Part shown: positions 1 through 64,000 of the stretch, piece after piece | How the letters are laid out: every line of letters begins with the position of its first letter | How positions within the stretch are numbered: position 1 is the first letter of the stretch | Origin: Henriciella algicola | GTDB taxonomy: Bacteria > Pseudomonadota > Alphaproteobacteria > Caulobacterales > Hyphomonadaceae | Reading direction: 5' to 3' | Length of the DNA: 64,000 nucleotides | Assembly (NCBI RefSeq): GCF_003576245.1 | Contig: NZ_QWGA01000003.1 | Coordinates: 1,302,001 to 1,366,000 of the forward strand | Notes under the pieces: generated by a model | What the model was told of the DNA's origin: nothing | What the model saw: the letters and a program-made list of their open reading frames with translations, nothing else | Databases searched by the model: none | Made by a program: the position numbers and the translations under genes

Positions 1-817
1 GTCATGGAAGGTTGTGAAAGAGATCTGCGCGGCGAACCCGTTCGTGAAGGGCATGCGGTTCTCGCGAAACTTCGGTCAGCATTCCGCGATCGAGGCAGGC
101 CTGAAGCACTCGAAGGGTGAGTGGGTCGTTGTCATGGACTGCGATCTGCAGGACCAGCCGGAAGAGATTCCGAACCTGTTCGAGGCGGCGGAGAAGGAAG
201 ACGCGAAGATCGTGCTCGCCCGCCGTGCGGAGCGTAACGACAGCCTTTACAGGCGCGCCATTTCAGCGGGCTATTATGGCCTGCTGAGCTTCATGACCGG
301 AAAACCGCTTGATGCCAGCGTCGCCAATTTCGGCCTTTATCATCGCACCGTCGTCGATGCCTATTGCAGCTGGGAAGAGGAGCAGAAGTACTTCCCGGTC
401 ATGATTCAATGGATGGGATTTGAGCCTGTCTATCTCGATGTGGCGCATAGCAAGCGCAGCGAGGGCAAGTCATCCTACACGCTCGGCAAGCTGCTGAAGC
501 TTGCATCGGATGTGGTCTTCTCATTCTCCGACAGGCCGCTCTGGATCATCGTCACGATCGGTCTGATCATCGCGGCGATCACATTCGTGCTGTCGATCGT
601 CACTTTCATCCAGGCGCTGATGGGTGAGTTTGATGTCTCCGGCTATCCATCACTCATCCTGTCGATCTGGTTCATGGGCGGGGTGCTCATCTGCAGCGTT
701 GGTCTGACAGGCATCTATGTCGGCCGGACGCTGCGTGAAGCGAAGGCACGCCCGTCCTATATCGTCGCGGACTATCTCAACGACGTGCCCGGGTCGGACA
801 AACCAGACCCGCGATGA
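1..817 (+). CDS. GtrB/DPM1-type glycosyltransferase family 2, 5' end cut by the window edge
   Basis: The frame is open to base 2, and the first visible residues (SWKVVKEI) correspond to the region after the DGS motif of family 2 transferases, so roughly the first 50 residues lie outside. Visible are the acceptor motif DCDLQDQPEE and two C-terminal membrane helices (about the last 90 residues), the layout of polyprenyl-phosphate sugar transferases such as GtrB and DPM1. These move a sugar from a nucleotide donor to undecaprenyl phosphate on the cytoplasmic face. The stop overlaps the start of the GtrA-like gene (ATGA at 814-817), so the two are translationally coupled and probably form a transferase/flippase pair for envelope glycan decoration. 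The sugar cannot be read from sequence. Confidence 0.9.
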   Translation, partial: SWKVVKEICAANPFVKGMRFSRNFGQHSAIEAGLKHSKGEWVVVMDCDLQDQPEEIPNLFEAAEKEDAKIVLARRAERNDSLYRRAISAGYYGLLSFMTGKPLDASVANFGLYHRTVVDAYCSWEEEQKYFPVMIQWMGFEPVYLDVAHSKRSEGKSSYTLGKLLKLASDVVFSFSDRPLWIIVTIGLIIAAITFVLSIVTFIQALMGEFDVSGYPSLILSIWFMGGVLICSVGLTGIYVGRTLREAKARPSYIVADYLNDVPGSDKPDPR

Positions 818-1242
818 TCGCCGCGCTCTTCCAGAAACTGAAATCATCGCCGACAAGCGGCGCGCTAATCCGGTACATTGTGGTGGGCGCGTCGATGAAC
901 CTGATCGCGGCGGCCATCGTGTATGTTCAGAGGATACTGGGTGTCCCGCACGAAATCGCTTTCGCGGTGACGACCGTCGGCAGCCTTCTGCTGAACTTCT
1001 ACCTGCAGCGTTCCTTCGTCTTCAGAAGCAATGCGGCGATCGTACGATCGCTGATCCTTTACACGCTGCTCTATGCGTCGACCTATCTCCTGCAGATATT
1101 CATCTATCCCGTGTTCGCGACCGTTCTTGGCTGGCCGGAACTTCTCTCCGTTCTGTTCACCGTGGGTGTGGCGGCGGTCTATTCCTTCATCGTACTGTCG
1201 CTTGTGGTCTTCAAGCCGCCGCCTGAAACGCCTGAGGGCTGA
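814..1242 (+). CDS. GtrA-like membrane protein (putative polyprenyl-phosphate sugar flippase)
   Basis: A 142-residue protein with four hydrophobic segments and the GtrA-family beginning (a short cytoplasmic start, then RYIVVGASMNLIAAAIVY). GtrA proteins are thought to flip undecaprenyl-phosphate-linked sugars across the inner membrane, working with a GtrB transferase. Here the GtrB-type gene is directly upstream with a 4-nt ATGA overlap. The 3' end overlaps the oppositely oriented TetR gene by 64 nt, which is long for a convergent pair in this window. Family assignment is by hydrophobic pattern and context. Confidence 0.85.
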   Translation: MIAALFQKLKSSPTSGALIRYIVVGASMNLIAAAIVYVQRILGVPHEIAFAVTTVGSLLLNFYLQRSFVFRSNAAIVRSLILYTLLYASTYLLQIFIYPVFATVLGWPELLSVLFTVGVAAVYSFIVLSLVVFKPPPETPEG

Positions 1243-1889
1243 GCCTGCTCGCGGGGGATCACCTCATCACAATGCGCGGCGTGTTCGGCGCCAATACGGT
1301 CCAGCGCACGAAGGATGATCTTGCGATCGGGGTCATAGGCGAGTTCGAGCGTGATCCCGCGCAGGCTCAGGATCAGGATGCGGGCATGGACGATGGCGGC
1401 GTCGATATCCTCTATGCCTGATCCTTTCGCCAGCCGCGCGACGAGCGCGTCAATTTCTGTCTCGACCCGTTCGGCAATAGGCCGGAATGCTGCTGCCAGT
1501 TCGCTGTCCCAGCGAGCGGCAAGCAGGATTTCCGTCACAACAGCGGCTGCTGGCAACTGATTGCTCTGCCAGGTGATGTCGCAGAAAGCGCGGTAGGCCG
1601 ACGCGTCGTCGTCGAATGCGGCGAGTTGCTGGCCTGTGTGCCGCATCATTTCATGCATGGCGTGGTCGGCGGCGCCGATCATCAGATCCAGCCGTGTGGG
1701 AAACTGGTTAAGCACCGATCCACGGCTGATCCCGGCTTCGTCCATTACGGTTTCGATGGAGGTGCCGGCATAACCGCGAGCGTTCAGGCACGCGATCGTC
1801 GCGTCGAGAATAAGCCTGCGTGTCTCTTCACCGCGCCGGTTTCGGCGACGCGGGGCTGCGACTTTCTCCACTGTGTCTGACCTGCTCAT
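1179..1889 (-). CDS. TetR/AcrR-family transcriptional regulator
   Basis: A 236-residue regulator with an N-terminal TetR helix-turn-helix (ETRRLILDAT then YAGTSIETVMDEAGISRGSV), followed by a variable ligand-binding helical domain. The frame stays open further upstream, but ATG at 1889 directly precedes the RRNRRGEETRR lead-in typical of the family, and an earlier start would run through the likely operator. It is divergent from the cupin/SDR/dehydrogenase operon with 163 bp between them, which suggests it represses that operon and itself. The last 64 nt lie antisense to the end of the GtrA-like gene. The ligand is unknown. Confidence 0.85.
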   Translation of the reverse strand: MSRSDTVEKVAAPRRRNRRGEETRRLILDATIACLNARGYAGTSIETVMDEAGISRGSVLNQFPTRLDLMIGAADHAMHEMMRHTGQQLAAFDDDASAYRAFCDITWQSNQLPAAAVVTEILLAARWDSELAAAFRPIAERVETEIDALVARLAKGSGIEDIDAAIVHARILILSLRGITLELAYDPDRKIILRALDRIGAEHAAHCDEVIPREQAQPSGVSGGGLKTTSDSTMKE

Positions 1890-1942
1890 GGGCCCTATGC
1901 ACCGCGCTCTGCCAGCAAGGTCAAGAAGCTCAATGTTGTTTA

Positions 1943-1958
1943 TAGTCAGTATTGACCA
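1943..1958. promoter_or_regulatory. Candidate TetR operator between divergent genes
   Basis: A 16-bp near-palindrome (TAGTCAGT ATTGACCA, with TNGTCA / TGACNA arms) lies between the TetR gene and the cupin gene. It overlaps a TTGACC that could be the -35 element of the rightward promoter (possible -10 TAGGGT at 1974-1979) and, on the other strand, a TATAAA that could be the -10 of the TetR promoter. A bound dimer could therefore block both directions. Inferred from position and symmetry only. Confidence 0.4.
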
Positions 1959-2052
1959 ATAATTGCAGAGGTGTAGGGTTGAGAGAAAGGCAGCAGCGCA
2001 CCCGACAAAGGGGCGCAACATAAACAGACCAGCTGCCAGTGGAGGAAATGAG

Positions 2053-2589
2053 ATGAGCGACACAACACTCGAAAACCGCGATGCAGACACAGGCGGCGGA
2101 TTCCAGATTTTCCGGACCGAGACGGCCCCCATCCTCGATGAGGCCGGTCACATGGAGTATTCCGATGTGACGCCGGAAATTGAAGCGGGGATCGCCGCGG
2201 CCGGAGAAGCTGGCGCTGGTGAGGGGCAGCTGGTCAAGACGCTCTTCTCGCGTCCGGGCTTCAGCCTGACCTATGCCTGGTTCAAGAGCGGCTTTCCGCT
2301 GCCGCTCCATACGCATAATGTCGATTGCCTCTATTATGTCGTGGCGGGCAGCCTGCAGCTCGGTATCGAGAAGCTAGAAGCTGGTGACGGCTTCTTCGTT
2401 GGTGCTGACAAGGCCTATCGCTACACGCCGGGGCCAGACGGTGTGGAAGTACTGGAGTTTCGCACCGAAGAGCATTTCGACATCAAGTTCCTCGCCAAGA
2501 CGGCCTCCATGTGGGGCAAGATTGCGGGCAAGGCGGCAGAGCGCCAGGCAGCCTGGGCTGGCGAAACGCCGCCAAGCGCAAAGCACTAG
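2053..2589 (+). CDS. Cupin-domain protein
   Basis: A 178-residue protein with a single conserved cupin barrel. Motif 1 is visible as LPLHTHNVDCLYYVVAGSLQLG, with probable metal ligands His86 and His88, followed by a GDGFFVGADKAYRY segment. The start at ATG 2053 is chosen because GGAGG stands at 2041-2045. It is the first gene of a three-gene unit with a short-chain dehydrogenase and a zinc-dependent dehydrogenase, divergent from a TetR regulator, so a role in a small catabolic pathway (isomerase, dioxygenase or binding protein) is plausible. The substrate is not identifiable. Confidence 0.8.
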   Translation: MSDTTLENRDADTGGGFQIFRTETAPILDEAGHMEYSDVTPEIEAGIAAAGEAGAGEGQLVKTLFSRPGFSLTYAWFKSGFPLPLHTHNVDCLYYVVAGSLQLGIEKLEAGDGFFVGADKAYRYTPGPDGVEVLEFRTEEHFDIKFLAKTASMWGKIAGKAAERQAAWAGETPPSAKH

Positions 2590-2598
2590 GCGGTCATC

Positions 2599-3384
2599 AT
2601 GTCAGGCAAGAGATTTGAAGGCCGCGTCGCGGTCATTACCGGGGCTGCATCCGGGATCGGCGCAGCGACGGCGCGGTTGATGGCGCGTGAAGGCGCCAGG
2701 CTTGTGCTCGGTGATATCAGTGCAGACGGCATTGCCACCATTGCCAGCGAACTGGGCGCGACAGGCGTGACGGGCGATGTCTCGAAACAGGCAGACGTTG
2801 AAGCGCTAATCAGGGCGGCGGTAGATGCCCACGGACGCATCGACATCCTGTTCAACAATGCCGGCATTGGCAGTTATGGCAACAGTGTCGAGATGGAGGC
2901 CGAACAGTGGGAGCGCGTCATCGCGATTGACCTTCACAGCGTCTTCTATGCCTGCAAGGCGGCGATCCCTCACATGCCAGAAGGCAGCGCGATCGTGAAC
3001 ACGGCATCCATCTCAGGGCTCGGCGGGGACTACCGCTTTGCAGCCTATAATGCAGCCAAGGGCGCGGTCATCAACTACACCCGCGCGCTCGCCATGGATC
3101 ATGCCAAGGCAGGGATCAGGGTGAACGCGCTTTGTCCCGGCCTGGTCGATACGCCGATTACTTCAGACCTCAACCAGATCCCGGGCCTTCGCGAAGACTG
3201 GCTGTCGCGCATCCCGATGGGCCGGGCGGCGAAGCCCGAAGAAATGGCGGCCGTCGTCGCCTTCCTGGCCTCGGATGATGCCTCCTATGTGACGGGGTCG
3301 ATTATGGTCGCCGATGGCGGCACGACGGCGTGCACCGGCCAACCGGACATCTCAAGGTTCGCCGACCTGACCGCGCAGGGCTGA
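2599..3384 (+). CDS. Short-chain dehydrogenase/reductase (SDR)
   Basis: A 261-residue classical SDR. The Rossmann motif TGAASGIG sits at residues 14-21, NNAG at 86-89, the catalytic serine at about 137, and the YNAAK pair as Tyr150 and Lys154. The C-terminal YVTGSIMVADGG matches the end seen in 3-oxoacyl-ACP reductase-like members. It is an NAD(P)H-dependent oxidoreductase of unknown alcohol/ketone specificity. It starts 9 nt after the cupin gene and ends 3 nt before the next dehydrogenase, so the three are almost certainly cotranscribed. Confidence 0.9.
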   Translation: MSGKRFEGRVAVITGAASGIGAATARLMAREGARLVLGDISADGIATIASELGATGVTGDVSKQADVEALIRAAVDAHGRIDILFNNAGIGSYGNSVEMEAEQWERVIAIDLHSVFYACKAAIPHMPEGSAIVNTASISGLGGDYRFAAYNAAKGAVINYTRALAMDHAKAGIRVNALCPGLVDTPITSDLNQIPGLREDWLSRIPMGRAAKPEEMAAVVAFLASDDASYVTGSIMVADGGTTACTGQPDISRFADLTAQG

Positions 3385-3387
3385 GAC

Positions 3388-4440
3388 ATGAGAGCAGCTT
3401 GTCTCAAAGGGGGCCGGATTACGGTCGAGACCTTGCCCGACCCGGAGCCAAGGCCGGGCCAGATACTGGTGCGCCCGCTTTTCAACGGCATTTGCGGAAG
3501 TGATCTGTCCCTGCGCAAGCAGATGGCGGCGGCGGAAGCGGAAGTCGCGGAGGCTGACCTGCCGATCATCGTCCCGGGCCATGAGTTCAGTGCAGAAGTC
3601 ATGGATGTATCTAAAACGGTCGAGACCGACCTGAAGCCCGGCGACATCATCACGGCGCTGCCTTTCACGCATGACCATGACGGGCCCCAGACAATTGGTA
3701 TCTCGCCCGGCCATCAGGGCGGACTGGCGACGCTGAGCTGCGTCGACGCAGTGCGGGCTTTCAAGGTCCCGGAAGGTGTCGCGCCAGACCTTTCTGCGCT
3801 GACCGAGCCTCTCGCCGTGGGGCTGCACGCTTCGCGTCTTGCCAGCCGGAACGAGGGCCCGAACCTCGTCATCGGCTGCGGGCCCGTCGGTCTGGCAGTC
3901 ATTATGTCGTTGAAGCTGGATGGGCGAGGGCCTGTCATCGCGGCGGATTTCTCAGCCGAACGCCGTGCCGTCGCAGAAGCGGTCGGCGCCGATATCGTCA
4001 TCGATCCGGCAAGGGAGAGCGCCTTCACCCAATGGGCGCGGGCGGATTTCTCGCCCGCTTCCATGTCGCCGCTTCTTGGGCGGGAGTTACGCGGCCTGCC
4101 GCCCGGCGCGAACATATTCGAGTGTACCGGCGTGTCAGGGCTCATCAGTGAAGTGATCAACTCGGCCATGCCGCATAGCCATATCATCGTCGCCGGTGTC
4201 TGCCCGCATCAGGAGACAATCACGCCGCTGAAAGCCATCGTGCGGGAGCTCACGCTCGAATTCAGCTTCGCCTACAGGCCGGAAGAGTTTGAGGAAGCGC
4301 TGGCGCGGGTCGCGCAGCATGGTGATCTGGTTTCGAAACTGATCACGAGCCGCCGCCCACTTGCCGAGACGGAGGCAGCGTTCGACGCGCTGGCGAAATA
4401 TCCAAGTGAGATAAAGGTGTTGATCGAGCCGGGGGCTTGA
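3388..4440 (+). CDS. Zinc-dependent medium-chain alcohol dehydrogenase family protein
   Basis: A 350-residue MDR enzyme resembling the 2,3-butanediol/threonine dehydrogenase group. Catalytic-zinc ligands are visible as Cys36 (GICGSD), His65 with Glu66 (GHE), and Glu140 in TEPLAVG. The NAD-binding motif GCGPVG is at 163-168. The structural-zinc lobe is atypical: the segment at about 90-118 lacks the usual four closely spaced cysteines, so this protein probably binds only the catalytic zinc. It is the third gene of the cupin-SDR-dehydrogenase operon. The substrate is not predicted. Confidence 0.88.
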   Translation: MRAACLKGGRITVETLPDPEPRPGQILVRPLFNGICGSDLSLRKQMAAAEAEVAEADLPIIVPGHEFSAEVMDVSKTVETDLKPGDIITALPFTHDHDGPQTIGISPGHQGGLATLSCVDAVRAFKVPEGVAPDLSALTEPLAVGLHASRLASRNEGPNLVIGCGPVGLAVIMSLKLDGRGPVIAADFSAERRAVAEAVGADIVIDPARESAFTQWARADFSPASMSPLLGRELRGLPPGANIFECTGVSGLISEVINSAMPHSHIIVAGVCPHQETITPLKAIVRELTLEFSFAYRPEEFEEALARVAQHGDLVSKLITSRRPLAETEAAFDALAKYPSEIKVLIEPGA

Positions 4441-4660
4441 GAGGCGTCTAGGGCACACGTCAGACACACGAGCGTGCAAGCGCAGCCTTGAGCACGATCC
4501 ACGTGACGAGCGAAGCGAGGAAACGGGATCAGAACCCAATGGCCCCTGCCGGGGCATTCATTCCGTAAAATCAGTCCCCCGGAAGGCGGCTGCCGCCGCA
4601 TTCATTTCCTATTTTTGGTCCACTGGACCAAAAATTTTGCGAAGCAAACCGGAAAATGAA
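4441..4660. other. Structured intergenic stretch between dehydrogenase and tRNA-Thr
   Basis: I found no gene here. The stretch holds a GCCCC/GGGGC hairpin (4542-4555), a possible end for the dehydrogenase operon, and a GGCGGC T GCCGCC palindrome (4585-4597). Two strong hairpins follow (4612-4634 and 4636-4648). The phrase GCATTCATT occurs twice on the plus strand (4554-4562 and 4598-4606) and inverted next to the tRNA (4655-4661). It reads mainly as the 3' trailer of the leftward tRNA transcript. Confidence 0.5.
4612..4634. terminator. Bidirectional terminator-like hairpin downstream of tRNA-Thr
   Basis: A perfect 10-bp inverted repeat, TTTTTGGTCC (4612-4621) and GGACCAAAAA (4625-4634), with a 3-nt loop. 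The A/T-rich stem bases make it read as an intrinsic terminator in both directions. It lies 27 nt beyond the encoded CCA of the leftward tRNA-Thr. A smaller hairpin, TTTGC GAA GCAAA, abuts it at 4636-4648. Confidence 0.6.
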
Positions 4661-4736
4661 TGGTGCCGCCTAGGTGACTTGAACACCTGACCCCCGCATT
4701 ACGAATGCGATGCTCTACCAGCTGAGCTAAGGCGGC
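4661..4736 (-). tRNA. tRNA-Thr (anticodon CGU)
   Basis: The reverse strand folds into a full cloverleaf. The acceptor stem is GCCGCCT with AGGCGGC, the D-stem GCTC with GAGC, the anticodon stem TCGCA with TGCGG around the loop TTCGTAA (anticodon CGT in DNA, reading ACG), and the T-stem AGGTG with CACCT around TTCAAGT. CCA is encoded at the 3' end. The downstream trailer can pair with the 3' half of the acceptor stem (see findings). Confidence 0.95.
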
Positions 4737-4824
4737 TATCCGTTGGAAGGCGCCTCAATACCGTCAAGCGTGCCTTTGGGCAAGTGGACAATTCAGGGCG
4801 GCGCAGCGCGCCTCTATTGCGGTG

Positions 4825-6294
4825 TCAGGCCTCGTCCTGCTCACCATCGCGGACATAGTCGACCGGCGGCTCTGTCATCGTGCGGCCTGGCTCGCTGGCA
4901 GGCGGCAGGGCCTTTTGCGGCTCGGCCTGGCGGGTGCGCACGGCAGCTACAGGGGCAGGCAGCGCAATATAGCGGCCCGCCTCAAGCTCACGGCCATAGG
5001 ATTCATAGCGCGGATGGATCAGTGTGCCTGCATCGCCGAAAGCGTAGACGAGGCGTGCCCAGTCGCGGCGCGAATAGTCAAAGGCCTGTCCGTTCGGGTC
5101 GATATCGGACCATTCGGCCTCTCTCGAGGCCGTGATGGCCATGCGGCCCCAGCGGTCGGCTTCTGAATTGTCGCCATAGCCGCGAAGGGCCTGCTCCAGC
5201 AGCAGGCAGAGGCGCGCTGTTGGCTGTTCCTCGACCAGCGGGGCGAGCTCCTTGATGGCGGCGATCCAGTCGCGCTCTGCCATCGCGATCTCTGCCTTCA
5301 GGATGCGGCTCTCGCGGGCATCGGGATTGGTGTCGATCAGGGCGCGCAGGCGCGCCGACTGCGTTTTTGGCGTGTCTTCGGGGTCGAGCCTGCGGCTGAG
5401 GTGTGCGAGCGCCGGATGCGGGCTGAAGCGCCAGCCGAGTTCGAGAACGCCCTGCGCGGCTTTCACCTTGCCTTCCAGCTTGAGCTGGCGCGCGCCATGA
5501 TAGGCGGCAGGCGCAAAGGCCGGGGAGGCGCGCAGCGCATCGGCAAGGAGCTTCTGGGCATCGCGTCGTTCTGCATTCGGCATGCTGGTCGCGTGCGCTG
5601 TGTAGAGCACCGAGCGCCTGCGCCGGAGGCTGTCGCCAGAGATCAGGCCGCGGCGTTCTCCGATGGCGAGCGTTTCAACCGCGTCCTGCCAGTGACCGCG
5701 TGCGACCTGACTGTCGAAGAGCGAGGTGAAGGGCCAGTCGGCAGCGGTCTTGAGTTCCAAGGCTTCACGGGCGCGCGCTTCGGCGGCGGCGGTATCACCG
5801 CGTTCTGTTGCCGCAATGGCTGCACCGCGAAGGCCGGCAAGTTCGCCGCCCGGCAGGCGGGCGAGCTGGCCCCAGGCGCGCTCAGCGCTTGGCCAGTCAT
5901 GCGCGATCTCGGCCGTGCGTGCTTCGAGCAGGAGCTTCAGCCGCTCATCGTCTGCATGTTGTGCCGCACGGCTCGCATATTTGCGCGACAGGCTGATGTC
6001 GCCAGCTTCGGCCGCGAGAATGCCGTCGGCGAGCGACCGGTTGGCGCTGCGCTTTTTTGAGTTGCGGCGCGCCTGTCCAAAGCGTTTCGGCAGCTTGATA
6101 AGACCGGCGAGCGCCGCCCAGACAAGCGCCATCACCGCGCCGAGCAGGATGACGCCAAGGATCGCGACGACAAGCTCGATGCTGATCGTGTCGGCGCCGA
6201 GCGTGATGACGACATTGCCGGACAGGCCGGACGCCCAGAGGACGATCAGGCCAGCGACGACGATGAGACAGACGATGAGGAAGAGAGCTATCAT
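4825..6294 (-). CDS. hemY: HemY-like TPR membrane protein
   Basis: A 489-residue protein with two N-terminal membrane helices (about 1-20 and 40-68) followed by alpha-helical tetratricopeptide-like repeats, the layout of the proteobacterial HemY family linked to heme biosynthesis. A characteristic segment reads RSLADGILAAEAGDISLSRKYA, and GELAGLRGAAIAATERGD lies in the repeats. HemY is not the oxygen-dependent protoporphyrinogen oxidase of the same name; it probably scaffolds heme enzymes at the inner membrane. It is last in the leftward block hemC-hemD-mic60-hemY, 11 nt after the mic60 stop. The C-terminus is proline-rich and acidic. Confidence 0.88.
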   Translation of the reverse strand: MIALFLIVCLIVVAGLIVLWASGLSGNVVITLGADTISIELVVAILGVILLGAVMALVWAALAGLIKLPKRFGQARRNSKKRSANRSLADGILAAEAGDISLSRKYASRAAQHADDERLKLLLEARTAEIAHDWPSAERAWGQLARLPGGELAGLRGAAIAATERGDTAAAEARAREALELKTAADWPFTSLFDSQVARGHWQDAVETLAIGERRGLISGDSLRRRRSVLYTAHATSMPNAERRDAQKLLADALRASPAFAPAAYHGARQLKLEGKVKAAQGVLELGWRFSPHPALAHLSRRLDPEDTPKTQSARLRALIDTNPDARESRILKAEIAMAERDWIAAIKELAPLVEEQPTARLCLLLEQALRGYGDNSEADRWGRMAITASREAEWSDIDPNGQAFDYSRRDWARLVYAFGDAGTLIHPRYESYGRELEAGRYIALPAPVAAVRTRQAEPQKALPPASEPGRTMTEPPVDYVRDGEQDEA

Positions 6295-6305
6295 TGGAAA
6301 CTTAT

Positions 6306-7496
6306 CTAGGGGGTTTGCGCGGCAAATTCGAGGCGAAGCGTATCAATTGCGTCGCGCGCTTCGATCCGGTTGCGGGCGTCTGTGAGCCAGTCTGTATATA
6401 CGGCGAGGCTTTCAGCTGGCAGGCCTTCGAGTGCGGTGATGGCTTGCCGTAGGTCACCGGCCTCGAGAGCGGCTTCAGCTTCGGAGAGTATGGCGGGCAC
6501 GACGCTGTTGCCGCCGCCGCGCCGGACAGACACCATGTCTCCAAAGAAGGTATCAACCCAGCCCGGCTCACCTGCCGCTTCGCTGTCACGGTCGAGAGCG
6601 TCATCCTTGAGGGCATCGAAACGCGTCTGCAGCGTACCCATGCTTGGGATGGGGCTGCCAGACAGGCGTACCAGTGTGGCAGCGGCCTCGCTTGAGGGCT
6701 GCAGCTCCTGAAGGCGCTGGGCGGACGTTCTGAAATCCGTCCCGGTCGTGATGGCGTTTTCGATCGAGGCGATGGCGAGCGCGCTTTGTGCGGCTGTCGT
6801 CGCAGAGCGGCGCGCGGCGTCGGCCTGGGTGGCTGTCTGAGCGCTGGTTTCCTCAAGCGCAGACTGCGCCGAGGCAAGCTGCTGGATACGCGAGCGCAGG
6901 CTGGAGACTTCCTGACGGAGGGAGGCAAGCTCTGCCGAGGTCGGGGCGCTCTCGCTGTCAAGGGTCTGGAGGGCCGCTTCCAGATTGGCGATGCGCTGCG
7001 GGTCGATTGAGGAAGATGTCTCCGGCTGGTTCGCCATCCCCTCTTCGACGGCATCGATGCGAGCGGAGAGGTCTGCGATCGCATCTTCATCCACCGCGCT
7101 ACCTTGGGCAGGATTAGCGGCTTCCGGCGTGGCTGAGCGTAGCGCGTCGACAGTGCTGCTCAGGCCGTCGATCTGCGCGGTCACATCAGACAGCCGCTCT
7201 TCCAGCGCGTCGATACGATTAGAGAGGTCGGTCTGCTGGTCGCTCAGCGCGGCGATGCCGGTCGCTGTGTCGTCCGGTTGCAGGCCCTTCTGCAGAAGGC
7301 CGGATGACCAGAGCGAGAGTCCAAGCGCGCCAAAGGCGATCAGCATCACGAACAGGAGAGAGAGCCAGCCCGGGCCGCTGCTGGACGTCTTGCGGGCTGG
7401 CGTTTCGCTTGTGCGGCTCTCCTGCGCAGCCTCATTCTCTGCCGGTTCGAACTCGGCATCGATCGGGTCTGTGGTCGGGGTCTGCGGATCACTCAT
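6306..7496 (-). CDS. mic60: Alphaproteobacterial Mic60/mitofilin homologue
   Basis: A 396-residue protein with an acidic N-terminus, one membrane helix (about residues 44-63), a long predicted coiled coil (about 75-230) and a helical C-terminal region (about 240-396) where the mitofilin signature would lie. This is the architecture of alphaproteobacterial Mic60, the bacterial relative of the MICOS subunit that shapes cristae and bacterial intracytoplasmic membranes. Its place between hemD and hemY is the conserved location for this family and supports the call more than sequence identity, which is low. It probably acts at the inner membrane, contacting outer-membrane partners. Confidence 0.82.
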   Translation of the reverse strand: MSDPQTPTTDPIDAEFEPAENEAAQESRTSETPARKTSSSGPGWLSLLFVMLIAFGALGLSLWSSGLLQKGLQPDDTATGIAALSDQQTDLSNRIDALEERLSDVTAQIDGLSSTVDALRSATPEAANPAQGSAVDEDAIADLSARIDAVEEGMANQPETSSSIDPQRIANLEAALQTLDSESAPTSAELASLRQEVSSLRSRIQQLASAQSALEETSAQTATQADAARRSATTAAQSALAIASIENAITTGTDFRTSAQRLQELQPSSEAAATLVRLSGSPIPSMGTLQTRFDALKDDALDRDSEAAGEPGWVDTFFGDMVSVRRGGGNSVVPAILSEAEAALEAGDLRQAITALEGLPAESLAVYTDWLTDARNRIEARDAIDTLRLEFAAQTP

Positions 7497-7556
7497 TCGG
7501 GTTCATCCTGTCGGCTCCGGCCCAATCGGTCCAGATGCCCTTCAATGTATTGCCGC

Positions 7557-8273
7557 TCAGCGCGCGGCAAGCAAACGGTCCAGCGCTTCCAGAAGGTGCG
7601 CTTCGTCTGGATGGTCAGCAATTTCAATCTGGTCCTTACCGCCCTCACGCAGGGGTCCTGCCGCCTGCTCTGAGATCGCAACGTACGAGACGCGCTGAAG
7701 GTCCAGGCCCGCGCTGAGATCCATGAAGGCCCGCGCACCTTTTGCAGAATGGACGAGGACGATAGAGGGGCTGCTCGCGATTGCCGAAACCGCGTCCGGG
7801 TGCAGCGCTGGCGCGTTGGCCGCCTCATAGAGGGCGAGGAAATCAACCTCGAAGCCTTCATGCTCAAGGGCGGCTTTGACGATGCCTTTTGCCGCAGAAT
7901 TGGCGACGTGCAGGAGGCGTTTTGACTGATCGGCGGGCCAGTGATGGGCGATATAATGGGCAAGGTCTTCGGCATTGCCCGATGACTGGTGCACCGGGCT
8001 GTAGCCCTCAAGCAGGGCTTCTGACGCCGTTGCCGGGCCGACGCACCAAGCAGGCAGGTCGCGCGCGTCGGTTTCTGCCGCCAGGAAGCGTACGCCATTC
8101 GCGCTGGTAAAGATCAGCCCACCATAGACCGATAGATCTGGGAGGGCGGCTTCACTGCGAGACAGCTCGATGGCGGGCGTCACGATGGCGGTCAGGCCGC
8201 GCTCTTTCAGGGCCTGCGCTGTCTGGTCTGCGCCCGGCTTGCTGCGGGTGACGATGACGGGCGTGCTAGTCAT
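7557..8273 (-). CDS. hemD: Uroporphyrinogen-III synthase
   Basis: A 238-residue protein with the HemD beginning ([19 protein letters not shown]), a central [10 protein letters not shown] segment, and a late [10 protein letters not shown] segment. It cyclises hydroxymethylbilane with inversion of ring D to give uroporphyrinogen III in tetrapyrrole synthesis. HemD sequences are divergent, so the neighbours matter: its ATG at 8273 overlaps the end of hemC by 8 nt. A longer frame exists upstream but lies inside hemC. A gap of 60 bp separates it from mic60. Confidence 0.88.
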
Positions 8274-9228
8274 CTTCGAAGGCTGGCAGATCGCCGCCAG
8301 CCGCTTCGCGGATGCGCTGGCCGATGCTGCGGCCAAGGCCTGCCAGTGCATCGTCGGTCACCTCGCCTGAGAGCGCGTCCGCCTGCATCCAGCGGCGTGA
8401 GCCGTCTGGCTCCAGCACTTCGCCATCGAACAGCCATTTGCCGTCTTCCAGCCGGGCATGCCCGCCCATGGCCGTGCGACAGGAGCCGTCAAGCTCAACG
8501 AGGAAGGCCCGCTCTGCAATGGCAGCGAGGCGGCTTTGCTCATGGTTCAGCGACTTGATGAGATCGACGACGGCCGGGTCGAGATCGTCAGGGCGTGCGG
8601 CAACCGTGATGATGCCCTGACCTGCAGCCGGGATCATGTCGGTGATCGGGACCGGTACAGCGACATGTGTCATTTCGAGACGTTCAAGACCGGACATAGC
8701 AAGATAGGTCGCGTCAGCAAGGCCATCTTCGAGCTTTTTCATCCGGGTCTGCACATTGCCGCGGAAGGTGACGATCTTGAGGTCGGGCCGCATGGCCAGC
8801 GTCTGGGATTCGCGCCGAAGGCTGGCCGTGCCGACGGTCGCGCCTTCTGGAAGGTCGCGCGCGCTTTTGACGCCGTTCAGCGAGATGAAGCCGTCGCGCG
8901 GGTCTTCGCGCTTTGGGAAGGCGAGCAGGGCCTGACCCTCTGGCAGGGCACCTGGCACGTCTTTCAGGCTGTGCACGGCAAGGTCGCACCGCCCTTCGTC
9001 AACGGCCTTGTCGATTTCCCGGGTGAAGAGGCCCTTGCCGCCTGCATTGATGAGGCGCTGGGTCGTCAGCTTGTCGCCGCCCGTCGTGAAGGTCACGATC
9101 TCGCAGGTCACCTCACCATTGCTCAGGCGTTCGAGGTCTGCGCCCACCTGTCTTGCCTGCACCAGGGCCAGCGGAGACCCTCTGGTGCCGATTTTCAGTT
9201 TGAGCTTTGGGGCAAGACCTGCGGGCAT
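8266..9228 (-). CDS. hemC: Hydroxymethylbilane synthase (porphobilinogen deaminase)
   Basis: A 320-residue enzyme that links four porphobilinogens into hydroxymethylbilane. Diagnostic motifs are visible: [14 protein letters not shown] at the start, HSLKDVP with the catalytic Asp90, [16 protein letters not shown], and [12 protein letters not shown] with Cys250 as the dipyrromethane attachment site. It leads the leftward heme block and overlaps hemD. In many alphaproteobacteria hemC is divergent from tsaD; here a GH5 gene lies between them. Confidence 0.97.
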
Positions 9229-9360
9229 GACATCTCCAGATTGTGATCGATTGCCTGCTACAGATTAAGGCGATGGCAGGCAAGACAGGGCTAAGCAGTG
9301 AAAGCTGGCACGATGTGTGCGCCAGCTCGTATCAGGAATACCCTGTAGAGGAGACTGCCC

Positions 9361-10371
9361 ATGCTGGTCCGGTTTGCCAGTTTCGCCCTTGTGCTGACCC
9401 TGATCGCCTGCTCAGAGCCGTCTTCCTCTGCCGCCCCGCGCGGTGATATGCGCGTGCCAGCCTCTCCTGTTGATCGCTGCATGAACCTCGGCGGCGCGCT
9501 CGAAGCGCCGAATGAAGGCGATTGGGGCTATACGATCCGGGCAGAAGACCTTCAGACCATCAAGGCGGCAGGCTTTGATACGGTGCGCCTGCCTGTGCGC
9601 TGGGACGTTCACGCCATGCAGCGCGAGCCCTATACGATCCGCCAGGGCCAGATTGACCGCGTGAAGGAAGTCATTGCGCAGGCAGATGCCGCAGGCCTCC
9701 AGACCATCGTCGACCTGCACCATTATAACGACCTCATGTCGCGTCCTGATGCGCATTATGAGCGCCTCTTTGCCATGTGGCGCCAGATTGCCGAGGCGCT
9801 TCAGGATGTGCCTGACAGCGTCATACTCGAGCTTCTGAATGAGCCGAATGACAAGATGACGGTCGAACGCACCGATGCGGTGAACGCCGAGCTTCTCTCC
9901 ATTGTGCGCGAATACCATCCTGACCGCTGGGTCGTGGTCGGTAGCGCTGGCTGGGGCTCACTCTCGGCGCTGCTGGAGAGTAATCCGCCAGAGGATGACC
10001 GGATCATCCTGACCTTCCACAGCTATGAGCCCTATGATTTCACCCATCAGGGCGCGTTCTTTGCTGACCCGCCGCCGCCAACCGGTACACGCTGGGGCAC
10101 GGTGGCCGAGTATAGCGAGATCAACGCAGGCGCCGAAGCGGCGGCCCGGTTCGCCAGCGAGCAGGGCCATCCCATGCTGCTAGGTGAGTTTGGTGTCTAT
10201 GAAGACGTACCACTGGAGCAGCGTGCCGTCTGGACGCGGGCCATGCGCAAGGCGGCAGAGGATCGCGGCATCGGCTGGTGCTACTGGGACTTCGCGACGA
10301 CCTTCAAGGCCTACAATCTTGAGCGGGACGAGTGGATATACTCGATCAAGAGCGCGCTCCTCGACAACTGA
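9361..10371 (+). CDS. Glycoside hydrolase family 5 (cellulase-like) lipoprotein
   Basis: A 336-residue secreted protein. A short signal ends at LIAC (Cys17), a lipobox that predicts lipid anchoring. The GH5 fold is shown by FDTVRLPVRWD, DLHHYND, the acid/base Glu161 in LELLNEPN and the nucleophile Glu276 in LLGEFGVY. GH5 enzymes cleave beta-1,4-linked glucans or mannans; the substrate is not readable. The start is supported by AGAGGAG upstream. It sits alone between divergent hemC and tsaD, so it is probably its own transcription unit. A 6-bp inverted repeat (GCTGGC/GCCAGC, 9304-9326) lies in its leader. Confidence 0.9.
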   Translation: MLVRFASFALVLTLIACSEPSSSAAPRGDMRVPASPVDRCMNLGGALEAPNEGDWGYTIRAEDLQTIKAAGFDTVRLPVRWDVHAMQREPYTIRQGQIDRVKEVIAQADAAGLQTIVDLHHYNDLMSRPDAHYERLFAMWRQIAEALQDVPDSVILELLNEPNDKMTVERTDAVNAELLSIVREYHPDRWVVVGSAGWGSLSALLESNPPEDDRIILTFHSYEPYDFTHQGAFFADPPPPTGTRWGTVAEYSEINAGAEAAARFASEQGHPMLLGEFGVYEDVPLEQRAVWTRAMRKAAEDRGIGWCYWDFATTFKAYNLERDEWIYSIKSALLDN

Positions 10372-10416
10372 GGCGCCAAGCTTCCGATTTCAGGCTGCGC
10401 GCCTTAAGTGAGGGCC

Positions 10417-11502
10417 ATGACCTCTCACACGGTTCTTGGAATTGAAACGAGCTGCGACGAGACTGCGGCGGCTGTCCTGCGCCTAGTGGACGGACGCGCG
10501 ACTATCCTGTCTGAAATCGTGCGCTCGCAGGTAGAGGCCCATGCGCCTTATGGCGGGGTGGTGCCTGAGATTGCTGCCCGTGCCCATGCCGATATTGCAG
10601 ACCAGATCGTAGCGGCTGCGATTGAAGAGAGCGGGCTGTCGCTGGCTGAGCTGGACGGTATTGCAGCGACCTCCGGGCCCGGCCTTATCGGCGGGGTGAT
10701 GGTCGGCATGATGACCGGTAAGGCGCTGGCGCTCGCGTCCGGCAAGCCCTTCCTGCCTGTGAACCATCTTGAGGGCCACGCGCTCTCGCCGCGCCTCGCT
10801 GCAGACTGCGCCTTTCCATACCTCCTGCTGCTGGTGTCTGGCGGCCACTGCCAGTTCATCGAGGTGCGCGGGCTTGGCGAGTACAGGCGGCTCGGCACGA
10901 CGATCGACGATGCCGCAGGCGAGGCCTTCGACAAGCTCGCCAAGCTACTTGGTCTTGGCTTTCCGGGTGGACCAGCCGTCGAGCGGACTGCCGCGGGCGG
11001 TGACCCGAAGCGTTACAAGCTGCCGCGCCCGCTCATGGACCGGGACGGCCTTGATATGAGTTTTGCGGGCCTCAAGACGGCTGCGGCCCGGATCATTGAG
11101 GCAGGCGACCTTTCAGAGCAGGACAAGAGCGACCTCTGCGCGAGCTATCAGGCGGCCATAGCGGACTGCCTGACCCAGCGCGCTGACCGGGCACTGAGCG
11201 TGTTCGAAGCCGAGGGTGAGAAACGGCTGGTCGTTGCGGGCGGTGTTGCTGCCAATCAGGCGATCCGCGCCAGTCTCGATGCTGCCGCCAGCCGCCATGG
11301 GGCGCGTCTGATCGCGCCGCCGCTTCGTCATTGCACGGACAATGCAGCCATGATCGCGCTGGCGGGCGCCGAGCATCTTGCTGCTGGCAAGGTGGATGTA
11401 GATGCGATGAGTTTTTCGGCGCGTCCGCGCTGGCCGCTCGACGAGGCAAGTGCGCTGGCAGACCCGGCCTATGGCGGCGGGAAGCGCGGCGCGAAGGCCT
11501 GA
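10417..11502 (+). CDS. tsaD: tRNA N6-adenosine threonylcarbamoyltransferase TsaD
   Basis: A 361-residue protein of the Kae1/Qri7/TsaD family, which transfers threonylcarbamoyl to A37 of ANN-decoding tRNAs. Motifs are visible: GIETSCDET at the start, the metal ligands in NHLEGH (His117, His121), GGHCQ, and the late [13 protein letters not shown] start at ATG 10417. A GTG nine bases upstream at 10408 is in frame, and neither has an ideal ribosome-binding site, so the first three residues are uncertain. Its product would modify the tRNA-Thr encoded at 4661-4736, among others. Confidence 0.95.
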
Positions 11503-11506
11503 TGCT

Positions 11507-12118
11507 TTAGGGCTTCAGCAGCTGGATGAGATGGGCCGCCTGATCGCGGGAGAAGCCTTCTTTAAGGGGCGCGCGCATGACAATCAGATTGTGCCAGGCC
11601 GGTGATATGAGCAGGTTCACCGCTTCATCGATATCGTAATCGCGGCGGATCAGCTGTTTCGCAGCGACCTCAGCCAGGATGAGCCGAAGGGGTGCGCGGA
11701 TATTCGCCTTCATCCAGTTGCGCCAGCTTTCGCCAGCCGCTTTTTCGTCAGCTGCCGCAATCAGTGCACCGCGCAGGACAGCATGGCCATTGCCCGCGCG
11801 GGTTACGGTCTCGATTGGCAGGATAAGGGCTGCGATACGCTCGACCGGATCGGTCTCGACAGTCTGAGAGACAGCAGGCAGCAGACCGATGGCGGCCTCC
11901 ACACACATGCTGCCGGTGGCAGGCCACCAGCGATAGATCGTCTGTTTGGAGGCATGTGCCGTGCGTGCGACGCTATCGACGCTGAACTTGCGCCAGCCAG
12001 AGCGGACCAGTTCGTCACGCGTGGCTTCAAGGATGGCGACCCTTGAGGCTTCGCTCCGCCGCGGACCTTGCCGGCGGCGAGCAGGTTTTGGTTTCTTTGC
12101 AGGTGTTTCTTCAGTCAT
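11507..12118 (-). CDS. TetR/AcrR-family regulator
   Basis: A 203-residue regulator with a basic N-terminal tail (KKPKPARRRQGPRR), then the TetR HTH (ILEATRDELVRSGWRKFSVDSVARTAHASKQTIYRW). The C-terminal helical domain resembles the TetR_C group that follows TIYRWWPA. It ends 4 nt after tsaD (convergent) and is divergent from carbonic anhydrase. A widely spaced inverted repeat, TTTGACC (12198-12204) and GGTCAAA (12245-12251), lies in the shared promoter region and might be its operator, but the 40-bp spacing is unusual. The target is unknown. Confidence 0.85.
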   Translation of the reverse strand: MTEETPAKKPKPARRRQGPRRSEASRVAILEATRDELVRSGWRKFSVDSVARTAHASKQTIYRWWPATGSMCVEAAIGLLPAVSQTVETDPVERIAALILPIETVTRAGNGHAVLRGALIAAADEKAAGESWRNWMKANIRAPLRLILAEVAAKQLIRRDYDIDEAVNLLISPAWHNLIVMRAPLKEGFSRDQAAHLIQLLKP

Positions 12119-12268
12119 CCACCCATTCCCAGGACCCGAACCTCGGAGCCTATCTCAATCATGAGAGTTTTCAAAAGGATTGATCACAAGCCCAAATTTT
12201 GACCTATCGAACATTGCCGAACAGGCGGGTTCTGACTAGGTCGGGGTCAAACTGATGAGAAGGTCGCC

Positions 12269-12892
12269 ATGCGTTCACCAGACGAATTGATTGACGGATA
12301 CCGCGCATTCAGACGCGGCACCTACCAGCAGCAGGCCAAGCTGTACGAGACGCTGGGCCAGGGCCAGAACCCGAATGTTATGCTGATTGGCTGCGCTGAC
12401 AGCCGGGCCGAGCCTGCCGACATCTTCAATGCCGCGCCCGGCCAGCTTTTTGTGGTGCGCAATGTAGCCAATCTGGTGCCGCCTTATGAGACCGGCGGCG
12501 GCCAGCATGGTGTCAGCGCCGCGTTGGAGTTTGCCGTGACGGCGCTGGAAGTCGAGCATATCGTGATCATGGGTCATGGCGGCTGCGGCGGCGTGAACGC
12601 GTCGCTTTCTGCGGCGAATGACAAGCCTGTGGGTCAGTTTATTGCGCCGTGGGTGAAGCTGCTCGACGAAGCGCGTGACAAGGTACTCGCCGCCAATCCG
12701 GAAGACCCTCAGCGCGCACTGGAATTTGCCGGTGTCGAACAATCGCTGAAGAATCTGATGACCTTCCCGTTCGTGGAAGAGCGGGTGAAGACAGGCAAGC
12801 TGACCCTGCACGGGGCCTGGTTCGCGATTGCGCTTGGCCAGCTTTACTGGCGCAGCTCCACCACCGGTGAGTTCGAGCTGATCGAAGCCTAG
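12269..12892 (+). CDS. Beta-class carbonic anhydrase
   Basis: A 207-residue enzyme interconverting CO2 and bicarbonate. Zinc ligands are visible: Cys42 with the Asp44-Arg46 dyad in GCADSRAEP, and His103 and Cys106 in MGHGGCGG. Length and motif spacing are standard for a cytoplasmic bacterial beta-CA supplying bicarbonate to carboxylases. Its TAG stop shares the palindrome CTAG with the stop of the convergent LysE-family gene (12889-12892). Confidence 0.95.
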   Translation: MRSPDELIDGYRAFRRGTYQQQAKLYETLGQGQNPNVMLIGCADSRAEPADIFNAAPGQLFVVRNVANLVPPYETGGGQHGVSAALEFAVTALEVEHIVIMGHGGCGGVNASLSAANDKPVGQFIAPWVKLLDEARDKVLAANPEDPQRALEFAGVEQSLKNLMTFPFVEERVKTGKLTLHGAWFAIALGQLYWRSSTTGEFELIEA

Positions 12893-13512
12893 GGCTTGCT
12901 CGTCGCCCAGACGGCAAAGGCGGCAGAACCGACCATCAGGGTCGCCGCGCCAATATTGAACCAGCGGGCAAAGGCCGGGTCGCTGAAGCTCTTCGCCATC
13001 CGGTCAGCCGCAAAGGCGTAGACGAACAGCCCCGTCATCTCGCTGACCGTGATCGTGGCGACCATGATCGCGATCTGCGGGGCGAGCGGGCGCGAGGCGT
13101 CGAAGAAGCCAGGCAGGAGCGCGCCGAAAAAGACGAGCGCGTTGGGGTTTGCTAGCTGGAGCCCGAAGCCTTTTCCTAAAAGTGCGGCCCGTTTAGGCAT
13201 GGCCTCACGAGAAAGCCGCAGGTCGCGCGCTGCGCCGCGAACCAGTCCAAACGCCAGCCAGATGATGAAGCCGAGCCCGGCAAGCTTCAGGCCCAGAAAG
13301 GCAAGTGGGAACTGGGAGGCGATTGCCGCTGCGCCTGCAGCGGCAAGGCCAATCCAGACAAGGTTGGCCGTCGATACCCCGATGGCGGGCAGCATGGCTG
13401 GCCGTACGCCGTATCTCAGCGATGAGGATACGACCAGCATCACTGCGGGCCCGGGCGTTAGCCCACCGGCAAAGAATAGACCGACAAGCGCCAGCCAGAC
13501 CGAGAGTTCCAA
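12889..13512 (-). CDS. LysE/RhtB-family amino acid exporter
   Basis: A 207-residue membrane protein with about six hydrophobic segments. The N-terminus carries the LysE/RhtB signature GLTPGPAVMLVVSSSLRYG, and ANPNALVFFGALLPGF follows at about residue 120. The family exports lysine, homoserine, threonine or similar small molecules. It is convergent with carbonic anhydrase, sharing a CTAG stop overlap. No dedicated regulator is adjacent. Confidence 0.9.
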   Translation of the reverse strand: MELSVWLALVGLFFAGGLTPGPAVMLVVSSSLRYGVRPAMLPAIGVSTANLVWIGLAAAGAAAIASQFPLAFLGLKLAGLGFIIWLAFGLVRGAARDLRLSREAMPKRAALLGKGFGLQLANPNALVFFGALLPGFFDASRPLAPQIAIMVATITVSEMTGLFVYAFAADRMAKSFSDPAFARWFNIGAATLMVGSAAFAVWATSKP

Positions 13513-13527
13513 ACCGGCCCCTCGGGT

Positions 13528-14058
13528 TTAGCTTTTTGCGCCGCGCTCGATCGACTCCCGGATCAGTTCACGTGCCTTGTCGACGCCTTCCCAGCCGCGC
13601 ACCTTCACCCATTTGTTGGGCTCAAGATCCTTGTAGTGCTCGAAGAAGTGCTGGATCCGGTCGATCAGCGTGTCCGGCAGGTCGGTATAGTTCTGCACCT
13701 TCTCATAGAAGCGGGTGAGCTTCTGGTGTGGCACAGCGAGGATCTTCTCGTCTTCGCCGCCATCGTCTTCCATCAGGAGGACGCCGATCGGGCGGGCACG
13801 GACGACAGCGCCCGGCACCAGCGCGCGCTGACCGACAACCATGACGTCAATCGGGTCGCCATCGAGGCTCAGCGTGTGCGGCACGAAACCGTAGTTACAC
13901 GGGTAGCGCATCGAGGTGTAGAGGTAGCGGTCGACGAACATGGCGCCGGAGGCCTTGTCGATCTCATACTTGATCGGCTCACCGCCAAGCGGGACTTCGA
14001 TAATGACGTTGAGATCGTCTGGCGCATTCTCGCCAATGCTGATTTTGGAAATATCCAT
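13528..14058 (-). CDS. ppa: Inorganic pyrophosphatase (soluble family I)
   Basis: A 176-residue hexameric-type pyrophosphatase that hydrolyses PPi and drives biosynthetic reactions forward. The metal-binding signature [10 protein letters not shown] is visible with Asp66, Asp68 and Asp71; YPCNYGFVP and [10 protein letters not shown] are also typical. ATG at 14058 is chosen because GGAG precedes it and the family starts with a short helix before the barrel; a frame 15 residues longer exists. It is probably a single-gene unit reading left. Confidence 0.96.
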
Positions 14059-14141
14059 GCGTCGCTCCAGAAAGGACGGGTAAAAGTTGATGGTGCAGTG
14101 CAAAAGCGCAGCGCCTGCGTCAAGACCACTTTGCTACTTGT

Positions 14142-14750
14142 TCAGCCAGAAAGTCCGAAATTGAAGCTGATTGAGATGCGGGCATCCTCGCTGCGGCTCG
14201 CCATGACTTCGTGGCGCAGCCAGCTTTCCCACATCAGGACATTGCCCGGTTTCGGGTCGACATAGACAAACCGGCTTTGGTCTTCGGCGGTCTCATCACG
14301 GAGGGGAGGGGCGGCCATCATGTTGGCGAGGCGGGGGTCCTCAAACCGGATTGCGCCTGCGCCCTCCGGGACGGCGATATAAAGCGTGCCGGACAGAATG
14401 CTTCCGGGGTGGATATGGCCCGAATGGTGCCCGCCCTCCCCGAGAATATTGATCCAGAGCGCATCAAGCGTGATGCGTCGTCCCTCAAGATCCCAGCCGA
14501 GCTCGTCTGCGGCCTTTTTCGCCAGCTTGAGCAGCTGCGCCTCCAGCTCAGCAAAGGCAGGGGCGCGCTTCGGCAGGTCGTCCAGCGAGGCATAGGAGGT
14601 GTAGCCGGGATAGCCCTTCTCCTCGCACCATTCATGACCGGCGCTATCGCCCTCCTCGATCATCCAGCAGCTGGCATCAAGCTCATCGAGCAGGCTCGTA
14701 TCGCCGAGGTCGAACTCGAAAAGGCGGGTCGGGAAAAGAAGGCGCGTCAT
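14142..14750 (-). CDS. Putative 2-oxoglutarate/Fe(II)-dependent oxygenase
   Basis: A 202-residue protein matching the small bacterial 2OG-Fe(II) oxygenase family typified by TIGR02466. The segment HHSGHIHPGSILSGTLYI (residues 108-125, with His112 and His114) holds the likely proximal iron site. A distal His occurs in SWLRHEVMAS, followed by RISISFNFG, which usually carries the 2OG-binding Arg. The substrate of this family is unknown. It lies upstream of ppa on the same strand with an 83-bp gap. Confidence 0.78.
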   Translation of the reverse strand: MTRLLFPTRLFEFDLGDTSLLDELDASCWMIEEGDSAGHEWCEEKGYPGYTSYASLDDLPKRAPAFAELEAQLLKLAKKAADELGWDLEGRRITLDALWINILGEGGHHSGHIHPGSILSGTLYIAVPEGAGAIRFEDPRLANMMAAPPLRDETAEDQSRFVYVDPKPGNVLMWESWLRHEVMASRSEDARISISFNFGLSG

Positions 14751-14838
14751 GATGGCGAGCCTTCTAGTCGCAGGGCAGAGGAAGGTGAAGCCGGTTTTGC
14801 GGAGCGGCGACGGAGCAGCCGCCGATGCAAAAAGAAAA

Positions 14839-14864
14839 CCCCGCCCCGAATGATCGGGGCGGGG
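14839..14864 (-). terminator. Rho-independent terminator of the methyltransferase-like lipoprotein gene
   Basis: A perfect 11-bp stem, CCCCGCCCCGA with TCGGGGCGGGG, and a 4-nt loop. In the leftward direction it is followed by TTTTCTTTTT, a good intrinsic terminator tract. It lies 26 nt beyond the stop of the gene at 14890. Confidence 0.85.
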
Positions 14865-14889
14865 CTGATATACAGGTCAGGAGAGCGGC

Positions 14890-15852
14890 CTATTCTTCGG
14901 TCGCTTCTTCTTCCGTCATTTCAGGCTCTGCCGGCGTGTCGCCAGCGGCAGGTTTGACGAAGCGCAGGGTCATGCGGTCGGATTCGCCGATCTCTTCATA
15001 TTTGGCAGCATCGAAGCCCTCAGGCGCGTTGCCCTCGCCATCCGTCGTGCGGGAGACGGGCGGCAGGGTCCAGACACCGAACGGGTGGTCAGCCGTATCA
15101 GCTGGATTCGCGTTGATTTCACTGGCTTCCTCAAGAACGAAACCTGCTTCTTCAGCAAGGCGCGTGACATAGTCCTGATGGACATAGCCGGACGGGGCTG
15201 ACGGGTCCTGGTTTAGAGCCGATGGCAGGCGGTGCTCAACGACGCCGAGGACGCCGCCCGGCTTCAGCACGGCGAAGGCATCGTTGAAGAACTTGTCGGC
15301 ATGGTCACCGGACATCCAGTTATGGACATTGCGGAAGGTCAGCACGGCATCAACGCTTTCCGGTTCGCCAAGCGGGCCGGATTGGGAGTCGTAATAGGTG
15401 TACTGAAGTTCGCCAAACAGGTCCGGGTACGGGCTGTAATTGGCTTTGTAGGCTTCGAGTGCCTGTGCTGCGCGATCGGAACGGTCCGGGCTGATGACGG
15501 CGGCGATGAAGGTGCCGCCATTCGCGTGCAGCCAGGGGGCCAGGATGTTGGTGTACCAGCCACCGCCCGGCCAGACTTCCATCACGGTGTCGTCGCCTTC
15601 AATGCCAAGGAATTCGAGCGTCGCGACAGGATTGCGATACTCATCGCGCGCGATCTCGTTCGGGGCGCGCCAGCTGCCTTCGAGCGCGTCCTCAAGGGTA
15701 AACGAAGCGGGGGTAGCATCAGCTTCCATGCCGGCATCGGTTTCGCCAGGTGCAGGTGGGGTTGCGACCTCAGGGGTCGTATCATCACTGCCACCACAGG
15801 CAGCGAGGGTCAGGGCCAGAAGGCTGGTTGCGATAATCCGGTTCATTTTCAT
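14890..15852 (-). CDS. Lipoprotein with class I SAM-methyltransferase-like domain
   Basis: A 320-residue protein with a lipoprotein signal (LLALTLAACGG, lipidated Cys at about 19), an acidic/proline linker, then a Rossmann methyltransferase-like fold. A motif I-like segment reads DTVMEVWPGGGWYTNILAPWL, and a motif post-II/IV region reads DAVLTFRNVHNW. It resembles the exported 'predicted methyltransferase' group (COG4798-like). The puzzle is location: a lipoprotein outside the cytoplasm should not meet S-adenosylmethionine. It may bind another ligand or have lost activity. The C-terminal tail is very acidic. A single-gene unit ending at a strong terminator. Confidence 0.8.
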   Translation of the reverse strand: MKMNRIIATSLLALTLAACGGSDDTTPEVATPPAPGETDAGMEADATPASFTLEDALEGSWRAPNEIARDEYRNPVATLEFLGIEGDDTVMEVWPGGGWYTNILAPWLHANGGTFIAAVISPDRSDRAAQALEAYKANYSPYPDLFGELQYTYYDSQSGPLGEPESVDAVLTFRNVHNWMSGDHADKFFNDAFAVLKPGGVLGVVEHRLPSALNQDPSAPSGYVHQDYVTRLAEEAGFVLEEASEINANPADTADHPFGVWTLPPVSRTTDGEGNAPEGFDAAKYEEIGESDRMTLRFVKPAAGDTPAEPEMTEEEATEE

Positions 15853-15866
15853 CTCCTCATTTTCCC

Positions 15867-15894
15867 CTTGAACGCGGGGCCGTGTTCCCCAAAT
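15867..15894 (+). promoter_or_regulatory. Sigma-32 (RpoH) promoter of hsp20
   Basis: CTTGAA (15867-15872), a 14-nt spacer and CCCCAAAT (15887-15894) match the heat-shock promoter consensus CTTGAA / CCCCATNT at all but one position. Transcription would start near 15902, giving a leader of about 125 nt before the Hsp20 start at 16030, long enough to hold the thermometer described next. The sigma factor itself is encoded at 34964-35848. Confidence 0.75.
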
Positions 15895-15985
15895 ACACCA
15901 TGACCGGGCGCTGCCAAGCGGGCCCGGTCCGGTAATCTGCCGGCGCCGATGGACGGGCCGGAGCGACAGATAAGCCGAAATGATG

Positions 15986-16024
15986 ATCCGGCACGCCCGG
16001 ATACAGTTGCTTAGAGAGGACTGT
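15986..16024 (+). ncRNA. ROSE-type RNA thermometer in the hsp20 leader
   Basis: Two abutting hairpins end 6 nt before the ATG. The first is ATCCGG/CCGGAT (15986-16002). The second pairs ACAGTTGCT (16003-16011) with AGGACTGT (16017-16024) around TAGAG. In it the Shine-Dalgarno AGGA (16017-16020) is held by TTGCT with one unpaired G (16009), the hallmark of ROSE elements of rhizobial and enterobacterial small heat-shock genes: U-A, U-G, bulged G, C-G, U-A. Melting at high temperature would free the ribosome-binding site. Read by hand, not by a covariance model. Confidence 0.75.
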
Positions 16025-16029
16025 TTGTC

Positions 16030-16506
16030 ATGAGCACGATTGATCTCACCCCCCTTTACCGCACGATGGTTGGCTTTGACCGTATGGCCAATCTGATCGA
16101 TTCAGCCAGCCGCCTTGATGGCGCGCAGGGCTATCCCCCTTACAATATCGAGCGCGTTGCCGACGATGCATTCGCCATCGAAATCGCGGTTGCCGGTTTC
16201 GCTGAAGACGAGCTCGACATTGAAACCAATGAAAACCTGCTGACTGTTGCTGGCAAGAAAGCCGCCAGTGAAGACGGCGAAGAGCGTCAGTATCTGCATC
16301 GCGGCATTGCCGAGCGTGGATTCCTGCGCCGGTTCCAGCTTGCTGACCACGTCATTGTGACGGGTGCATCGCTGCAGAACGGTCTGCTTCGCGTCGAACT
16401 CCTGCGTGAGCTTCCTGAAGCCAAGAAGCCTCGCAAGATCGAGATCGGCTCGCCCAGCCAGCCAAAGTCGAAGCCGAAACTGATCGGCAAGCAGTCTGCC
16501 GCGTAA
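16030..16506 (+). CDS. Small heat-shock protein, Hsp20/IbpA family
   Basis: A 158-residue alpha-crystallin-domain chaperone that holds unfolding proteins for ClpB/DnaK. The N-terminus (DLTPLYRTMVGFDRMANLID) matches IbpA-type bacterial sHsps. The crystallin domain spans about 38-130 (YNIERVADDAFAIEIAVAGF through GLLRVELLRELPEAKKP), and the C-terminal IEI anchors oligomers. Expression appears controlled twice: by a sigma-32-type promoter and by a ROSE-type thermometer immediately upstream. A terminator follows at 16536. Confidence 0.95.
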   Translation: MSTIDLTPLYRTMVGFDRMANLIDSASRLDGAQGYPPYNIERVADDAFAIEIAVAGFAEDELDIETNENLLTVAGKKAASEDGEERQYLHRGIAERGFLRRFQLADHVIVTGASLQNGLLRVELLRELPEAKKPRKIEIGSPSQPKSKPKLIGKQSAA

Positions 16507-16535
16507 CCCCTGCGCGTGGACCCCTGAGACGAGAA

Positions 16536-16566
16536 AGCCCCGGACGTGATGTCCGGGGCTTTTTTC
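16536..16566. terminator. Bidirectional intrinsic terminator between hsp20 and GST
   Basis: A perfect 10-bp stem, AGCCCCGGAC and GTCCGGGGCT, with a 5-nt loop and followed by a run of six T on the plus strand (ends hsp20). On the minus strand it is followed by TTTCTC, so it may also end the convergent GST gene. Confidence 0.85.
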
Positions 16567-16589
16567 ATTCTACAGCTTGAAACGCCTGT

Positions 16590-17594
16590 CTATTTGTTCG
16601 GGTTCTGGAAATAGACGTCGGCGCCAGCCGATTGCAGGAAAGCCGTCAGGCTCTCATTGTCGCTGAGGCGGCGCACGGCTTTCTGAACCGACTTGAATGA
16701 AGTCGCCGCATAGCGCTGTGTAACTTGTTCGAATGGCTTGCCGTCGATCTTGACGCTAACGCGGTCCTGCTTGGCGATATCAGCTTCCAGCGTTTCCTTC
16801 GCCCATGGCAGATAGGTCTGCGACAGTTCTTCGGTAAAGATGGCCAGCAGCGTCGGCTCCAGTTCGGACAGCGGCTTGAAGCTGTCGCCAGCCTTTGGTG
16901 CGTCCATGAATTCACACCAGGCGGTCACGAAAGGCGCGTTCTCACGCAGCCAGGCCCCCGGTGTCGGGTCCATCAGCATCTGCGACAGCTGGGCCGCGAT
17001 CGAGAAGTCCGCCACGGACGGGCGGTTGCCGAAGATGAAGAGGTTGTTCTCGAGGTGTGCGTTCAGCAGCGGAATGAAGCGCTCAAACGAGGTTTTGAGC
17101 GCCTTCTCATTCTTGCGCTCGACGCCGATCAGCTCGAGACTGTCGCGCATCCGCTTCACGATCTGGTCGCGGGTCTTCTTCTTGGCGCGCGGCAGCTTGC
17201 CGTCGAAGAGTTGCTCCATGGTGCGGTCCGCGGCTTCTTCACGGTCAGGCTTCTGGCCCCAGCGCTCACGGAACATGACCTTGCTCAGCCACTCATCGCC
17301 ATAATCCTCAAGGATCAGCGCAAGCACGGCGCAAGCTGGATCATCCGGCACGGAGGACGGCTCTGCATGATCGTTCTCGATCGCCGAAAGGATGTCGGTT
17401 GAATCCTGGTTCGGTGCGCGCCCCGGCGACACCAGAAGCGGGACCGTCGGCGCCTTCGCGTGGGACTGGAACTCTTCTTCCTTTTCCGACGAACGGCCGA
17501 TCCAGTCGAAGTCCACGCCCTTGTACTTGAGGAAGGCACGGACTTTCATGGAATAGGGAGAGGTCTCAGCGCCGAAGAGGCGGTAATCTGACAT
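16590..17594 (-). CDS. Glutathione S-transferase family protein
   Basis: A 334-residue protein, longer than the usual 200-230. The N-terminal thioredoxin-like domain begins YRLFGAETSPYSMKVRAFLKYKG, with a candidate active Ser/Tyr in SPYS; a cis-proline-like region reads KAPTVPLLVS. The GST C-terminal helical domain follows (NNLFIFGNRPSVADFSIAAQLSQM at about 205-230), with an extra C-terminal region to 334. ATG 17594 is preceded by AAGGA; a longer in-frame extension lacks any known domain. Convergent with hsp20. Substrate unknown. Confidence 0.85.
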   Translation of the reverse strand: MSDYRLFGAETSPYSMKVRAFLKYKGVDFDWIGRSSEKEEEFQSHAKAPTVPLLVSPGRAPNQDSTDILSAIENDHAEPSSVPDDPACAVLALILEDYGDEWLSKVMFRERWGQKPDREEAADRTMEQLFDGKLPRAKKKTRDQIVKRMRDSLELIGVERKNEKALKTSFERFIPLLNAHLENNLFIFGNRPSVADFSIAAQLSQMLMDPTPGAWLRENAPFVTAWCEFMDAPKAGDSFKPLSELEPTLLAIFTEELSQTYLPWAKETLEADIAKQDRVSVKIDGKPFEQVTQRYAATSFKSVQKAVRRLSDNESLTAFLQSAGADVYFQNPNK

Positions 17595-17721
17595 GTCTGG
17601 TCCTTTGGGGCTGCAGCCTTCGGGTCTTATGCGATGGGGCGATGACTGCCAAGACATGTTTGACGGTTCATAGGGCGTGCCATAGTGAGGCCGCGCGCCA
17701 GTCAGAAAGAGGGTGACCCGT

Positions 17722-18861
17722 ATGAGCACGCAAAGACGGTTTCTCGCCTATTGCGACAAGCTCTTCACCCCGTCGGAAAGCTTTATTCCGCGCGGCTATT
17801 CTGCGTTCAGCAAGCTGAAGCCCGTCTATATCGGACATGAGCTGAAAGGCCCTGTGCCCGATGGCGCTGAAGTCATCGAGCTTGGGCCCCTGCACGGGGC
17901 AGGCGGTGAGGCGGCCTACAAGCAGCTCGGCACCATATCAGCAAAGCTACAGAATGCGATGGAAGAGGTTGAGCCTGTCGCCATCCATGCCAGCTTCGGC
18001 AAGTCGGGTGCCTATGCGCTGCCGCTGGCAGAGCGGCTGAACCTGCCGTTGGCCGTGACCTATTATGGCGGCGACGCGACCAAGACGACCAATACCAAGG
18101 ACAGCTTTGTGCGGGTCTATAATCGGCGCCGGGCCAAGCTCTGGCGCGAAGCGGACCTGATTCTGCCATGCTCGCAATTCATCCATGATGAGCTTGCTGG
18201 CAAAGGCGCGCCGACCGACAAGATGGTGGTCCACCACAATACAGCAGACCCCTCGCGCTTTGAGCCGGGTGAGAAGAAGGACCTTCTGGTCTTTGCCGGT
18301 CGCTGGACTGAGAAAAAGGGTATCGACACGCTGATCGCCGCGCTGGCGCGTCTCGGTGAAGAGCTTAACGGCTGGACGATCAGGCTGATCGGTGATGGCG
18401 ACCTCAAGGAAGAGCTTGTTGCGAAGCTTCAGGAAGCTGGCGTCGCCGCAGAGCTTCCGGGCTGGGTGCCTGCCGACGAAATGCCAAGGCATTGGGCCGA
18501 GGCGCGGATTGCCGTTGTCCCATCTAAACGCGCAAAGTCAGGCGACGCAGAGGGCCTGCCGCTGGTCTGTATCGAAGCGATGCTGTCTGGCTGCGCGCTG
18601 GCGGCGACGCGTCACGCCGGTATTCCGGAATGCGTGAAGGATGGCGAGACCGGCTATCTTGTCGATGAGGGTGATGATGCCGCCCTTGCAGACCGGCTGG
18701 CCCGGATGCTGAGCGACCATGAGCGGACTGCCCGCATGGGTGAGGCAGGCCGTGCCTTTGCCATGGAGAGCTTCAACCTGCAAACTCAGAGCCGGAAGCT
18801 GGAATCCTATCTGATCGACCTCGCCGTAAAGGCAGGCACGATGCGGGCCTCAGACGTCTGA
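17722..18861 (+). CDS. GT4 (group 1) glycosyltransferase
   Basis: A 379-residue GT-B transferase. The C-terminal glycosyltransferase group 1 domain is clear: LLVFAGRWTEKKGIDTLIAAL, IRLIGDGDL, and the donor-site region SGDAEGLPLVCIEAMLSGCALAATRHAGIPE with an E-x7-E-like pair. The N-terminal acceptor domain carries FTPSESFIPRGY. ATG 17722 follows AGAGGGTGA at good spacing; a GTG nine bases earlier is less likely. Its 3' end overlaps the convergent rimM by 12 nt. Likely polysaccharide or glycolipid synthesis; the sugar is not predicted. Confidence 0.88.
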   Translation: MSTQRRFLAYCDKLFTPSESFIPRGYSAFSKLKPVYIGHELKGPVPDGAEVIELGPLHGAGGEAAYKQLGTISAKLQNAMEEVEPVAIHASFGKSGAYALPLAERLNLPLAVTYYGGDATKTTNTKDSFVRVYNRRRAKLWREADLILPCSQFIHDELAGKGAPTDKMVVHHNTADPSRFEPGEKKDLLVFAGRWTEKKGIDTLIAALARLGEELNGWTIRLIGDGDLKEELVAKLQEAGVAAELPGWVPADEMPRHWAEARIAVVPSKRAKSGDAEGLPLVCIEAMLSGCALAATRHAGIPECVKDGETGYLVDEGDDAALADRLARMLSDHERTARMGEAGRAFAMESFNLQTQSRKLESYLIDLAVKAGTMRASDV

Positions 18862-19407
18862 TTTCTTGCGAGGGTCCGACTGGTCGGCCCAGACCTGCGC
18901 CTCTGCTATCGTGACAGTGCGGGCGTCAAAGTCGATGTCCGGAACGTCCTTGAGCGTGAAGGGCACGAAATAGGCAGGCTCTCCACTGGCATCCGGTGCG
19001 ACCTCAAGCAGGTCGCCCGCGCCGAAATTCTGGACCGATTTTACATGGCCGAAGAGGGTGCCGTCCGGGTGGCAGGTCTTCAGGCCGACGAGATCCTCGA
19101 CATAGAACTCATCCTCATCGGCGCTCGGCAGGTCTGCGCGGCTGACATGCAGCTTCACGCCTTTCATTGCGTCCCATTCCTCTTTCTGGCGGGACGTCTT
19201 GGGTGTGACGATGAAGTGATCGCTGGCGGGCTTGAATGATTTGACGCTGAGAACCGGCTTGCCGTTCTCATCCAGAAGCTGGTCGAAGTCGAAGATGGCT
19301 TCGGGGTCAGCGGTGAAGCTGCGCACGCGCACATCGCCGCGAACGCCGTGCGCGCCAGAGAGCGCGCCGACGACAATAAGCCTGTCAGGATTGGATCGGT
19401 CGGACAT
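18850..19407 (-). CDS. rimM: Ribosome maturation factor RimM
   Basis: A 185-residue 16S rRNA maturation factor that binds ribosomal protein S19 and helps build the 30S head. The N-terminal beta-barrel starts RLIVVGALSGAHGVRGDVRVRSFT, and the C-terminal PRC-barrel includes EFYVEDLVGLKT and YFVPFTLKDVPDIDFDARTV. ATG 19407 follows AGGAAG. Usually rimM lies between rpsP and trmD; here neither is adjacent, and the upstream neighbour on the same strand is a secreted crystallin-like gene 51 bp away. Confidence 0.95.
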   Translation of the reverse strand: MSDRSNPDRLIVVGALSGAHGVRGDVRVRSFTADPEAIFDFDQLLDENGKPVLSVKSFKPASDHFIVTPKTSRQKEEWDAMKGVKLHVSRADLPSADEDEFYVEDLVGLKTCHPDGTLFGHVKSVQNFGAGDLLEVAPDASGEPAYFVPFTLKDVPDIDFDARTVTIAEAQVWADQSDPRKKSDV

Positions 19408-19458
19408 GAAGCGCTTCCTACTTCCCAATCGGAAAAGCGGGAAGCCCCTCGCGCAGCC

Positions 19459-20205
19459 CTAGAATGGGCGGTTGTAGCCGGGGCGGCGGTTATAGCCTGC
19501 CGGGCGGACCGAGGTGATATTGTCGTTGAGGCGATAATATCCGGTTTCGTCCACGGACCGGTCAATGATTTCGCAGCGGCCGCGATAGTTCGGATCGGTG
19601 CAAACTTCCCAGACGCCGCTATTGATCACGATGGACGAGACCTTGTCGTTGAAGCGCAGCTGATTGAGGTGCGGTATGGCACCGTTAACGGGCAGGGCAT
19701 TGCCGCGAAACTGCGGGTCCGCAAAGAGGATCATGGGCGCATTGCCATAGCCCCGGCGGCCACGGTCATAGCCGGGCCTGCGATCATAGCGGTCATCACG
19801 GTCGTAGCGGCCGCCGCGATCATAACGACGGTCATTGCGGCCCCAGCGGTCCGCGACGGGCCGGATAGAGCTGATCTTGTCGTTCAGGCGAAATTCGTTG
19901 AGCTCGTCTTCGCGATAGCTGAGAATTTCACACCGGCCCCGGAAGTTCGGATCGACACAGACTTCCCAGCTGCCGCCATGGATGCGGATGGAGGAGGCCT
20001 TGTCATTAAAGCGGTACTCGCTCAGGTGTGCGATTGGACCTGTGACGCGCAGCGACTGGCCGCGAAAGTCAGCATGCTGATAGATTACCGCGCTGCCGGA
20101 GCCGCCGCTGTAGCCGTGTCCGCGCGCGCCGTATTGCGCCATTGCGGGCATTGCGAATGTTGTCAGCGCGGCGACGCCGAGGGCAAGTTTCTTGAGAGGG
20201 ATCAT
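19459..20205 (-). CDS. Secreted beta/gamma-crystallin family protein
   Basis: A 248-residue protein with a signal peptide cleaved after PAMA, then two beta/gamma-crystallin domains separated by an Arg/Asp/Gly/Tyr-rich linker (about residues 125-155, repeats of RYDR). Each domain has two Greek-key motifs, and all four retain the calcium-binding pattern (N/D)(N/D)xx(S/T)S: NDKASS, NDKISS, NDKVSS, NDNITS. Paired Cys occur in WEVCVDPNFRGRCEI and WEVCTDPNYRGRCEI. It probably binds Ca2+ outside the cytoplasm. GGAG supports the start at 20205. It could be cotranscribed with rimM. Confidence 0.85.
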   Translation of the reverse strand: MIPLKKLALGVAALTTFAMPAMAQYGARGHGYSGGSGSAVIYQHADFRGQSLRVTGPIAHLSEYRFNDKASSIRIHGGSWEVCVDPNFRGRCEILSYREDELNEFRLNDKISSIRPVADRWGRNDRRYDRGGRYDRDDRYDRRPGYDRGRRGYGNAPMILFADPQFRGNALPVNGAIPHLNQLRFNDKVSSIVINSGVWEVCTDPNYRGRCEIIDRSVDETGYYRLNDNITSVRPAGYNRRPGYNRPF

Positions 20206-20314
20206 GTCGGGTCTCCAGATCTGTCTACCAGCGCAGGCTAGCAAGACCCGGCTGAACCTCTGACAACCGGGTCTTCAGACAAATGCTGAGCGATGCTGAC
20301 CGTTCCAGACCTGC

Positions 20315-20626
20315 CTATTCAGCCGCGTCCATAAGGCCGCGCATCTGGTCGATCCACTCGAGCCAGGCCTTGCGGCCAGAGTCGGTCAGGAAGATGCGGG
20401 TCTGGGGCTTCTTGCCGACGAACCGCTTTTCCTGACGCACATAGCCTGCCTCCTCCAGCTTCTTCAGATGGGTCGAGAGGTTGCCATCGGTGGCGCCGAC
20501 CTTGTCGCGCAGCTCGCCGAAGATGGCGGGGCTGGCCGAAGACAGATAGGCCATCACACCGAGCCGCAGGCGGCCATGTATGACATCGTCTATCTGGCTG
20601 TGATCAAAGGGGTTCTCGTTCTCCAT
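20315..20626 (-). CDS. Winged-helix transcriptional regulator (MarR/ArsR-like)
   Basis: A 103-residue single-domain winged-helix protein. The recognition helix region reads GATDGNLSTHLKKLEEAGYVRQEKRFVGKKPQTRIFLTDSGR, the pattern of the small wHTH family (PF13601-like) found next to membrane-protein partner genes. It lies 11 nt after the membrane-protein gene on the same strand with GGTGGA before its ATG, so the two form an operon. I infer that it autoregulates through the palindrome at 21274-21290. The signal is unknown; there is no obvious metal site. Confidence 0.85.
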   Translation of the reverse strand: MENENPFDHSQIDDVIHGRLRLGVMAYLSSASPAIFGELRDKVGATDGNLSTHLKKLEEAGYVRQEKRFVGKKPQTRIFLTDSGRKAWLEWIDQMRGLMDAAE

Positions 20627-20637
20627 GATGATCCACC

Positions 20638-21258
20638 TTACACGACGCCCGATGGTTCGTCGCGCAGCATGAGCAAGCCTGGTATCAGGACGCTGCAGGC
20701 AGCAGCGAAAGCGGCGGCGAGATAGAGCTCTGCCGTGTCGATGATCAGAATGGTGAGGCCCACAAAGGCGATCGCGACATAGCCTGCAAGCTTCAGCCAG
20801 CCGACCTTGGCAATCTCACCGCTGACGAGTTGGGCGATACCGTAGACGCCCAGAACGAGAGGGATGGACCAGGTGAAGCCGCTTGACGCGGCGCCGTTCA
20901 GGAATGATTTCACCGTGACGCCGAAAAAGAAGCTGCCGAGCACAAAGCCCGCAGCCATCCAGACCGTTGCAGACACGCGGTTTCCCTCGGAAGATTGGCC
21001 GGGCTTGTCATGCGGGAAGGCCTTGGCCAGCAGGAAATAACCGCTCAGTCCAATGACGATGAAGCCGGCCCACATGATGCCGAGGGCCTCCATACCAACG
21101 CCCAGCATGCCTGATCCGATAAGATAGTGTCCGAGATAGGCTGCCGTTACGAGGCCGCCCCACCAGACGAGAAAACGGCCACCGAGCAGAGGGGCATCTG
21201 CACCGGCCTCTGCAAGCGAACGGACATAAGCTAGATCGTCATTCATCGACTTGGACAT
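20638..21258 (-). CDS. Multi-spanning membrane protein of unknown function
   Basis: A 206-residue protein with a short acidic cytoplasmic lead (MNDDLAYVRSLAEAG) and about six hydrophobic helices. I recognise no catalytic motif. Starts at 21264 and 21258 are both in frame. GGAGG ends right at the first ATG but sits 6 nt before the second, so 21258 is preferred. It is followed 11 nt later by the winged-helix regulator. Such pairs recur in bacteria, with the membrane protein possibly sensing or sequestering, but this is inference. Confidence 0.8.
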   Translation of the reverse strand: MSKSMNDDLAYVRSLAEAGADAPLLGGRFLVWWGGLVTAAYLGHYLIGSGMLGVGMEALGIMWAGFIVIGLSGYFLLAKAFPHDKPGQSSEGNRVSATVWMAAGFVLGSFFFGVTVKSFLNGAASSGFTWSIPLVLGVYGIAQLVSGEIAKVGWLKLAGYVAIAFVGLTILIIDTAELYLAAAFAAACSVLIPGLLMLRDEPSGVV

Positions 21259-21273
21259 TTTCATCCTCCAATA

Positions 21274-21290
21274 ACTTTGAAGTACAAAGT
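21274..21290. promoter_or_regulatory. Palindromic operator for the wHTH/membrane-protein operon
   Basis: A perfect palindrome, ACTTTG AAGTA CAAAGT, lies 16 bp upstream of the chosen ATG of the membrane-protein gene, between promoter and ribosome-binding site. Six-base arms with 5-bp spacing fit a dimeric winged-helix repressor. Inferred autoregulation. Confidence 0.55.
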
Positions 21291-21445
21291 AGGTAGTGAT
21301 GCGAGTTTCGTCAAGCGCCTGCTCACTTTGTGGGATGAGATGAGGGTGCGCAGGGGGAAGGCGCGGGGGAAGGAACGCGCAAATCCCGTGTTTTCACGGT
21401 GCAGTGGCGGTGTACTGGCGGTATTTCTGCGGGTGTCGCGAAATG

Positions 21446-22288
21446 TCAGGCCGCGACGGTCAGATCACCGGCGTCGACATTACGGCTATAGCCGCCGCGA
21501 ATGGCGCGCGAAGGCTCAAGACCTGCAATGAGGCCAGCGGCCGATTCGGTCTCGCCAAGGAAAAGCAGGCCGCGTTCCGAGAGCTGGCGACCGACATTGA
21601 GCAGCGCCTTGATACGGGCGTCCTTGGTCATGTCGGTAATGACATTGCGGCACAGGATGACATCGAACATGCCAAGCCCCTCTGCCGACTGCATGAGGTT
21701 CTGCGTGCGCACGCCGATCTGGCTGGCGAGGGCGTGGGAGACCTGCCACTCGCTCGTGTCGAGCCTCGTGAAGTGCGCCAGCATCCGGCGGGCCGATAGG
21801 CCTTTCTGGATTTCGAAATGGCCGAAGATGCCGGACCGGGCTGACGCGCTTGTCCGTTCACAGATATCGGTCGTGACGATTTCGATCTGGACATCTTCGA
21901 ACGCGTTCTTGCCCATCTCCTGGATCAGGATGGCGAGCGACAGCGCTTCCTGGCCCGTCGATCCGCCAGCGCACCAGATCCGGATACGGCCGTCACGGGC
22001 TCGTTTGGCGAGTTCTGGCAGAACGAGTTTCACGACCCGCTCGAGCGTGCCGCGCTCTGAAAAGAACCGTGTTCGCTTGGATGTCAGCGCGGCGGCAATT
22101 TCGGTGCTCAGCTTGCTGTCAGGCCGGGCATTCAGGATGGCGACGAGGTCTTCGACGCTGGAGAGGCCTTCACGGCGCAGGATTGCGGACAGGCGGGCAT
22201 CGACCAGATAGGACTTCGTCGGCGGGATGTGCTGACCCGACCCTTTACGGGCGAGCTCTGCAATTTCGCGAAAGACGGTCTCTTCCAT
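21446..22288 (-). CDS. cheR: CheR-type chemotaxis protein methyltransferase
   Basis: A 280-residue CheR homologue that would methylate receptor glutamates with SAM. The SAM motif region reads IRIWCAGGSTGQEALSLAILIQEM and the late motif FDVILCRNVITD. Two details differ from the textbook enzyme: KRTRFFSE instead of the usual T-x-FFR, and RNVITDM instead of RNVLIYF. It ends a leftward chpT-cheY-cheR cluster with no receptor, CheA or CheB nearby, so its target may not be a classical chemoreceptor. Confidence 0.9.
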   Translation of the reverse strand: MEETVFREIAELARKGSGQHIPPTKSYLVDARLSAILRREGLSSVEDLVAILNARPDSKLSTEIAAALTSKRTRFFSERGTLERVVKLVLPELAKRARDGRIRIWCAGGSTGQEALSLAILIQEMGKNAFEDVQIEIVTTDICERTSASARSGIFGHFEIQKGLSARRMLAHFTRLDTSEWQVSHALASQIGVRTQNLMQSAEGLGMFDVILCRNVITDMTKDARIKALLNVGRQLSERGLLFLGETESAAGLIAGLEPSRAIRGGYSRNVDAGDLTVAA

Positions 22289-22357
22289 ATCCAGTCCGGT
22301 CCGATCTCGTCCTCGTGAGCTATTGATCCTGCCGGGCGCGGCGGCGCCCTCTCAGCA

Positions 22358-22723
22358 TCAGATGAGGCCCACCTCTGCAAATTTGCTTTCGATGATGTCG
22401 GCATCGAAAGGCTTCATGATAAATTCGTTTGCGCCAGAGCGCAGGGCTTCGCCGATATGTTCGGCGTCGTTCTCCGTCGAGCAAAAGACGACGACAGGCT
22501 TGCGGCCTTCATGTTCGCGGCGAAGGGCGCGCACGAAGTCCAGCCCGTTCATGATCGGCATGCTCCAGTCGAGCAGGATCGCGTCAGGCATATCATGACG
22601 GCAGGCGTCGAGGGCTTCAGCGCCATCGCTCGCTTCGCGCGTCTCGAATTTGAGGTCCTGAATGATACGGCCAGCGACCTTGCGCACGACCCGGGAGTCA
22701 TCGACGATCAGGCAGGTTTTCAT
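22358..22723 (-). CDS. Single-domain response regulator (CheY-like)
   Basis: A 121-residue receiver domain with no output domain. The acidic pocket VDDSR, the phospho-acceptor Asp in AILLDWSMPIMNG, the switch Ser/Thr region VVFCSTEN and Lys in IMKPFDADI are all present. It sits between chpT and cheR on the same strand. The context suggests it either accepts phosphate from the ChpT-type phosphotransferase or acts with the CheR homologue. A CtrA-like TTAA-N7-TTTA element lies upstream at 22780-22794. Confidence 0.93.
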   Translation of the reverse strand: MKTCLIVDDSRVVRKVAGRIIQDLKFETREASDGAEALDACRHDMPDAILLDWSMPIMNGLDFVRALRREHEGRKPVVVFCSTENDAEHIGEALRSGANEFIMKPFDADIIESKFAEVGLI

Positions 22724-22791
22724 GTCGCGAGCCCCCTAGCTATATGCGCGCAGAACACCCCAGCATGGTCACACTCCGGTTAACGAGCAGT

Positions 22792-23448
22792 TTAGCCTTC
22801 TGCATTGAGGCTCGTCGCCTTGAGCGTGATCTGCTCTTCTTCAGTCTCTACGCTGAGGTCCCCGCCAAGGCCTTCGGCGATAATGCGGGTGAAAAGCGGC
22901 TGTACGGTACGGGCCGACCAGCCCTCCTCCGGCACGTCGCCTGCGATGGCCGACGCAGTGTCATCACGCAGCTTGCAGCGCTTGCCGGCGGCACGCACCA
23001 CAATGCCGAGACCTTCGACTTCGTTGCGGACCTTCACGACGATGGAGCCGCCGCGCGGCAGACAGTCCATGGCCAGCATGACCATATTCATGATCAGGCG
23101 GGCATGTGAGAAGCTGAGATGCTCTGTCTCGATGTCCCATTCGAGCTCTGGCTTCTTGTTGTGATGGGAGACGAAGCTTTCAGTGATCTGCTTGGCTTCG
23201 TGAATGTCTGCGGCACCGTTTGAGAGGCCGACAGAGCCGAAGGCGTACCGCAGGAATTTCAGCTTGCAGGCCGCGCTTTCAGCGCCGTCATAGAGAAGCT
23301 TTTCTGCCTGGACCCGCATCTCGGAGTCCTGCGGCTCATTCATGAAGTCGAGCGCGTTCGTGATCGAGGAGACCGACGAAACGAGGTCATGGCAGATACG
23401 CGAGGCGATGTATGCCGACAGGTGCGCCGGATCGATGGTAGCTTGCAT
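22792..23448 (-). CDS. chpT: ChpT-type histidine phosphotransferase
   Basis: A 218-residue protein with the DHp-like dimerisation helix carrying ASRICHDLVSSVSSITNALDF, where the His of CHDLV (about residue 20) would be phosphorylated. A degenerate ATPase-like C-terminal domain follows. In Caulobacter ChpT relays phosphate from CckA to CtrA and CpdR in cell-cycle control. The CHDLV block and overall length support this call; ordinary histidine kinases would have intact N/G1/G2 boxes, which I do not see. It heads the cluster with CheY-like and CheR genes. Confidence 0.87.
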   Translation of the reverse strand: MQATIDPAHLSAYIASRICHDLVSSVSSITNALDFMNEPQDSEMRVQAEKLLYDGAESAACKLKFLRYAFGSVGLSNGAADIHEAKQITESFVSHHNKKPELEWDIETEHLSFSHARLIMNMVMLAMDCLPRGGSIVVKVRNEVEGLGIVVRAAGKRCKLRDDTASAIAGDVPEEGWSARTVQPLFTRIIAEGLGGDLSVETEEEQITLKATSLNAEG

Positions 23449-23476
23449 GATGGCCTCTTGAGTGTCCGCAAAGAGA

Positions 23477-23495
23477 GCGAATCTAGCTGATTCGC
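23477..23495. repeat. Inverted repeat upstream of chpT
   Basis: A perfect 7-bp inverted repeat, GCGAATC TAGCT GATTCGC, lies 28 bp upstream of the chpT start and 33 bp downstream of the small membrane-protein stop. It could be a weak terminator (no good T-run) or an operator for chpT. Confidence 0.4.
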
Positions 23496-23528
23496 CCCAA
23501 TATGACGCCCCAAGTGGCAGCGTTGCGG

Positions 23529-23768
23529 TCAGCTATCGAGGTCTTCCGGGCGCTCTATGTCGTCATGCCCGCTGCGCGCGCTGTGAAAGCTGAGCCAGAA
23601 AAGGCCGACTGAAAGGGCAATGCTCGCGACGGCGCCGAGGCCATAGGCGATCCAGCCATGCAGGCTCATCGTTACGCCGAGTTCGGCCCACATCATGCCA
23701 ACACCGATACCGGCCAGAATGAGCACGCCAATCGCGCCGATGATGAAAATGATCGTCAGTCGGGTCAT
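23529..23768 (-). CDS. Small two-helix membrane protein
   Basis: A 79-residue protein with two hydrophobic helices (about 4-28 and 40-62) and a charged C-terminal tail (SARSGHDDIERPEDLDS). I do not recognise a family. It follows the ydbL-like gene on the same strand with a 23-nt gap and may belong to that envelope operon. Confidence 0.7.
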   Translation of the reverse strand: MTRLTIIFIIGAIGVLILAGIGVGMMWAELGVTMSLHGWIAYGLGAVASIALSVGLFWLSFHSARSGHDDIERPEDLDS

Positions 23769-23791
23769 GGACGAAGAGGTAGGGCAGAAAT

Positions 23792-24145
23792 CTATTTCTG
23801 CGACCAGGTCCCGCTGTCATCCATGATGTATTCGCCCGGCGCTGCCTTTGCGATCAGGGCTTCGCCCGTGACGCGAGCGACCTGTTGCGGCGTTGCGCCC
23901 GTGCGCTCAGCGGTTTCGCCATAGGCGGCGCGGCGACGATTGTTGATGTCCTGCACGAGGCGGACAACCGAAGCGTCTGCGCTGCCAGCGACAATGCCGA
24001 GATAGCCGTCGATACGCTCACCCACGACGCCCTGATCCTTGGCGGCTTCCAGTTCTGGATTGGCCGCAGCGGCGGGCGCTGAGACAGTGACAGCCGAGCC
24101 GGCGATGAAGAGCGCGGAGAGGGCGATGCGGAGAATATTGGCCAT
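23792..24145 (-). CDS. ydbL: YdbL-family periplasmic protein (DUF1318)
   Basis: A 117-residue protein with a signal peptide ending APAAAA, then the YdbL/DUF1318 core: AAKDQGVVGERIDGYLGIV, VQDINNRRRAAYGETAERTG and ARVTGEALIAKA. In E. coli YdbL works with YnbE and YdbH in phospholipid transport between the inner and outer membranes. All three are present here in the same order on one strand. Confidence 0.92.
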   Translation of the reverse strand: MANILRIALSALFIAGSAVTVSAPAAAANPELEAAKDQGVVGERIDGYLGIVAGSADASVVRLVQDINNRRRAAYGETAERTGATPQQVARVTGEALIAKAAPGEYIMDDSGTWSQK

Positions 24146-24168
24146 ATTTGAAACCTTGGTCCTTTGAC

Positions 24169-24357
24169 CTAGAAGATGTCCGGGTTGGAGGCGATCAGGT
24201 CCTCGACTTCTCTTTCGAGCTTGACGCGGATTTCCTGCTCAACCTTCACATTGAGATTGATGGTGATGGGCTCTGTCGGCGCCTGCACGCGTACGGTCGG
24301 CGTGCACGCAGCAGCGATAGCGACAAGGCATGGGGCCAGAATGGCAGCTTTTTTCAT
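24169..24357 (-). CDS. ynbE: YnbE-like lipoprotein
   Basis: A 62-residue lipoprotein. The signal ends IAAAC, and the mature part TPTVRVQAPTEPITINLNVKVEQEIRV matches the YnbE family, which caps the outer-membrane end of the YdbH bridge by beta-strand addition. The start is taken at ATG 24357, giving a normal lipoprotein signal. It lies 67 nt after ydbH and 23 nt before ydbL. Confidence 0.9.
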   Translation of the reverse strand: MKKAAILAPCLVAIAAACTPTVRVQAPTEPITINLNVKVEQEIRVKLEREVEDLIASNPDIF

Positions 24358-24424
24358 GTTCACAGCTCTCATGGGCATTCACTCTACAGCATAGTGTCTG
24401 AACCTGATTTGAACAGATGTTTGC

Positions 24425-27400
24425 TCATGGCTCAGACGGCTTGTCACCTGCGGGGGCGTCTTCGATATCTTCTTCATCCGGTGCGTCATCGCCAGTAAGC
24501 GAGCCATTGCGGACCTCTGCAAGCCAGTCAGTACCGGTGATGCTCTGGCTGCTACGGATCAGTTTGGAAAGCTCTGAATCGACGCCGATATTAAAGGCGA
24601 ATGGCGCGCCGCCAAGCACATCCGGCGACTTTCCGACCAGCTCTAGCGTGATCATCATGCTGCCGGTGAGGTTGCCGTCTGCGCCAACCTCCAGCACCGA
24701 AAACTCGAAGTTTCGCAGCGCCCGGAAAGCCATGTCGACGCGTTCGTCGGCTTGCGAGGCCGCGTCGGCGACGCTGCCCGTATAGGCGATTGTGCCGCCT
24801 TCCTCGTCGGCGCGAAGCACAGCGTTGCGGATGAATACATTGGCGCCGCGAAGCTCCACCGGGAAGGTGCCTGAGACTGTGCCGTTGGCGTTGATGTCCG
24901 GCAGGCTGAAGACTTCGATCAAGCGCGAGAGCTCAATCTCGCGGGCGGTGATCTCAACGATGTCGCTCGTGCCCGCGATCGTCCATTGCGACTGGTTTAG
25001 CAGCAGCGTGCCGCCCGCGAATGGCCAGGAGGCGCGCTCAATGATCGCCGCATCTGCCCCGAGAATCTGGAAGCCGATCTCGCCGTCCCGGAGGGGGAGG
25101 CCCGGATTGATTTCTCCAACGGTCACTTTCTGGCCGGGCGGGGTGTGGAGCTTGAGCAGCTCGTCAAAATCGATACGGCCATTGATATTGTTCACCGCGC
25201 CCACACGCAGCGTGTCGAAGCCAAAATCACGGACCTCGACAAAGCCAGTGCCGCTGAGGTCGCCGCCATCAATGAGGAGGGACGCGCCGGCATTCAGCCG
25301 CCCACGTGCGTTCGACAGGAGGCCGCGCACACGTTCACTGAGGGCCGTTGGCTGGAAGGCGCCTGGCTGGAAGATGAGGTCGCGGGAACGCAGCGACGCT
25401 TCACCGTCAAGCTCTACCAGGTTGAGCGTCATCTGCAGGTCAGCGATCTCGCGCTGGCTGCGGCTGGTCCGGAGAGGCCCGCTCAGCTGCATGATGCCGT
25501 TGGCAAACTCGGCGCTGAGGTCGGTCTGCAGCGGCTCGTAGATGGGGTCTTCATTCTTGTCGCGGATGATGACGGTGCTTGCACTGCCAGAGCCTGCAAT
25601 GCCGGTTTCGGGTAGCGTAGCATCAAGCGTGAGTGTTTCGATGTCGATCAGCGCAGGCACGAGCGAGCCGGTCAGCTCTGTGCGCCGGGTGCGCGCCGAG
25701 AAGGAGAGCGGGCGGCCCGTCTTGAAGCCAAGCTCTGGCCGCGCGGCGGCGATGACAAGCGTGTTCTCACCGATCTCAAGGTCTGCGGTCATCTGGCGGC
25801 CGGTAAGGCTGAGGCTGGCCGTACTGGCCGCGCGCCAGTCCAGAACGCCATCATTGAGGGCAATTGTGCCTGACGTGCTTTCGCTCTCAAACGGCAGCTC
25901 AAGCGAGGCGACGCCAAGCTGTCCTGAAATCGCGCCATTTGCACGCCGCAGGAGGCGCCCGTCCTGCGGGCAGAGCTCTGTCAGGAAGGCGCCGACGCGC
26001 AACGTATCGGGCGAGGTGAAGCCGTCGGATTTGAGGCCGATGCAGCGTGTACTGAAGGACTGGACGCGCAGCGGATCCGAGAGGCGCGCATCGACACCGC
26101 CAAATATGCTGGTGTCGGCAAAGTCGAGCCCGAACATGCGACCATTGATGCTGGCTGTGCCGACAGCCTGGAGACCCGGCTCGGCGGCTTCTGTGTTGAG
26201 GGTGAGCTGGTCGAGATTCACAGAAAGGGTGAGGCCGTCGGCGCGCCACGGGGCAATGCGCAGCCTGCCTGTTTCAAGCAGGACGCCGTCGGACGTAACG
26301 CCAGCCTGTTTCACATAGGCATCAAGCGAGGGGAGCGATGGGCCATTGAGGGCGGCGACGCCGCTCAATTCTGTGCGATCGTTTGAAATGGTCAGCACAC
26401 GCTCATTCGTGGTGGGGGCGAGCGAGAATTGCGCGCCGTTGGCGGCGGTTGCGTTGATCTTGTCGCTTGTCTCCAGCGTCCAGCCCGCGCCGCGCTCGAA
26501 TCCGAACCGGTAGGAGGCGCCGAGCCTGAAATCATTCAGGGCAGCTGTGAGGCCGCTGCGCAGTGCATTGCCGTGCGCGGTGAAGGGCGGACCTGACCGC
26601 AGCGGCGAGAGAAGGTCGCGGCTCATCTCTCTTGGAATGGACGCTTCTGCGATGGTGAGGTCGCCTGCGAGTTCGGCTTCGTTCAGCTGGTCGTCCACCT
26701 CGCCCTCTCCAGTCAGGGTGGAGCGGCCGAGTGATATACCGGCGAGCGTGGCCGCCTCTGCGCCGATGGCGAGCGTGCCCTCAAGCGGGCCGGCGCGCGA
26801 ACGGGCGGCATCCAGCGTCACCGTCGGCGAGGTCACTACGTTTTCTTTGTAGCGCAGCGTTGATGCCTCACCCGAGACTACGAGCGAGCGCAGGAAGCCT
26901 ATGGGGCCGTGTTCTGTGGTGTCGAGCTTGCCGGGGTTGATGCCGGCTGTCCCGGTCAGGCGGAGGTTCTCAGCGGCGATGTCCTGCGCGGCGCTCTCTT
27001 CGGCCTCGAGCGTGAACTCAAGCGTCGGGCGCAGGGATGGCGTCAGGCTGGCGTCCAGAAGGATGTTCCGGCCCTGATAGGCGTCGAAGCGCGCCTCGCT
27101 GAGCTGGAAGCGGGCGCTACCCTGTACGGCGGCGCCGATGATGGAGAGGTCGAGGCGGCCTTCCTCTATCTTCAGGCGCCCCTGATCTGTTCGAAGGTCG
27201 GCAGGTTCTGCGCGCGCATGGATTTCGGCCTGCAGTGGCAGCTGTGCGTTCACATCGCCATACATACGAATATCGCCCGCGGGGGTCGCGATCTCGACGC
27301 GGGCATTGCGCATGCGGATGGCGGGAATGTTGAGCTGGGTGTCATCCGAGCTGTCGCTGGCAGCTATGTCTTCGAGCCCGCCGAGCGTGACGCTTCCATC

Positions 27401-27745
27401 GGAATTGTATTCCAGCCGGATGACCGGATCATCGACACTGACGAGGCGGATGCTGGGTGAGAAGACGCCCGGCCAGTCGAGGTCAACCTCCAGCTTGCCA
27501 GCTTCGACGGGCCTGCGGTCAGTCTGGTTGGCGATGGAAATCTCGCTCAGCGAGACGCCGGAGAGGCCAAGTCGGTCGATCTCGAAGCTGCAGGTCAGGT
27601 CGTTGGCGGCGCACCAGCGCTCTGTGTAGTGGCGCGCGATCGACTGGCGCATGAGCCAAATCGAGACCAGCGCCAGCAGAACAAATCCCACGACAGCACA
27701 GCTGATTGTCATCCATGGACGATTTTTAATCAAACGCCTGATCAT
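24425..27745 (-). CDS. ydbH: YdbH-family AsmA-like intermembrane lipid transport protein
   Basis: An 1107-residue protein with one N-terminal membrane helix (about residues 12-34, ISCAVVGFVLLALVSIWLM) and a long repetitive beta-rich periplasmic body of the AsmA/DUF2125-like type, ending in the YdbH C-terminal region (FSLPDINANGTVSGTFPVEL then AFRALRNFEFSVLEVGADGNLTGSM). Such proteins form a hydrophobic groove spanning the periplasm for phospholipid transfer. ATG 27745 is chosen to start just before the helix; the ribosome-binding site is weak. First gene of ydbH-ynbE-ydbL. Confidence 0.9.
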   Translation of the reverse strand: MIRRLIKNRPWMTISCAVVGFVLLALVSIWLMRQSIARHYTERWCAANDLTCSFEIDRLGLSGVSLSEISIANQTDRRPVEAGKLEVDLDWPGVFSPSIRLVSVDDPVIRLEYNSDGSVTLGGLEDIAASDSSDDTQLNIPAIRMRNARVEIATPAGDIRMYGDVNAQLPLQAEIHARAEPADLRTDQGRLKIEEGRLDLSIIGAAVQGSARFQLSEARFDAYQGRNILLDASLTPSLRPTLEFTLEAEESAAQDIAAENLRLTGTAGINPGKLDTTEHGPIGFLRSLVVSGEASTLRYKENVVTSPTVTLDAARSRAGPLEGTLAIGAEAATLAGISLGRSTLTGEGEVDDQLNEAELAGDLTIAEASIPREMSRDLLSPLRSGPPFTAHGNALRSGLTAALNDFRLGASYRFGFERGAGWTLETSDKINATAANGAQFSLAPTTNERVLTISNDRTELSGVAALNGPSLPSLDAYVKQAGVTSDGVLLETGRLRIAPWRADGLTLSVNLDQLTLNTEAAEPGLQAVGTASINGRMFGLDFADTSIFGGVDARLSDPLRVQSFSTRCIGLKSDGFTSPDTLRVGAFLTELCPQDGRLLRRANGAISGQLGVASLELPFESESTSGTIALNDGVLDWRAASTASLSLTGRQMTADLEIGENTLVIAAARPELGFKTGRPLSFSARTRRTELTGSLVPALIDIETLTLDATLPETGIAGSGSASTVIIRDKNEDPIYEPLQTDLSAEFANGIMQLSGPLRTSRSQREIADLQMTLNLVELDGEASLRSRDLIFQPGAFQPTALSERVRGLLSNARGRLNAGASLLIDGGDLSGTGFVEVRDFGFDTLRVGAVNNINGRIDFDELLKLHTPPGQKVTVGEINPGLPLRDGEIGFQILGADAAIIERASWPFAGGTLLLNQSQWTIAGTSDIVEITAREIELSRLIEVFSLPDINANGTVSGTFPVELRGANVFIRNAVLRADEEGGTIAYTGSVADAASQADERVDMAFRALRNFEFSVLEVGADGNLTGSMMITLELVGKSPDVLGGAPFAFNIGVDSELSKLIRSSQSITGTDWLAEVRNGSLTGDDAPDEEDIEDAPAGDKPSEP

Positions 27746-27862
27746 TCCGTATCCAGATGCTGCATCGCAGCGACTAATGCAGATGTAATGGAACACCTGC
27801 TTGCAGAAGCCCCCGTCCCTGCGATAGCTACAGTAGCGGGGCTAGTTGAAAAACCGTTTACC

Positions 27863-27877
27863 TTAATTGCGAGGTAA
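27863..27877. promoter_or_regulatory. CtrA-like element upstream of the LytM peptidase
   Basis: TTAA, seven bases, then GTAA: one mismatch from the CtrA recognition sequence TTAA-N7-TTAA, located 82 bp before the peptidase start. It also lies inside a small TACCT/AGGTA inverted repeat. Chance matches of this quality are expected in a window of this size, so this is a weak call. Confidence 0.3.
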
Positions 27878-27958
27878 GGAATTCAACTCACAGGGGCATA
27901 GACTTGAACCGTCTGCACGCGTCTTGCACGCTGGGACCAGGGAGGCCCGTTTCACGAC

Positions 27959-29308
27959 ATGAACCTATCGCGTAGTACAGTTACCCTTTCCATGCTCGGC
28001 ATCGCCGCTGTTGGTACATCTCTTGGTGTTTTCCACTCGCTCGGCCAGTCACGCACCGCTGAGGCTCAGATCCCAGCCACTGTGCAACTTGCCATGCCGC
28101 TTGCTTCAACGCTCCTGACGGCGGACGGGTTCGATCCCGAAACCGAAGTCATCACCCGCGACGGCACGCTTCAGCCGCGCGAGACGCTGATCGAACTGGT
28201 AACTGAACTTGGCGTTGGTGGTTCCGATGCGTCGCGTTCGCTCCAGGCGATCTATGATGCTGAGCTTGTCGATCCGCGCCGTGTGCGCCCGGGTCTCAAT
28301 GTGACGGCACAATTCCGCGGCGATACGCCAGACACTGCTGAGCTCGTCTCCCTGTCGCTCAGCCGGGACAATGGCGGCCAGATCCTCTCCAAGCGCATGA
28401 GCGACGGCGAGTTCATGCCGATGGTGCTCCAGCCACACACCCAGCCAGTTGAGCGCCGGGTTGCAGGCACGATTGATGGCAGCATCTATCAGACTGCTCT
28501 TTCGCAGGGTGCACATGACCAGCAGGTCGTCGATTTCGCCAAGATCTTTGGCTATGACCTCGACTTCCAGCGCGACGTCCAGCCGGGCGATGAGTTTGAG
28601 ATCGTCTATGAAGAGATGGTCGATGAGCGCGGCAACCGCGTCAGCTCCGGCAATGTTCTCTATGCGGCTTTCAACGGCCGCCGTGTCGACAAGTCCTATT
28701 ACCGTTTCACGCCGGAAGATGATGGCGCGACGGATTACTTCAATTTCGACGGCGAGAGCGCCACGAAGTTCCTGATGAAGACGCCGATCAATGGCGCGCG
28801 TCTTTCTTCGAACTTCGGTTATCGTCGCCACCCGATCTCTGGCTATAACAAGCTGCACAAGGGCACCGATTTTGCTGCCCCGACCGGTACGCCGATCTAC
28901 GCAGCTGGCCATGGCACGATCGAGCGCGCCAACCGCTATGGCGGCTATGGCAACTATATCCGCATCAAGCACGCGAATGGCTTCCAGACCGCTTATGCGC
29001 ACATGTCCCGCTTTGCGAGCGGCATGCGCGCTGGCACACGCGTCCAGCAGGGCGACGTGATCGGTTATGTCGGCTCCACCGGCGCATCGACCGGCCCGCA
29101 CCTTCACTATGAAGTCCTGCGCAACGGCTCGCACATCAATGCGATGACGCTGGACATGCCGACCGGCCGCAAGCTGGCTGACAGCCCGGCCATGTTCGAA
29201 GAGTTCGTCGCACGCCGCGACGAGATCGACCAGATGCGCCAGACGGCACCGACCCCGAATGGCGGCGGCGTCCTGATGGCCAGCCATGAGGCCCCGCCAG
29301 CGCCATAA
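27959..29308 (+). CDS. M23 (LytM-type) murein endopeptidase
   Basis: A 449-residue envelope protein with an N-terminal signal/anchor (LSMLGIAAVGTSLGVFHSLG), a central LysM/OapA-like region (GLNVTAQFRGDTPDTAELVSLSLSRD) and a C-terminal zinc peptidase domain. Metal ligands are His300 and Asp304 in LHKGTDFAAP and His383 in HLHYE, with His381 also in that motif. All are intact, so it should cut peptidoglycan cross-bridges. GGAGG is present but 13 nt from the ATG. A single-gene unit ending in a terminator at 29346. Confidence 0.93.
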   Translation: MNLSRSTVTLSMLGIAAVGTSLGVFHSLGQSRTAEAQIPATVQLAMPLASTLLTADGFDPETEVITRDGTLQPRETLIELVTELGVGGSDASRSLQAIYDAELVDPRRVRPGLNVTAQFRGDTPDTAELVSLSLSRDNGGQILSKRMSDGEFMPMVLQPHTQPVERRVAGTIDGSIYQTALSQGAHDQQVVDFAKIFGYDLDFQRDVQPGDEFEIVYEEMVDERGNRVSSGNVLYAAFNGRRVDKSYYRFTPEDDGATDYFNFDGESATKFLMKTPINGARLSSNFGYRRHPISGYNKLHKGTDFAAPTGTPIYAAGHGTIERANRYGGYGNYIRIKHANGFQTAYAHMSRFASGMRAGTRVQQGDVIGYVGSTGASTGPHLHYEVLRNGSHINAMTLDMPTGRKLADSPAMFEEFVARRDEIDQMRQTAPTPNGGGVLMASHEAPPAP

Positions 29309-29345
29309 GCGGCGCTGCTGCAAATACGGTTCAAGTCACAGAAAG

Positions 29346-29376
29346 CCCGCGTTCAGATGATGAGCGCGGGTTTTTT
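29346..29376 (+). terminator. Intrinsic terminator of the LytM peptidase gene
   Basis: A 10-bp stem, CCCGCGTTCA with TGAGCGCGGG (one G-T pair), and a 5-nt loop followed by six T. It lies 37 nt after the stop. Confidence 0.88.
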
Positions 29377-29454
29377 ATTTGGTCTGGTGGAGGGGCGACA
29401 TATCGCGATGTGTTGAGGATCGGCTGGGCGACGACCGATCCCGGCTCTCAGGCA

Positions 29455-29490
29455 CGAAAAAACCCCGGCCGGATAATCCGTGCCGGGGTT
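29455..29490 (-). terminator. Intrinsic terminator of the urcA-like gene
   Basis: In the leftward direction a 9-bp AACCCCGGC/GCCGGGGTT stem extended by CGGA/TCCG (one bulge) is followed by a run of T (the plus strand shows AAAAAA before it). It lies 45 nt beyond the stop of the gene at 29535. Confidence 0.85.
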
Positions 29491-29534
29491 CCTGATATCG
29501 TGTCGCCTCAAACTTGGAGAGGCGAAACTGACGC

Positions 29535-29885
29535 TTAGCGTGCGGCGAGCTGGATGCGTGCCGATGGTGCTGGCGTGAAGTAGGACGAGTCTGCGTACTG
29601 CATGGACAGGTTGCGGTTCGCGATGCTGTCGACAGCCTGGTACATCAGGTCTTCAGCGCAGACTTCGTCAACGGCGAGGCCGATGGTGACGAGCGAAACC
29701 TTGCGGCAGGCGCGCTCTGCTTGCAGCTCAAGGTCTGCGAGCACTTCAGCGGCGCCGGCTTCGGTCGCGAGTGCGGCTTCGTCATAGGTCAGCGTTGCGG
29801 AGACGGCCTTGTAGTCGGTTTCAGCGTGCGCAACGCCGCCAAAGATGGACATTGCGAAGAGGAAGGAGGAAATACGCTTTTTCAT
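29535..29885 (-). CDS. UrcA-family secreted protein
   Basis: A 116-residue protein with a signal peptide (KKRISSFLFAMSIFGGVAHAE) and the UrcA pattern: a beta-strand with YDEAALATEAGAAEVLADLELQAERAC, then a second conserved Cys in VDEVCAEDLM, probably forming a disulfide. The family is common in Caulobacterales and sphingomonads and has no known function. The start is set at ATG 29885 because it begins the signal peptide. A clear terminator follows. Confidence 0.82.
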   Translation of the reverse strand: MKKRISSFLFAMSIFGGVAHAETDYKAVSATLTYDEAALATEAGAAEVLADLELQAERACRKVSLVTIGLAVDEVCAEDLMYQAVDSIANRNLSMQYADSSYFTPAPSARIQLAAR

Positions 29886-30148
29886 AATCGAGCCCTTTTC
29901 GATTTGAATTGCTGGGTCGTTGCCCTTGATGGCCCCGCATTTCGCAGGTGCACAACAGTACCTTCGCGCATGCAGCATTAATTTGAAGACATATTTGTGC
30001 AGCGCACCCATGCATAATTGCGCAGATCTGGCCGACCGTCCGCGCCGTATCCGTACTTCCAGCCAATTTCCGAAGCTTTCAGCTGCTGGGCAGTTGCCCG
30101 GTCAGACGTGACCCTCTAGCTCTCAGGTTGAGAGGGAGGAGCTGATCC

Positions 30149-32104
30149 ATGAAGAAACTGATTGCCGCGCTGTGTGTAGTGTTCACTGCAGGATTGCCGT
30201 CGTTTGCTGACACAGCGGACCTTTATGGACGCGCAGATGGCGTGAAGTGGCCAAGCCTGTCTCCAACCGGTGATCTGCTCGCGGTGCACTGCTCACCGCA
30301 GGGGCAGCCTTCAGTCTGTATCTTCAATATCGCAAAGGGCGAGGACGTCGCATTCATCCCGCTTGGCGGGGAAGTTCGCCTTCAGGGCTTCTACTGGCCG
30401 TCAGATGACTACCTCATCATCAATGTCTCGACCTTCAAGTCTCTGCAGACCGTGGACGGGCAGAGGGATTATAATTTCCTGCAGGCGCTGTCCTACGACA
30501 TCGATGACAATGAGCTGAATGTTCTCCTGAACGATGAGGGGCTGATTATTGACGCGCAGTCGGTGGTTTCGGTCCTGCCGGGTGACGACCGCAATGTCAT
30601 GATGGCGGCTGTGACAGCCAATACAGGCCAGAGCGAGCATACATTGGGTAGTATCAGGCCAGACCGGGGCGGTACGGCCTGGTCGATCGCAACGTTCAAG
30701 ACGCGGCTCGATAATGGCAAATCGCGCCGTGAGCGCACCCTACTGAAGTCGACCCTCGGCGCCTGGTTCGACGCTGAGGGGGAGGTTGTCGCTGAAATCG
30801 TCAGCCCGGATCGCTCCACAAGGCGAGAGCTTCGCAGCAACAATCGCACACTGTTCACCTATGATAGCGCCAGCGCCAATGACTTCGCGGTGCTTGGTCT
30901 CGACCAAGCGAGCGGCAAGCTGATCATCTTCCGCGATGTTGGCGACGAGGACGGGCTGTATTTCATGTCGCTTGAGGATGGCTCCATGGAGCCGGTCCGG
31001 ATTGCAGGTGTCGATGTCGGCCGGGCGAGCCCGGTGCGCGACACGTATACGCGCGGCATTGTAGGGTTCGAGTATTTCGACGGCATGACGCGTCAGGTGT
31101 TCACCGATCCGGTCCTGAGCGACGTGCTCAGCCAGTTGAGCGGCGCGCTCGGTGGTAAGCGCGTGAATATCGAATCCTGGAACCGCGACCGGTCAAAGAT
31201 TGCGATCTCTGCCGCAGAGCCCGGCAGACCTGCCGACTATTATGTCTTCGACCGGGGGGCAGGGGCGCTGGGCCCGATTGGTTCGGCCGCGTCCCATCTT
31301 GCAGAGGCGACGACCGGGCAGGTTGTGACACGCGAGATCCGGGCGCGTGACGGGCTTCAGGTTGAGACCTTCCTGACACTGCCGCCCGGCAGCACGCTGG
31401 AGGATGGCCCATTCCCGACCGTGATCATGCCGCATGGCGGCCCTGAGGCGCGCGATGGTCTTGGCTATGACTGGTGGGCGCAGGCACTGGCGGCCGAAGG
31501 GTATCTTGTCATCCAGCCAAACTTCCGCGGCTCCAGCGGCTATGGGCAGGATTTCCGCAATGCCGGCTTTGGTGAGTTCGGCGGCAAGATGATCGACGAT
31601 ATCGCTGATGCGGGCGCGTGGGCGGTGAGCCAGGGCCTTGTCGCAGAAGACGCTTACTGTGTCGCGGGGGCGAGCTATGGCGGCTATGCCGCGCTGATGA
31701 TGGGGCTGAAGGACAAGGCGCGCTCGCGCTGCCTTATCTCTGTGAACGGTGTCACCCAGCCCTTCGCCCATGTCGGGGCGTTCGCGCTGGACTCCGAGAC
31801 CGGCCAGTACTGGGAGCGCTATCTCGGGCTGAACCGGTTCGATTCAGAGGCCGAACGCGCGGTGATCTCTCCTGTGGCGCGGGCAGCCGAGTATGACCAG
31901 CCGATCCTGATCCTGCATGCCGAGAATGACCTTGTGGTGCGCACGGGGCAGGCGCGTTTGATTGCGAGTGAGCTTGATGGGAAGCCCGGCTTCAGATCCG
32001 TCAGCCTGGGCGAAGCCGACCACTATATTGGCGGCTCGGATGTGCGGGCGCAGGTGCTGCGTGAGACATTTGCGTTTCTCAACGAAAATCACCCGGCCCG
32101 CTAA
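30149..32104 (+). CDS. S9 family prolyl-oligopeptidase-like serine peptidase
   Basis: A 651-residue secreted peptidase. It has a signal peptide (cleaved after SFA), an N-terminal beta-propeller-like region (about 25-390) and a C-terminal alpha/beta hydrolase domain. Catalytic residues: Ser509 in GASYGGYA, Asp in ILHAENDLVV, His in GEADHYIGG. These enzymes cut short peptides, often after proline or as acylaminoacyl peptidases. GGGAGGAGC gives a strong ribosome-binding site. Just 5' of it CTCTCA/TGAGAG (30120-30134) can form a hairpin, and CCCTCT (30112-30117) could instead pair with AGAGGG next to the site. The stop codon lies in a hairpin loop. Confidence 0.92.
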   Translation: MKKLIAALCVVFTAGLPSFADTADLYGRADGVKWPSLSPTGDLLAVHCSPQGQPSVCIFNIAKGEDVAFIPLGGEVRLQGFYWPSDDYLIINVSTFKSLQTVDGQRDYNFLQALSYDIDDNELNVLLNDEGLIIDAQSVVSVLPGDDRNVMMAAVTANTGQSEHTLGSIRPDRGGTAWSIATFKTRLDNGKSRRERTLLKSTLGAWFDAEGEVVAEIVSPDRSTRRELRSNNRTLFTYDSASANDFAVLGLDQASGKLIIFRDVGDEDGLYFMSLEDGSMEPVRIAGVDVGRASPVRDTYTRGIVGFEYFDGMTRQVFTDPVLSDVLSQLSGALGGKRVNIESWNRDRSKIAISAAEPGRPADYYVFDRGAGALGPIGSAASHLAEATTGQVVTREIRARDGLQVETFLTLPPGSTLEDGPFPTVIMPHGGPEARDGLGYDWWAQALAAEGYLVIQPNFRGSSGYGQDFRNAGFGEFGGKMIDDIADAGAWAVSQGLVAEDAYCVAGASYGGYAALMMGLKDKARSRCLISVNGVTQPFAHVGAFALDSETGQYWERYLGLNRFDSEAERAVISPVARAAEYDQPILILHAENDLVVRTGQARLIASELDGKPGFRSVSLGEADHYIGGSDVRAQVLRETFAFLNENHPAR

Positions 32105-32115
32105 GGGGCCGGGTG
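32090..32115 (+). terminator. Hairpin spanning the S9 peptidase stop codon
   Basis: A perfect 10-bp stem, CACCCGGCCC and GGGCCGGGTG, with a 6-nt loop that contains the TAA stop. It is followed only by AGGTTTC, so it is terminator-like but lacks a good T tract. It may also act on convergent clpB transcripts. Confidence 0.5.
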
Positions 32116-32141
32116 AGGTTTCAAGCTCTGGCGCTTGCTGA

Positions 32142-34766
32142 TCAGTTCAGGGCGGCAGCGCCTTTGGCGAAGTCGTTCGGCACGCCGTTGATCGAGAGGG
32201 CATCGCCTTCGACATCGACCTTTACGGTCGAGTTGTCGGCGACCTTGCCTTCGAGAACGAGGCGGGCCAGCGGGTCCTGAAGCTCTTTCTGGATCACGCG
32301 CTTGAGAGGGCGCGCGCCATAGACCGGGTCATAGCCGCGATCGGCGAGCCAGGTGCGGGCACCTTCTGTCAGGTCGACCTTGATCTTGCGATCGGCCAGC
32401 AGCTTCGACAGGCGAGCCATCTGGATGTCGACAACATGATCGATCTCTGCCCGGCCGAGCCGTTTGAAGAAGACGATCTCATCGATCCGGTTGATGAATT
32501 CCGGCCGGAAGTGCGCCCGGACCGCCATCATCACCGCTTCGCGCTGGGCGTCATTGATCTCACCGGCATCACCGCTGGCAAGCGCATCCGCGCCAAGGTT
32601 CGAGGTCATGATGATGATGGTGTTGCGGAAGTCCACCGTACGGCCGTGGCCATCGGTGAGGCGTCCATCATCGAGCACCTGAAGCAGCGTGTTGAAGAGG
32701 TCCGGATGGGCCTTCTCTACCTCATCGAACAGGACGACCTGATAGGGTCTGCGCCGGACAGCTTCGGTCAGCACGCCGCCTTCTTCATAGCCGACATAAC
32801 CGGGAGGGGCGCCAATCAGCCTTGCGACCGAATGCTTCTCCTGGAACTCCGACATGTCGAGGCGCAGCACCGCCGAGTCGTCGTCGAACATGAATTCGGC
32901 GAGCGCCTTGGTGAGCTCTGTCTTACCGACACCAGTCGGACCGATGAAGAGGAAGGAGCCAATTGGCCGGTTCGGATCCTGCAGGCCAGCACGGGCGCGC
33001 CGGACGGCGTTGGAAACAGCGGCGAGCGCCTCTTCCTGACCAACGACACGCTTCATGAGCGCCTCTTCCATGCGAAGAAGCTTCTCGCGCTCACCTTCCA
33101 TCATCTTGTCGACGGGGATGCCGGTCCATTTGGAGACGACGGCGGCGATATGCTCTGGACGCACGACCTCAGAAACGAGACCGCCATCTTCCTTGTCCTC
33201 TGCTTCGGCGCGTTCGACCGCTGCGATACGCGCCTCCAGTTCGGGGATAACGGCGTATTTCAGCTCTGAGGCGCGGGAGAGGTCACCCCGGCGCTGGGCT
33301 TCGGCCATGTCGGCATTGGCCCGGTCGAGCTCTTCCTTAGCAGAGGCGGCCCCTTTCAGCTTGTCCTTCTCGGCGGCCCAGGCGGTTGTCAGCTCGTCAG
33401 ATTCAGACTGCAGCTCTGCAATCTGGTCCTCGATGGCTTCTAGCCTGTCCTTCGAGGCTTGGTCCTTTTCCTTCTTGAGAGCTTCCGCCTCAATCTTGAG
33501 CTGGAGCAGGCGCCGATCGATCTCGTCGAGCGCTTCAGGCTTGGAGTCGACCTGCATGCGAAGACGCGAGGCGGCCTCGTCCATTAAGTCGATGGCCTTG
33601 TCCGGCAGGAAACGGTCGGTGATGTAGCGGTTCGACAGGCTGGCCGCCGATACGATCGCCGCATCGGAGACGCGCACGCCGTGGTGGGCTTCGTAACGGC
33701 CTTTCAGGCCGCGAAGGATGGAGACCGTGTCCTCGACCGTCGGCTCATTCACGTAGACGGCCATGAAGCGGCGGGCGAGGGCGGCGTCGCCTTCGACATA
33801 TTTGCGGTACTCATCGAGCGTGGTGGCGCCGACGCAGTGAAGCTCACCGCGCGCGAGGGCGGGCTTGAGCAGGTTGGAGGCGTCCATCGCCCCATCCGTC
33901 TTGCCCGCGCCAACGAGGGTGTGCATCTCATCGATGAAGAGGATCACGCCGCCTTCGGCCTGTTCGATCTCCTTGATGACGGCTTTCAGCCGCTCTTCGA
34001 ACTCACCGCGGAATTTCGCGCCAGCGATCAGCGCGCCCATGTCGAGGGCGAGAAGGCGCTTGTCCTTCAGGCTTTCAGGCACGTCGCCATTGATGATACG
34101 AAGGGCGAGACCTTCGGCGATGGCGGTTTTACCGACGCCCGGCTCACCGATCAGGACCGGATTGTTCTTGGAGCGGCGGGAGAGCACCTGGATTGTGCGG
34201 CGGATTTCCTCGTCGCGGCCGATGACCGGGTCGAGCTTGCCGGACCGCGCATCGGCGGTGAGGTCGCGCGTGTACTTTTTCAGCGCCTCATAGCCCTGCT
34301 CGGCGTTTTCGGTGTCGGCCGTGCGGCCCTGACGGAGTTTGGCGACGGCAGCTTCGAGCGCGCCGGGCTTAACGCCGCCTGCTTCGATCGCTGCGGCAGC
34401 CTTGGAGCCTGAGAGGCCTGCAAGTGCGATCAGAAGGCGCTCAACGGTGACATAGCTGTCGCCCGCCTTCTTCGCGCCGGCATCCGCGTCGGCGAAGAGT
34501 TTGGCCGTCTTCTGGTCGAGGCGAAGGCCTGCATCGCCGCCAGAAACGCTCGGCTGGGCGCGGAGGGCCTCATCGGTTTTCTGCTGAACGATTTCAGGAT
34601 TACCGCCAGCCGCGCGAATGAGATTCACGGCGAGCCGGTCGCGGTCTTCGAGCATGGTTTTCAGGATATGCTCTGGCAGGAAAAGCTGGTGTCCTGCAGC
34701 AAGCGCGGCCGTCTGGGCCGACTGGATTACACTTCGCGCACGCTCTGTGTACGTATCGAAATTCAT
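32142..34766 (-). CDS. clpB: ClpB disaggregase (Hsp100)
   Basis: An 874-residue AAA+ chaperone that extracts polypeptides from aggregates with DnaK. In order: the N-terminal Clp repeats, first ATPase ([21 protein letters not shown]), the coiled-coil middle domain (about 410-530) that marks ClpB, the second ATPase (GPTGVGKT) and the C-terminal domain ending with [18 protein letters not shown]. Length is typical. It lies downstream of rpoH on the same strand and has its own sigma-32-type promoter at 34891-34919. Confidence 0.98.
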
Positions 34767-34890
34767 ATCTATCCCCTTTCAAAGGCAGAATTTTTAAGGC
34801 GGTCTGACTGGATCAGCGTCGTGCTGCATCCGGCGGGGCCGCGGGTCGGCTTCCGGCCCCGCTCAGCGGCGACCATCGGCTTCAAAGGGG

Positions 34891-34919
34891 ATATGGGGAG
34901 CGAAGAAATAGGCCGCAAG
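34891..34919 (-). promoter_or_regulatory. Sigma-32 (RpoH) promoter of clpB
   Basis: Leftward reading gives CTTGCG (34919-34914), a 15-nt spacer, and CCCCATAT (34898-34891), a perfect heat-shock -10. The leader to the clpB ATG at 34766 is about 118 nt. The -35 overlaps a hairpin (GGCCGCA/TGCGGCC, 34911-34934) that may end rpoH transcription. Confidence 0.72.
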
Positions 34920-34934
34920 CGGGAGCCTGCGGCC
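34911..34934 (-). terminator. Terminator-like hairpin after rpoH
   Basis: A 7-bp perfect stem, GGCCGCA/TGCGGCC, with a 10-nt loop lies 30 nt past the rpoH stop and is followed leftward by TATTTC. Weak T tract. It overlaps the clpB -35 element, so the two functions would share sequence. Confidence 0.45.
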
Positions 34935-34963
34935 TTGAAGGTTTTTAAGGGAAGAGGAGTAAT

Positions 34964-35848
34964 CTACCGGGTCGGAATGAGGCCGGTTTCTTCTGGGTCA
35001 CCGACCATGGAAACCAGCGCCTTGCGGAGTTTGCCGAGCGCCTGATGTTCGATCTGGCGGACGCGCTCTTTCGAGATGCCGAGACGTTTGCCGAGCACTT
35101 CGAGGGTGACGGTGTCGTCGGTGAAGCGGCGTTCGCGGATGATCAGGTTTTCGCGATCGGTCAGCGTCTTGAGGGCTTCAAGGATCCAGCGGCGGCGGCG
35201 CTCGCTGTCATGCATTTCCATGACGCGGGTTTCGGTGACTTCATTCTCGTCTTCGAGAAGATCCTGCCACTGCGCTTCGCTGTCGGTCGCGAGCGGCGCG
35301 TTGAGCGAGCGGTCGGAGGCGGACAGGCGCGAGGCCATGTTTTCAACGTCGCGCTCTGGCACGCCGAGATGGGTGGCGATCCAGGTCTTGTTCTGCGGCG
35401 TCATGATGCCGTCGCCCGTATCGTCGATCTTCGCGCGCAGGCGCTTCAGATTGAAGAAGAGCGACTTCTGCGCGGCGGTCGTACCGGTGCGGACGATCGA
35501 CCAGTTGCGCAGGACAAAGTCCTGAATGGACGAGCGGATCCACCACGAAGCGTAGGTGGAAAAACGCACTTCGCGTTCTGGATCGAAGCGTGCGGCGGCC
35601 AGCATCAGACCGACATTGCCTTCCTGGACAAGATCGGACAGCGGCAGGCCATAATGGCGGAATTTCGAGGCCATGGAGATGACGAGGCGCATATAGGCGC
35701 TGGTCAGTTCGTGCAGGGCGTCTTCGTCCTGATGGTCGCGCCAGCGTACAGCAAGGTCCACTTCGTGTTCCTGACTGAGCATCGGTTTGTTCATGGCGGT
35801 TCTGACAAAACGGCGATCTGCTGTATCTGTTGTCGAACGAACTGCCAT
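34964..35848 (-). CDS. rpoH: Heat-shock sigma factor RpoH (sigma-32)
   Basis: A 294-residue group 3 sigma-70 protein. Region 2 reads LPLSDLVQEGNVGLMLAAARFDPEREVRFSTYASWWIRSSIQDF; the RpoH box is visible as TAAQKSLFFNLKRLR; region 4 ends GISKERVRQIEHQALGKLR. It directs transcription from CTTGAA/CCCCATNT promoters, two of which occur in this window. ATG 35848 is preferred because AGGAG stands 7 nt upstream; the frame is open further. Between carD and clpB, all leftward. Confidence 0.96.
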   Translation of the reverse strand: MAVRSTTDTADRRFVRTAMNKPMLSQEHEVDLAVRWRDHQDEDALHELTSAYMRLVISMASKFRHYGLPLSDLVQEGNVGLMLAAARFDPEREVRFSTYASWWIRSSIQDFVLRNWSIVRTGTTAAQKSLFFNLKRLRAKIDDTGDGIMTPQNKTWIATHLGVPERDVENMASRLSASDRSLNAPLATDSEAQWQDLLEDENEVTETRVMEMHDSERRRRWILEALKTLTDRENLIIRERRFTDDTVTLEVLGKRLGISKERVRQIEHQALGKLRKALVSMVGDPEETGLIPTR

Positions 35849-35965
35849 GGCGCGGCTCCTCATCTGTCTTTTACGGACGGTCCCTGCATGTTCATACGCG
35901 CATGACGAGTATTGGTTCACTCAGCGGCAAAAAAAATTCAGCTTTCGTTCATCTCCGTAAACAAA

Positions 35966-35991
35966 AAGCCCCGCCGGTGAGGGCGGGGCTT
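35966..35991 (-). terminator. Intrinsic terminator of carD
   Basis: A perfect 10-bp stem, AAGCCCCGCC with GGCGGGGCTT, and a 6-nt loop; leftward it runs into TTTTTGTTT. It lies 32 nt past the carD stop and separates carD from rpoH. Confidence 0.88.
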
Positions 35992-36022
35992 TGAATTTAT
36001 GACCTGAAAAGAAGGCGGCCGA

Positions 36023-36550
36023 TCAGGCGGCTTTCTTTTTGGCGAGCGACTTTGCAAGGCGCTCCATTGCGGTGTCGTGGTCGGTGTTTTCGACCGCCGC
36101 GAGTTCGCGGGCCATACGGTCGAGCGCGTTCTCATAAAGCTGACGCTCGGAGTAGGACTGCTCTGGCTGATCTTCGCCGCGGTGCAGGTCGCGCACAACT
36201 TCTGCGATTGAGATCAGGTCGCCAGAATTGATTTTCGCTTCGTATTCCTGAGCCCGGCGCGACCACATGGTACGCTTGATGCGGGCCTTGCCGCCGAGGG
36301 TCTTCAGGGCATCATCAACGAGCTTGGAGCCAGCGAGGGCACGCATGCCCGAGGCTTCAGCGCGGTTGGTCGGCACGCGCAGGATCATCTTGTCCTGGTC
36401 GAACGACACCACATACACTTCGAGTGACATGCCAGCGACGGTCTGCTTTTCGATCTTCGTGATCTGACCGACACCGTGTGCCGGATAGACGACCGACTGG
36501 CCGACCGCGAAAGCGAGTTCCTGGACATCACCCTGTGTTTCTTTGGACAT
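36023..36550 (-). CDS. carD: CarD-family transcription factor
   Basis: A 175-residue regulator that binds the RNA polymerase beta subunit and stabilises open complexes. The N-terminal RNAP-interacting Tudor-like domain shows FAVGQSVVYPAHGVGQITKIE, and the helical DNA-binding C-terminus shows KRTMWSRRAQEYEAKINSGDL and a basic end. It lies between fdxA and rpoH, a common alphaproteobacterial arrangement. Its promoter likely uses TATAAA near 36603-36608 on the minus strand. Confidence 0.95.
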   Translation of the reverse strand: MSKETQGDVQELAFAVGQSVVYPAHGVGQITKIEKQTVAGMSLEVYVVSFDQDKMILRVPTNRAEASGMRALAGSKLVDDALKTLGGKARIKRTMWSRRAQEYEAKINSGDLISIAEVVRDLHRGEDQPEQSYSERQLYENALDRMARELAAVENTDHDTAMERLAKSLAKKKAA

Positions 36551-36705
36551 GTGCTGATAGCCTTTCTACGCAACATGAGCCTTCATCCCCCGGTGACGAT
36601 TTTATAGTCAGACCGGAGATTGATGCAGGCTCCCTGAAATTAAGCTGATATTTATGTATCAGAAAAAAGACTATTTTACAACTGTGAGTATTTCGCAGGT
36701 GCGAA

Positions 36706-37047
36706 CTAGTCGCCGTCGCCAGGCTTCGGGCTGAAGTATTTTTCAAGCTTGTCTGTTTCTTGCGCGAACTTTTCCCGGTCCTCGGGAGGCTCTTTCATGC
36801 GCGTAATGTTGGGCCAGACCTTCGCGTATTCGGTATTCAGCTTCAGCCACTTGGAATCCGGGTCATCTTCGGTGTCCGGCTTGATGGCCTCTACAGGACA
36901 TTCCGGCTCACAGACGCCGCAATCGATGCATTCGTCCGGGTGAATGACGAGCATGTTCTCGCCTTCATAGAAGCAATCGACGGGGCAGACCTCGACACAG
37001 TCCATATACTTGCAGCGAATGCAGGCATCGACGACGATATATGTCAT
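36706..37047 (-). CDS. fdxA: Seven-iron ferredoxin FdxA
   Basis: A 113-residue electron carrier. Cys9, Cys17 and Cys21 (spacing x7, x3) fit a 3Fe-4S cluster, and Cys40-x2-Cys43-x2-Cys46-x3-Cys50 fits a 4Fe-4S cluster. The C-terminal extension ([15 protein letters not shown]) is typical of alphaproteobacterial FdxA. Just past the stop is a small TTCGC/GCGAA hairpin (36692-36705). Gene order S4-TerB-fdxA-carD is consistent with related genomes. Confidence 0.96.
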
Positions 37048-37113
37048 GGAGATATAGTCTTCCTGGCTTTAGGTGTGCGGGCATTTGGCGATGAAGACGC
37101 CTTAAGTCAATCG

Positions 37114-37554
37114 TCAGAGGTGACGCGTCTCAGCCCGGCGGCGTGCCTGATTGCGGCGGACATCGTCGACATGCAGCAGGCTGGCGACATGGCGGATGAA
37201 GGCTTCCTCGAACTTACAGGCCGCGCCATCGGCCAGTGAGACGAGGTAGAGACCTTCGACGACCTTCACGCGCTTCAGGAGTGGCAGCTTCTTCACATGC
37301 TTGGTGAACTGGTGAGAGCCGATGGCATTTTCAGCGAGGTCCTCGCCCTGCTCCATGACTTCGTCGACGCGTTCGGCATCAAGACCGAGGCTGTCGAGCA
37401 GGATTTCGGCGATCTGGTCGCTTTCGAGATTGGCGTAGACACCGTCCACCAGCGCGACTTCGACGAGCAGGGCAGCCGTGGCGACTTCGGGGTCGATCTC
37501 ACGCGGCTGGGCAGGGGGCCGCTTTGAAAACAAGTTCTTCAGCGCATCAAGCAT
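37114..37554 (-). CDS. TerB-like helical protein
   Basis: A 146-residue acidic helical protein of the tellurite-resistance TerB family: ATAALLVEVALVDGVYANLESDQIAEIL then LLKRVKVVEGLYLVSLADG and a second conserved acidic helix. TerB-like domains bind divalent metal through acidic residues. Its start overlaps the end of the S4-protein gene by 8 nt, so it is part of the helicase-S4-TerB operon. Bacterial TerB singletons are often uncharacterised; a link to tellurite is not implied. Confidence 0.82.
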   Translation of the reverse strand: MLDALKNLFSKRPPAQPREIDPEVATAALLVEVALVDGVYANLESDQIAEILLDSLGLDAERVDEVMEQGEDLAENAIGSHQFTKHVKKLPLLKRVKVVEGLYLVSLADGAACKFEEAFIRHVASLLHVDDVRRNQARRRAETRHL

Positions 37555-37846
37555 CGTGGCGCTCCTGATCGTTTATGGCGAGGTCCTCATAGAGCTCGCG
37601 CGCCTCGCTGGCCGGTCCGCGGCGCTCACCATGACCCCGCACCCGGACGCTGACTATTTGGCCACCTCTGGGAAAACTTACAATATCTCCCGGCAAGATA
37701 CGAAAGCCGGGTTTGGTCACCTTGCGCAATTGTCCGTTGCGGGAGAGGCGGACGCCCTTGCCGGTGACATGAGCTGTGGCGAGTGCGCGCGTCTTGAAGA
37801 AGCGTGCCCGCCAGAGCCAGATATCAAGGCGCAGTTCTTCGCTTAT
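37547..37846 (-). CDS. S4-domain RNA-binding protein (Hsp15-like) with apparent AUA start
   Basis: A 99-residue S4 protein: EELRLDIWLWRARFFKTRALATAHVTGKGVRLSRNG then VTKPGFRILPGDIVSF, matching the Hsp15/HslR type that binds stalled 50S subunits or structured RNA. No ATG, GTG or TTG occurs between the upstream in-frame stop and the S4 core. The expected start (Met-Ser-Glu-Glu-Leu-Arg-Leu-Asp) falls on ATA at 37846-37844, with GGAG 8 nt upstream, and ATA overlaps the helicase stop as ATAA. A later TTG at 37729 would delete most of the domain. Either a rare AUA initiator or a base error. Confidence 0.75.
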   Translation of the reverse strand: MSEELRLDIWLWRARFFKTRALATAHVTGKGVRLSRNGQLRKVTKPGFRILPGDIVSFPRGGQIVSVRVRGHGERRGPASEARELYEDLAINDQERHDA

Positions 37847-40590
37847 GACTTGTTCTCCGGCGTGTCGGTGCTGACCTCAGGCGTGTCGGATGTTGGAGGC
37901 GTTGCCGGCTTGCCCGCACCCTGGTTGGCGGCGCCATCCGTCTTGGCCTGTTTGGGCTTTTTCTTCTTCGGTTTCGGCTTTGGAGCCGGCGGCGGAGGGG
38001 GCAGCAGGCTGGCGAGCGCTGCGAACGGGCTGTCCGGGTCCGGCTGGCGTGGCGCGGGGCGTCCGCCGCCTCTTTGGGGGCGACCTTTGGAATTGCCGGA
38101 TTTCGCGTGCTTGGGGGGACCGCCCTTGCCTTTTGGACCAGATTGCGGGCGCTTGCCGCGCGGCGGGCCGTCCTGACGGTTGCGGGACAGGTAGCGCCAG
38201 AGCGTGACGGCGCCAGTTTCAGGATCTTTCTCCGCCGGGGCAAGGCCAAAGCCTTTCACAACGGCTGGAAACTCATCGCCCGGGCAGGAGATGACAGAGG
38301 CCAGCTCTGCCGGAAGCTCAAATGCGGGCTTGTCGGCCTCCTTGCGGCGCTTGGAGATTTCCCAGCCTAGGCGTTCGGCCAGGTCTGCGCGGACGGCGCG
38401 CTTGCCAAAGCGCAGATAGCCCTGGGCGTGCAGCTCTGCATCGTCCCACTCGCCATCAAGCTCGAAGGAGCCTGCGCCTTCCGGGGCGACACGGCGGTCT
38501 TTGCCGGTCTGGCTGGCCTGAAGGATGGCGATCATGCGCTGGGCCGCAGGTTTCTGGGCATCAGGCACGTGAGCGGCAACCCGGCCCGTGCGCAGCCCGG
38601 CGGTTTTCAGCGCTTCGCGTTCTTCCTTGGAGACATGCGGCGGGGGCGACTCTTCGCGAAGGTCGATGGCCGCGCCGCTTTCGAGCAGGCGGAAGGCGAG
38701 ACCACGCGCCATGCCCTGAAGTTCTGTGCCGGTTTCGCCAAGCTTGAGCTTTGCGTGGGTTGGCAGCACCCGCTTCATTTCCTCACCGAGCCATTCGTCG
38801 ACGCGCTTGAGCGCGGCTTCACGGCGATGGGTTTCGGTGTCTTCGGCGCCGATCAGCTCAAGGCGGGGGGCAAGCCAATCCGGGCCGGGCTTCAGGCGGG
38901 CGATCTCTTCACCTTTCCAAGTGATGGCCCCGCTGTCGGCAAGGGCGAAGGCTTCGGCAGGCGCGCCAGCAATCTCTCCCAGCCTTTCGGCGAGGATCGG
39001 GCCCAGTGCGGAAACGGCAGCAGAGCGCACAGCCTTGCCTTCCAGCGTCTTCGCCGTGGAGGCAGGTTCGAAGTGGAGACCGACGAGGCGGCCAACAATA
39101 TGACCTTCGACGGTGACTTCTCCGGTGTCAGACAGTTCAGTCAAAAGCAGATCTTCCCTTTTCAGTCCGGCAAGCAGGGCCGTGGTGCGCCTGTCTACAA
39201 AGCGCAATGTCAACGCAGCGTGAAGCGCATCCGACAGCCTGTCTTCTATTTCCCGCGTCTTCTCACGCCAATAGGCCGGGTTTTCCAGCCAGTCCTCACG
39301 ATGGGCGGCATAGGTCCACGTCCGGATCATGGCAAGTCTGTGCTGAAGACTGGATATGTCCGGGACGTTGGCTTCGAGGTTGTCGAGACGCTTTTCCATG
39401 GCGACATCGCCGAGGCGCGCGTCAGGGTCTGCGAGCGTTTCAGCGAGGCCAAGAACGAGCCGACCATGGCCCTCATGGCCTGACTTGCGAAAGTCTGGAA
39501 GGCGGGCAAGGTCCCAGAGGCGGCGGACCTTGCGCCCACCGCGGATCTCCGGGCCGATCGCTTCGTCTTCAGCCATGCGGCGCAGCACCCATTCGTCCAG
39601 CGCATGCGGGTTCTGGCGCAGGACCGGATGCCCGGACGGCCGCGAGAGGCTGGCGATCAGCGTCTTGATGGACCGATAGTCGAGATTTGAGTTTCGCCAC
39701 TGAAGCTCATCGACCGGCTCAAACTGGTTTGTCTCGATGGCGTGGACCAGCTCTTCCTCGAAAGGCGGGCAGTCGCCCGTCTCGCCAAATTCGCCATCGG
39801 TGCGAAAGCGCCCGGCGCGCCCGGCAATCTGCCCGGCTTCGGCAGCCGACAGCCAGCGATTGCGCCGTCCATCGAACTTTGAGCGCGCGGCGAAAGCGAT
39901 CCGCTCCACATCGAGATTGAGGCCCATGCCGATCGCGTCAGTCGCGACAAGGTAGTCGACTTCGCCAGACTGGTAGAGCGCGACCTGCGCGTTTCGGGTG
40001 CGCGGGCTGAGCGCGCCCATGACGATGGCGGCCCCACCCTTCTGTCGCTTCAGCAGCTCGCCGATGGCGTAAACCTGCTCAGTTGAGAAGGCGACAACGG
40101 CAGAGCGCTTGGGCAGCTTGGTGATCTTGGTCGGGCCGGCATAGTGGAGCTGCGAGAAGCGCTCTCTTGTGTTGGTGTCGACATCGAGATCGAGGTCTCG
40201 CAGGACGCCGCGCATGGTTTCTGCGCCAAGCAGGAGAGTTTCCTGCGTGCCGCGCGCATGGAGAATGCGGTCGGTGAAGACGTGGCCGCGATCTTCGTCA
40301 CCTGCGAGCTGGATCTCGTCGACGGCGAGGAACTCGACCCGCTTGTGAACCGGCATGGATTCCACAGTGCAGACCCAGTAGCGCGCGGTCGGCGGCTCTA
40401 TGCGCTCTTCACCCGTGATGAGCGCGACGGCGCGTGCGCCCTTTGCCTTCACGACCCGGTCATAGACTTCGCGTGCAAGCAGGCGCAGCGGCAGGCCGAT
40501 CATGCCGCTAGCGTGGCCCATCATACGCTCAATGGCGTAGTGCGTCTTGCCGGTATTGGTCGGGCCGAGGACGGCCTTCAGGGTGCCCAT
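37843..40590 (-). CDS. Suv3-like DEAD/DExH RNA helicase
   Basis: A 915-residue helicase related to mitochondrial Suv3. Walker A GPTNTGKT is at 9-16, DEIQ at 91-94, and motif VI-like QIAGRAGR lies in the second RecA domain (about 265). A Suv3 C-terminal region follows, then a low-complexity basic/proline tail rich in KGKGG, PQRGGG and KPKPKKKK, likely an RNA-binding tail. It probably unwinds structured RNA for degradation. It is translationally linked to the S4 gene (ATAA overlap) and so leads the helicase-S4-TerB unit. Confidence 0.92.
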   Translation of the reverse strand: MGTLKAVLGPTNTGKTHYAIERMMGHASGMIGLPLRLLAREVYDRVVKAKGARAVALITGEERIEPPTARYWVCTVESMPVHKRVEFLAVDEIQLAGDEDRGHVFTDRILHARGTQETLLLGAETMRGVLRDLDLDVDTNTRERFSQLHYAGPTKITKLPKRSAVVAFSTEQVYAIGELLKRQKGGAAIVMGALSPRTRNAQVALYQSGEVDYLVATDAIGMGLNLDVERIAFAARSKFDGRRNRWLSAAEAGQIAGRAGRFRTDGEFGETGDCPPFEEELVHAIETNQFEPVDELQWRNSNLDYRSIKTLIASLSRPSGHPVLRQNPHALDEWVLRRMAEDEAIGPEIRGGRKVRRLWDLARLPDFRKSGHEGHGRLVLGLAETLADPDARLGDVAMEKRLDNLEANVPDISSLQHRLAMIRTWTYAAHREDWLENPAYWREKTREIEDRLSDALHAALTLRFVDRRTTALLAGLKREDLLLTELSDTGEVTVEGHIVGRLVGLHFEPASTAKTLEGKAVRSAAVSALGPILAERLGEIAGAPAEAFALADSGAITWKGEEIARLKPGPDWLAPRLELIGAEDTETHRREAALKRVDEWLGEEMKRVLPTHAKLKLGETGTELQGMARGLAFRLLESGAAIDLREESPPPHVSKEEREALKTAGLRTGRVAAHVPDAQKPAAQRMIAILQASQTGKDRRVAPEGAGSFELDGEWDDAELHAQGYLRFGKRAVRADLAERLGWEISKRRKEADKPAFELPAELASVISCPGDEFPAVVKGFGLAPAEKDPETGAVTLWRYLSRNRQDGPPRGKRPQSGPKGKGGPPKHAKSGNSKGRPQRGGGRPAPRQPDPDSPFAALASLLPPPPPAPKPKPKKKKPKQAKTDGAANQGAGKPATPPTSDTPEVSTDTPENKS

Positions 40591-40639
40591 GTCAGTGCAA
40601 CTGCCAGAAAAGCGGGAGGGGGTTCAAGCGAAGGTGCGC

Positions 40640-42361
40640 TTAATTCTGCGCCGGGCAAGGCGGCGGCGCATCCATCGTCTCATCCTCGAACCGTTCGACC
40701 CAGTCGCCTGTGCGGGGCAGGGGATCGAAGCCGGAGGCGCGATAGAGAACAAGCTCCCGCATGATCGGACAGCCATTCGAGCGCTCGCCGAGGTCGACGC
40801 TGACGGCACCAACGCGTTCGAAGGTCTCAAAGTCAGCGGCGATGGCTGGCCTTCGGTTCGGTCGGTAGCTCGCAACAAGGACGTCGCCGTCTATGGCGGG
40901 TGTAAGCGGCTGCTGTTCTGCGAAGCTGTGCGCGCCTTCATTGTAGCGCCAGAGGATCAGCGGCGCGCCGATCCGGTTCTTCAGATAGAAGTCGAGGCCG
41001 TGCCAGACTTCTCTCTCATCGGTGACGAGGGCGCTTGGCGTGCCGTTCTCTTCTGTAAAAGCGGCGAGCTGGTCAGAAAGTGCATCCCAGCCGCGCGTGC
41101 GTTTGAGGGCGTTGTCGAGGTCCAGCGGACCAGAGATCATGTTCGGGATAATCAGGGCGACCATCATGACGAGGCCAAGGACGCCGTGCAGGGTCAGCCC
41201 TGCCCAGAAGAGGCCTTCGGGACGGAAGCGGAAGGCAAAGGCAAAGCCGACAATCCCTGCGGCGACGGCAAGGCCAACGGCAAGGCGGGCGGTCAAGGTG
41301 AAGTCTGGCGCGAGCAGGAAGCCGACGGCTGAAAGCGCGGCGATGGTCCACCACAGCCAACGATTGGCGCGGGCACGGATGAAGAAGATCGCGATCAGGA
41401 TCGAGGCGGCCGGGTAGGCGGTCGCTGCCCAGTTGGCGTGTGCGCGGGACAGGACCGACTGGAATAGGATGATCGTCAGCACCGGGACGATGAAGGCGCT
41501 GAGCCACAGCTCCTGGCGTCCTGTTTCCGGCCGTCTGCTGGCGCGCAGGAAGAAAAGCGCGGCGATCAGGCCAAGGAAGCTGACCGGGCCGAAGACGCCC
41601 ATCTGGTCTGCGAGGAATTTAAGGGCGTTCTCTGGATTGAGCAGATCGCCGCCAAGATTGGCGTTGTCGACCGTATGGCCAACGGTCGCAAAATCATTCG
41701 CCGCATTCCAGACAAGGTGAGGCGTGATGACGACAAGCGTCGCGGCGAGGGCAGCGAGACCTTTGAGAGAAAAGAGGCCCCTGCGGGTCGGCGCGTCAAA
41801 GACGGCAGTGAGCGCGATGCCGATGGCAAAATAGATCATCGCATATTTCGCGAGGAAGCCTGCGCCAACTGCGAGGCCAAGGCCAACAAAGCCTGCCCAG
41901 CCAGCTTCGCCTTCGCGCACCCGCCAGAGCAGATAGAGCGCGCAGGCCCAGATCGGCATCAGGACGCCGTCAGTAGATAGCACAAATGAAGACAGCCAGA
42001 CCGCTGGCATCAGGGCATAGCCAACGGACGCCATGAAACCGGTCCGCGGGCCAGCCATGCGCCGGCCCAGCAGGAAGAGGCACCAGGCCGCGATCGTATG
42101 AAGGAAGGCGGCGGGCAGGCGCACCGCCCAAGCAGAATCGCCGAAGATGGCCGTGCTCGTATGAATGGTCCACGCGATCAGGGGCGGTTTTGAGTAATAG
42201 CCCCAGTCCAGCGTCTGTCCCCAGCGCCAGTACTGGGCTTCATCCGCATAGAGCTCCAGCGGCGTGAGAAGCACGCTCAGCATACGTAGCACCAGAAGCC
42301 CGATAAGAATCAGGGCTGTGCGCCGGGCATAATCTGTCTGGTGTGCGTCTGTGCGGGTCAT
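40640..42361 (-). CDS. GT39 (ArnT/PMT-like) membrane glycosyltransferase
   Basis: A 573-residue protein with about 11-12 membrane helices. The first periplasmic loop has the catalytic acidic pair LELYADEAQYWRWG followed by GYYSKPPLIAW, the ArnT/dolichyl-phosphate-mannosyltransferase signature. A small C-terminal periplasmic domain follows (about 430-573). It would use a polyprenyl-phosphate sugar made by a GtrB-type enzyme to glycosylate lipid or protein outside the inner membrane. ATG 42361 is used rather than the TTG three bases earlier. Single gene, divergent from the TonB receptor. Confidence 0.9.
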   Translation of the reverse strand: MTRTDAHQTDYARRTALILIGLLVLRMLSVLLTPLELYADEAQYWRWGQTLDWGYYSKPPLIAWTIHTSTAIFGDSAWAVRLPAAFLHTIAAWCLFLLGRRMAGPRTGFMASVGYALMPAVWLSSFVLSTDGVLMPIWACALYLLWRVREGEAGWAGFVGLGLAVGAGFLAKYAMIYFAIGIALTAVFDAPTRRGLFSLKGLAALAATLVVITPHLVWNAANDFATVGHTVDNANLGGDLLNPENALKFLADQMGVFGPVSFLGLIAALFFLRASRRPETGRQELWLSAFIVPVLTIILFQSVLSRAHANWAATAYPAASILIAIFFIRARANRWLWWTIAALSAVGFLLAPDFTLTARLAVGLAVAAGIVGFAFAFRFRPEGLFWAGLTLHGVLGLVMMVALIIPNMISGPLDLDNALKRTRGWDALSDQLAAFTEENGTPSALVTDEREVWHGLDFYLKNRIGAPLILWRYNEGAHSFAEQQPLTPAIDGDVLVASYRPNRRPAIAADFETFERVGAVSVDLGERSNGCPIMRELVLYRASGFDPLPRTGDWVERFEDETMDAPPPCPAQN

Positions 42362-42470
42362 CAAGGTCTGCTGCTAGCGCGGAGTTTACGCCAAGGCCAG
42401 CACTAGAGGTGATGTGTGTCTTTTTTGCACGCTTCCGAAACGGAATGTTGCAGTGCACAGCTCTTACTAA

Positions 42471-42485
42471 TGACTGTCACGAAAG
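42471..42485 (+). promoter_or_regulatory. Pho-box-like element before the TonB receptor
   Basis: TGACTGTCACGAAAG contains the PhoB half-site CTGTCAC. The same 15-mer with one change (A for G) occurs before the PstS-like gene at 52893-52907. The second half-site, 11 bp upstream, is poor here (3 of 7), so PhoB control is only suggested. A TGCAGTGCA element lies 15 bp further upstream (42449-42457). Confidence 0.35.
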
Positions 42486-42583
42486 AGTTACATAGCGGGA
42501 ATAGAGGCGCGAGCAATTGAGCTTTGGTCGTCTTCCGTCTGGGGAATTCGGTCAAACCGAGCAACTGAAGAGGGGTTTCTTCA

Positions 42584-45500
42584 ATGTCCAACTGGAAACT
42601 AATGTCAGGTGTGGCAGCGGCTACACTTTTCACCGCGGCGATTGTCGCACCTGCCGAAGCGCAGGTTACGTCCGCGGGTGTCCGCGGCGATGTGGTCGCA
42701 CCTTCTGGTGAAGCCGTCGCAGGCGCGAACGTTCGCGTCATCGACACGCGTACCGGTTCGGTCAGCGTCTCCACGACCAGCGCAACCGGCCAGTTCCAGG
42801 CACGCGGCCTGAACGTCGGCGGTCCTTACGCCATTGAGATATCGGCGCCAGGTTACGCAACCACGCGCGTCACCGACGTCTACCTCCAGCTGGGTGAAGT
42901 CGCGAACGTCACGCTTCCTTTCGCTGAAGCTGTCGCTGACGACGCAGAAGCCCGCATGAGCACGGTCACCGTTTCGGCGACTGCAGGCGGCCTCGTTCAG
43001 ACCGCGATCGGCCCATCGGCCACCTTCTCGCTCTCGGACATCGAGAACTCCCCAGCCATCAACCGCGACCTGAAGGACATCGTCCGTCTCGACCCGCGCG
43101 TTTACCTCGACGAGTCCTTCAATGACTCGATCCAGTGTGCTGGTGCGCACCCACGCTTCAACTCCCTGACCGTTGACGGCATCGGCCTCAATGACGGTTT
43201 CGGCCTGAACTCGAACGGCTACCCGACGCAGCAGATGCCGTTCCCGTTCGACGCGATCCAGAACATCTCTGTTGAGCTGGCACCTTTCGACGTTGAGTAC
43301 GGCTCCTTCACGGCTTGTAACATCAACGCTGTGACCAAGTCCGGTACCAACGAGTTCCACGGTTCTGCCTTCTACGACTATGGCGACGACAGCCTCGTCG
43401 GCGACCAGAGCGAAGGCGACGAGTACAACGCTCCGGCTTTCGAAGAGAAGCGCTACGGCTTCACCCTTGGCGGCCCGATCCTGAAAGACCGTCTGTTCTT
43501 CTTCGGCGCTTATGAAAAGTTCGAAGGCCCAGGCGCAAGCATCGACCGCGTCCCTGAGAACTCCTCACGCGCCGGTTCGGTCGTTGAGGGCTTCACCCAG
43601 GCCGAGTTCGACGAAATCGCTGACATCGCGCAGAACATCTACGGCTACAATCCAGGTGGCATTCCGCAGTCCACCGGTACCGAAGATGAGAAGTACCTGC
43701 TCCGTCTCGACTGGAACATCACGAACAACCACCGTGCTGCCCTCACCTACAACTACAACGAAGGCTTCAGCCTTTCGGAGTCGGACGGTGACGACAACGA
43801 GTTCGAGTTCGCGAACCACCTCTACAACCGTGGTGCAGAACTGCAGGCTTACTCCGGTCAGCTCTTCTCGGACTGGACGAATAACTTCTCCACCGAGCTG
43901 CGTTACTCCTACAATGACGTGAAATTCCTGCAGCAGTCTGTTGGCGGCACCGAGTTCGGTGAAGTCCAGATCACCGACAACAACACGCTTGCTGTCGATG
44001 GCACGAACCAGCGCAACACGATCTATCTCGGTGCTGACGACTCCCGTCACTCTAACCAGCTCGAGTACTCTGTCGCGAACTACAAGGCACTTGGCCGCTA
44101 CAATGTTGGCGACCACAACTTCACCTTCGGTGGTGAGCGTCTTGAGTACGAAATCTTCAACCTGTTCGTTCAGGAATCCGAAGGTGAGTTCCGCTTCAAC
44201 TCGATTGACGACTTCCGCAACGGTCTTGCAAGCCGCGTGATCTATGAGAACGCTGCAGGCACGAACAACGCTGCTGATGGCGCTGCTTCTTTCGAGTACG
44301 AAATCAACACGCTCTACGCCCAGGACGAATGGACCGGCCCGAACGGCCTGACCGTCACCGCTGGCCTGCGTTATGACTTCTACACCTCGGACTCCAAGCC
44401 GACCTTTAACCAGGACTTCTTCAATCAGTACGGCTTCCGTAACGATGAGACCCTGGACGGCAAAGACCTCCTGATGCCGCGTATCGGCTTCACCTATGAC
44501 TATCAGCCAAACCTCTCCTTCCGCGGCGGTTTCGGTCTGTACTCCGGTGGTAACCCGAACGTCTGGATCTCGAACAACTACTCGAACAACGGTGTGACGC
44601 TTTACGAAGCCAACCGCCGAAACTTCGACCTGTTCGCGAACCCGGTTGCTGGCGGCCAGACCCCGATCTTCGGTGTCCCGCAGGAAATGTTCGACGAAGT
44701 CGCAAACGGTGCGGTTTCCGGTCCAGTCAACGCGCTTGACCCGAACTTCGAAATCCCATCCGAGTGGAAGCTGGCTCTTGGCTTCACCTATGACTTCGAC
44801 GCACCAATCATCGGCTCGGGCTATGTCCTGAACGCTGACTTCCTGTGGTCGCAGGTCAACAAGGCAGCAAACGTCGAAGCTATCTCGCTCACCCAGACCG
44901 GTACCGCGCCAGACGGCCGCCCGATCTATGACGGCGACACCAGCGACTTCATGCTGACCAACTCTGACGAAGGCGAAAGCTTCGTTGCGTCGATCGGTCT
45001 GAGCAACAGCTTCGACATCGATCCAAGCACGAGCGTCGACTGGTCCCTCGGCTACGCTTATGTCGATGCAGAAGACGTGAACCCGATGACCTCTTCGGTT
45101 GCCTTCTCGAACTGGTCGAACATCTCTGTCGTCGACCCGAACAACATCGACGTCGCAACCTCCAACTACGAGATCCCGCACCGCATCACGGCGCGCGTCT
45201 CGGTTGCGAAAGAGTTCTTCGGTGAGTACGCGACCCGCGCAACGCTGTTCGGTCAGGCCTTCCAGGCACGTCCGTTCTCCTTCACCTACTCGGGCGCTTC
45301 CCCGTTCGGTGACGGCACGTTCGGTCGCTCGCTGGTCTACATCCCGACCGGTCAGAACGATCCGCTGATCGACTATGCGAACTCCACGCTGACGGCTCAG
45401 GAGTGGGAGGCCCTCTTCCGCTACGCAGATCGCTTCGATCTGAGCCGCGGTGCGATCGCAAGCCGCAACCAGTCCGAAGGCCAGTGGAACAACCGCTTCG

Positions 45501-45769
45501 ACCTTCGCCTCGAGCAGGAACTGCCGGGCGCGATGGCTGGCCACGAGACCTCGGTCTTCATGGTCATGGAGAACGTCGGTAACTTCCTGTCCAAGGATTG
45601 GGGCACCTACTACCAGGCGTCCTTCCCACAGGACACCGAGATCGTTTCCGCAACGATCAACCCGCAAGGCCAGTACGTCTACAGCGGCTTCAACCCGGCA
45701 GATGCAGAGCGCAAAGTGCTCAGCCTCTCGGTCTGGTCGGTTCGCTTCGGCGTGAAGTACGAGTTCTAG
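42584..45769 (+). CDS. Oar-like TonB-dependent receptor
   Basis: A 1061-residue outer-membrane protein. Signal peptide to PAEAQ, then a carboxypeptidase-regulatory-like domain (about 28-115), plug (about 130-260, ending FTACNINAVTKSGTNEFHGSAF) and a large beta-barrel ending in SVRFGVKYEF with the terminal Phe. TTA, CTA and TCA codons are absent over at least the last 730 codons, which fits strong expression. The ribosome-binding site GAAGAGGGG can fold with CTTC next to the ATG. The substrate is unknown; related receptors take up large oligomers. Promoter region 42365-42583 has a Pho-box-like element. Confidence 0.93.
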   Translation: MSNWKLMSGVAAATLFTAAIVAPAEAQVTSAGVRGDVVAPSGEAVAGANVRVIDTRTGSVSVSTTSATGQFQARGLNVGGPYAIEISAPGYATTRVTDVYLQLGEVANVTLPFAEAVADDAEARMSTVTVSATAGGLVQTAIGPSATFSLSDIENSPAINRDLKDIVRLDPRVYLDESFNDSIQCAGAHPRFNSLTVDGIGLNDGFGLNSNGYPTQQMPFPFDAIQNISVELAPFDVEYGSFTACNINAVTKSGTNEFHGSAFYDYGDDSLVGDQSEGDEYNAPAFEEKRYGFTLGGPILKDRLFFFGAYEKFEGPGASIDRVPENSSRAGSVVEGFTQAEFDEIADIAQNIYGYNPGGIPQSTGTEDEKYLLRLDWNITNNHRAALTYNYNEGFSLSESDGDDNEFEFANHLYNRGAELQAYSGQLFSDWTNNFSTELRYSYNDVKFLQQSVGGTEFGEVQITDNNTLAVDGTNQRNTIYLGADDSRHSNQLEYSVANYKALGRYNVGDHNFTFGGERLEYEIFNLFVQESEGEFRFNSIDDFRNGLASRVIYENAAGTNNAADGAASFEYEINTLYAQDEWTGPNGLTVTAGLRYDFYTSDSKPTFNQDFFNQYGFRNDETLDGKDLLMPRIGFTYDYQPNLSFRGGFGLYSGGNPNVWISNNYSNNGVTLYEANRRNFDLFANPVAGGQTPIFGVPQEMFDEVANGAVSGPVNALDPNFEIPSEWKLALGFTYDFDAPIIGSGYVLNADFLWSQVNKAANVEAISLTQTGTAPDGRPIYDGDTSDFMLTNSDEGESFVASIGLSNSFDIDPSTSVDWSLGYAYVDAEDVNPMTSSVAFSNWSNISVVDPNNIDVATSNYEIPHRITARVSVAKEFFGEYATRATLFGQAFQARPFSFTYSGASPFGDGTFGRSLVYIPTGQNDPLIDYANSTLTAQEWEALFRYADRFDLSRGAIASRNQSEGQWNNRFDLRLEQELPGAMAGHETSVFMVMENVGNFLSKDWGTYYQASFPQDTEIVSATINPQGQYVYSGFNPADAERKVLSLSVWSVRFGVKYEF

Positions 45770-45810
45770 GACCCGTACGTAGCCCCAAGGGTTTGCAAGA
45801 ATTGATGAAA

Positions 45811-45840
45811 GGGCGGCTCCATGCGGGCCGCCCTTTTTCT
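45811..45840 (+). terminator. Intrinsic terminator of the TonB receptor gene
   Basis: A perfect 7-bp stem, GGGCGGC and GCCGCCC, with a 9-nt loop and TTTTTC following. It lies 41 nt past the stop and 30 nt before aguA. Confidence 0.85.
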
Positions 45841-45869
45841 TTGGGGCAAGCTGTGGCAAATCGCGGCCC

Positions 45870-46877
45870 ATGACCGACACGACGATTGCATTCACCCCGG
45901 CCGAATGGGCGCCCCAGTCCGCGATATGGGCTGGCTGGCCACATCTGAAGGATGCCTGGGCCGAAGATTATGAGGGCGCGCAGCGAGAGATTGCCGCGCT
46001 GATTGCTGCGCTGGCACCTGTGGTGCGCGTGAAACTCGTCATTGGCGACCCGGCCTCACGCGCCGAAGCGGCAGACCTCGTCGGTGACAAGGCAGAGATG
46101 TTTGATGCGCCGATGGGCGACATCTGGCTGCGCGATATCGGCCCTGTCTTCGTGAAGTATCTCAACCGCCTTGAAGGGCTCGGTTTCGAGTTCAATGGCT
46201 GGGGCGGCAAGTATGAGCTGGAAGGCGACAGTGAGACGGCGGCGGCGATTGCGCGGCTCGAGGGTCATCCGCTGAAGCGTCTGCCTTTCGTGCTGGAAGG
46301 CGGCGCTGTCGAGCAGGATGGCGAGGGCGTCCTGATCACGACGCGTCAGTGCGTTCTCAACCCCAATCGCAATCCAGGCTGGAGCCAGGAGAAGGCAGAG
46401 GAAAACCTCAAACTCGCCTTCAACGCACAGCGCATTGTCTGGCTGGGCGATGGTCTGCTGGGCGACCACACGGACGGCCATGTCGACAATATCGCGCGTT
46501 TCATCGCGCCCGGTCATGTCGTTTGCCAGACCCCTTCGGGGGATGATGACCCGAACGCCGACGTCCTGCGCGAGATCGAGGACACGTTGCGCGCCGCAGA
46601 GCTTCAGGTTTCAACTATTCCATCGCCGGGCCGCATCCTCGACGAGGATGGCGAGATCATGCCCGCGAGCCATATGAATTTCCTGATTTCAAACGGCCGG
46701 GTGATCCTGCCGGTCTATGAGGATGAGCACTCCAAGCTCGCCGAGGCAGAGCTGCAGGCGTTGATGCCAGAGCATGAAGTTATTGCCCTGCCATCGCGCC
46801 ACATCCTGTCTGGCGGTGGCAGCTTCCACTGCATGACCCAGCAGGTCCCCCAAACTGACGGAGGTCTTTCGACATGA
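45870..46877 (+). CDS. aguA: Agmatine deiminase
   Basis: A 335-residue enzyme of the peptidyl-arginine/agmatine deiminase family that converts agmatine to N-carbamoylputrescine and ammonia. Motifs: DAPMGDIWLRDIGPVFV, LEGGAVEQDG, DHTDGHVDN, and the nucleophile Cys321 in GGGSFHCMTQQ. It overlaps aguB by ATGA (46874-46877), so the next pathway step is made in tandem. No arginine decarboxylase gene is in the window, so agmatine may be imported. Confidence 0.95.
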   Translation: MTDTTIAFTPAEWAPQSAIWAGWPHLKDAWAEDYEGAQREIAALIAALAPVVRVKLVIGDPASRAEAADLVGDKAEMFDAPMGDIWLRDIGPVFVKYLNRLEGLGFEFNGWGGKYELEGDSETAAAIARLEGHPLKRLPFVLEGGAVEQDGEGVLITTRQCVLNPNRNPGWSQEKAEENLKLAFNAQRIVWLGDGLLGDHTDGHVDNIARFIAPGHVVCQTPSGDDDPNADVLREIEDTLRAAELQVSTIPSPGRILDEDGEIMPASHMNFLISNGRVILPVYEDEHSKLAEAELQALMPEHEVIALPSRHILSGGGSFHCMTQQVPQTDGGLST

Positions 46878-47716
46878 GCCGAACCGTAAAAGTCGCGGCC
46901 CTGCAGGCCTCGTTCAGCAAGGACATGCAGACCAATATCGACAAGGTGAAAGAGCTGGTGCGGGACGCGGCGGCCAAGGGCGCAGAGATCATCCTGCCAT
47001 CAGAGCTCTTCTGCGACCATTATTTCTGCAAGGTGCAGGACGAGAAGTTCTTTGCCACAGCCTATCCGTGGGCAGAGCATCCTGCCGTCGAGCAGCTCTC
47101 AGAGCTCGCCAAGGAGCTGGGTGTCGTCATTCCGGTCTCTATCTATGAGAAGGACGGGCCGGAGTACTACAATTCGATCGTCATTATTGATGCAGATGGC
47201 ACGCCGCTTGGCGTTTACCGCAAGTCGCACATCCCTGACGGGCCGGGCTATATGGAGAAGTTCTACTTCCGTCCCGGTAATACCGGCTTCCGCGTCTGGG
47301 AGACGATGAAGGGCCGTATCGGCGTTGGCATTTGCTGGGACCAGTGGTTCCCGGAGGCTGCGCGCGCCATGGCTCTGATGGGGGCGGATGTCCTGTTCTA
47401 CCCAACAGCGATCGGGTCGGAGCCACACGATGACAGCCTTGATACGGCCGCGCGCTGGCGCCGGGCCATGCAGGGACATGCGGTATCGAACGTCATTCCG
47501 GTCGTCGCGGCAAACCGCACCGGCGATGAGGAAGGCCAGATCTTCTATGGCACCAGCTTTATCGCAGACCATGCCGGCGAAATCGTCGATGAGCTTGGGC
47601 GCGGCGAAGAGGGCGTCATCATGGCCGAGTTTGACCTCGACTTCCTCGACCGTCACCGCGCCGCCTGGGGCTTCTTCCGCGACCGCAGGACCGAGTTCTA
47701 CGACGTGCTGGGCTGA
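46874..47716 (+). CDS. aguB: N-carbamoylputrescine amidase
   Basis: A 280-residue nitrilase-superfamily amidase giving putrescine, CO2 and ammonia. The catalytic triad is intact: Glu44 (LPSELF), Lys117 (YRKSHIPDG) and Cys154 (GVGICWDQWFPE). PTAIGSEP fits the plant/bacterial AguB group. It completes putrescine synthesis with aguA, to which it is coupled. The 3' end overlaps a convergent membrane-protein gene by 19 nt. Confidence 0.95.
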   Translation: MSRTVKVAALQASFSKDMQTNIDKVKELVRDAAAKGAEIILPSELFCDHYFCKVQDEKFFATAYPWAEHPAVEQLSELAKELGVVIPVSIYEKDGPEYYNSIVIIDADGTPLGVYRKSHIPDGPGYMEKFYFRPGNTGFRVWETMKGRIGVGICWDQWFPEAARAMALMGADVLFYPTAIGSEPHDDSLDTAARWRRAMQGHAVSNVIPVVAANRTGDEEGQIFYGTSFIADHAGEIVDELGRGEEGVIMAEFDLDFLDRHRAAWGFFRDRRTEFYDVLG

Positions 47717-48588
47717 GCTTCGGGCGCATATGCCGTCTGACGGCCATGTCTTGTCAGGACGGCATGGCGCAACAGTGCCACAACCAGCCCGGCGAGCAGG
47801 ACCAGGGCCGCGATAGAGCTGCGCAGCAATGCGCTTTGCTGTTCTGGAAAGCGTGGGACCGCGTCTGGCGCGAGACCGGCCATACCGAGCCTGTACTGAT
47901 AGATCACCATCACGGCAGCCGCGATGCAGATGATGATGGCGAGTAGGGCACTGAGTATGCCGGAGCCGCGCGATCCAAGCGCCAGCGCGCGACTTTCCAG
48001 CAAACCTAGCGCCGATAGCAGGATGGAAACGCCTGCGGCATGCAGCCGTGCGGTGCCAAGCCAGCTCGCCTCAAGGGATGGTTCTTCGGACAGGAGGCTG
48101 GTGAGATGGAGCGCAGCGAACAGAGCGATGAGTGCCCAGCTGACATACGCGAAGGATACGAAGGGGCTTTCGCCAACAAGATAGAAACTTAGCGCCGCGG
48201 CGAAGAACAGGAATGCAGTCAGGGTGAGTGCGCTTACCGTGTCGCCCTCAAGCGCGCTGTCGATCATGGAGGCGGGGGCAGCGATAAGGCAGAGCAGGTT
48301 CACGCCGAGCATCAGGACGAGGAAGGCAAATCCCCGCGATGGTATGGCGAAAGCGCAGAAAAGAAGCGGCGCGATGACGAGCCAGAGATAGGTGAGCGCC
48401 GCGAAGGCGGCGAAAACAGGCAGCGTGTGAAGATTGGCTGCGGCGTCATTTAGAAGGGCTGTGAAGGCATAATCGGGCATGGGTGTGCCGAGAGCTATGC
48501 TGAGATAGCTCGCCTGCAGCCAAGCTGCCGGAACCACAAAAACAAGAATTGCTGCGCCGCCAAGAATGGCAGGTAGCAGCGCCCTCAT
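47698..48588 (-). CDS. Multi-spanning membrane protein of unknown function
   Basis: A 296-residue protein with about eight hydrophobic helices and short polar loops. I recognise no transporter or enzyme motif. ATG 48588 begins just before the first helix; an in-frame extension lies upstream. Convergent with aguB (19-nt overlap) and divergent from the metallopeptidase gene. The function cannot be inferred. Confidence 0.72.
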   Translation of the reverse strand: MRALLPAILGGAAILVFVVPAAWLQASYLSIALGTPMPDYAFTALLNDAAANLHTLPVFAAFAALTYLWLVIAPLLFCAFAIPSRGFAFLVLMLGVNLLCLIAAPASMIDSALEGDTVSALTLTAFLFFAAALSFYLVGESPFVSFAYVSWALIALFAALHLTSLLSEEPSLEASWLGTARLHAAGVSILLSALGLLESRALALGSRGSGILSALLAIIICIAAAVMVIYQYRLGMAGLAPDAVPRFPEQQSALLRSSIAALVLLAGLVVALLRHAVLTRHGRQTAYAPEAQPSTS

Positions 48589-48692
48589 ACCCAACTGTCT
48601 AAACCTGTTTCTACGCTGCCCCGACGCGGAACGCCGAAGCACAAACCGGCGTTACAACGTCTGGCAATGCCTGCCAATCTGGATGTCCTCAC

Positions 48693-49724
48693 ATGAAACT
48701 TTTTAAGTGCCCGAGCTGCAAAGGGACTCTCTATTTCAATAATCGTGCCTGCAGTTGCGGCGCGGAGGTGGCGTTCGATCCGGAAGCGGAAAAGTTCGAA
48801 GTTCTGGACGCCGGATGCGCCAACCGCGAGCAGATAAACTGTAACTGGAAGGCCGATGCGGGGCATGGTTCGCTGTGCCGCGCCTGCGCGATGACGGAAA
48901 TCGTGCCCGACTCCATGGTGAACACCAATGTCCCACTTTGGGCCGAAACCGAAGCGGCAAAGCGCTGGGTTCTGGTCAATCTGGGGCAGTGGGGCTGGCT
49001 AAAGGCGGGCGACCAGGGCATGTGGCCGCGCTTTCATCTTCTTTCAGAGGTGACGTCCACCGGGCCTGCGCCGGTGACGATGGGTCATGCTGATGGTCTG
49101 ATCACGATCAATGTGACAGAGGCCGACCCGGCCCAGCGCGTTGCGCGGCGCGAAAAACTGAGTGAACGCTATCGCACACTGGTGGGCCATTTCCGCCATG
49201 AGCTCGGTCACTATGTCTTCCTGCGCCTTGTTCAGGATGAGCGTTTTGCGTCGTCTTTCCGCAACCTGTTCGGCGATGAACGTGCCGATTATGGCGCTGC
49301 GCTTGCTCGGCATTATGAGAGCGGGCCGCCGCAGGGATGGCAGGACAATCACATCACGGAATATGCCTCCAGCCACCCACATGAGGATTGGGCAGAGACG
49401 TTTGCGCACCTTGTTCACCTGACCGACATGATTGACAGCGCGAGCGCGGCTGGCCTTCGACACGCGAATGCGGCGATGATCGACCCCTACAGGACCAATG
49501 ATGGCGATGCTCTCATCAGCGCAGGGGCAAACCTTGGTATCGCGTTCAATCATGTGAACCGGTCCATGGGTCTCTTCGATCTCTACCCGTTCGTGATTGC
49601 CCCAACTGTCCGCGACAAGCTGGCTTTCGTCCGGAATGCCGTCGCGGCTGGGCCCAGGGAAAGGGCCAAACCGAAGCGGCGCAACTGGAACCCCTTCAGG
49701 GCTTCGCCTGTTAGGGCTGGTTGA
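48693..49724 (+). CDS. Zinc-ribbon putative metallopeptidase
   Basis: A 343-residue protein with an N-terminal zinc ribbon (Cys6, Cys9, Cys20, Cys22), further Cys in CANREQINCNW and LCRACAM, and a peptidase-like core with His169-Glu-Leu-Gly-His173 (HELGH). A later acidic segment HPHEDWAETFAHLVH could supply the third ligand. This matches the 'putative zinc-binding metallo-peptidase' family (PF15887-like). Cytoplasmic, no signal. The basic C-terminus overlaps the next gene: its TGA shares TTGA with a TTG start. The substrate is unknown. Confidence 0.82.
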   Translation: MKLFKCPSCKGTLYFNNRACSCGAEVAFDPEAEKFEVLDAGCANREQINCNWKADAGHGSLCRACAMTEIVPDSMVNTNVPLWAETEAAKRWVLVNLGQWGWLKAGDQGMWPRFHLLSEVTSTGPAPVTMGHADGLITINVTEADPAQRVARREKLSERYRTLVGHFRHELGHYVFLRLVQDERFASSFRNLFGDERADYGAALARHYESGPPQGWQDNHITEYASSHPHEDWAETFAHLVHLTDMIDSASAAGLRHANAAMIDPYRTNDGDALISAGANLGIAFNHVNRSMGLFDLYPFVIAPTVRDKLAFVRNAVAAGPRERAKPKRRNWNPFRASPVRAG

Positions 49725-51169
49725 GCTTAACGGAGCGGATTCTGGCTGATTTCAATGTAGACGTCGCGATCATCGGTGCGGGCACGGCAGGGCTTGCGGC
49801 CGAGAGAAAAGCGCGTGCCGCTGGAGCACGCACGCTGCTGATCGATCCTCACTTCTCCGGCACCACGTGTGCGTCCGTCGGATGTATGCCGTCGAAGCTT
49901 CTGATTGCGGCGGGCAATGCCGCCCATCACGTGCGCGCTGCGGGCAAATTCGGGATTGAGGTGGGGGCGCCAAGGGTCGATGGACCGAAAGTCATGGCGC
50001 GTGTCCAGCGGCTGCGGGATGATTTCGTTTCTGGCGTAAAGAAACAGATCGCCGATCTGCCAGATGGCGTGACTGTCAAAGCATCGGCGCGCTTTGCCTC
50101 TCCGACAGAACTTGCTCTGGATGATGGCAGGATGGTTGCGGCGAAAGCAATCGTGATCGCGGTCGGCTCCTCGCCTGTCATTCCTCCCCCGTTTGAGGAC
50201 CTTGGTGACACGCTCATAACGAACGAAACCCTGTTTGATCTTGAAGACCTGCCGGCATCGGTCGGCGTTATAGGCGCCGGGCCGCTTGGGCTGGAACTAG
50301 CGCAGGCGCTTGCGCGGCTTGGCGTGCGTGTTGAGGTGTTCGACAAGAGCGCGCAGCTGGCTGGGCTTGAGGCAGGAGAGCCGGAGACCTCGCTGCGGGA
50401 AGCGCTAAAGGATGAGCTTGGTTTCCACCTCAATGTTGAGCCTGAGGCGCGCCGGAATGGAGATGGCGGCGTTACCGTCAGCTGGTCAGAGAACGGCGAG
50501 ACGAAAGAAGCGGATTTCGACAGGCTGATGGTAGCCACCGGTCGTGCGCCTGAACTTGATGGGCTCGATCTTGAGAAATCTGGACTTGAGCTCAACGAGA
50601 ATGGCGGCCCCGTATTCGATGCAGCCACCCTGCAATGCGGCCAGTCGCCGGTGTTCATTGTTGGTGATGCCAATGGTGATCGCCCGATCCTTCATGAAGC
50701 CTCAAAGGAGGGAACGATTGCCGGAGCAAACGCCGCGTCCTTTCCAGATGTTCAGTCCTTCGAGCGATCAACCCGACTGCAAGTCATGTTCACTGAGCCC
50801 AACATGGCAAAGGTTGGCGCAGAACCGGACGAAGATACGGTCGTCGGGAAGGTAGACTTTGCCGATCAGGGACGGGCCAGGGCGATGGGCGTCAACCAGG
50901 GTGTCTGTGAGGTCTATGCGAAGGCGCATTGCGGCGCCTTGACCGGAGCGACGCTGGTCGGACCAGACGCAGAGCATCTCGCTCATCTTATCTGCTGGGA
51001 GATTGAGAACGGGTCGAAGGCCAGCGACCTGCTGAACAAGCCTTTCTATCATCCGACGCTGGAAGAGGGGCTGAAGACGGCGCTGAAGCAGATCTGCAAG
51101 GATATCGGGCTGCCCAAGCCGGACTCGCGCGATGACGCCGAGCTTCCGGGTGATTTTGGGTCCGATTGA
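49721..51169 (+). CDS. Dihydrolipoamide dehydrogenase-like flavoprotein, TTG start
   Basis: A 482-residue pyridine-nucleotide disulfide oxidoreductase. FAD motif VDVAIIGAGTAGLAA, redox pair Cys50/Cys55 in TTCASVGCMPSKLL, NAD motif VGVIGAGPLGLELAQ, and the dimer-interface HPTLEEG with the His-Glu pair. These fit the lipoamide dehydrogenase family, but no 2-oxoacid dehydrogenase genes are near, so the substrate may be another disulfide. The only start that keeps the FAD fold is TTG 49721, coupled to the upstream stop (TTGA). Confidence 0.88.
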   Translation: MSLTERILADFNVDVAIIGAGTAGLAAERKARAAGARTLLIDPHFSGTTCASVGCMPSKLLIAAGNAAHHVRAAGKFGIEVGAPRVDGPKVMARVQRLRDDFVSGVKKQIADLPDGVTVKASARFASPTELALDDGRMVAAKAIVIAVGSSPVIPPPFEDLGDTLITNETLFDLEDLPASVGVIGAGPLGLELAQALARLGVRVEVFDKSAQLAGLEAGEPETSLREALKDELGFHLNVEPEARRNGDGGVTVSWSENGETKEADFDRLMVATGRAPELDGLDLEKSGLELNENGGPVFDAATLQCGQSPVFIVGDANGDRPILHEASKEGTIAGANAASFPDVQSFERSTRLQVMFTEPNMAKVGAEPDEDTVVGKVDFADQGRARAMGVNQGVCEVYAKAHCGALTGATLVGPDAEHLAHLICWEIENGSKASDLLNKPFYHPTLEEGLKTALKQICKDIGLPKPDSRDDAELPGDFGSD

Positions 51170-51248
51170 ATAAATAATCCGTAGAGAAGAAAAGCGCGGC
51201 ACCTGAGACCAGGGCCGCGCTTCGTCTGTTTATGTAATGGCTGACGGT

Positions 51249-51872
51249 CTAGTGAAGCGCGCCATTGGATGAGAACTTCTGGGCCTGCTCAATCCACTGC
51301 TCGCGGGCGACACGGCCTCTGAAGGACAGATATTCATCGATCCAGCCAGCTTCGTCAGCTTCCCAGCTCGCGATCTGCTTGAAGTGGAAGATGCCAAGCT
51401 CATTCAGCGTCTTTGAAAGCTTTGGTCCGATGCCCTTGATGCGCGTGAGATCGTCGGCTTCGCCTTCAGGCGCGGTCAGGGCCGTTGGCTGACGGAAGGC
51501 GGCTTCACCGGCCGCGGCAACTGCAGCCGGTGCCATCTGAGGTGTCTGGACATAAGGCGCGCCTGCATCGCGGCGCAGCCGGTCGAACCAGTCGGTCATC
51601 ATGTCGCCCGGCACGGTCTGTGGCCAGCGCATCCAGGCCGGCATCGCTTCTATCAGCTTGGCGGCATGCTCCCAGTGCTGCAGGTTGAGATCGGCCAGTT
51701 TGCGGAAAAGGTCGCGGGTTGCCGCTTCCGGGGCGGCTTCGCCTGCGCCGGGCTTCATCGACATCATCGCGTCCATCCAGGCCTCACCGGCGCTCTGGCT
51801 AAGGTCGCGCCACGCGGAGACAGACTCCGTCCAGAGTTCAAGCGGGTTCGGCCTTGTTGTCTCTGTGGTCAT
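51249..51872 (-). CDS. Phasin-like protein fused to a NuoE-type HHH domain
   Basis: A 207-residue protein. The N-terminal half (LELWTESVSAWRDLSQSAGEAWMDAM) looks like phasin/PhaE-type helical proteins that coat polyhydroxyalkanoate granules. The C-terminal half DLTRIKGIGPKLSKTLNELGIFHFKQIASW then FRGRVAREQWIEQA is the helix-hairpin-helix domain also seen at the C-terminus of some NuoE proteins. ATG 51872 follows AAGGA at 8 nt. A TGC-AGT-GCA element (51890-51898), reminiscent of PhaR operators, lies just upstream. The function is inferred, not certain. Confidence 0.72.
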   Translation of the reverse strand: MTTETTRPNPLELWTESVSAWRDLSQSAGEAWMDAMMSMKPGAGEAAPEAATRDLFRKLADLNLQHWEHAAKLIEAMPAWMRWPQTVPGDMMTDWFDRLRRDAGAPYVQTPQMAPAAVAAAGEAAFRQPTALTAPEGEADDLTRIKGIGPKLSKTLNELGIFHFKQIASWEADEAGWIDEYLSFRGRVAREQWIEQAQKFSSNGALH

Positions 51873-52018
51873 GGGTTTGTCCTTTATGCTGCAGTGCAAC
51901 ATACGCCTGTTTTCACCCTTTTTCAAGCGAGCTGCCCTAGGGCGAGGTCTGCAGTATCCGGAACGGGCATGTTCACGCCGCCGCCGCACCGCGATATGTA
52001 AGTCCGACGGGAGACGGG

Positions 52019-52879
52019 ATGACGACGCCAGACCAGTCCATGACGCAGGAAATGCGAGACGCGCAGGGGCGCGTGCTGGTCTTTGATTCAGGCATGGGCG
52101 GGCTGACTGTGGCACGGGAAATCTGCCAGATGGCCCCTGCGCTGAAGGTCGACTATGCCGCCGATACCGGATTTTTCCCCTATGGTGACAAGAGTGATGA
52201 AGCGCTGCGCGCGCGCCTGCCTGATGTGGCCGAGGCGCTGGTGCGGGAGGCGCAGCCCGATGTGTTTGTTATTGCCTGCAACACGGCGAGCACGCTGGCG
52301 CTGGACGAGGTGCGCGCGCGTCTCGATATCCCTGTTGTCGGGACGGTGCCCGCGATCAAGCCTGCTGCATCCCTGACGAGAACAGGGGTCATCGGCTTGC
52401 TTGCGACGCCGGGGACCATCCGCCGCGCCTACACCGCGAAACTGATCGAGGATTTTGCGAGCGAAATCACCGTGATCCTGCATGGCAGCGTCGAGCTGGT
52501 ACGCCTTGCTGAGGCTTTTGCAGCGGGTGAAGCCTATGATGGAGGAGGCTTCACCGCCGCGCTGGCGCCAATCTTTGATGCCAAGGATGGCGGCGATGTG
52601 GATACAATCGTGCTCGCCTGCACACATTTTCCGCTGGTGCGCGCGCAGCTCGCTGCGGCGGCGCCAGACGGTGTCACCTTTATAGATTCTGGCGCCGCGA
52701 TCGCGCGTCAGACCCTTCGCGTACTTGAAGGTGCGGCCCCGCAGCCGCGAACGGGTGAGGCCGGTGGCAGGCTGTACATCACGGATGAGGGCGGCGATCA
52801 CGGCCGCCTTGTGAAGGTGTGCGGACGTTTTGGATTCGACCGCGTTTGCCCGCCCGTATTGCTGCCTGCAAAGAGATGA
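52019..52879 (+). CDS. murI: Glutamate racemase
   Basis: A 286-residue enzyme supplying D-glutamate for peptidoglycan. FDSGMGGLTVAREI carries the conserved Asp-Ser; catalytic Cys residues sit in IACNTASTLALD and LACTHFPLVR. GGGAG precedes ATG 52019; in-frame ATGs at codons 8 and 12 also exist and are possible starts. Its stop lies within an inverted repeat, TGACAGTC/GACTGTCA (52876-52901), that overlaps the putative Pho box of the next gene. Confidence 0.95.
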   Translation: MTTPDQSMTQEMRDAQGRVLVFDSGMGGLTVAREICQMAPALKVDYAADTGFFPYGDKSDEALRARLPDVAEALVREAQPDVFVIACNTASTLALDEVRARLDIPVVGTVPAIKPAASLTRTGVIGLLATPGTIRRAYTAKLIEDFASEITVILHGSVELVRLAEAFAAGEAYDGGGFTAALAPIFDAKDGGDVDTIVLACTHFPLVRAQLAAAAPDGVTFIDSGAAIARQTLRVLEGAAPQPRTGEAGGRLYITDEGGDHGRLVKVCGRFGFDRVCPPVLLPAKR

Positions 52880-52884
52880 CAGTC

Positions 52885-52902
52885 GCAGGCATGTGACTGT
52901 CA
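52885..52902 (+). promoter_or_regulatory. Pho-box-like repeat before the PstS-like gene
   Basis: CAGGCAT, 4 bp, CTGTCAC: two direct half-sites matching the PhoB unit CTGTCAT at 5 of 7 and 6 of 7 with the correct 11-bp period. TATAAA (52911-52916) follows at the distance expected for a Pho-activated -10. On the minus strand ATGACAG (52875-52881) gives a third, inverted half-site. Confidence 0.5.
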
Positions 52903-52959
52903 CAAAAGCCATATAAACGGTAGCCGACGAAATGCTCTTTGGACTTTAGGACGGCCCCC

Positions 52960-54054
52960 ATGCGTACGCTCTTTCTGGCCCTGACTGCAGGCTTGCTCGC
53001 GACTGCCTGTGCGCCCAAGACAGACCTTTCCGAGATTGATGCGAGCTCTGGAGAGCTGCAGGTTTTCGCAGCTTCTCCAGACGAAAAGATCAGGATCGTG
53101 GGTTCCTCAACGGTCTCACCGTTCTCGACGACGGTCGCCGAGCAGTTTGGTGCGGTGTCGGAATTTCCAACCCCAATCGTAGAGACGACGGGCACCGGCG
53201 GTGGGTTTCAGGCCTTCTGTCAGGGCATTGGGCCCAAGGAGCCTTCAATCAGCAATGCGTCGCGTCCAGTGAAAGCGTCCGAGCTGGCGCTCTGCGCACG
53301 CCAAGGCGTTACCGAGATTGTCGAAGTGAAGATCGGCTATGACGGGATCGTTCTGGCAAATGCCAAGGGGTCGCCGGTGCTCGACCTCTCCAAGGAAGAG
53401 ATCTATCGCGCGCTCGCCGAAGAACTGCCGGATGGCAATGGTGGGTGGGAAGAGAACCCGAACGAGACCTGGCAGGATGTCGCAGACCACCTGCCTGACA
53501 TGCCGATCCTCGTTTCTGGTCCGCCGCCGACCTCGGGGACGCGCGACGCCTTCGCCGAACTCGCCATGGAAGGCGGCGCTGAAGAGGTGCCTGAAGTCGC
53601 GGCGCTGAAGGAAAGCAATCCAGATGAATTCGGCCGCCGCGCCACGACGATCCGCATGGACGGCAAGTGGATCGACTCTGGTGAGAACGACACAGCCATC
53701 GTCCAGACCCTGATGAAGAACCCTGACAGTATCGGCATCATGGGCTTCTCCTTCCTGGAGCAGAACCTCGACCGCCTGAAGGGCGCGAGCATTGGCGGTC
53801 TGGAGCCGAGCTTTGAAAACATTGCGAGCGGCAATTACGGGATTTCACGTTCGATGTTCTTCTATGTGAAGAAGCAGAATGCGAATCTGGTGCCTGGCCT
53901 TACCGACTTCATCTCAGAGTTTACGCAGGAAGACGCGTGGGGTCCGACCGGGTATCTGGTCGAGAAGGGTCTGATCCCGCTTCAGGAAGATGAGCGCGCG
54001 GCCGTAAGAGAGAAGGCGCTGTCACTTGAAACCATGGACATTGCCAAAAGCTAG
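52960..54054 (+). CDS. pstS: PstS-family phosphate-binding lipoprotein
   Basis: A 364-residue protein with a lipoprotein-like signal ending LATAC, then the PstS fold: KIRIVGSSTVSPFSTTVAEQF with the phosphate-contact Ser/Thr, TGTGGGFQAFCQG, ISNASRP, and SGPPPTSGTRDAFAELA. No pstC, pstA, pstB or phoU follows, so it stands alone in this window. An upstream Pho-box-like element fits induction by phosphate starvation. ATG 52960 follows AGGA. The TAG stop overlaps the convergent kinase stop through CTAG. Confidence 0.9.
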   Translation: MRTLFLALTAGLLATACAPKTDLSEIDASSGELQVFAASPDEKIRIVGSSTVSPFSTTVAEQFGAVSEFPTPIVETTGTGGGFQAFCQGIGPKEPSISNASRPVKASELALCARQGVTEIVEVKIGYDGIVLANAKGSPVLDLSKEEIYRALAEELPDGNGGWEENPNETWQDVADHLPDMPILVSGPPPTSGTRDAFAELAMEGGAEEVPEVAALKESNPDEFGRRATTIRMDGKWIDSGENDTAIVQTLMKNPDSIGIMGFSFLEQNLDRLKGASIGGLEPSFENIASGNYGISRSMFFYVKKQNANLVPGLTDFISEFTQEDAWGPTGYLVEKGLIPLQEDERAAVREKALSLETMDIAKS

Positions 54055-54932
54055 ATGCTGAACGAGAAGTCCTCGAGCAGTTTCCGGCTGCGCTTCTCAA
54101 TCGGTGTTTTCGTCCCGCGGTAGAAGGCATACGCAATCACGCTGGTCGACAGCGCCCAGCCGCGGGCGCGCCGCCAGACGGTTTCGCTTATTCCCGAGGC
54201 TTTCCAGAACGCGTCCTGAGCTGCGCCTTCGAACAGGGTGAAGCCTGCCATCAGGTCTGAAGCCGGATCGCCGAGGCCGGAAAGCCCCCAATCGAGTACG
54301 CCGGAAAGCGCCTCGTCTTTCACCAGAAGATTGCCCGCGTGAAGGTCACCGTGGATCCAGGTCCTGTCCCGCTCGAGGCATGGCGGCGCTTCGAGCGCGA
54401 CCTTCCAGATGGCGGCGAGCGCGATGGCATCGAAATCGTCTGCGACATCGGCAATCGCGCCGCGTGTGGGTGCGTCGCGTTGGACAAGCGGGCAGCCGCG
54501 CCAGTGATTGTCGATATTGGGTTCGGCGGCGAAGTCGCGCTTCTGGCCCTGCAGATCGAGCAGGAAGAGGGCGAGGCGTTTGGCGTCGGTTTCAGTGAAC
54601 GCATGACCGACTGCCTCCGCGCTCTCACCTTCCAGCCAGGAGCAAACCAGCCAAGGCCAGCTTTCAGCCATGCCGGTCAGACCGTTGGCGACGAGTTCAG
54701 GCGTCTCAAGCGGTAAGTCTTTCAGGCTGCGCATGGCGACCGGTTCGCGGTAGGCCAGCGACGGGATCGCTTCATGGCGGCGCGCAACGCGGAGCGCATG
54801 AGCATCGCCAATCTTGTAGATGAGATTGTCGGTGCCGGCATTGCGGACACGGGCGAAGGGTTGGGCGGCGAGGTCCGGCACGGACTGGCCCACAAGGCGT
54901 TTCAGCGTGTCTATGTCAGGCGGTGTACTCAC
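54051..54932 (-). CDS. Aminoglycoside/choline kinase-like phosphotransferase
   Basis: A 293-residue protein-kinase-like enzyme of the APH family. N-lobe: DNLIYKIGDAHALRVARR, with Arg or Lys in the ATP site; catalytic loop: WIHGDLHAGNLL; metal motif: GVLDWGLSGLGDPASDL. Such enzymes phosphorylate small alcohols, sugars or antibiotics; resistance should not be assumed for this chromosomal copy. GTG 54932 overlaps the upstream GT4 stop (GTGA), so the two are coupled. Confidence 0.88.
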   Translation of the reverse strand: MSTPPDIDTLKRLVGQSVPDLAAQPFARVRNAGTDNLIYKIGDAHALRVARRHEAIPSLAYREPVAMRSLKDLPLETPELVANGLTGMAESWPWLVCSWLEGESAEAVGHAFTETDAKRLALFLLDLQGQKRDFAAEPNIDNHWRGCPLVQRDAPTRGAIADVADDFDAIALAAIWKVALEAPPCLERDRTWIHGDLHAGNLLVKDEALSGVLDWGLSGLGDPASDLMAGFTLFEGAAQDAFWKASGISETVWRRARGWALSTSVIAYAFYRGTKTPIEKRSRKLLEDFSFSI

Positions 54933-56035
54933 CCGGCTTTTGTATCGGGTGGGAATTTCTTCTTGCGCCGGCGAAGCCTGATCTTCTGCCAGAAGCGCTT
55001 GCGCTCTGGCACCGGTAGCGGATCGAGGTTTTCGATGAAGGCCTCGGCGCAGGCGCGCCAGCTATAACCTTCGGCATAGGTGCGCGTCACCGCCCGGTCG
55101 AGATCGAGGCAAGTCTTGCAGGCCTTCTCAAGGTCATCATCGATGACGCCAGCGTTTGAGCCGGGGATGATGTCGCGCGGGCCGGGCGCGTTATAGGCCG
55201 CAACCGGCGTACCGGTGGCCATGGCTTCGAGAATGACGAGCCCGAACGTGTCGGTCAGGCTCGGGAAGCAGAAAACGTCAGCGCTCGCAAAACAAGTGGC
55301 GAGCTCTTCGTTGAACCGGGCGCCGAGGAACTTCACTTCCGGATAGCGGCGCTTCAGCTCCTGTAGTTGCGGACCTTCACCAACGATGACCTTGGTGCCG
55401 GGGAGGTCGAGCTCTGCGAATGCCTCGATGTTCTTCTCGACCGCGACGCGGCCAACATTGAGGAAGATTGGACGCGGCAGGCCTTCGAACGGGTCGCCGG
55501 GCTGACCTTCCTCGATACGGCGCGAGGGGTGGAAAAGGTCGACATCAACGCCCCGCGTCCATGAGACGACATTGTTGAAGCCGTGCTCCTCAAGCTCTTC
55601 GCGCATGGACGGTGTCGCGACCATGACCTTGCCGGAATATTTGTGGAACCAGCGCACATAGCTATAGCCCCACGAGGTCGGCACAGGGAAACGGGCCGAG
55701 ACGTATTCGGGAAAGCGCGTGTGATAGGAGGTCGAAAAGGGATGCTTTTCCTTCAGGCACATGGCGCGGCCCGCAAGGCCAAGCGTACCTTCGGTCGCGA
55801 TGTGGACAGCATCGGGCTGGAAGTTTTCGAAGCGCTCGGAAATCTTGTTGCGGGCAAACAGCGCAAGCTGAATCTCGCTATAGGTCGGTAGCGGCATGGT
55901 CAGAAAGTCATCGGCAGGCGAGACCACTTCCCATTCATGCCCCATCTCCTCGCATTCGGCGATGACACGTTTCATGGTCCGGACGACGCCATTCACCTGT
56001 GGTTCCCAGGCGTCTGTGATAAGCATGATGCGCAT
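54929..56035 (-). CDS. GT4 glycosyltransferase (sulfolipid/mannosyl type)
   Basis: A 368-residue GT-B enzyme. The N-terminus reads RIMLITDAWEPQVNGVVRTM, the hallmark of the SqdX/MgtA/PimB-like subgroup that builds glycolipids. The C-terminal part has FLNVGRVAVEKNIEAF, VIVGEGPQLQEL, and FPSLTDTFGLVILEAMATGTPVAAY with the E-x7-E donor motif. A basic tail (RKRFWQKIRLRRRKKKF) may bind membrane. Coupled to the downstream APH-like kinase. The glycolipid made is not predicted. Confidence 0.9.
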   Translation of the reverse strand: MRIMLITDAWEPQVNGVVRTMKRVIAECEEMGHEWEVVSPADDFLTMPLPTYSEIQLALFARNKISERFENFQPDAVHIATEGTLGLAGRAMCLKEKHPFSTSYHTRFPEYVSARFPVPTSWGYSYVRWFHKYSGKVMVATPSMREELEEHGFNNVVSWTRGVDVDLFHPSRRIEEGQPGDPFEGLPRPIFLNVGRVAVEKNIEAFAELDLPGTKVIVGEGPQLQELKRRYPEVKFLGARFNEELATCFASADVFCFPSLTDTFGLVILEAMATGTPVAAYNAPGPRDIIPGSNAGVIDDDLEKACKTCLDLDRAVTRTYAEGYSWRACAEAFIENLDPLPVPERKRFWQKIRLRRRKKKFPPDTKAG

Positions 56036-56155
56036 CTATACTCCTTGCCGCATGGCTGCGTGGTCCCACTTTTAGAGACATGCAGTCCGGCGTAAACCCG
56101 CCTGACGGTTTGCGATAGGATGATCGTGCAGGACCGCCAGACGACGGAGGACACA

Positions 56156-59100
56156 ATGCCCGATACGCTGACGCCCATGGCGAAGAGCTGGGACGCGCTC
56201 GACAAGATCAAATTCGCCGATGAGGAAGCCCTTGTTGCCGAAATCCTGAAATCGCTACCGCTGGATGAACGCGCACGCACCGCTGCGGTTCGCCGTGGTC
56301 GCGAACTTGTCCAGATCGCCCGCGCGGCCGGTCGCCCTAAAGGCATGATGGAAAGCTTCCTAGAGGAGTTCGGTCTTTCGAACTCTGAAGGTCTTGCGCT
56401 GATGTGTCTGGCCGAAGCGCTGCTGCGTGTGCCGGACGCCGATACGCGCGACGATCTGATCGCTGAGAAGATTCGCTCTGGCGATTGGGGCGCGCATTCG
56501 GGCCAGTCCGACAGCTGGCTGGTCAACGCCTCGACCTGGGGCCTGATGCTGACCGGGCGCGTCATCGGCGCGCCAAGCGATGCCAAGAAGGGCCCGGGGA
56601 CTTTCGTATCCAACCTTGTGCGCGAAAGCGGCGAACCGGTCATTCGCGCCGCAATGATGCAGGCCATGCGGATCATGGGTGAGCAGTTCGTGCTGGGCCG
56701 GACAATCGACGAAGCGCTGAAGCGCGGCCGCAAGAAAGTGAAAGCCGGTGAGGCGGCGAATTTCAGCTTTGACATGCTGGGTGAGGGCGCGCGCACGCAT
56801 GACGATGCCGAGCGCTATTTCCAGTCCTATCGCGAGGCGATCAAAGAGGTCGGTGCGGATGGCGACGCGTCCCTTTCGCCGGAAGCAAAGAACGGCATTT
56901 CGGTAAAGCTGTCAGCGCTTCATCCGCGCTATGAGGCAGTCAATGATGCGCGCGTGCATGCAGAGCTATATCCGCGTCTGCTGGCGCTCTGCGTGGATGC
57001 GGCTAAGGCCAATATCAATCTCTGCCTCGACGCTGAGGAGGCCGACAGGCTGGTCATCTCGCTGCAACTGCTTGAGCGGCTGATGCGTGAGCCATCGCTG
57101 AAAGCCTGGAGCGGACTTGGCCTTGCGGTGCAGGCTTATCAGAAGCGCGCGCAGGATGTGATCAAGCGCCTGTCCGAACTGGCTGGCGAGACTGGCATGC
57201 GTCTCATGGTGCGCCTGGTGAAGGGCGCCTATTGGGACACAGAGATCAAGCACGCCCATGAAGATGGCATGGTGAACTTCCCGGTCTTCACGACGAAGCA
57301 CGGCACCGACATCAACTATCTCGTCTGCGCACACGCGCTGCTGCAGGCAAGCCCGCGCATCTATCCGCAGTTTGCGACGCATAATGCCCACTCGCTGGCG
57401 ACCATCCTGATGATGGCTGAAGCAGAAGGCGTGACGAATTACGAATTCCAGCGCCTGCACGGCATGGGTGAGCCGCTCTATGGCGCGGCGGAGAAAGGCG
57501 ACAAGGTTCGCGTCTATGCGCCGGTCGGTGCGCATAAGGACCTTCTGCCTTATCTCGTGCGCCGCCTTCTGGAGAATGGCGCGAATACGAGCTTCGTGCA
57601 CTCTTTCCTCGACCCGGATGTCGATGTCGAAAAGGTCGTTGATGACCCGATCGCGAAAGTCGAAGCCGGCCCCCGCCGCCATCCGCGCATTCCAACGCCG
57701 CCGCGTCTCTATGGCCCGATGCGCAAGAACTCCATCGGTGTGGACCTCTCACAGGCGAGCGAGCGCAAGGTTCTGGAAGACCATGTCGACCGGCTGCGTG
57801 AAGGCAAGGCGCTCGTCGCGGGGCCGATCATCTCTGGCAAAGTGCTGAGCGATGGCGGCGCGGAAGTGTTCGCGCCATCCGACACCTCGCGCCGTCTCGG
57901 AACTGTGCGCGAAGCGTCTGATGCAGATGTCGATGCCGCGCTCGATGCGGCAACCGCCTTCCAGCCTGAATGGGACGCGCTTGGCGGAGCGAAACGCGCG
58001 AAGATCCTGTCGGACATGGGCGATGCACTCGAAGCCAATATGGACCGGCTGGTCGCGCTCATGGCCGAAGAGGCTGGCAAGACGTTTGCCGATGGCATCG
58101 CGGAAGTGCGCGAAGCCGTCGATTTCTGCCGCTATTATGCGGTGCAGGCGGAAGAAAAGTTCGAGGGGCGGACACGCCTTCCGGGGCCTGCAGGTGAGAC
58201 CAACCACATCTCGCTGCACGGACGCGGCGTATTCGCCTGCATCTCGCCCTGGAATTTCCCGCTGGCGATCTTCACGGGCCAGATCACGGCTGCGCTGGGC
58301 GCAGGTAATACGGTCGTCGCCAAGCCTGCAGAGCAGGCGCCGATCATTGCTTTTGAAGCTGTGCGTATCTTCCAGCAGGTCGGTCTTCCAGCTGGCGCAC
58401 TCCACCTCGTTCCGGGACGCGGTGAGACTGTGGGCGCAAAGCTCACCAAGGACCTCCGTGTCAGCGGCGTCTGCTTCACCGGCGGCACGGATACCGCCCG
58501 CCTCATCAACAAGACGCTGGCGGATCGGCAAGGACCGATCATTCCGCTTATCGCGGAGACTGGCGGGCTGAACGGCATGTTTGTCGACACCACGGCCCTG
58601 CGCGAGCAGGTGATCGACGACGTCCTGAACTCGGCCTTCGGGTCGGCGGGGCAGCGCTGCTCTGCGCTGCGCGTCCTGTTCCTGCCGGATGCGACCGCCG
58701 ATTTCATTCTGGAAGGCCTGAAGGGCGCGATGGATGAGCTGAAAGTCGGCGACCCGGGCCGGGCTGACACCGATGTCGGACCCGTCATCGACGGAGAAGC
58801 CCATGACATGCTCCACGCCTATATGGCACGCATGGAAACAGAGGCGTCTGTGGTGAAGAAGCTGGACGCGCCGGAAGGCGGCCACTTCTTTGGTCCATCG
58901 ATCATTGAGCTGAAGTCGCTCGACCAGATCGAGAAAGAGACCTTCGGGCCAGTGCTTCACGTGGTGCGCTACAAGCCGGACAATATTGCCGAGGTTGGTG
59001 CTGCGCTTGAAGCGAAGGGGTATGGCTTGACGCTCGGCGTTCACTCGCGTCTCGAAAGCTTTGCGGCCAAGGTTCGTGCCGCGGTGAAGGCGGGCAACAT

Positions 59101-59281
59101 GTACGTCAACCGGTCGATCACGGGCGCAGTTGTGGGTGTTCAGCCATTTGGCGGTGAGGGTCTTTCCGGCACCGGTCCAAAAGCGGGCGGGCCGCACTAT
59201 ATGCTGCGCTTCGCAAGCGAACGTGTGGTGACAGTGGACATCACAGCCCAGGGTGGCGACCCAGAACTGTTGAGCCTATAA
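56156..59281 (+). CDS. putA: Bifunctional proline dehydrogenase / P5C dehydrogenase PutA
   Basis: A 1041-residue enzyme oxidising proline to glutamate. The N-terminal FAD-binding proline dehydrogenase barrel (about 75-455) shows GISVKLSALHPRYE, LMVRLVKGAYWDTEIK and QFATHNAHSLATI. The C-terminal aldehyde dehydrogenase shows FACISPWNFPLAIFTGQI, IAETGGLNGMFVD and catalytic Cys835 in GSAGQRCSALRVL. It is of the shorter type without an N-terminal ribbon-helix-helix repressor domain. ATG 56156 with GGAGG 5 nt upstream is preferred over the in-frame ATG at 56120. Confidence 0.97.
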   Translation: MPDTLTPMAKSWDALDKIKFADEEALVAEILKSLPLDERARTAAVRRGRELVQIARAAGRPKGMMESFLEEFGLSNSEGLALMCLAEALLRVPDADTRDDLIAEKIRSGDWGAHSGQSDSWLVNASTWGLMLTGRVIGAPSDAKKGPGTFVSNLVRESGEPVIRAAMMQAMRIMGEQFVLGRTIDEALKRGRKKVKAGEAANFSFDMLGEGARTHDDAERYFQSYREAIKEVGADGDASLSPEAKNGISVKLSALHPRYEAVNDARVHAELYPRLLALCVDAAKANINLCLDAEEADRLVISLQLLERLMREPSLKAWSGLGLAVQAYQKRAQDVIKRLSELAGETGMRLMVRLVKGAYWDTEIKHAHEDGMVNFPVFTTKHGTDINYLVCAHALLQASPRIYPQFATHNAHSLATILMMAEAEGVTNYEFQRLHGMGEPLYGAAEKGDKVRVYAPVGAHKDLLPYLVRRLLENGANTSFVHSFLDPDVDVEKVVDDPIAKVEAGPRRHPRIPTPPRLYGPMRKNSIGVDLSQASERKVLEDHVDRLREGKALVAGPIISGKVLSDGGAEVFAPSDTSRRLGTVREASDADVDAALDAATAFQPEWDALGGAKRAKILSDMGDALEANMDRLVALMAEEAGKTFADGIAEVREAVDFCRYYAVQAEEKFEGRTRLPGPAGETNHISLHGRGVFACISPWNFPLAIFTGQITAALGAGNTVVAKPAEQAPIIAFEAVRIFQQVGLPAGALHLVPGRGETVGAKLTKDLRVSGVCFTGGTDTARLINKTLADRQGPIIPLIAETGGLNGMFVDTTALREQVIDDVLNSAFGSAGQRCSALRVLFLPDATADFILEGLKGAMDELKVGDPGRADTDVGPVIDGEAHDMLHAYMARMETEASVVKKLDAPEGGHFFGPSIIELKSLDQIEKETFGPVLHVVRYKPDNIAEVGAALEAKGYGLTLGVHSRLESFAAKVRAAVKAGNMYVNRSITGAVVGVQPFGGEGLSGTGPKAGGPHYMLRFASERVVTVDITAQGGDPELLSL

Positions 59282-59314
59282 ATCACTGATTCCGTTTCAT
59301 TTGAGGCGCCGCCG

Positions 59315-60181
59315 ATGAAGCAAGCCAGCGTGTTCCTGATGAGTGCAATCTTCCTTGCCGCGTGCGGCGCGGAAGCCGTGGACGAAACCGAAAGCGTTCG
59401 GGTGTCGCAACTACCGCGACCTGAACAGCCTTCAAGTAGCGGCTTCGCCGATCCAAATGGCGGTATCGCTATCGTCAGCGGCACTGAGGCGGCGTCGATC
59501 GACATTCGCCTGCCTGCACGCATCGATGAGATCGACCCGAAGCTGGCGGCCCTGATCCGTCAACGCGCCGAAGACGGCAAGGAAGCGTTTCTCGCGGCGG
59601 CGCAGAACGATCGCGCCGATGCTGAGAATGAGGGCTACGCCTTTCGGTCGCACTCTCTGACGGTCAGCTGGGAAGAAGTCGGGCCACGCGAAGGCACGCT
59701 GCGGTCGTTCCTTGGCTCTTATGCGGCCTATGCTGGCGGCGCGCATCCCAATTTCCAGTTCAGCATGCTGAACTGGGATGAAGGCCTCGGCGAGGAGATC
59801 GGCTTCGGTGACCTTTTCGAGGATGATGAGGCGGCGCGTGCTGTCATGGCGGACGCCCTTCAGGCGGCGCTGATCATTGCAAAGCGCGAACGTCTGAACG
59901 ATCCGGATCTCAGCGATGAGCAGTTGATGGACAGCTGGCTAAGGGCTGCGTTCGACAATAATGACGTCATCTTCGAGAATTTCACCATTGCACGCGGTGT
60001 CGATAGCGAAGCGCCAGCGGGGCTCGTCTATCATTTTGAACCTTACACGGTCGGCGCCTATGCCGAAGGGCCTTATGAGATTGCTGTCCCCGCGACTGCT
60101 TTTGTTGACGAGCTTGCACCGCGCTATGGCGGCCTGTTCGATGTCGATGTTGAAATGGCAAGGAGCGCCACCGCGCCATGA
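59315..60181 (+). CDS. DUF3298/DUF4163-type lipoprotein
   Basis: A 288-residue lipoprotein (signal ending LAAC, Cys at about 17) with the RsiV-like DUF3298 pattern: SFLGSYAAYAGGAHPN, then IGFGDLFEDDEAARAV, and near the end LVYHFEPYTVGAYAEGPYEIAVP. Related domains bind lysozyme in some Firmicutes, but most members are uncharacterised. It starts 33 nt after putA on the same strand and ends 6 nt before a convergent small gene. Confidence 0.83.
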   Translation: MKQASVFLMSAIFLAACGAEAVDETESVRVSQLPRPEQPSSSGFADPNGGIAIVSGTEAASIDIRLPARIDEIDPKLAALIRQRAEDGKEAFLAAAQNDRADAENEGYAFRSHSLTVSWEEVGPREGTLRSFLGSYAAYAGGAHPNFQFSMLNWDEGLGEEIGFGDLFEDDEAARAVMADALQAALIIAKRERLNDPDLSDEQLMDSWLRAAFDNNDVIFENFTIARGVDSEAPAGLVYHFEPYTVGAYAEGPYEIAVPATAFVDELAPRYGGLFDVDVEMARSATAP

Positions 60182-60187
60182 CCGCTA

Positions 60188-60508
60188 CTAGCGTGCTTGA
60201 TCAATCAGCGTACAGCCAAGGTCGTCTTCATAAACAGCCGTAGCGCTGACCACGCCGCCCAGCACGGTGGCCCGGATCGAATTATCCTTTTCGGCGAAGC
60301 TCACGGCGCTGACGTCTTCGGTAAAGTCGGCAAGGCAGCTCTCCATCGGGCGCTCTGCCACGAACCGGCAAGAGCAGACCATCTTGGCGCCGTAGGGTGT
60401 CGCGACACGGGCAAGATCGATCTGGTCCTTGATCATGAATTGCCAGGCAAGAAGGGCTGCGACGCCTAGCATGATCACGATGACGACTGCGGCTTTGACG
60501 AGTTTCAT
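60188..60508 (-). CDS. Small Cys-rich membrane-anchored protein
   Basis: A 106-residue protein with one N-terminal helix (about residues 5-24) and a periplasmic part with four Cys: MVCSCRFVAERPMESCLADF and DLGCTL. Two disulfides are likely. I do not know the family by name. It is divergent from the serine hydrolase with only 45 bp between starts, suggesting shared regulation. The function is unknown. Confidence 0.72.
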   Translation of the reverse strand: MKLVKAAVVIVIMLGVAALLAWQFMIKDQIDLARVATPYGAKMVCSCRFVAERPMESCLADFTEDVSAVSFAEKDNSIRATVLGGVVSATAVYEDDLGCTLIDQAR

Positions 60509-60553
60509 GCTCTGCCTCTAGATGTGCTGTGACAATCGTTACGGAGCGCGTCG

Positions 60554-61801
60554 ATGTTCTTCAAGTCTCTGCTTATTGCAGCCGCCTGCGCTGTTGGCAT
60601 GCAGGCGAGTGCTCAAGGCCTCGTGCCGCTGCTGCCGCAGCCTGACGGCCTTGCTTGGCCCACTCAGAGCTGGCCTGAGGGCGAGGTGCCTGCCGGGGTC
60701 GAAGAGGAGCTGTCGCTTCTCGTGCGTGACGCGATGGCGACGAGCGTGACCGAGCCGATGGGCCAGACGCGGGCGATCGTCATTATCCATGAAGGGCGCC
60801 TCATCTTCGAAACCTATGCCGAAGGATTCGGGCCGGACATCAAGCAGGTGTCATGGTCTATGGCGAAATCGATCACTTCGGCGCTCGTAGGCCGGGCAGT
60901 CGAGCTCGGCCTGATCGAGGATATTGATTATGCGATGCCGACCCCGTTTCCGGAGGGTGACCCGCGCGGCGAGATCACCTGGCGCCAGTGGCTGACGATG
61001 ACGGATGGGCTCGATTATCTCGAAATCGGGTCAACGGGGCTCACAGACAATGATGTCGTCCAGATGATGTACGGCCCCGGCCGGTTCGATGTGGCACAAC
61101 ATATAGTGGATGAGTTCGAGCTGGCGCACGACCCCGGCGCGGTGTGGAATTACTCAACGGCTGGATTTCATCTAATCGGATGGGCGCTTCAACGTATCGC
61201 TGGAATAGAAGGGTCTTGCTCGACGCAAGGCAGCGCGGCTTCCCAGGAACAGGCGACATCGCCCGATACGCGGTGCGCTTCTACGAACGCGGCGATGGTC
61301 GAATGGATGAAGGACGTTTTCTTCGGGCCCATCGGCATGGACGCGCAGCCTGAGTTTGATGCCGCTGGCACCTATCTCGGCGGCTCGCTCGTCTGGGCTT
61401 CGGCGCGCGACTTTGCGAAGTTCGGCTATCTCTATCTGCGTGACGGCGTATGGGAAGGGGAGCGCCTCTTGCCTAGGGGCTGGGTCGGCTTTTCCCGCCG
61501 GGATCCTGTGTCCACAAAAGCCAATGTCTATGGCGCAGGCTGGTGGCTGGGCGCTGACCCGGCACCAGTGCCGGCGGATCAGGCGGCAACGACGCCGCCC
61601 TTCGACGCCTTCTCCGCGCAGGGCCATGAGGGACAGACGATCTGGATTGTACCGTCCAAGGACCTCGTCATTGTTCGGCTCGGCCTGATGCCGAATGGCG
61701 GGGACAACTGGCAACGGCTCTATGAGTGGAATCAGTCCATCGCGCGGCTCTTCGGTGATGTGTCCGACCGGTCATTGTCGGCACTGGGTAAGGAGGGGTG
61801 A
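60554..61801 (+). CDS. Class C beta-lactamase-related serine hydrolase
   Basis: A 415-residue exported enzyme (signal ending ASAQ). The penicillin-recognising fold shows Ser102-Met-Ala-Lys105 (SxxK) and WNYSTAGFHLIG for the second motif; the third motif is HEG (GHEGQTIWIV) in place of KTG, as in esterase/peptidase members. It is probably an esterase or D-aminopeptidase-like enzyme rather than a resistance lactamase. GGAGCG supports the start. Divergent from the Cys-rich small gene. Confidence 0.88.
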   Translation: MFFKSLLIAAACAVGMQASAQGLVPLLPQPDGLAWPTQSWPEGEVPAGVEEELSLLVRDAMATSVTEPMGQTRAIVIIHEGRLIFETYAEGFGPDIKQVSWSMAKSITSALVGRAVELGLIEDIDYAMPTPFPEGDPRGEITWRQWLTMTDGLDYLEIGSTGLTDNDVVQMMYGPGRFDVAQHIVDEFELAHDPGAVWNYSTAGFHLIGWALQRIAGIEGSCSTQGSAASQEQATSPDTRCASTNAAMVEWMKDVFFGPIGMDAQPEFDAAGTYLGGSLVWASARDFAKFGYLYLRDGVWEGERLLPRGWVGFSRRDPVSTKANVYGAGWWLGADPAPVPADQAATTPPFDAFSAQGHEGQTIWIVPSKDLVIVRLGLMPNGGDNWQRLYEWNQSIARLFGDVSDRSLSALGKEG

Positions 61802-62047
61802 TTCGAGACCAGATTCCCGCCGCGAAGGGGGCTTTCTTATCGTCTTGCGAAAAAGTGATTCAGGGCGTGCTCGTTTGCGCGCCAGTGCCCTGAATCTTTC
61901 CGCACCCGAAACGAAATTTTCTGCAATTCGTTTATCGCTTTTAGTGACGGGCATTGCAGGCAGGAAACCCACCGAAGATGGTGAGATTTCCACGGCAACC
62001 GTCGCAAATTCGGCAGAGTGCCCATTGACCAAGCCTTAACCTTCGGA

Positions 62048-62063
62048 ACACTATATCTAGTAT
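62048..62063. promoter_or_regulatory. NrdR box 1
   Basis: ACACTATATCTAGTAT matches the NrdR consensus ACACTATATATAGTGT at 14 of 16 bases, about 83 bp before the nrdA ATG. NrdR is the ATP/dATP-sensing repressor of ribonucleotide reductase genes. Confidence 0.65.
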
Positions 62064-62107
62064 TGGGACGGGGTAGAGGCACCGCATATGGCGCTTCTGG
62101 GGCCAAA

Positions 62108-62123
62108 TCCCTATATATGACGG
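62108..62123. promoter_or_regulatory. NrdR box 2 (weak)
   Basis: TCCCTATATATGACGG keeps the central CTATATAT but only about 10 of 16 bases of the NrdR consensus. It lies 60 bp after box 1. NrdR usually binds paired boxes, which is the reason for listing it. Confidence 0.35.
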
Positions 62124-62145
62124 GCCGATTGAGAGGAAAGACACC

Positions 62146-64000
62146 ATGTCTGCGAGCACTGTTGCGACCAAAACATCCGCCGCGCTCCGCCGGGGCAAGC
62201 CTAAAGGCCAGAAGCCGCGCCCGGACCTCAAGGTCGTTAACGATATCGAGATCACGATTGATGAGTCGCGTGACGCGCTGCTGACCGAGTTCGGCAAGAA
62301 GACGCTCGAAGATCGCTACCTCCTTACCGGGGAAAGCTATCAGGACATGTTTGCCCGCGTCGCGAAGGCCTTCGCTGACGATCAGGATCACGCCCAGCGC
62401 ATCTATGATTACATCTCCCGCCTCTGGTTCATGCCAGCGACGCCTGTCCTCTCGAATGGCGGCGCAGACCGGGGCCTGCCGATTTCGTGCTTCCTCAACC
62501 AGGTTGGCGACTCGCTCGATGACATCGTCGAGACGTGGACGGAGAATGTCTGGCTCGCCTCGAATGGCGGCGGCATCGGCACCTATTGGGGCAATGTCCG
62601 CTCCATCGGTGAGAAGGTCGGCCAGAACGGACAGACCTCCGGCATCATTCCTTTCATCCGCGTGATGGACAGCCTGACGCTGGCGATTTCCCAGGGCTCG
62701 CTGCGCCGCGGCTCTGCAGCCTGCTATCTCGACGTGCACCACCCTGAAATCGAGGAGTTCCTCGAGATCCGCAAAGCGTCGGGCGACTTCAACCGCAAGT
62801 CTCTCAACCTGCACCATGGCATCAACATCACCGATGAGTTCATGGAAGCGGTCCGCAAGGATGAAGAGTTCGGCCTGCGTTCGCCAAAGTCCGGCGAAGT
62901 GCTGCGCACCGTCAACGCACGCAAGATCTGGCAGAAGATCCTCGAGCTGCGCATCCAGACCGGTGAGCCATACCTGCTCTTCACCGACACGGTGAACAAC
63001 GCGATGCCAGCGCACCAGCGCAAGCTCGGCCTCAAGGTTCACCAGTCGAACCTCTGCTCGGAAATCACCCTTCCGACCGGCGTCGACCAGAATGGCGAAG
63101 ACCGCACGGCTGTCTGCTGCCTGTCTTCGGTCAATGCCGAGAAATTCCTCGAATGGTCCAAGGACGAGAACTTCCTGGAAGACATCTTCCGCTTCCTCGA
63201 CAACGTGCTGGAAGACTTCATCCAGCGCGCGCCGAATGAGATGGCCCGCGCCGTCTATTCGGCAAAGCGCGAGCGTTCGGTCGGTCTCGGCCTGATGGGC
63301 TTTCATTCCTTCCTGCAGACGATGAACGTGCCAATCGAAAGCGCGATGTCGAAAGTCTGGAACGAGAAGATGTTCAAGCACATCCGCGCTGGCGCCGACC
63401 AGGCATCGGTCAAGCTCGCCAAGGAGCGTGGCCCATGTGAAGACGCACGCGATGCAGGCATGATGGCCCGCTTCAGCCACAAGATGGCCGTTGCACCAAC
63501 CGCGTCGATCTCGATCATCTGCGGCGGCACCTCGGCTGGCATCGAGCCTATCCCGGCAAACGTCTACACGCACAAGACGCTGTCAGGCTCCTTCACGGTG
63601 AAGAACCAGCAGCTGGAGCGCGTGCTCGAACAGAAGGGCGCGAACACCGAAGAGACGTGGAATTCGATCCTCGAGAATGAAGGCTCCGTCCAGCATCTCG
63701 ACTGCCTCGACGAGCATGAAAAGTCTGTCTTCAAGACGGCGTTCGAGCTCGACCAGCGCTGGATCATCGAACTGGCTGCAGACCGCACGCCGTATATTTG
63801 CCAGAGCCAGTCGCTCAACGTCTTCCTGCCTGCCGACATCAACAAGTGGGACCTCCACATGCTGCACTGGACGGCATGGGAAAAGGGCCTGAAGTCGCTT
63901 TATTACTGCCGCTCCAAATCGGTCCAGCGCGCAAGCTTTGCGGGCGCCGCCGACAAGGAAAAGGCAACCGGCATGGACGTGCCGAACACCGACTATGACG
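62146..64000 (+). CDS. nrdA: Ribonucleoside-diphosphate reductase alpha subunit, 3' end beyond window
   Basis: 618 residues are visible and the frame is open at the window edge. Class I catalytic subunit reducing NDPs to dNDPs. PISCFLNQVGDSLDD carries the first active-site Cys; radical-site Cys304 is in QSNLCSEITLPTG with its Asn and Glu; the third Cys lies in VCCLSSVN; the radical-transfer Tyr pair is in SLYYCRSKSVQRA. The N-terminus is a 30-residue basic tail that leads straight into the catalytic domain, so no ATP-cone is present. AGAGGAAAG precedes ATG 62146. Probably controlled by NrdR. Confidence 0.95.
   Translation, partial: MSASTVATKTSAALRRGKPKGQKPRPDLKVVNDIEITIDESRDALLTEFGKKTLEDRYLLTGESYQDMFARVAKAFADDQDHAQRIYDYISRLWFMPATPVLSNGGADRGLPISCFLNQVGDSLDDIVETWTENVWLASNGGGIGTYWGNVRSIGEKVGQNGQTSGIIPFIRVMDSLTLAISQGSLRRGSAACYLDVHHPEIEEFLEIRKASGDFNRKSLNLHHGINITDEFMEAVRKDEEFGLRSPKSGEVLRTVNARKIWQKILELRIQTGEPYLLFTDTVNNAMPAHQRKLGLKVHQSNLCSEITLPTGVDQNGEDRTAVCCLSSVNAEKFLEWSKDENFLEDIFRFLDNVLEDFIQRAPNEMARAVYSAKRERSVGLGLMGFHSFLQTMNVPIESAMSKVWNEKMFKHIRAGADQASVKLAKERGPCEDARDAGMMARFSHKMAVAPTASISIICGGTSAGIEPIPANVYTHKTLSGSFTVKNQQLERVLEQKGANTEETWNSILENEGSVQHLDCLDEHEKSVFKTAFELDQRWIIELAADRTPYICQSQSLNVFLPADINKWDLHMLHWTAWEKGLKSLYYCRSKSVQRASFAGAADKEKATGMDVPNTDYD

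Follow-up and report, generated by a model that had tools for sequence, protein, structure and literature searches.

The 64-kb stretch of Henriciella DNA analysed here (hereafter, the window) carries a gene for an IbpA-like small heat-shock protein (sHSP), preceded by a promoter of the sigma-32 type and a structured leader and followed by a terminator-like hairpin. The features are as follows, with bulged bases in square brackets.

15867–15894, + strand: sigma-32-type promoter, with CTTGAA at 15867–15872, a 14-nt spacer and CCCCAAAT at 15887–15894
15902–15929, + strand: H1, 5'-terminal hairpin, gaccgggc[G]CUGC-caa-GCGGgcccgguc, with the single bulged G15910
15930–15977, + strand: H2, compound hairpin, apical part ccggc[G]CCG-augga-CGGgccgg, with bulged G15945
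15986–16002, + strand: H3, sequence-variable hairpin adjoining the thermometer hairpin, placed by the Henriciella alignment and a position test
16003–16024, + strand: H4, predicted ROSE-type thermometer hairpin, ACAG-UUGCU-UAGAG-AGGA-CUGU, with UUGCU at 16007–16011 and bulged G16009
16017–16020, + strand: Shine-Dalgarno sequence AGGA within H4, 9 nt before the ATG at 16030
16030–16506, + strand: hsp20, IbpA-like small heat-shock protein of 158 aa, matching PF00011 and NF008013
16531–16565, + strand: intrinsic terminator-like hairpin 3' of hsp20, with a 15-bp stem (-26.1 kcal/mol) and a T run

The hsp20 product matched PF00011 above the cut-off (E = 6.4e-18) and the IbpA model NF008013 with E = 2e-47, below that model's cut-off, and a genome-wide search returned hsp20 as the only PF00011 match in this Henriciella genome. 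The closest homologue is from H. barbarensis (98% protein identity). Residues Y35 and R96 are the aligned counterparts of Y34 and R93 of E. coli IbpA. Given a divergent gene start at 15852 and the terminator-like hairpin at 16531–16565, the hsp20 transcript probably contains this single gene. The hairpin was absent from a consensus terminator scan, probably because its stem extends into the T run. The divergent gene (14890–15852, - strand) encodes a methyltransferase-domain protein; with 14 nt between its start and the hsp20 -35 box, the promoter of this gene would have to overlap the hsp20 promoter or leader. Elsewhere in the window, a tRNA gene (4664–4736, - strand) was the sole Rfam match at gathering score.

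The sigma-32 (RpoH) consensus comprises CTTGAA and CCCCAxAT-like boxes at fixed spacing. Boxes of this form and spacing are present at 15867–15894, where the initial annotation had read a CTTGAA-N14-CCCCAAAT promoter. CTTGAA-N12..16-CCCMAWAT has one match in the window versus 0.01 expected (100 shuffles), and a looser version was found four times in the whole 3.2-Mb genome (twice when the pattern was read backwards), with one of the three other occurrences preceding dnaK. Across 10 Henriciella sequences CTTGAA and CCCAAAT are invariant and most of the spacer is variable; within CCCCAAAT the first C alone varies. Transcription of hsp20 would start at about 15900, with RpoH as the probable sigma factor. 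The dnaK gene of the same genome has a sigma-32-like promoter (G000:C2:396515-396542, L184) followed by a structured leader of ~130 nt (start MGKIIGIDLGTTNSC).

Downstream of the promoter, the initial annotation had described a minimal element of two abutting hairpins about 125 nt away. Both hairpins were recovered (H3 at 15986–16002 and H4 at 16003–16024), but the leader is not minimal, as it is about 130 nt long and has four hairpins, H1 and H2 having been overlooked upstream. The distance holds from the -10 box to AGGA (122 nt) and not to H3 (91 nt). Multi-hairpin sHSP leaders, with two to four hairpins, are a feature of the ROSE-like class described in PMC3669281, and a four-hairpin hsp20 leader agrees with it.

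The structure was evaluated on A2, a sequence-only alignment of 51 rows in which 50 homologous leaders, taken from Hyphomonadaceae-like records, accompany the window; one row, from Hirschia (L047), aligns poorly upstream and was retained. For H1, H2 and H4 together (37 pairs), 93.9% of cells were paired and 23 pairs had two-sided changes, compared with 15.6 pairs in shuffles. Two-sided changes affected 193 cells, versus 65.9 in shuffles and 23–47 in slid controls, and the slid structures were 29–45% paired, though the counted structure came partly from the window's own fold and so had an advantage over its slid versions. When no structure was supplied, RNAalifold returned 30 pairs from A2, 19 of them with two-sided changes. 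H1 contributed 12 pairs, of which 9 had two-sided changes, with 96.1% of its cells paired, and the three helices of H2 contributed 17 pairs, of which 12 had two-sided changes; the H4 core is near-invariant in Hyphomonadaceae and most H4 pairs carry little covariation themselves.

H3 was too variable to be aligned by sequence across Hyphomonadaceae and was therefore assessed by position. In 49 of the 51 leaders a stem ends no more than 4 nt from H4, with a mean z of -2.0 (100 shuffles each), a comparison in which the stem position itself had no shuffled control. In an alignment of the 10 Henriciella sequences that included H3, 98.6% of cells were paired, and two of the six H3 pairs had two-sided changes.

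R2, a covariance model built on the entire leader, scores the window at 123 bits; it matched 96 of 105 family genomes once each and left nine without a match; some of these genomes had supplied training sequences. Among 240 class genomes searched outside the family set, eight matched at E <= 0.01, of which two were Hyphomonadaceae and the other six were weak (best 6e-5), those in genomes G321 and G190 lying directly before hsp20 matches. Searched against 30 other loci and E. coli (31 in total), R2 matched L072 alone well and gave a weak minus-strand match in L070. Given these few matches outside Hyphomonadaceae, the four-hairpin form, as modelled, is largely family-specific.

Within this leader, AGGA had been proposed to lie hidden behind TTGCT with G16009 bulged. 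Comparison and the leader fold to 16035 both gave this imperfect core pairing (U16007-A16020, U16008-G16019, C16010-G16018 and U16011-A16017, with G16009 bulged), and longer folds disagree. The ROSE-like class, as set out in the available text of PMC3669281, places U(U/C)GCU against the Shine-Dalgarno sequence in leaders of three to four hairpins, with B. japonicum hspA as its first member; the window has UUGCU at 16007–16011 in its 3'-proximal hairpin. Of 81 sequences (the window and 80 homologues), 80 have Y-Y-GC-Y followed by AGG(A/T) ahead of hsp20, and the sole miss (L014) is a filter artefact, since its TTGCT..AGGG was dropped by the filter. At least three outer H4 pairs were present in 72 of the 81, whereas such a stem with 4–14 nt spacing arose in 0.04% of 16,200 base shuffles. 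Beyond Hyphomonadaceae the flanking pairs of H4 co-change (CAG/CUG, CAU/AUG, UAU/AUA).

That UUGCU, the bulged G and AGGA are precisely conserved in both alpha- and gammaproteobacteria, whereas their flanking pairs differ between groups, argues against the hairpin being a static structure over the ribosome site, one that lowers translation at all temperatures and leaves heat control to the sigma-32 promoter only. The same core is also thermosensitive elsewhere, where it has been measured (PMC3669281, PMC11342760). What speaks for a static structure is the energy model, as the modelled rise in AGGA accessibility is shallow and folds that include coding sequence change little with temperature. 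On balance we regard it as very unlikely.

By ViennaRNA, H4 taken by itself is a weak hairpin, whose free energy goes from -7.1 kcal/mol (25 C) through -3.6 (42 C) to -2.2 (50 C). For the leader folded to the AUG, H4 pair probabilities were 0.85–1.0 at 25 C and 0.59–0.99 at 42 C, and the unpaired share of AGGA rose from 0.10 to 0.24 at 42 C. However, H4 was the best modelled fold only for RNA ending at 16032–16035. With 12 to 61 coding bases added, non-H4 folds won, the four checked H4 pairs had probabilities of 0.01–0.27 at 25 C, and 16004–16010 paired with the coding start or 15985; when 21 coding bases were included, AGGA had an unpaired share of 0.28 at 25 C and of only 0.41 at 42 C. Among 50 relatives folded with 21 coding bases, a crude test, the ROSE closing pair was in the best fold at 25 C in 27, and the mean went from 0.34 to 0.42, with a rise in 43. 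Deletion of G16009, which the initial annotation expected to lock the hairpin, did so in silico, with AGGA unpaired at <=0.01 up to 50 C (21 coding bases). The energy model gives no credit to the non-standard pairs of the ROSE core and does not count as positive support. Overall, its support for thermosensing is weak and mixed, and the comparative evidence therefore carries the thermometer claim. The energy model also allows the UUGCU arm to pair with the beginning of the coding sequence (16004–16042), which may reflect a second switch state or an artefact.

The Rfam search that had been suggested for this element, with the ROSE (RF00435, gathering score 45) and ROSE_2 (RF01832, gathering score 65) models, gave no match in the window or the genome at gathering or permissive thresholds. 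When 20 of the 80 homologous loci were scanned, L058 alone had a sub-threshold ROSE match. Of 289 alphaproteobacterial genomes, RF00435 found eight at E <= 0.001 and one above its cut-off; an hsp20 match was found in 162 of 230 alphaproteobacterial genomes (a separate draw). We rejected the Rfam miss as a refutation of the ROSE reading, because a model that passes its cut-off in 1 of 289 genomes is too narrow. Many alphaproteobacterial sHSP thermometers probably go unannotated by public RNA models.

Judged from sequence conservation and covariation, the hsp20 leader is very probably a ROSE-class RNA thermometer behind a sigma-32/RpoH heat-shock promoter. The transcriptional and translational heat control claimed for this gene by the initial annotation is thus partly supported: promoter and hairpin conservation and covariation speak for it, and the energy folds with coding sequence against it. 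The combination of heat-shock promoter and ROSE-class thermometer is a known one, and the window holds an ordinary class member; double heat control of an sHSP gene has been established in another system (PMC3669281). In the proposed mechanism, heat would increase transcription from 15867–15894, and the transcript, beginning at about 15900, would fold into four hairpins, of which H1–H3 are stable in the model. In H4 the Shine-Dalgarno sequence AGGA would be kept paired with UUGCU around a single bulged G, and in the cell warming would presumably open H4 and allow ribosomes to load. As a first guess, H1 (and in Hyphomonadaceae H2) may serve as a 5'-end stabiliser and a folding anchor that isolates H4.

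The bulged G of H4 recurs in the upstream hairpins. H1 (C[G]CU...GGG), H2 (C[G]CC...GGG) and H4 (U[G]CU...AGG) all match Y[G]CY...RGG, and the H1 motif can be seen as resembling the ROSE core in GC-rich form. To describe this hairpin beyond the family we used the regions upstream of hsp20 in 60 alphaproteobacterial genomes (one region per genome), hand-picked from the upper part of the hsp20 match list with some rows passed over. A best 5'-bulge hairpin scoring >=17 was present in 52 of the 60 leaders, and the bulged base was G in 47 of these 52 versus 115 of 441 in shuffles. In the 47, the pair before the bulged G was Y-G in 40 and the pair after it C-G in 44.

A strict version of the motif was fixed after the alphaproteobacterial sets had been seen and before 40 leaders from non-alphaproteobacterial members of the phylum, all of them with a match in the search, were fetched; as the motif was defined on the former, the latter are the sole fresh test. 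The final count applied one motif and one window to all sets, whereas earlier counts took any best single-bulge hairpin. The strict motif was detected in 49 of 50 Hyphomonadaceae leaders (dinucleotide shuffles, 6/1000), 24 of 30 homologues L051-L080 (6/600), 44 of 60 other alphaproteobacterial hsp20 leaders (24/1200) and 14 of 18 second hsp20 genes of alphaproteobacteria (L158-L175; 15/360), and in 8 of 774 control 175-nt stretches of L001-L080. In the fresh test it was found in 24 of 40 leaders (3/800), a count reached after the window was widened, as the first window clipped short leaders and gave 15/40. By family, these comprised f173 (6/7), f182 (6/7), f177 (7/10), f209 (2/3) and families represented once (3/5), with none in f186 (0/6) or f195 (0/2). 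At least two separate bulged-G hairpins were counted in 33 of the 50 Hyphomonadaceae leaders, with coarse 25-nt binning. Some second alphaproteobacterial hsp20 genes carry a UCGCU..AGGA core.

The position of the hairpin was compared with that of the promoter. By a looser rule, 47 of the 60 alphaproteobacterial leaders had a bulged-G hairpin, and a CTTGA-like box lay within 70 nt upstream of it in 43 of the 47 and 34–38 nt before it in 31; in the base-shuffle control such a box was found in 15.7% of 70-nt stretches. In Hyphomonadaceae leaders with the hairpin, the box was present in 39 of 50, with 36 of those 39 at 35–38 nt, and in L051-L080 in 21 of 26, with only 8 of those 21 at 34–38 nt. 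On these sequences, promoter and 5' hairpin tend to sit in register, which would put H1 close to the 5' end of the transcript.

An inverted repeat at the expected transcription start and between divergent genes could also be a DNA operator and not an RNA hairpin. We consider this highly improbable, as both the many U-G/G-U pairs (24 of 51 rows at one position) and the unequal arms, with a single bulged G on the 5' side only, fit RNA and not a DNA palindrome.

Our leading guess for H1 and H2, at odds that we put at about even, is that they do no more than cap the 5' end, which would protect the mRNA, and act as a scaffold that stops H4 from mispairing, the bulged G having no partner. H1 begins about where transcription should start, and for hairpin I in Pseudomonas the proposed roles are to stabilise the mRNA and to assist folding (PMC3669281). 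There, hairpin I stays closed to 50 C, disrupting four of its pairs exposes the Shine-Dalgarno sequence and derepresses at 25 C, and hairpin II alone still thermoregulates (PMC3669281). A cap or scaffold, however, needs neither a fixed bulge identity nor fixed flanking pairs, and yet both are strongly constrained across genera.

That the bulged-G hairpin sequence is more constrained than mere stability requires is one of several observations in favour of a protein-feedback receptor, in which the leader mainly serves chaperone autorepression, H1 and H2 (and H4) are repeated recognition sites and temperature is one of two inputs. E. coli IbpA binds its own 5'UTR through Arg93, and Tyr34 is also needed (PMC10474464); the window protein has both (R96, Y35), as do 80 of 80 homologues. 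The E. coli ibpA and ibpB genes, both IbpA-repressed, each carry the motif in their leaders (2 and 1 of 1000 shuffles, respectively, score >=20), whereas the dnaK leader of the Henriciella genome, likewise behind a sigma-32-type promoter, lacks a bulged-G hairpin in its predicted fold. On the other side, E. coli rpoH, which has been linked to IbpA control (PMC10474464), has no bulged-G hairpin within 250 nt of its start. The six leaders of the gammaproteobacterial family f186 also lack it, although V. harveyi IbpA represses itself and the f186 genomes appear to be Vibrio-like. Moreover, an Arg/Tyr pair that is invariant cannot be correlated with H1. We therefore regard a receptor role as possible but rather unlikely.

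Two further observations concern these leaders. In the E. coli ibpA-ibpB intergenic region (L188), the hairpin atgctc[G]CCgtcaGGgagcat is accompanied by UCGCU..AGGA just before ibpB, so that ibpB seems to have its own two-part leader. The non-alphaproteobacterial f186 leaders (L197, L203-L206, L211) have UUGCU..AGGA in 6/6, and in those that were folded (L197, L203, L205) a long helix takes the place of the bulged-G hairpin ahead of the thermometer.

The literature searched held no description of a conserved bulged G in the 5' hairpin, the older founding ROSE and ibpA papers lying outside its scope, and in the text of PMC3669281 that was searched neither 'bulge' nor 'bulged' occurs; an earlier description is possible.

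In comparison with known systems, the window shares with the ROSE thermometers of sHSP genes (RF00435) the UUGCU core, the bulged G, an sHSP gene, the 3'-proximal thermometer hairpin, four hairpins and a heat-shock promoter, but RF00435 does not recognise it, and in the one weak match inspected (L058) that model does not start until the 3' end of the bulged-G hairpin. The E. coli ibpA thermometer (RF01832) has the same core and a 5' hairpin with aggacgc[G]CC..GGgtgttct; RF01832 fails on the window, and the annotated 73-nt ROSE of E. coli begins inside the 3' strand of that 5' hairpin (L082:235-307). The ROSE-like ibpA elements of Pseudomonas likewise combine a stable hairpin I, a melting hairpin II and sigma-32 transcription, but they are 61–62 nt long with two hairpins (PMC3669281), compared with about 130 nt and four in the window. 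ROSE-G thermometers of ABC-transporter genes (PMC12857270) share the bulged-G grammar in the Shine-Dalgarno hairpin; they have CUGCU with two opposed bulged Gs, whereas the window has UUGCU with one, and at U16008-G16019 it has a wobble pair and no opposed bulge. The systems studied for IbpA autorepression combine a thermometer leader with an IbpA-like protein that has both essential residues (Arg and Tyr), as the window does; in the available text of PMC10474464, autorepression was tested in gammaproteobacteria and only suggested for alphaproteobacteria, and the RNA site was not mapped.

These comparisons raise the possibility, which we hold tentatively and think improbable in its full form, that sHSP mRNAs of proteobacteria have a second hallmark, a 5'-terminal Y[G]CY...RGG hairpin, duplicated in Hyphomonadaceae, that would act as a recognition module, most likely for chaperone autorepression, so that the leader would read temperature through H4 and free chaperone through H1 and H2.

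The predicted thermometer would extend a known class to a marine family that public RNA models miss. The role of the 5' hairpins is described as 'not fully understood' in PMC3669281, and the conserved bulged G makes it addressable base by base with respect to mRNA life, thermometer folding and chaperone binding. If H1 is a chaperone binding site, two separately studied controls of one gene would be united in one RNA.
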